Assembly (NCBI GenBank): GCA_035528375.1 | Contig: DATKYS010000022.1 | Span: 1 to 16,515, forward strand | DNA from: a bacterium | GTDB lineage: Bacteria > RBG-13-66-14 | Direction: 5' to 3' | DNA: 16,515 nt | Shown here: positions 1-16,515 of the stretch, one piece after another | Numbering within the stretch: position 1 is the first letter of the stretch | How the letters are laid out: each line of letters starts with the position of its first letter | Position numbers and translations under genes: made by a program | Notes under the pieces: model-generated | Seen by the model: only the letters and a program-made list of their open reading frames with translations | Database searches by the model: none | What the model was told of the DNA's origin: nothing

Positions 1-266
1 GAGGCCATCAGGGCGTTGAAGGCCTCGGTGTCCTCGTCAATCAGCACGCGGAGCCTGTCGGCGGCCTCGGCGATCCCGGCGTTCTCCCCCTTGCACTCGT
101 CCCAGAACTCCTCGTACCCCTTCTTCCCCGCGGTCAACCGGCAGACCATGGAGAGGAGGTTCGCTCCCAGACTGGCCGCCAGAGCCGCCGAGGAGCCTCC
201 CCCGGGGGCCGGTTCCCTGCTGCCGAGTTTCTTCAGGAAATCCGTGATGGTGAGGTCCGTCAGCAT
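1..266 (-). CDS. fchA: Formiminotetrahydrofolate cyclodeaminase, N-terminal part (cut by window edge)
   Basis: Only the first 88 codons are in the window; the gene runs off the left edge. The protein begins MLTDLTITDFLKKLGSREPA and continues with a PAPGGGSSAALAASLGANLLSM stretch (about residues 19-40), the glycine-rich N-terminal signature of the FTCD C-terminal/cyclodeaminase family. Such enzymes convert 5-formimino-THF to 5,10-methenyl-THF and ammonia in the cytosol. The ATG at 266-264 has an AAGGAG ribosome binding site at 273-278, six bases upstream. It is the third gene of a minus-strand histidine-degradation operon, 58 bases after hutI, and supplies the step following the ftcD product. 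The cyclodeaminase is encoded here separately from the formiminotransferase, as in many bacteria; in mammals the two are fused. The identification rests on the N-terminus and context. Confidence 0.88.
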   Translation of the reverse strand, partial: MLTDLTITDFLKKLGSREPAPGGGSSAALAASLGANLLSMVCRLTAGKKGYEEFWDECKGENAGIAEAADRLRVLIDEDTEAFNALMA

Positions 267-324
267 CCGTTGCTCCTTCGCGTAACGGGGGGATTGGGAG
301 CCCAGGCGTGTAAAGCCGTACACG

Positions 325-1671
325 TCAACTGAAGAGGTCCGAGAACCGTTGCGTTTTGGGTCGGGTTTCGTCGGGCTGCCGGCGGCGGTCCACCAGCCGA
401 CCCCGCTTGATGACGGCGACGACGTGGTTGACGCCCCAGGCGTAGATTAGCTCCTCGGGCGTGCTCACGTTCAGGATGATGAGATCGGCCTGCTTGCCCG
501 GTTCGAGGCTGCCCACCTCTTTCTCGCGTCCCACGGCGTAGGCGGCGTTCACCGTGACGGCGTTGAGCGCCTCGCGCACCGTCAGACCGCACCGCATCAC
601 CCCGAGCTCGATGATCCGCCCCATGGAGAGGGTGTGGGAGGAACCGGGGTTGTGGTCCGAGGCCAGGGCGACGACGGCCCCGGCGTCTACCAGCTTGCGC
701 CCCGGCGCGTATCGGTCCTGGAGAAGGAAGAAGGTGGTCGCGGGAAGGAGTACGGCCGCGGTCTTGCTTTTACCTAAAAGTTCAATCTCCTCGTCGCTCA
801 CGTAGGGCAGGTGGTCCACGCTGCGGGCGCCGACCTCGACGCCCAGCCGGGTGCCCCCCGAGAGGGAAAGCTCGTCGGCGTGCACCTTGGGTTCAAGGCC
901 GTGGGCCCGGCCCGCCTGGAGGATGCGGCGGCTCTCCTCCACGGTGAAGGCGCCCCGTTCGCAGAAGACGTCGCAGAACTCGGCCAGTTCCAGGGCGGCC
1001 ACCTTGGGGATCATCTTCTCGCAGACCAGGTCCACGTAACCCCCGCGGTCGTCGGCGTACTCGCGGGGCAGGGCGTGGGCGCCGAGAAAGGTCGGCACCA
1101 GGTCCCAGGGGCCCTCGGCGTCGAGCTCCCGGATGGCCTGAAGGATGGCCATTTCACCGGCTACGGAGAGGCCGTAGCCCGACTTGGCCTCGAAGGTGGT
1201 CACCCCGGCGAAGAACATGCTCCACAGCCTTCCCCGGGAGCTCTCGACGAGGTCGGATACGCGCATCTTCCGGGTGGCGTCCACGGTGGCCTGTATTCCG
1301 CCGCCGGCGGCCTGCAGTTCCTCGTAGCTCGCGCCGGCCAGGCGCTTCAGGAACTCGTCGGCCCGGTTCCCCCCGTAAACCGGGTGGGTGTGGGGGTCCA
1401 CCATCCCGGGCATGACAATCCCGCCCCGGGCGTCGAGGAGGGTGGTGGGGACACCGCCCATCTGCATGATATCGGTAACGGGGCCCACGGCCGTGATCCG
1501 GCTGCCGGTGACGGCCACGGCGCCGTCGGGTACGGCGTGGAGCTCGTCCTGCTCCGGACCCCGCCGGGGTCCCTTCCCCGCGCAGGTAAGGACCAGCGAG
1601 GCATTGTGGACGATCAGATCGGGGTATCCGTCGTCCCGGGCGGTAACCTTGGGGGGTTTGGGCGGGTTCAT
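325..1671 (-). CDS. hutI: Imidazolonepropionase
   Basis: This amidohydrolase hydrolyses 4-imidazolone-5-propanoate to N-formimino-L-glutamate, the third step of histidine degradation. Metal and catalytic residues of the family are visible: the DPHTH motif with H94 and H96, H264 and E267 in KVHADE, H287 in VDHLPY, and D339 in ASDHNPGSS. At 448 residues it is somewhat longer than the usual 400-420 because of an N-terminal extension of about 15 residues and a basic C-terminal tail. The ATG at 1671 lies six bases after the ftcD stop and has no clear Shine-Dalgarno sequence, so translational coupling to ftcD is likely. No alternative start exists near the conserved DLIVHNASLVL beginning. The residue after the conserved aspartate is histidine (SDHNPG), where many family members have phenylalanine or leucine; this is probably neutral. 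Confidence 0.95.
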   Translation of the reverse strand: MNPPKPPKVTARDDGYPDLIVHNASLVLTCAGKGPRRGPEQDELHAVPDGAVAVTGSRITAVGPVTDIMQMGGVPTTLLDARGGIVMPGMVDPHTHPVYGGNRADEFLKRLAGASYEELQAAGGGIQATVDATRKMRVSDLVESSRGRLWSMFFAGVTTFEAKSGYGLSVAGEMAILQAIRELDAEGPWDLVPTFLGAHALPREYADDRGGYVDLVCEKMIPKVAALELAEFCDVFCERGAFTVEESRRILQAGRAHGLEPKVHADELSLSGGTRLGVEVGARSVDHLPYVSDEEIELLGKSKTAAVLLPATTFFLLQDRYAPGRKLVDAGAVVALASDHNPGSSHTLSMGRIIELGVMRCGLTVREALNAVTVNAAYAVGREKEVGSLEPGKQADLIILNVSTPEELIYAWGVNHVVAVIKRGRLVDRRRQPDETRPKTQRFSDLFS

Positions 1672-1677
1672 AATTTT

Positions 1678-2649
1678 TTAGATTTGAAAGTCTATGATCT
1701 GGGAGTTCTTCAGGTTGTCCACCTGCATGTACCACTTGGCGGAATCTATGAAGGCGTCGGCGGGCGCCAGGCCGACGAGCTCGGTCTGGATGACGGGGAC
1801 GCCGTAGCGGGCCGCCTCGCGCCGGATGGTTTCCACGACGCGGAAGAGCGGGGTCTTGGTGTAGTCCAGAAAATTCATCGAGATTTGGACCATGCCCGTT
1901 TTCCGGGTGAAAGAGCCCTGGTGGGTGACCATGGCGCCGCGCTCATCGTAGCTCTTGACGGCGACGGGGCCCTCCTCGTGGTCCTCGAGGTAGAAACCCG
2001 CCCCCTGGATGTGGACGAAGCCGCCCGAGGAGCCGCGGACGGCCTTGGCGATGCGCTTGGCGATTCCGGCGTCGGTGGTGCCCAGGTTGACGTTGAAGGC
2101 GATGAGGAAGGGCCGGCCGCCCATGATGGTCGCGCCGGCGGTGGGGTGCGGCTCGTCCGGACCGAAATCGGGCTTCCACAGGGGGTCCCGCATCTTCTCG
2201 GCGAGGCCCTCGTACTCCCCCTTGCGGATGTCGGACTGGCTCTGGCGGTGCGGGGCCGTCGCCGATTCGCGGTAGAGGTACACGGGCAGATCGAATTTTT
2301 CCGCCACGGCCCGGGCGCACTCCCTGGCCAGGGCGTCGCAGTCCGACATCTGCGCGTCGCGCACCGGAACGTAGGGGCTGACGTCCACCGCGCCTATGCG
2401 CGAGTGCTCGCCCGAGTGCTGGTTCATGTCTATGAGCTCGACGGCCCTGGCATAGAGGGCCAGGGTGGCCTCCCTGAGCCCCTTCGGACCGCCCACACAG
2501 GTGATGACCGAGCGGTTGTGATCCGGGTCGGATGAGAAATCCAGGAGCCTGACGCCCTCGATGGACTTCAAGGGCTCGACGCAGGCCTTTACGACATCGG
2601 CCCGCCGGCCCTCGCTGATGTTGGGGACCCATTCGATCAGCGCCGCCAT
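1678..2649 (-). CDS. ftcD: Glutamate formimidoyltransferase
   Basis: This enzyme transfers the formimino group from N-formimino-L-glutamate to tetrahydrofolate, releasing glutamate. The 323-residue protein matches the formiminotransferase half of mammalian FTCD: an N-terminal WVPNISEGRR block (7-16), the DPDHNRSVIT block (41-50) and the EHSRIGAVDVSPYVPV active-site segment. H82 in that segment sits at the same number as the catalytic histidine of the mammalian enzyme. No cyclodeaminase domain is attached; that activity is encoded by fchA two genes downstream. The ATG at 2649-2647 is preceded by a GAGGAGG-type ribosome binding site at 2655-2663. It is the first gene of the operon ftcD-hutI-fchA, with an extended -10 promoter at 2718-2726. 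The histidase and urocanase genes expected for the pathway are not in this window. Confidence 0.95.
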   Translation of the reverse strand: MAALIEWVPNISEGRRADVVKACVEPLKSIEGVRLLDFSSDPDHNRSVITCVGGPKGLREATLALYARAVELIDMNQHSGEHSRIGAVDVSPYVPVRDAQMSDCDALARECARAVAEKFDLPVYLYRESATAPHRQSQSDIRKGEYEGLAEKMRDPLWKPDFGPDEPHPTAGATIMGGRPFLIAFNVNLGTTDAGIAKRIAKAVRGSSGGFVHIQGAGFYLEDHEEGPVAVKSYDERGAMVTHQGSFTRKTGMVQISMNFLDYTKTPLFRVVETIRREAARYGVPVIQTELVGLAPADAFIDSAKWYMQVDNLKNSQIIDFQI

Positions 2650-2717
2650 TTACGCCCCTCCTCGCACCTAAAACGTTCCCGCCGCCGGTTTCCGCGACGG
2701 CGCAACTTTAAAATTCG

Positions 2718-2726
2718 ATTATAACA
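2718..2726 (-). promoter_or_regulatory. Extended -10 promoter for ftcD-hutI-fchA
   Basis: The minus strand reads TGTTATAAT, a perfect -10 hexamer (TATAAT, 2718-2723) with an upstream TG. No -35 match is seen at the expected distance. It predicts a leader of about 60 bases before ftcD and lies just past the stop codon of the preceding CsgG-like gene. Confidence 0.7.
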
Positions 2727-2750
2727 CGCGGGCGGTCGGCCCCCGGGATG

Positions 2751-3596
2751 CTACTCCACGATGAAGCCCCCCGAGGCGGCCTCGGAGCCGTCGAGCCTCA
2801 CCCGGACGTCCCAACCGCCGGCCAGCCACACGCCGGGCTCGGTGTAGCCCTTGCCGCCTATGACGCGCAGGGAGCCCTGCCCCTCCGCGAAAACGGCGGA
2901 TCGCACCTCCTCCCACCGCACCTCCCCGTCCGGTGCGGTCCAGACCACGGTGACCTCGTGGGCCTCTTCCGGGCCGGCCCCCTCACGTCCGAGCTTCAGG
3001 ACCCACACCACCATCTCGGTCTCGACCAGGCCGAATCTCGTCGCGGGGGAGGAATAATCGCCGTGGCGGTAGAAATCGAGCGAGACGACCTGCGGCGGAC
3101 GCGCCGTCGGCTCCACCTCCGGCTCCGTGACATCTACCGATTCGGCACCGACGGCCCCGGCCAGGGCCTTGGCCAGGTCCCGGCAGGCCCACGGCAGCTC
3201 GGCCGTCGTCCCCACGGTCACCGTCTCGCCCAGCACCGCCTCGGAGGAACTCACGTCCACCAGCCGGACCGCCAGGGTGTACGTCTCGCCCAGGGCGGAG
3301 AGGGAGCCCACGGCGATGTAGTCGGCGCCGGTCAGCGCGCCGAGCTCCGCGGCCTCGCCGGTCGTCATGCCCGCCGCGGAGAGCGACCGCTCCTCCATCA
3401 CCCGCGCCAATTGCGACCGCTCGATGACCCGCACCCCGGGGAGACCGATGAGCTCCGTGCGCAGAATCTCCGCCACCGCCACCGCCTGCTCGGGGAAGAC
3501 TCCCAGTGGCTGGAAATCGGTCACGGCCAGGTTCACGGGCTCGGCGGCGGCGGCCAGTCCGGCGGCGAACAGAAGGAGAAGGGCCGCTCCGCGCAT
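2751..3596 (-). CDS. Secreted CsgG-like protein with C-terminal beta-rich domain
   Basis: The 281-residue protein has a signal peptide (MRGAALLLLFAAGLAAAA, cleavage near residue 18) without a lipobox cysteine. A CsgG/FlgO-like domain follows, about residues 20-150: VAVTDF-type strand (VNLAVTDF, 21-28), LRTEL, VIERSQLARVMEE, then GADYIAVGSLSALGETYTLAVRLVDV. A proline/acidic linker (157-168) leads to a C-terminal region of about 110 residues predicted to be mostly beta strands and not recognised. CsgG-domain proteins act in the periplasm or outer membrane; no specific role can be assigned here. A start at 3620 is possible, but 3596 is preferred: a GGGAGGT ribosome binding site lies just upstream of it, and the promoter's TATAAT covers the 3620 ATG. 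It is transcribed alone from the promoter at 3619-3627. Confidence 0.8.
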   Translation of the reverse strand: MRGAALLLLFAAGLAAAAEPVNLAVTDFQPLGVFPEQAVAVAEILRTELIGLPGVRVIERSQLARVMEERSLSAAGMTTGEAAELGALTGADYIAVGSLSALGETYTLAVRLVDVSSSEAVLGETVTVGTTAELPWACRDLAKALAGAVGAESVDVTEPEVEPTARPPQVVSLDFYRHGDYSSPATRFGLVETEMVVWVLKLGREGAGPEEAHEVTVVWTAPDGEVRWEEVRSAVFAEGQGSLRVIGGKGYTEPGVWLAGGWDVRVRLDGSEAASGGFIVE

Positions 3597-3618
3597 CTGG
3601 ACCTCCCTCAGACCGATC

Positions 3619-3627
3619 ATTATAGCA
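3619..3627 (-). promoter_or_regulatory. Extended -10 promoter for the CsgG-like gene
   Basis: The minus strand reads TGCTATAAT, a perfect -10 (3619-3624) with the TG extension and no recognisable -35. Transcription would start near 3612, leaving a leader of about 16 bases that holds the GGGAGGT ribosome binding site. This placement supports the translation start at 3596. Confidence 0.72.
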
Positions 3628-3662
3628 CCAAACCGCCGGGGATTCCCCGACGGCTCAAACGC

Positions 3663-3689
3663 GCAGGGCGGCCCCGGTCGCGGGCCGAC
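3663..3689. repeat. Palindromic repeat, GGGCGGCCC type
   Basis: An imperfect inverted repeat with CGGCCC (3669-3674) pairing to GGGCCG (3682-3687). It shares the GCAGGGCGGCCCC opening with the unit at 12828-12854. Confidence 0.6.
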
Positions 3690-3700
3690 ACGATAAAAAC

Positions 3701-3739
3701 GCAGGACGGCTCCGCAGGACGAGTCCTCCGCGGGCCGCC
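3701..3739. repeat. Palindromic repeat with AGGAC-GA-GTCCT core
   Basis: The core AGGAC (3716-3720), GA, GTCCT (3723-3727) is a perfect inverted repeat flanked by GGCTCCGC and GCGGGCCGCC. The same core occurs at 12708-12719, and a variant with paired base changes at 3943-3954. Confidence 0.7.
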
Positions 3740-3753
3740 ATGTATTGCGATGA

Positions 3754-3788
3754 CGTAGGGCGGGGATTCCTATCCCCGCCGCTTTTTT
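3754..3788 (+). repeat. Palindromic repeat with terminator-like T tail
   Basis: Starts CGTAGGGCGG. The arms GGCGGGGAT (3759-3767) and ATCCCCGCC (3772-3780) form a nine-base-pair stem with a four-base loop, followed by GCTTTTTT. It has the form of a plus-strand rho-independent terminator, but no plus-strand gene precedes it, so it is listed as a repeat. Confidence 0.65.
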
Positions 3789-3797
3789 ATAAGGTAG

Positions 3798-3880
3798 CCC
3801 TCACCCTTAATCCTTCTCCCATTGGGAGAGGGAGACCATCGCACCCCCCACCCTAACCCTCCCCCCAGAGGGGAGAGGGG
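3798..3880. repeat. Two CCCT-rich / GGGAGAGGG repeat units
   Basis: Unit 1 (3798-3833) begins CCCTCACCCTTAAT and ends in a TCTCCC-ATT-GGGAGA hairpin plus GGG. Unit 2 (3844-3880) begins CCCCCCACCCTAACCCT and ends in GAGGGGAGAGGGG. Both have an ACCCTNAYCCT left part and a CTCCC...GGGAGAGGG right part. Motifs of this general form are dispersed in intergenic regions of many unrelated bacteria. Confidence 0.7.
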
Positions 3881-3927
3881 ACATGCGGCAACCATCGCCT
3901 CAGCCCGCGACACGCATTTGCAATGAT

Positions 3928-3966
3928 GTAGGGCGGTCCCGTAGGATGAATCCTCTGCGGGCCGCC
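3928..3966. repeat. Palindromic repeat with AGGAT-GA-ATCCT core
   Basis: Begins GTAGGGCGG and ends GGGCCGCC. The core AGGAT (3943-3947), GA, ATCCT (3950-3954) differs from the other copies (AGGAC/GTCCT) by a matched pair of substitutions that keeps the stem. Its left flank TTGCAATGATGTAGGGCGG resembles the left flank of the 3754 unit (TTGCGATGACGTAGGGCGG). Confidence 0.7.
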
Positions 3967-3981
3967 GTTGTAATAATGAGA

Positions 3982-4167
3982 TCAGGGCTGTTGGCGCTTG
4001 AAACGCCGCACCAGCCAGCGGATTGCGGAGTAGACGAGCAGCCCCCCGGCGACGATGAGAACGGTGGTCAGTAACTCCGACCCCTCGCAGGAGGCGGCTC
4101 AGGTGCTCCCCTGGGCCAGGGCCGTTCCCGCGGACGACGCCAGCGCCAGCAATGCCGTAAATTTCAC
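3982..4167 (-). CDS. Small signal-peptide/one-helix membrane protein with in-frame TGA (possible selenoprotein or broken gene)
   Basis: From a GTG at 4167-4165 one frame runs 61 codons to a TGA at 3984-3982, broken only by a TGA at 4101-4099 (codon 23). Before it comes a signal peptide, MKFTALLALASSAGTALA, then QGST. After it come AASCEGSE, a hydrophobic helix (LLTTVLIVAGGLLVYSAIRW) and a basic tail RRFKRQQP, which predicts an outside N-terminus and an inside C-terminus. Both halves have mostly G/C-ending codons like the neighbouring genes, and together they make one coherent protein, so they probably belong to one gene. An AAGGGGG ribosome binding site lies five bases before GTG. The TGA could encode selenocysteine (a Cys codon, TGC or TGT, is one change away), be a nonsense mutation, or be a sequence error. 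The protein family is not recognised. The gene lies 126 bases after porB and may be transcribed with it. Confidence 0.45.
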
Positions 4168-4250
4168 CAAAGCCCCCTTCTCTTCGACCCTTCGAGGCTC
4201 CTTACGCCGGAATTTCAGGCCCGGTTCCACGCCGTGCCCGTCCAACGAGA

Positions 4251-4270
4251 AGGGGGCCCCAACGCCCCCT
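4251..4270 (-). terminator. Hairpin downstream of porB, weak terminator candidate
   Basis: AGGGGGC (4264-4270 on the minus strand) pairs with GCCCCCT (4251-4257) across a six-base loop, 24 bases after the porB stop. It is followed only by TCTCGTT rather than a run of T, so termination may be partial. This would allow read-through into the small gene at 4167. Confidence 0.5.
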
Positions 4271-4293
4271 CCTGAATCGAACGGGCCGACGCC

Positions 4294-5232
4294 CTAGGCC
4301 CCTTCGCCGCACTTCACCAGGAGCTCGTGCCAGCGCCGGTCTATCTCGGCCTGGATCTCGTCAATGATGTCCTGCCGGAGCTCCGGCTTGAACAGGTGGC
4401 GGAAGCGCCCCTGCCCCTGAAGCCAATCCACGACGGGCTTCTTCTCCTTGGGCTTGAAGTTGAGCTTCCACTCGCCGTCAACGACCTCGTACAGGGGCCA
4501 GAAGCAGGTTTCCACCGCCAGCAGGCCGGTCTGGACCGTCTCGTTGGGGGAGATTTTCCACCCCGGGATGCAGGGCGAGAGGCAGTTGATGAAGCAGGGA
4601 CCCTCGGTGTAGAAGGCGGTCCGGGCCTTTTTCATTAGATCGTTGGGCTTGGCGGGGATGGCCTGGGCCACGTAGGGCAGGCGGTGGGCGGCCAGAATCC
4701 CGGTCAGGTCCTTGTTGAACTGGGGCTTGCCGTAGGATACCTTGCCGGCGGGGGCGGTGGTGGTGCTGGCGCCGTGGGGCGTCGAGCCGGACCGCTGGTA
4801 GCCGGTGTTCATGTAGCCCTCGTTGTCGTAGCAGATGTACACCATGTTGTGCCCGCGCTCCATGGCCCCCGAAAGGCTTTGCAGGCCGATGTCGTACGTG
4901 CCGCCGTCGCCGCCGAAGGCCAGGAACTTGAAGTTGTGGGGCATCTTGCCCTTCTTCTTCAGGGCGCGGTAGGCGGTCTCGACACCGGAGCAGGTGGCGC
5001 CGGCGTTCTCGAAGGCGTTGTGGATGTAGGAGCACCGCCAGGCCGTGTAGGGGTAGATGGTCGTGGAGACCTCCATGCACCCCGTGGCCGCGGTGACGAC
5101 GACCTCGTCCTCGGCGTCCAGGCTGTGGAGGACCTGGCGCATGAGCATCGTGGCGCCGCAGCCCGCGCACATGCGGTGGCCCCCGGAGAGCCGCTGCCGC
5201 GTCGTGAGGGCTATCTCTTTGAAACTGGGCAT
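4294..5232 (-). CDS. porB: 2-oxoacid:ferredoxin oxidoreductase (pyruvate type), beta subunit
   Basis: This is the thiamine-diphosphate and [4Fe-4S] subunit of an enzyme that oxidises a 2-oxoacid with CoA to acyl-CoA, CO2 and reduced ferredoxin, or runs in reverse as a synthase. Visible features are the CAGCG cluster motif (C22, C25), C52 in the ATGCME segment, a late cysteine in the INCLSPC segment (C217 or C221), and the ThDP/metal motif GGDGGTYDIG (107-116) with YDNEGYMNTGYQRSGSTP (135-152). The last segment is close to that of known pyruvate ferredoxin oxidoreductases, so pyruvate is the best substrate guess; other 2-oxoacids cannot be excluded. At 312 residues it has the usual length. The ATG at 5232 has a GGAGGAG ribosome binding site immediately upstream. 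It is the last gene of porGD-porA-porB, 28 bases after porA. Confidence 0.94.
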   Translation of the reverse strand: MPSFKEIALTTRQRLSGGHRMCAGCGATMLMRQVLHSLDAEDEVVVTAATGCMEVSTTIYPYTAWRCSYIHNAFENAGATCSGVETAYRALKKKGKMPHNFKFLAFGGDGGTYDIGLQSLSGAMERGHNMVYICYDNEGYMNTGYQRSGSTPHGASTTTAPAGKVSYGKPQFNKDLTGILAAHRLPYVAQAIPAKPNDLMKKARTAFYTEGPCFINCLSPCIPGWKISPNETVQTGLLAVETCFWPLYEVVDGEWKLNFKPKEKKPVVDWLQGQGRFRHLFKPELRQDIIDEIQAEIDRRWHELLVKCGEGA

Positions 5233-5260
5233 ATCTCCTCCTCGGGCGCGCCGACGCCCG

Positions 5261-6469
5261 TTAAGCCTTGACCGCCGCCGGCTCGTGCTGGCGGACGTTT
5301 AAATATCCGTAATCATCCGCGCTACCGCCCCCGAGTATCCGGAAGAGGTCGTCGAAAACCTCCTCGATGTGGTAGGTCTCGATCTGGCGACCGCCGAGAC
5401 CGTACATCCGGCTGATGACCTCGGGACGGGAATCCATCTCGTACATGGCGCTGCGCAGCTCGTTGTAGATCGCTCCGCCCATGGCGCCGAAGCTCACCGC
5501 GCGGTCCATCATCGCCACGCACTTCACGTGGGCCAGGGCCTTGGCGAGCTCCTCGCCGGGGAAGGGACGGAAGACCCGCAGGTTGATCGCCCCGGCCTTC
5601 TTACCCTGCTCGCGGAGCCGGTCCACCACGATGTTGACCGTCCCGCCGGTGGAGTTGAGGACCACGATGGCCACCTCGGCGTCCTCGAGCTTGTAGGTGC
5701 GGAAGTAGCCGTCGTCCCGCGTGCCGAACCCCTTGGCGAACTCCCTGGACACGTCGAGGATGACTTTGCGGGCGGCCTCCATGGCGTCTATCTGGCCCCG
5801 CTTGTGCTCGAAGTAGTAGTCGTGCAGATCCAGGGGGCCCATGGTTAACGGCAGGGCGGGGTCGAGCAGGGGGTACTGCGGGTGGTACTCGCCGATGAAC
5901 TTCTTGACCTTCTCGCCGTCGTGGATGAGCACATTCTCCATGCCGTGGCTGGTGATGAATCCGTCGAAGTTGACCATCACCGGCAACAGCACGTCGGGGT
6001 GCTCGGCGATACGGATCGCCTGAATCGTGTTCTCGTAAGCTTCCTGGGCGTTCACGCAGAAAAGCTGGATCCAGCCTGAATCCCGGCACAGCATGGCGTC
6101 GGAGTGGTCGCAGTGGATGTTGATCGGCCCGGAGAGGGCGCGGTTGACGACGGGCATCACGATGGGCAGCCGCAGGGAGGCGGCGATGTAGACGATTTCG
6201 ACCATGAGCGCCAGGCCGTTGGCGCTGGTGGCGGTCATGGTCCGGGCTCCGGCCGCCTCGCTGCCCACGCACGCGCTCATCGCCGAGTGCTCGCTCTCCA
6301 CCAGAATGAGCTCGGTGGACACGTCGCCGTCGGCGTGGAAGTCGGCGAACTTCTGCATTAAACTCGTCTGGGGCGTGATCGGGTAGGCAGCCACGACGTC
6401 GGGGTCTATCTGCATCATCGCGTAGGCGGCCGCCTGGTTCCCCGTCAAGGCAAGCGTTTTCTCAGGCAC
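5261..6469 (-). CDS. porA: 2-oxoacid:ferredoxin oxidoreductase (pyruvate type), alpha subunit
   Basis: The 402-residue protein begins MPEKTLALTGNQAAAYAM, as PorA proteins typically start shortly before a TGN(E/Q)A motif. It carries AYPITPQT (28-35), the VESEHSAMSACVGSEAAGA segment of the ThDP-binding core, SANGL and the GPINIHCDHSD substrate-side loop. The C-terminal half holds the FRPFPGEEL region and the DRAVSFGAMGG segment typical of pyruvate-type alpha subunits. An ATG at 6493 would add eight codons. The GTG at 6469 is preferred because a GAGGAGG ribosome binding site (6478-6484) lies eight bases upstream of it, inside the longer frame, and no such site precedes 6493. It sits between porGD (32-base gap) and porB. 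Confidence 0.93.
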   Translation of the reverse strand: MPEKTLALTGNQAAAYAMMQIDPDVVAAYPITPQTSLMQKFADFHADGDVSTELILVESEHSAMSACVGSEAAGARTMTATSANGLALMVEIVYIAASLRLPIVMPVVNRALSGPINIHCDHSDAMLCRDSGWIQLFCVNAQEAYENTIQAIRIAEHPDVLLPVMVNFDGFITSHGMENVLIHDGEKVKKFIGEYHPQYPLLDPALPLTMGPLDLHDYYFEHKRGQIDAMEAARKVILDVSREFAKGFGTRDDGYFRTYKLEDAEVAIVVLNSTGGTVNIVVDRLREQGKKAGAINLRVFRPFPGEELAKALAHVKCVAMMDRAVSFGAMGGAIYNELRSAMYEMDSRPEVISRMYGLGGRQIETYHIEEVFDDLFRILGGGSADDYGYLNVRQHEPAAVKA

Positions 6470-6501
6470 GGCAAAAACCTCCTCGGGGCTCATAAACCCC
6501 G

Positions 6502-7443
6502 CTACTTGCTGGTCTCATTGACCATGGTGATGGCCTTGACCTTGGGGGGGCACACCTCGGCGCAGATGCCGCAGCCCTTGCAGTGCACCAGGTCGTGTCC
6601 GGTCATCTTCTCGGTCTCGGGATCAAAGGTGATTGCCGCATCGGGGCAGAAGATGAAGCAACGGAAGCAGTGGGTGCACTTCTCTGAGTCCCAGACCGGT
6701 CGGTCGGCGCGCCAGGACCCGGTGTTGTAATCCACGGCGTTCCCTGCGCGCAGGTAGGGGTGCAAGTCCGAGGCCACGATGTAGCCGGCCCTGGGGAGTT
6801 CCTTGTAACTCTCGTTCCCGTACTTGGGCTTGGCCAGTTGGCCGCGGCCGCCCGGACCCTTCGCCTGGTCGGGCTTGGAGAGCGAGACCGCCGCTTCCCG
6901 GATGGCCTTCAGGTTCCCCTCGAGCACGTCCTTGGAGAACACGTCCGTGTAGTTGGCCTTGAAGCTTTGGCAGATGTCGTCGGTGGAGAGCATGTCCACG
7001 AGGCCGGTCAGCGCACCTATCATGGGCGTGTTCGGCATCCGGCGACCCAGGTACTTCCGGCTGATGCCGGTCGCGTCCACGGTGAAGATGCGGAACCGGT
7101 GACCCTCGACGATATTCTCACGGACCTCGGCCGGCGCGAGCTCGGTGTTGACCAAGAGAATCCCGTCGTCCTTCAACCCCTCGCCCACGTCCACCACGTT
7201 CAAGAGCGTCTCGTCCAAAACGATGACGATGTCGGGATCGGTGACGGAGGAGTAGATGGTTATCGGTGAGTCCGAGATTCGGTTGAAGGCCTTGATCGGG
7301 GCGCCCATGCGCTCGGAGCCGTATTCGGGGAAGGACTGGACGTGCTTGCCCGTCTCCAGGGCCGCGTCGGCGAGCACCTTGGAGGCCGTCACCGCGCCCT
7401 GTCCACCCCGAGCGTGCCAGCGCAGCTCAAGCATCTTGGGCAT
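6502..7443 (-). CDS. porG: 2-oxoacid:ferredoxin oxidoreductase, fused gamma-delta subunit
   Basis: Residues 1-185 are the gamma domain, opening with ELRWHARGGQGAVTASKVLA and continuing through FPEYGSERMGAPIKAFNRIS. Residues 250-313 are a delta-type ferredoxin domain with two [4Fe-4S] motifs: C256, C259, C262, C266 (CTHCFRCFIFCP) and C288, C291, C294, C298 (CKGCGICAEVCP). The two are joined by a linker that also contains a delta-like SYKELPRAGYIV segment. The fusion reduces the usual four subunits to three genes; the delta clusters carry electrons from the PorB cluster to external ferredoxin. The ATG at 7443 is chosen over the TTG at 7446 because AGGAGGT (7449-7455) is five bases from the ATG and too close to the TTG. 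It is the first gene of the operon; no clear promoter was recognised upstream. Confidence 0.93.
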   Translation of the reverse strand: MPKMLELRWHARGGQGAVTASKVLADAALETGKHVQSFPEYGSERMGAPIKAFNRISDSPITIYSSVTDPDIVIVLDETLLNVVDVGEGLKDDGILLVNTELAPAEVRENIVEGHRFRIFTVDATGISRKYLGRRMPNTPMIGALTGLVDMLSTDDICQSFKANYTDVFSKDVLEGNLKAIREAAVSLSKPDQAKGPGGRGQLAKPKYGNESYKELPRAGYIVASDLHPYLRAGNAVDYNTGSWRADRPVWDSEKCTHCFRCFIFCPDAAITFDPETEKMTGHDLVHCKGCGICAEVCPPKVKAITMVNETSK

Positions 7444-7499
7444 CAATTACCTCCTGAGGGCAAAAAAAGGGATGCGCGTTTTTACGCGGTTGGGGAACG

Positions 7500-7536
7500 A
7501 AAAAGCCAGCCGGATGCTAACAAATCGCCGGCTGGA
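7500..7536 (-). terminator. Rho-independent terminator after rmuC
   Basis: CCAGCCGG and CCGGCTGG (7529-7536 and 7507-7514) form a perfect eight-base-pair stem with a 14-base loop, followed on the minus strand by C and six T residues. It ends the rmuC transcript about 36 bases after its stop and separates rmuC from the por operon. Confidence 0.85.
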
Positions 7537-7571
7537 ATACAAGGCGTCGCGGACCGTGGAATGCAGTTATT

Positions 7572-8669
7572 TCAAGATTTTTCCTCCCCGTCCGGCGCCG
7601 CCCCCGGCAGTTCCGGCGGCGCCTCCCCTGATAACACACCTGTAGTCAGAACGGACATGCGGACATCCAGGCTGTTGACCTCCTGCATAGCGCTGTCGTA
7701 CTGGGAACGGGCGTTATTGATATGTTTTCCTAACAGGCGGAGCGGCTCCAACACCTTCTGCAACAAGGTTCGCAGACCTGAAAGGCCCTTGACGATTTCA
7801 TCAACATGATCGGCTACCCGCAGGCTGTTCAGGCCCAGATAAATCGTCCTCAGGTAGGCGAAGAACAGGCTGGGGCTCACCAAGGCCATCTTGTGGCTGT
7901 TGGCGTAGCGGATTAGGTCGTCGGTGGGGTCCTCCGGGTAGCGATGGGTGGCCGCTTCCTGATAAATCCCCTCAGCCGGCAGAAATACGAGACCGAAGTC
8001 TATCGTCCGTGCATCCGGTCGGACATACTTCGAGGCCTCGTCTATCCGCTCTTTGACCGCTTTGACAAATTTCCCCCTTGCTTTCCGCTTTGTGTCGGTA
8101 TCGGTGTTATCAGCCCCACGAAGCTGGTCGAATGCTGACATCGGAAACTTGGAATCCACGGGCACCAAACGGTCACCCAGGATGATTACCGCATCCACCT
8201 TGCCCAGCCCCGGTCCAAGCTCGTACTGCAACCGGTAGTATTCCGCCGGAAGAATTTCAGTAAGCACTAACTCCAGCTCCTGCTCCCCCAATCCACCCCT
8301 TTGTTTGGGCGCCTGGAGCAGTTCACTCAAGCGGCCGATTACCTGGGACTGCCGGTTGAGCTCATCTGCGCTTTTGGTGACATGCGTAAGCTGGTTCTGC
8401 ACCTCACCGAAGAAGGTTGCCAGCTTGGTGCCCTGTTCTCCCAGGTTGCTCGTAAGGGATTGTTTGTTTTCCGCCAGTTCCCTTAACACCTTTACGTAAT
8501 GGTCCGTCTGTTGTTGTCTCAGTCCCGAGAGCTCATCAGCCTGGCGCTGGGTGAGCGTGCGGAGCTCTATCAGTTCCTTCTGCGTGTCTCCTCCACGGCC
8601 GCGGCGGAAGAGGATTACAAACAGCAGTACAACCGCCAGACCGGCCAATCCCGCAATGATGTACTCCAT
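7572..8669 (-). CDS. rmuC: RmuC-family DNA recombination protein
   Basis: The 365-residue protein starts with one membrane helix (about 3-21), then has a long Q/E/L-rich coiled coil (28-125), then the RmuC domain. Recognisable parts are the GGLGEQELELVLTEILPAEYY segment, VDAVIILGDRLVPVDSKFPMSAFD, DFGLVFLPAEGIYQEA and the SPSLFFAYLRTI region. RmuC proteins are predicted PD-(D/E)XK-like nucleases that limit recombination at inverted repeats; the exact mechanism is not settled. The ATG at 8669 has GAGGAGG (8674-8680) four bases upstream. Base composition is lower in GC than the neighbours (53% for bases 7741-7800 against 70% for 5521-5580 in porA), which suggests a different history for this gene. 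It is monocistronic with its own terminator. Confidence 0.93.
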   Translation of the reverse strand: MEYIIAGLAGLAVVLLFVILFRRGRGGDTQKELIELRTLTQRQADELSGLRQQQTDHYVKVLRELAENKQSLTSNLGEQGTKLATFFGEVQNQLTHVTKSADELNRQSQVIGRLSELLQAPKQRGGLGEQELELVLTEILPAEYYRLQYELGPGLGKVDAVIILGDRLVPVDSKFPMSAFDQLRGADNTDTDTKRKARGKFVKAVKERIDEASKYVRPDARTIDFGLVFLPAEGIYQEAATHRYPEDPTDDLIRYANSHKMALVSPSLFFAYLRTIYLGLNSLRVADHVDEIVKGLSGLRTLLQKVLEPLRLLGKHINNARSQYDSAMQEVNSLDVRMSVLTTGVLSGEAPPELPGAAPDGEEKS

Positions 8670-8730
8670 ACCGCCTCCTCTGGATTCATTCCAAGCTTAC
8701 CACAGCCCTGTTACAAATCGGGTCCGCAAT

Positions 8731-8760
8731 TTGGCAAGGCGCGGGGATTGCTGCTAAAAT
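8731..8760 (+). promoter_or_regulatory. Promoter for the methyltransferase-like gene
   Basis: TTGGCA (8731-8736), an 18-base spacer, and TAAAAT (8755-8760) extended by TGC at 8752-8754. The predicted transcription start is near 8767, giving a leader of about 35 bases. Confidence 0.65.
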
Positions 8761-8801
8761 ATTGACAGTCGAATTAAAACCGCCACCCCGGAGCGCGCGT
8801 C

Positions 8802-9593
8802 ATGCCCCCTTCGTCCGGTTCCCCCAAGAGCGACAATCCGCTCTCCGAGGTCGGTTTAAACGCGGACTCGAGCATCACGGGCCTCTACTCCCCGAGCCGC
8901 CTCTCCGATCCGCAAACCTTGAAAAAACGGGAAACGTTCTGCGCCGACGTACTGGGAACCCGCCCCCTGGGCGGTACGGCCCTGGAGGTCGGCTGCGGGC
9001 TGGGCTACCTTGCCGCCGCCCTGGCCGGGCGTTCTGGGCACGTGGTCGCCCTGGACCGCTCGCTGACCCACTGCATCGTCGCCGTCTCCATCCTCTACTC
9101 CCTGGACAAGGAGAACGTCACCGTTTTCCACGGGAGCCTGCCGGGGCTGGCCGGGCCGAAGGACAAGGTCATCGCGCCCCGTGAACGCTCCTTCGTCCTG
9201 GCCGTTTCCTACGACGGCCTCCGCCGGAAGAATCTTATAGACTTCTCCCTGGTGAGCCGGTACGTCGAGCCGATGGGGATGGCGCTCATAGCCTTCCCGT
9301 CGTGGTGGTTCGGGGGCGGGAAGAGCGCCGTTGAACGGGATCTCTACGCGCGGGGTTTCGACATGGGCTGGGAGAGCGGCGACCTGGAGCTGGGCGGCGG
9401 GCTGGAGGAGTTGGATCGGGGCGAGGCGCCGCCCGAGCGGATCAAGCTCCCATACGCGGCGGCCATGAGCGACCTCGCCGGCGTGTACGATTTCAAGGGC
9501 AACCGGCCTCACCCCGATTGGCGAGGACCGGAGACCTTCGAGGTCGGCATGTCCTGGCGGCTCTTTCATCTGACCGCGGGGCGGGACGCGTAA
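8802..9593 (+). CDS. Class I SAM-dependent methyltransferase-like protein
   Basis: The 263-residue cytosolic protein has a class I methyltransferase motif I, ALEVGCGLGYLAAALA (60-75), followed by a second strand HVVALDRS ending in acidic D85, the usual ribose-binding position. Later motifs are less clear: RSFVLAVSYDGL fits a post-II strand, and VEPMGMALIAFPSWWFGGG fits the strand-loop near the substrate. Substrate and target are unknown. The C-terminal third (KLPYAAAMSDLAGVYDF and after) is not recognised. The first 25 residues are polar and probably disordered. The ATG at 8802 has GGAG eight bases upstream and its own promoter at 8731-8760. It is convergent with rpmB and ends in a strong terminator. 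Confidence 0.7.
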   Translation: MPPSSGSPKSDNPLSEVGLNADSSITGLYSPSRLSDPQTLKKRETFCADVLGTRPLGGTALEVGCGLGYLAAALAGRSGHVVALDRSLTHCIVAVSILYSLDKENVTVFHGSLPGLAGPKDKVIAPRERSFVLAVSYDGLRRKNLIDFSLVSRYVEPMGMALIAFPSWWFGGGKSAVERDLYARGFDMGWESGDLELGGGLEELDRGEAPPERIKLPYAAAMSDLAGVYDFKGNRPHPDWRGPETFEVGMSWRLFHLTAGRDA

Positions 9594-9617
9594 CGGTCGG
9601 ACGACGGACCATAAACG

Positions 9618-9647
9618 ACGGGAGGCCGCAGACCTCCCGTTTTTTTT
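9618..9647 (+). terminator. Rho-independent terminator after the methyltransferase-like gene
   Basis: ACGGGAGG (9618-9625) and CCTCCCGT (9633-9640) form an eight-base-pair stem with a seven-base loop, followed by a run of T to 9647. It lies between the convergent methyltransferase and rpmB genes. In the minus direction it is followed only by CGTTTAT, so it would serve rpmB less well. Confidence 0.9.
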
Positions 9648-9667
9648 GAAAAAAAAAGAAATGCCGA

Positions 9668-9856
9668 TTACGGCTTGACGACCTTCCCGGAACGCAGGCA
9701 GCGCGTGCAGACGCGAATCCGCTTCACCTTCCCGTCCACCACGGCGCGGACCCGCTGGATGTTGGGCTTGAAGACGCGCTTGGTGTGCCGCAGAGAGTGG
9801 CTGACGTTTGACCCCGACCCGCTTTCCTTGCCGCAGATGTCGCACCGTAGACTCAT
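9668..9856 (-). CDS. rpmB: 50S ribosomal protein L28
   Basis: A 62-residue basic protein with the L28 pattern: [27 protein letters not shown] at the N-terminus, FKPNIQRVR in the middle and [13 protein letters not shown] near the end. The two CxxC pairs (C5/C8 and C50/C53) make this the zinc-binding form of L28. It is a component of the large ribosomal subunit. The ATG at 9856 has AAGGA seven bases upstream. It is transcribed alone from a strong promoter (9891-9920), divergent from dnaX. Confidence 0.95.
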
Positions 9857-9890
9857 GGCCCCGTCCTTATTTCTCCGGATGAGCGGCGGT

Positions 9891-9920
9891 AGCCTAACAC
9901 GCCCGCGAGCCGCCTGTCAA
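9891..9920 (-). promoter_or_regulatory. Promoter for rpmB
   Basis: On the minus strand, a consensus -35 TTGACA (9915-9920), an 18-base spacer, and TAGGCT (9891-9896) preceded by TGT. The perfect -35 and extended -10 fit a highly expressed ribosomal protein gene. Confidence 0.75.
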
Positions 9921-9988
9921 GCCCCGTGACGTTCCTCTCACCGGTCCCGGACGCCGCGTTCGGGGTGGCGGGGGGCCCGGCGCTGCGT

Positions 9989-9994
9989 TATAAT
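9989..9994 (+). promoter_or_regulatory. -10 element upstream of dnaX
   Basis: A perfect TATAAT, 25 bases before the dnaX ATG, predicting a leader of about 19 bases. No -35 resembling the consensus is present, and the TG extension is absent. Confidence 0.6.
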
Positions 9995-10019
9995 CACCCG
10001 CGCCACCCGAGGGAAATCA

Positions 10020-11636
10020 ATGAGCTACCAGGTCATCGCGCGCAAGTGGCGGCCCCAGGTTTTCGGCGAGGTCATCGGCCAACAGCACATCTGCCGGATG
10101 CTCCAGAACGCCGTGAGCCAGGGCCGCGTCGGACACGCCTACCTCTTCGCCGGGCCGCGGGGGGTGGGTAAAACCACCACGGCCCGCCTCCTGGCGAAAG
10201 CGCTGAACTGCGTGACCGGCCCCACGGCGGAGCCATGCAATTCTTGCGACCAGTGCCGCTCCATCGCGTCCGGCGCCAACGTGGACGTCATCGAGATAGA
10301 CGCCGCCTCGAACCGCGGCATAGACGAGATCCGGGCGCTGCGGGAGAACGTGAAGTTCGCCCCGGCGGGCGGCCGCTACAAAATCTACATCATAGACGAA
10401 GTCCACATGCTCACCCGGGAGGCCTTCAACGCCCTGTTGAAGACGCTGGAGGAGCCCCCCGAACACGCCGTTTTCGTCCTGGCCACCACCGACCCGGACA
10501 AGCTGCCCCCCACGATAATCAGCCGCTGTCAGCGGCTCACCTTCCGCCGCATCCCCACGGGCGAAATCGCCGCGCTCCTGGAGCGCATCGCCCTCGAGGA
10601 AGGCTACGAGCTGGACCACGAGGCGGCGCTTCTGGCGGCCCGTTCCGCGAGCGGAGCCATTCGCGACGCCGAGAGTACCCTGGAGCAGCTCTTCGCGTAC
10701 GGGGAGAAGCGGATTACACTCGAGGATGCGCGGGCCGTCCTGGGCAAGGTCGGCGTGGACACCCTGATAGAGCTGACGGGGGCCGTGCTGGACGGTGACG
10801 CCGCGGCCGTCGTCCGCCGTGTTACCGAGACGGTGGATTCGGGGATAGACCCGCGGGTCCTCGCCGAGGAGCTCCTGGACCTGTGGCGCGACCGTTTCAT
10901 CCACTCCCTGGGCGGCGAGGCCGAGGGGCTGGTCGAAGGGCCGACCGAGCGGACCCCCACCACATCGGAGCGCGCCGTCCCGCCGGAGACCTGGCTCTCG
11001 CTCCTGGCCCCCCTGCGCCGGACCCTGGTGGAGCTGAAGCTCTCCCGCCAGCCGCGCCTGATCCTCGAACTGGCCTTGGTGGAGCTTTCCCGGCTGCCCA
11101 GGCTGATTTCCCTGACCGAGCTGGCCGAGAGGCTGCGGGGCGTGGAGGGGGAAAACCCACCCGCCGCGCAAAAAAAAACTCACCCCCCGACCGGGGAGGG
11201 ATTGAACGGGACGCTTAGGGAGCGGGAAAACGGAACCTGGGAGGCGTTCCTCCCCCACCTACGGAAGGCGAACACGAGCGTCGGAGCCTTCGCCGCGGAG
11301 GCCCGGGAGGTCCGCCTGGAGGACGACCGGCTCGTCCTGGTCTTCCCGCCCGAGTTCAGCTTCCACCACCAGCAGCTGCGCAAGATGGAGAACGTGCGGG
11401 TCGTCGAGCAGGCCGCGACGGAGTTCTACTCGAGGCCGCTGACCTTCGAAGCCCTCCTGGAGAGCCCGCCCGAGGGCCGTGAGGGTGCGACCGAGGAAAC
11501 CGCCAAGGAGTTCCCGGCGGTCGGCGCGGACCTGGACGGCCTTTCATCCAAGGACCGGCAGGCGATCCAGAAGACGATCGAGGTTTTCGACGCCCGGGTG
11601 GTCAGGGTGGACGGGGAGCGCCGGGGCGAGACGTAG
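10020..11636 (+). CDS. dnaX: DNA polymerase III subunits tau and gamma
   Basis: This is the ATPase of the sliding-clamp loader. The 538-residue protein has Walker A GPRGVGKTT (45-53), zinc-binding cysteines C64, C73, C76 and C79, Walker B IIDEVHM (124-130), and the ISRC motif (167-170). The AAA+ and collar domains end near residue 370; a variable linker and a tau-specific C-terminal part with a GTWEAFLPHLRKANTSVGAFA-like domain V follow. A run of nine A (11170-11178) in the linker is followed by a hairpin and early stops in both shifted frames, suggesting that a gamma-like form of about 390-400 residues is also made. The ATG at 10020 has GAGGG six bases upstream. The next gene is ybaB, a common arrangement. 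Confidence 0.96.
   Translation: MSYQVIARKWRPQVFGEVIGQQHICRMLQNAVSQGRVGHAYLFAGPRGVGKTTTARLLAKALNCVTGPTAEPCNSCDQCRSIASGANVDVIEIDAASNRGIDEIRALRENVKFAPAGGRYKIYIIDEVHMLTREAFNALLKTLEEPPEHAVFVLATTDPDKLPPTIISRCQRLTFRRIPTGEIAALLERIALEEGYELDHEAALLAARSASGAIRDAESTLEQLFAYGEKRITLEDARAVLGKVGVDTLIELTGAVLDGDAAAVVRRVTETVDSGIDPRVLAEELLDLWRDRFIHSLGGEAEGLVEGPTERTPTTSERAVPPETWLSLLAPLRRTLVELKLSRQPRLILELALVELSRLPRLISLTELAERLRGVEGENPPAAQKKTHPPTGEGLNGTLRERENGTWEAFLPHLRKANTSVGAFAAEAREVRLEDDRLVLVFPPEFSFHHQQLRKMENVRVVEQAATEFYSRPLTFEALLESPPEGREGATEETAKEFPAVGADLDGLSSKDRQAIQKTIEVFDARVVRVDGERRGET
11170..11218 (+). promoter_or_regulatory. Probable dnaX slippage/frameshift site with downstream hairpin
   Basis: Nine consecutive A (11170-11178) are read in frame as CAA AAA AAA ACT. 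Five bases on, six C (11183-11188), a GACC loop and GGGG-A-GG (11193-11199) can form a stem with one bulged A. In the -1 frame a TAG stop is reached at 11216-11218 after 13 residues, giving a 399-residue product. In the +1 frame a TGA is reached at 11203-11205. The layout resembles the A9 slippage site of Thermus dnaX and the A-rich frameshift site plus stem-loop of E. coli dnaX. Confidence 0.7.
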
Positions 11637-11659
11637 CGGAAGCGCGGGAGGTGACGGGG

Positions 11660-12004
11660 ATGACGGCCGGCGGCTTGGAGAATATAATGGCCCAGGCTCA
11701 GCGGCTTCAGGCGAAGATAGCCGAGGTCCAGGCCAGGCTGAGGGAGACCTTCGTCGAGGGCCAGGCCGGCGGTGGGCTGGTGAAGGTCAAGATGAACGGG
11801 CGCCACGACGTCACCCGCGTGGTTATAGAGCCGGGGGCCGCGGCCTCCGGGGACGTGGAGCTCCTCGAGGACCTCATCGTGGCCGCCGTCGCCGACGCCC
11901 GGGTCAAGGCCGACGAGATGGTGCAGGAGGAGATGGCCCGGGCCGCGCAGGAGGTGGGGATACCCCCGGCCATCGCGGAGCAGATGATGGGCGGCGGTTT
12001 TTAA
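11660..12004 (+). CDS. ybaB: YbaB/EbfC nucleoid-associated protein
   Basis: A 114-residue DNA-binding protein of the YbaB/EbfC family, which forms dimers and coats DNA. It shows a helical N-terminus with a MAQAQRLQAKIAEVQARL heptad pattern, the central beta region GGLVKVKMNGRHDVTRVVIEP, and a helical C-terminus EDLIVAAVADARVKADEM. A GTG at 11651 is in frame, but the ATG at 11660 is chosen because GGGAGGTG (11646-11653) is correctly spaced for it and overlaps the GTG. It follows dnaX by 23 bases and is probably co-transcribed with it. The recR gene, which often follows this pair in other bacteria, is absent here. Confidence 0.92.
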   Translation: MTAGGLENIMAQAQRLQAKIAEVQARLRETFVEGQAGGGLVKVKMNGRHDVTRVVIEPGAAASGDVELLEDLIVAAVADARVKADEMVQEEMARAAQEVGIPPAIAEQMMGGGF

Positions 12005-12029
12005 AAACACGGCCGGCCGCCCGTCCGCA

Positions 12030-12059
12030 TTGGATTTATCGCCCAAACTGGGCTATACT
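12030..12059 (+). promoter_or_regulatory. Promoter for the bifunctional-nuclease gene
   Basis: TTGGAT (12030-12035), 18-base spacer, TATACT (12054-12059). The spacer contains a perfect inverted repeat GCCCA-AAC-TGGGC (12041-12053), which could be an operator. The predicted leader is about 20 bases. Confidence 0.62.
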
Positions 12060-12085
12060 ACCAGCGGAACACACCGGAGCGGCCC

Positions 12086-12574
12086 ATGAGCCCCGAGCAA
12101 GAAATCCCCGTTGACGTGGCCGGCATCGCCTTCGACCCCAAGAAGAAGTCGCCGGTGGTCATCCTGCGTGACTCCGTCGCCGAGCGGGTCCTGCCCATCT
12201 GGGTAGGCTCCTTCGAGGCCAACGCCATCATCGCCGAGAAGGAACACGTGAAGTCGCCGCGGCCCATGACCCACGACCTGTTGAAGCGTGTGGTGCTCAC
12301 CCTTGGCGCAGCCGTGGACCGAGTGGTCATCACCGAGATTCGGGACAACACCTTCTATGCCGAGCTGCACCTGGTTTACGGCGAGGACGAGATTTTAGTT
12401 GACTGCCGGCCCTCCGACGGCATCGCCCTGGCGCTGCGCTTCAACGCGCCGATATTCGTGGCCGAGTCGGTGCTCGCCTTCGAGGAGTCCAAGCAGCAGT
12501 CGGCCGTATTGAACACGGAGGACCTCTCCCGCTTCCTGGACGGCCTGACCCCCGACGACTTCGAGAAGCGCTGA
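12086..12574 (+). CDS. Bifunctional nuclease (BFN, DUF151) family protein
   Basis: The 162-residue protein is a clear member of the BFN/DUF151 family. It has the VAGIAFDPKKKSPVVILRD opening, the VLPIWVGSFEANAI motif (about 36-49), RPMTHDLLKRVV, FYAELHL, and the SDGIALALRFNAPIFV motif (109-124). The C-terminal tail EDLSRFLDGLTPDDF is also usual. Some members have reported nuclease activity; the physiological role is poorly defined. The ATG at 12086 has GGAG six bases upstream. It has its own promoter 82 bases after ybaB and ends in a strong terminator. Confidence 0.92.
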   Translation: MSPEQEIPVDVAGIAFDPKKKSPVVILRDSVAERVLPIWVGSFEANAIIAEKEHVKSPRPMTHDLLKRVVLTLGAAVDRVVITEIRDNTFYAELHLVYGEDEILVDCRPSDGIALALRFNAPIFVAESVLAFEESKQQSAVLNTEDLSRFLDGLTPDDFEKR

Positions 12575-12596
12575 GGGCCTGGGCTAGGGGTAAAAC

Positions 12597-12620
12597 AAAA
12601 GAACCGCAAGGTTCTTTTTT
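12597..12620. terminator. Bidirectional rho-independent terminator
   Basis: AAAAGAACC (12597-12605), a GCAA tetraloop, and GGTTCTTTT (12610-12618) continuing into T to 12620. On the minus strand the same stem is followed by TTTTGTTTTA. It serves the BFN gene directly and could end etfBA transcripts coming from the other side through the repeat region. Confidence 0.92.
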
Positions 12621-12644
12621 ATCAGTTGGTGAATGACACGGCGA

Positions 12645-12662
12645 GCGGGTGTGGACACCCGC
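12645..12662. repeat. Perfect palindrome GCGGGTGT/ACACCCGC
   Basis: Eight-base arms with a two-base centre (GG at 12653-12654). It is the shortest unit of the cluster and lacks the GTAGGG border. Confidence 0.6.
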
Positions 12663-12691
12663 CCCAACGGCGGACAATCGCGAATCCAACC

Positions 12692-12735
12692 CGTAGGGGC
12701 GACCGGTAGGACGAGTCCTCCACGGTCGCCCGTCC
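12692..12735. repeat. Nested palindrome with AGGAC-GA-GTCCT core
   Basis: Outer arms GGGCGACC (12697-12704) and GGTCGCCC (12724-12731); inner arms AGGAC (12708-12712) and GTCCT (12715-12719) around GA. The left border is CGTAGGGG. It shares its core with the unit at 3701-3739. Confidence 0.75.
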
Positions 12736-12749
12736 CTGTGGTTGCCAAA

Positions 12750-12777
12750 CGTAGGGGCCGACCGACCGGTCGGCCCG
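12750..12777. repeat. Perfect ten-base palindrome, GTAGGGG border
   Basis: GGGCCGACCG (12755-12764) and CGGTCGGCCC (12767-12776) are exact complements around a two-base centre, directly after CGTAG. Confidence 0.75.
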
Positions 12778-12782
12778 AAAAA

Positions 12783-12811
12783 CGGGCGGGGTACGGAGCC
12801 CCCGCCCTACG
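12783..12811. repeat. Palindrome in reverse orientation, CCCTACG border
   Basis: GGGCGGGG (12784-12791) and CCCCGCCC (12800-12807), followed by TACG. The border is on the right, so this unit is inverted relative to the previous two. Confidence 0.7.
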
Positions 12812-12827
12812 TCCAATGTGAAATTGT

Positions 12828-12854
12828 GCAGGGCGGCCCCTCTGCGGGCCGCCG
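12828..12854. repeat. Palindrome GGCGGCCC/GGGCCGCC
   Basis: Eight-base arms at 12832-12839 and 12846-12853 around CTCTGC. The opening GCAGGGCGGCCCC matches the unit at 3663-3689. Confidence 0.68.
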
Positions 12855-12866
12855 TGTGATAAAAAA

Positions 12867-12893
12867 CGGCGGGGACTAAAGTCCCCGCCCTAC
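12867..12893. repeat. Perfect ten-base palindrome, CCCTAC border
   Basis: GGCGGGGACT (12868-12877) and AGTCCCCGCC (12880-12889) around AA, followed by CTACA. It is closely related to the hairpin at 3759-3780. Confidence 0.75.
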
Positions 12894-12913
12894 ATTTAGA
12901 ACCACGCAATTGC

Positions 12914-12950
12914 CCGTAGGGGCGACCCTCCACGGTCGTCCACCCCTACC
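12914..12950. repeat. Palindromic element overlapping the etfA stop codon
   Basis: GTAGGGG (12916-12922) and CCCCTAC (12943-12949) form the outer arms, with GGCGACC and GGTCGTC inside. The right border supplies the TAG stop of etfA (12946-12948 on the minus strand). Confidence 0.7.
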
Positions 12951-14127
12951 GCTTCAGCATCCCGATGATTTCCGGGATGACCTCGTGGAGGTCGCCCACG
13001 ATGCCGAAGTCGGCGTAGTTGAAAATCGGCGCCCGCGGGTCCCGGTTGATGGCCACGACGTACTCGCTGGTTTTCATCCCGGCCAGGTGCTGGACCGATC
13101 CGGATATGCCGCAGGCGACGTAGAGCTTGGGCCGGACGGTGCGGCCGGTCTGGCCCACCTGGTGGGGATAGGGAATCCAGCCGGCGTCCACGGCGGCGCG
13201 GCTGGCCCCCACGGCGGCGCCCAGCGCCTCGGCCAGATCGTAGATGAGCCGAAAATTTTCCGGCTTGCCCACCCCGCGACCCCCGGAAACGATGATCCGC
13301 GCGTCGGCGATGTTGACCTCGGGCTCGGAGGCGATGAAGCGCTTGAGAATCGCCCTGAGCTCGGACTTGGACAGGGCCACGGCGTCCCGGACGAGCTGGC
13401 CCTCGTGACCCGGCACGGGGACGGGCGCGAAAACCTTCGGGCGGACGGTGGCCATCTGGGGGCGGTGGTTCGGGGTGATGATGGTGGCCATGATGTTGCC
13501 GCCGAAGGCCGGCCGGGTTTGGAGGAGCCGCCGGTTCTCGCGGTCTATGGAAAGCCCGGTGCAGTCGGCGGTCAGGCCGGTGTGCAGGCGGGTGGCCAGC
13601 GCCCCGGCCCAGTCGCGGCCGTTGGCCGTGGCGCCGAAGAGGATGACCTCGGGGCGGTGTCGCTCCACCACCTGGGCCGCCGCCTCGACGAATGTGTCGT
13701 TCGAGTAGCGCCCCAGGAGCGGATGCTCCGCGAGGTGTACCACGTCGGCACCGTGGGCGATGAGCTTTTTCACCAGGTGCTCGACGTCGTCGCCCAAAAG
13801 GAGGGCGGAAAGCGGCACGTCCAAATCGTCGGCCAGCTCCCGGCCCTTGCCGAGGAGCTCCAGGCTCACCGGGGCGACTTTTTTCGACTGCAGCTCCACC
13901 GCCACCCACACCCCGCGGTAATCCTCGAGGTCCACCCCGGCGGCGGCGTCGGGACGGTCGAGGATTATGGCCTCGACGGGGCAGCTCTCGACGCAGGCGC
14001 CGCAGTCGTTGCACCGCTCGTTCACCCGGACCAGCTCCTCCACCATTTCGAGGGCGCCGAAGGGGCAGACCTTCACGCACGCGGCGCAGCCGATGCAGAG
14101 CCTCTCGGAGATGCGCAGGTAGGGCAT
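12946..14127 (-). CDS. etfA: Electron-transfer flavoprotein alpha subunit with N-terminal two-cluster ferredoxin domain
   Basis: Residues 1-60 are a ferredoxin domain with two [4Fe-4S] motifs: C11, C14, C17, C21 (CIGCAACVKVCP) and C39, C42, C45, C49 (CNDCGACVESCP). Residues 70-255 are ETF domain I. Residues 270-393 are the FAD domain, with SGGRGVGKPENF (281-292), SRAAVDAGW (309-317), QVGQTGRTV, GISGSVQHLAGM (340-351), and AINRDPRAPIFNYADFGIVGD. A ferredoxin-fused EtfA is known from bifurcating complexes such as the caffeyl-CoA reductase ETF (CarE), so electron bifurcation or confurcation is a reasonable inference. The ATG at 14127 shares its A with the TGA stop of etfB and has AAGGA upstream; a longer frame from 14163 lies inside etfB and is not used. 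The stop codon lies within a palindromic repeat. Confidence 0.95.
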   Translation of the reverse strand: MPYLRISERLCIGCAACVKVCPFGALEMVEELVRVNERCNDCGACVESCPVEAIILDRPDAAAGVDLEDYRGVWVAVELQSKKVAPVSLELLGKGRELADDLDVPLSALLLGDDVEHLVKKLIAHGADVVHLAEHPLLGRYSNDTFVEAAAQVVERHRPEVILFGATANGRDWAGALATRLHTGLTADCTGLSIDRENRRLLQTRPAFGGNIMATIITPNHRPQMATVRPKVFAPVPVPGHEGQLVRDAVALSKSELRAILKRFIASEPEVNIADARIIVSGGRGVGKPENFRLIYDLAEALGAAVGASRAAVDAGWIPYPHQVGQTGRTVRPKLYVACGISGSVQHLAGMKTSEYVVAINRDPRAPIFNYADFGIVGDLHEVIPEIIGMLKR

Positions 14128-14927
14128 CAGCTTTCCTTCAGGATGCGGTTGTCCTCGAGCCACTTGACGAAGATGGCGGCGGCCTCGCGGGCCGGGGCCT
14201 CCGTCATCTCGCCCCCCGAGGACTGGGCGGAGGGGGTGAACACCCTGATTACCTGGGTGGGCGAGCCGGCCAGGCCGACCTCCTCCTCGCTCAAGCCCAG
14301 CCTGTCGGCGCTCCAGACCGGAATCTCCGCCGTTTTGGCGCGCCGGAGGCCGCGCAGACTGGGCAGCCGCGGCTCGTTGATGTCCTTCACCACGGCGACC
14401 ACGGCCGGCAGCTTGGCCTCCAGAACCTCCCGCCCGTCCTCCAGAAGCCTCTCCACCTCTATCGCCCCGTCGTCGGGCCGGCCGATGCGGTCAATGTAGG
14501 TGAGCTGGGTCCAGCCGAGGCGCCGGGAGATGCCGGGGCCGACCTGCCCCGTGTCGCCGTCAATGGCTTGCTTCCCGGCGAACACGAGGACCACCGCCGG
14601 TTCGAGCCTCTCGATGGCCCGGGCTAAAACGAAACTGGTGGCCAGGGTGTCGGCGCCGGCGAAGGCGGGATCGGACAGGAGCACCGCGTCGTCCACGCCC
14701 ATGGCGATGGCGTCCCGGAGCACCGCCTCGGCCTGGGGAGGACCCATGGTCAGGGCGGTGACCTTGCCTCCGTACGCGTCCCGGAGCTCGAGCGCCGCCT
14801 CCAGGGCGTAGAGGTCGTAGGGGTTGGTGACGCTGGGCACGCCCTCGCGGATGAGGGTGCCGCGCTTCGGGTCAATCCTGACCGTGGAGACGTCGGGGAC
14901 CTGTTTGATGCAAACGACGTAATGCAT
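14127..14927 (-). CDS. etfB: Electron-transfer flavoprotein beta subunit
   Basis: The 266-residue partner of EtfA. Visible motifs are the VCIKQVPD start (5-12), NPYDLYALEAALELRD (35-50), VTALTMGP (56-63), AMGVDDAVLLSD, FAGADTLATS (89-98), and GKQAIDGDTGQVGP (118-131), which contacts the nucleotide cofactor. NPYD-ALE and GADT-AT together with DGDTGQVGP resemble EtfB of bifurcating ETFs, where this site holds a second FAD rather than AMP; this is inference from motif likeness. The C-terminal arm (about 220-266) would wrap around EtfA. No ribosome binding site is evident before the ATG at 14927, yet the MHYVVCIKQVPD start is the expected one. It is transcribed from the promoter at 15002-15030 with a leader of about 68 bases and overlaps etfA by one base. 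No acyl-CoA dehydrogenase or other partner is encoded nearby. Confidence 0.95.
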   Translation of the reverse strand: MHYVVCIKQVPDVSTVRIDPKRGTLIREGVPSVTNPYDLYALEAALELRDAYGGKVTALTMGPPQAEAVLRDAIAMGVDDAVLLSDPAFAGADTLATSFVLARAIERLEPAVVLVFAGKQAIDGDTGQVGPGISRRLGWTQLTYIDRIGRPDDGAIEVERLLEDGREVLEAKLPAVVAVVKDINEPRLPSLRGLRRAKTAEIPVWSADRLGLSEEEVGLAGSPTQVIRVFTPSAQSSGGEMTEAPAREAAAIFVKWLEDNRILKES

Positions 14928-15001
14928 ACAAGGGCGTTCTAAAGCCTGGGTTTACGGTTGCGCCGTCGCAGATGTGCGGCTGCGCGGCTTCGCCGGCCGT
15001 G

Positions 15002-15030
15002 ATAATAGCAGCGCCCCGGAAACGGGTCAA
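15002..15030 (-). promoter_or_regulatory. Promoter for etfB-etfA
   Basis: On the minus strand, TTGACC (15025-15030), a 17-base spacer, and TATTAT (15002-15007) extended by TGC. Both hexamers differ from consensus by one base and the spacing is ideal. Confidence 0.82.
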
Positions 15031-15189
15031 GCCGCGCCCGAGGAGCACCTGGCACCATTTTTGCGCACACTGGTAATCACGGTCCGACGCACGTGAATGC
15101 GCCACTTTTTACCTCTTCGCGGTCGCAGATACCGGCTTCGCCACCCAAGGATAGCGGCTCCACCCATGTGGAGACCCTAGTCACCCGTC

Positions 15190-15218
15190 TTGACCGAGTC
15201 CCCTCCAAGGCGTATAAT
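15190..15218 (+). promoter_or_regulatory. Promoter for the polysaccharide-export genes
   Basis: TTGACC (15190-15195), a 17-base spacer, and a perfect TATAAT (15213-15218). The predicted start near 15225 gives a leader of about 50 bases. Confidence 0.85.
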
Positions 15219-15275
15219 CTCAACAAATAACGGAGGGGAAACCCCCGGGAACCATCGCACGCGATCGCTGGAACG

Positions 15276-15992
15276 ATGGGTCGAAAAATAACAGGCGTCG
15301 TTTTACTGCTGCTGTCAGCCTGCCTGGCCGAGGCCGACGGGGAGCTCACCCTGGCCGACCGGCCCGTGGAGGTCTTGGAGGTCGCATACCCCACACCCGA
15401 GTTCATCGCCGAGACGACCTACCGAATCGGGGTGGACGACCTCCTGAGCATCACCATCGTCGGCCATCCCGAGCTCTCCGGGTCCTACCACGTGGACCCC
15501 GAGGGGTATCTGAACCTCCCCTACCTGGACGATTTCATCGCCGTCGGGTACACCCCCCACGAGCTGCGCAAGAAGTTGATCGAGGTCTGGTCCCCCTATC
15601 TGGGCCATCCCCAGATCGGTCTCGAGGTCCTGGAGTATTCAAGCTGCAGGGTTTACGTGCTCGGCGAGGTGAAAGACCCCGGCCGCTACAACTACCGGGT
15701 GAGGATGAGTCTGGTCGAGGCCCTGGCCGTAGCCAGCGGGTTCTGGGGCAACCCCGTGGAGAGCGAGGTCGCCATCATCCGTGTGTTGCCGGACGTGACC
15801 CGCCTCTACCTGGTTGACGTGCGGGGCATCCTGGAAGAGGGTCGGGCGGCTCTCGACGTACCGCTGGCCGCCGGGGACATCGTTTACGTCCCCCGCACGT
15901 TCATCGGCGACTGGAACGAATTCCTCAACAACATCGCCCCCACGCTCCGCGCCGTATTCGACGCGAACCGCCTGTACAACCTGAGCTGGTAG
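15276..15992 (+). CDS. Wza-type polysaccharide export lipoprotein
   Basis: The 238-residue protein has a lipoprotein signal peptide with lipobox LSAC (13-16), so C16 is the likely lipidated residue. A polysaccharide export (Poly_export) domain spans about 48-120: YRIGVDDLLSITIVGHPELS, then VDPEGYLNLPYL. An SLBB domain spans about 125-205: VYVLGEVKDPGRYNY, AGDIVYVPRTFIG. The C-terminal helix (213-233) may reach the outer membrane. Such proteins form the outer-membrane channel for capsule or exopolysaccharide export. The length is short compared with E. coli Wza (about 380), consistent with a single SLBB domain. The ATG at 15276 lacks an adjacent ribosome binding site and lies in a possible hairpin; there is no alternative start. 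It is followed one base later by a Wzz-type gene. Confidence 0.9.
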   Translation: MGRKITGVVLLLLSACLAEADGELTLADRPVEVLEVAYPTPEFIAETTYRIGVDDLLSITIVGHPELSGSYHVDPEGYLNLPYLDDFIAVGYTPHELRKKLIEVWSPYLGHPQIGLEVLEYSSCRVYVLGEVKDPGRYNYRVRMSLVEALAVASGFWGNPVESEVAIIRVLPDVTRLYLVDVRGILEEGRAALDVPLAAGDIVYVPRTFIGDWNEFLNNIAPTLRAVFDANRLYNLSW

Positions 15993-15993
15993 A

Positions 15994-16515
15994 GTGGAAC
16001 AACCGACCAACCCGGGCCGCGGACGCAGCGCACCCAAGGTATCCGAATACCTCCTCGTTCTGCGGAAGCGGAAGTGGATAATCATCTTCGCCGTGCTGAT
16101 CTCGCTCACGGTGGCCGCTTACCAATCCTACACCACTCCTCCGACCTACGTGGCGACGGCGTCCCTGGTTATCGAGACCACGGGGCAGAACAACGATCTC
16201 CTGCAGGGCTTTTACACGTCCTTCCAGCCGTACCGCCTGGAGACTGAGCTCCAGATCATCTCGAGCCGCTACATCTGCCTGGGCGTGGTCGAGCGGTTGG
16301 ACCTCGCCTTCCATCCCCAAGAACAGCTTCCCGACGGCGTGTTCTTCCAGGATCCTTTCGTCGAAATAGGCTTCCCCGTCGGCTCGTACAGGGTGATCGA
16401 GAGCGAATCCGGTTTCTCGGTGCTGGACGACGCGCACAACGTCATCGGCGAAGGTCTCTACGACCAATCCTTCGTGTCGAACGACGGCTTTTTCGGCTTC
16501 ACCCTCCACGATCCC
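15994..16515 (+). CDS. Wzz-type chain-length determinant / tyrosine-kinase modulator, N-terminal part (cut by window edge)
   Basis: An open frame from a GTG at 15994 continues for 174 codons to the window end without a stop. It begins MEQPTNPGRGRSAPKVSEYL and then has a basic segment RKRKW and a membrane helix WIIIFAVLISLTVAAYQ (about 28-44). The periplasmic TYVATASLVIE strand and the LETELQIISSRYICLGVVERLDL segment follow; both are typical of the Wzz/GNVR domain that controls polysaccharide chain length. The family often continues into a second membrane helix and sometimes a BY-kinase domain, which would lie beyond the window. The start is one base after the wza-like stop, so translational coupling is likely. 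No strong ribosome binding site is seen. Confidence 0.88.
   Translation, partial: MEQPTNPGRGRSAPKVSEYLLVLRKRKWIIIFAVLISLTVAAYQSYTTPPTYVATASLVIETTGQNNDLLQGFYTSFQPYRLETELQIISSRYICLGVVERLDLAFHPQEQLPDGVFFQDPFVEIGFPVGSYRVIESESGFSVLDDAHNVIGEGLYDQSFVSNDGFFGFTLHDP

Follow-up and report, generated by a model that had tools for sequence, protein, structure and literature searches.

A conserved in-frame TGA in a short membrane protein gene of the bacterial lineage RBG-13-66-14 points to a probable new selenoprotein family

Organization of the locus

The window considered here is the whole of contig C22 of genome G000 (DATKYS010000022.1, 16,515 nucleotides), which belongs to an assembly of 2.63 Mb rated 100% complete. 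Its minus strand carries, at positions 3982-4167, an open reading frame (ORF) that is complete when an internal TGA is read as selenocysteine (Sec, U). The frame starts with GTG at 4167-4165, with AAGGGGG just 5' of it, passes a TGA at 4101-4099, and ends at a second TGA at 3984-3982. Translated in this way, the product has 61 residues and runs VKFTALLALASSAGTALAQGST, then U, then RWLVRRFKRQQP. As the terminating stop is also TGA, the same codon would have two readings inside this gene.

The segment before the TGA (4102-4167) resembles a signal peptide, with a candidate cleavage site after ALA, and its [V/A]LAQG[GS]T motif is kept in most relatives. The TGA itself corresponds to residue 23. 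The segment after it (3985-4098) comprises a nine-residue linker, AASCEGSEL, a single membrane helix, and a basic C-terminal tail with a net charge of +5. The parts on either side of the TGA each contain a hydrophobic stretch (best 17-residue Kyte-Doolittle means of 1.4 and 2.1), and an AlphaFold2 model with a mean pLDDT of 69.9 places a helix at residues 30-59. The order of signal peptide, TGA, helix, basic tail, and second stop, given in a preliminary description of this DNA, is thus borne out with exact coordinates.

The upstream neighbour (4294-5232, minus strand) is named from its sequence as the beta subunit of a 2-oxoacid:ferredoxin oxidoreductase. The ORF lies behind the operon of this enzyme within the genus only, and its surroundings are different in the two relatives from other genera, G004 and G006. 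Because the neighbourhood is not kept outside the genus, it tells little about function. Ahead of the start codon, G004 and G006 have in common a block of 36 nt (94% identical) with a promoter-like TATACT (GTGATATACTC), which suggests that the gene has its own promoter in these two genomes.

Downstream of the ORF, positions 3699-3967 belong to an intergenic repeat that is rich in GC (GGCGGCCCGCAGAGGATTCATCCTACGGG... type); the genome has more than 70 matches to it, some of them 85-95% identical. Elsewhere in the window, two ORFs that resemble electron-transfer-flavoprotein subunits, again named from sequence, overlap by 37 bases (14127-14163).

Homologues and conservation

According to a protein search of relatives, the ORF and the position of its TGA are shared by five genomes, which represent three genera within a single bacterial family: the genome described here, G001 and G003 of the same genus, G006 of another genus, and G004 of a third. 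The copies in G001, G003, and G006 each have exactly one in-frame TGA; those in G001 and G004 are incomplete, since each reaches a contig end. The cores around the TGA read LAQGSTUAASCEGSELL in the present genome, LAQGGTUAVPDEGSEFL in G001, PVQGSIUAVPGEGPEFL in G003, LAQGGTUGPAQLCGEDF in G004, and LAQGGTUGPSGLCGEDF in G006. In the protein alignment, the spacing between U and the helix is identical in all five, and the TGA is never replaced by TAA, TAG, or a sense codon. The preliminary description had proposed that Sec or Cys at position 23 of relatives would tell between Sec and mutation; with TGA kept in every member, the outcome favours Sec.

The locus is not visible in either of the two genomes of the same family that gave no match. 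In G002 (75% complete) the contig stops just beyond the neighbour gene, and in G005 (70% complete) the neighbour gene is missing as well. The family as it stands consists of five members, restricted to a single bacterial family and all from assembled contigs.

A profile search of 386 genomes yielded no convincing member beyond these five Sec forms. Pattern matches elsewhere in the phylum (G007, G012, G008, and a second one in G003) were set aside because of nearby upstream stops, lack of a helix after the TGA, or, in G012, masked sequence. A 621-residue frame in G006 (C79) with a weakly similar tail is an unrelated lipoprotein-like protein, and a match in G004 (C272) has neither the TGA nor the motif. 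No homologue with Cys at the Sec position was found by the profile search of the 386 genomes or by a contig scan for a Cys form. The pattern of that scan had Cys at the Sec site and was blind to TGA forms; its sole match is an unrelated Roseovarius protein with a signal peptide motif in common.

Two places in G001 (C173, 1482-1532, and C61, position 1) bear on its copy of the gene: the gene breaks off inside the helix where a contig ends, and a 3' end that matches it is present on a different contig, directly behind a copy of the repeat. Either the repeat is inserted in the gene or the assembly is broken at this point.

A cysteine after the Sec takes no constant place. It is found as UxxxC in the present genome and as UxxxxxC in G004 and G006; G003 and the partial copy of G001 have none. 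The partner Cys proposed earlier from the spacing U-AAS-C is therefore missing in two relatives and shifted in two others, and since it is not conserved, an intramolecular U-xxx-C pair is not a general mechanism of the family. The oxidoreductase motif with two residues between Cys and Sec (UxxC or CxxU) is not a conserved feature of the five members.

Selection on both sides of the TGA

Codon models were fitted separately to the two parts of the gene. Before the TGA, the best omega is about 0.3, and omega = 1 is worse by 5.5 log units (2dlnL ~11). After the TGA, the best omega is 0.3-0.4, and omega = 1 is worse by 6.3 log units (2dlnL ~12.5). For both parts jointly, omega = 1 is worse by 10.6 log units, and it is rejected for each part singly. 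On both sides of the TGA, purifying selection acts on the codons of one and the same frame. At the nucleotide level, the main conserved intergenic block between the present genome and G003 starts 12 nt before the TGA, covers the downstream half of the gene, and ends about 98 nt past the TGA; outside this block, only short matches of 10-19 nt align. The earlier view that the two halves form a single coding unit across the TGA is supported by these results, as the frame and its TGA recur in four more genomes with a dN/dS of about 0.3 on each side. The branch of the present genome is somewhat divergent: compared with G001, its gene has six nonsynonymous and no synonymous codon differences after the TGA, which may mean that selection has relaxed or changed in this species.

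Selenocysteine machinery and candidate SECIS elements

The selA, selB, selC, and selD genes, whose presence the preliminary description had made a check on Sec, are all found in the genome. The tRNA-Sec, with anticodon UCA, is confirmed by ARAGORN; SelA is encoded, as is a SelB of 647 residues. SelD has its own in-frame TGA near the N-terminus, followed by xxK, and UxxK is the motif listed for Sec-type SelD (PMC13188914). The 48 nt from the Sec TGA of selD are identical in three species of the genus and contain a GGGCC/GGCCC stem with a CCGC loop, which makes them a possible reference SECIS for the lineage. TGA terminates four of the 15 ordinary genes in the window, so the codon is not globally reassigned. 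With the TGA kept in five genomes and the Sec machinery complete, Sec holds up as the likely decoding.

Two mutually exclusive hairpins can form after the TGA of the ORF. According to published rules, a bacterial SECIS (bSECIS) has a loop of 3-9 nt, a stem of 4-16 bp, a G among the first two loop bases, a position 16-37 nt from the UGA, and an MFE of -7.5 or lower (PMC13188914). When the 42 nt after the UGA are folded, the distal hairpin (4063-4084, minus strand) fits these rules: its stem pairs 4084-4077 with 4071-4063 (eight pairs, one bulged A; -9.6 kcal/mol), and its 5-nt loop, AGUUA (4076-4072), has G at position 2 and begins 22 nt after the UGA. The window is rich in GC, however, and 76% of all its TGAs fit the same model at -7.5 kcal/mol or lower; folding z-scores are near 0, and the energy of the distal hairpin is not above chance. 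In each of the five members a hairpin could form whose loop begins 22-23 nt after the UGA and has a G among its first two bases. The G004/G006 hairpin has two one-sided changes and retains all seven pairs, and in G003 one of six pairs of the distal hairpin is broken. A joint consensus fold of the five downstream regions failed; the two clades position the hairpin one base apart.

The proximal hairpin (4077-4097) is the one noted earlier. It can indeed form (-8.3 kcal/mol), all seven pairs are kept in the three members of the genus, and in G003 it comes near the best fold. Its geometry had been taken as an argument against a standard SECIS. That argument finds no support; the distal hairpin fits the rules, even though the rules discriminate little here. 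Searches against Rfam gave chance matches only. The hairpin evidence neither proves nor disproves Sec at this site.

Comparison with known selenoproteins

No Pfam or NCBIfam model matches the ORF product above its cut-off, and the NCBIfam models for C-terminal sorting signals (CTERM type) reach only E values of 0.4-0.57. The idea of a CTERM tail carried by larger secreted proteins was also dropped, as the only well-matched larger protein, in G006, is unrelated and its tail match is weak. A 2026 review catalogues 119 prokaryotic selenoprotein families or subfamilies (PMC13188914, Table 1), none of which fits the ORF when compared by name and motif rather than sequence by sequence. The catalogue does list further selenoproteins that are small or linked to membranes, among them the mercuric transport protein PF02411, but no family name or motif in it corresponds to a protein of about 60 residues with a signal peptide, one helix, and QG[GS][TI]U.

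With bacterial selenoproteins that depend on a bSECIS, such as FdhA, the SelD of the same genome, and others, the ORF would share UGA decoding by SelA, SelB, SelC, and SelD and, if one of its candidate elements is used, a hairpin 16-37 nt after the UGA with an early loop G (rules of PMC13188914). It differs from them in that its product has no redox fold, no conserved UxxC or CxxU, and no Cys homologue, and is far smaller and membrane-embedded.

Among eukaryotes, SELENOK and SELENOS are single-pass membrane proteins whose only Sec sits in a short, flexible tail close to the membrane. They are longer than the ORF product, rely on a eukaryotic SECIS, and have their Sec on the cytosolic side, close to the C-terminus, whereas the Sec of the ORF product would lie on the outer face, close to the N-terminus of the mature protein. 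No description of a small bacterial membrane selenoprotein was found in the literature.

Alternative explanations

A recent nonsense mutation or a sequencing error in the gene of an ordinary small membrane protein, the plain alternatives of the preliminary description, could not be ruled out from one genome by itself. The wholly nonsynonymous changes after the TGA relative to G001 and the 3' gene fragment adjoining a repeat in G001 would suit such a pseudogene. It is contradicted by five genomes, assembled separately and drawn from three genera, in which the TGA is identical and the frame downstream of it is intact and under purifying selection. Because the frame is selected on both sides, and because the block conserved between the present genome and G003 spans the TGA, a pseudogene or an error is treated as excluded for practical purposes. 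Scarcely more probable is an arrangement of two genes, in which a free exported peptide stops at the TGA and a membrane peptide encoded after it begins at a rare start such as CTG. In-frame CTG codons do follow the TGA in the present genome and in G006; however, no member has an in-frame ATG, GTG, or TTG in the linker between TGA and helix, the main conserved block crosses the TGA and the linker without gaps within the genus, and the distance from Sec to helix is equal in all five.

Among the rivals, a leaky or regulated stop fares best, and it too is improbable. The gene would yield mostly a 22-residue exported peptide, with some readthrough by a near-cognate tRNA (e.g., for Trp) and no Sec, and the cell would make use of the two products alike. 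A readthrough product would likewise conserve both halves, the SECIS signal is not above chance, and no Cys homologue anchors the site. Against it stand the full Sec system with a Sec-type SelD in the genome and a codon that is neither TAA, TAG, nor sense in any of the five members. An alternative code, in which TGA means another amino acid throughout the organism, would account for an in-frame TGA in an expressed-looking gene, but its probability is close to nil: four of 15 genes in the window and the ORF itself end in TGA, and the genome has a Sec tRNA with a UCA anticodon.

Proposed function and significance

The ORF is most readily understood as a selenoprotein gene whose product is a micro-selenoprotein that spans the inner membrane once and exposes Sec on the outer face, a reading to which we assign a probability of roughly 0.83, Sec insertion being deduced. 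It probably represents a new selenoprotein family of unusual architecture and unusually small size. In the proposed mechanism, SelB and the Sec-tRNA(UCA) would decode the UGA at 4101-4099 as selenocysteine, assisted by a stem-loop within about 40 nt of mRNA after the UGA. The N-terminal signal peptide, either cleaved or retained as a signal anchor, would export the short QG[GS][TI]U segment. The single transmembrane helix and its RWLVRR-type basic tail would anchor the product in the inner membrane with the tail on the cytoplasmic side. From the positive-inside rule together with the signal peptide we infer an outer-face position for Sec, at a distance of about nine residues from the membrane and close to the start of the mature chain.

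In that position, Sec would most likely act as an exposed selenol or selenolate alongside a membrane partner. It could be a redox site of a single residue, for which an external thiol or another copy of the protein does the resolving, or it could be a metal ligand. Most economically, the selenol would stand alone, serve a membrane partner, and react with a thiol from outside, with a second copy of the protein, or with a metal. More broadly, and with somewhat more confidence than doubt, it is proposed that there are lineage-restricted micro-selenoproteins of about 40 mature residues with one helix, in which Sec, the sole conserved chalcogen, is presented outside the membrane and which have no Cys ancestor. 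If this is true, the use of Sec here would not be derived by replacement of a known catalytic Cys. Catalogues of bacterial selenoproteins lean on redox folds and Cys homologues, and a membrane protein of about 60 residues with neither would be missed or called intergenic. If the family is real, bacteria put selenocysteine into membrane micro-proteins, and the gene would offer a small, testable system for the need for selenium at the cell surface of this lineage.
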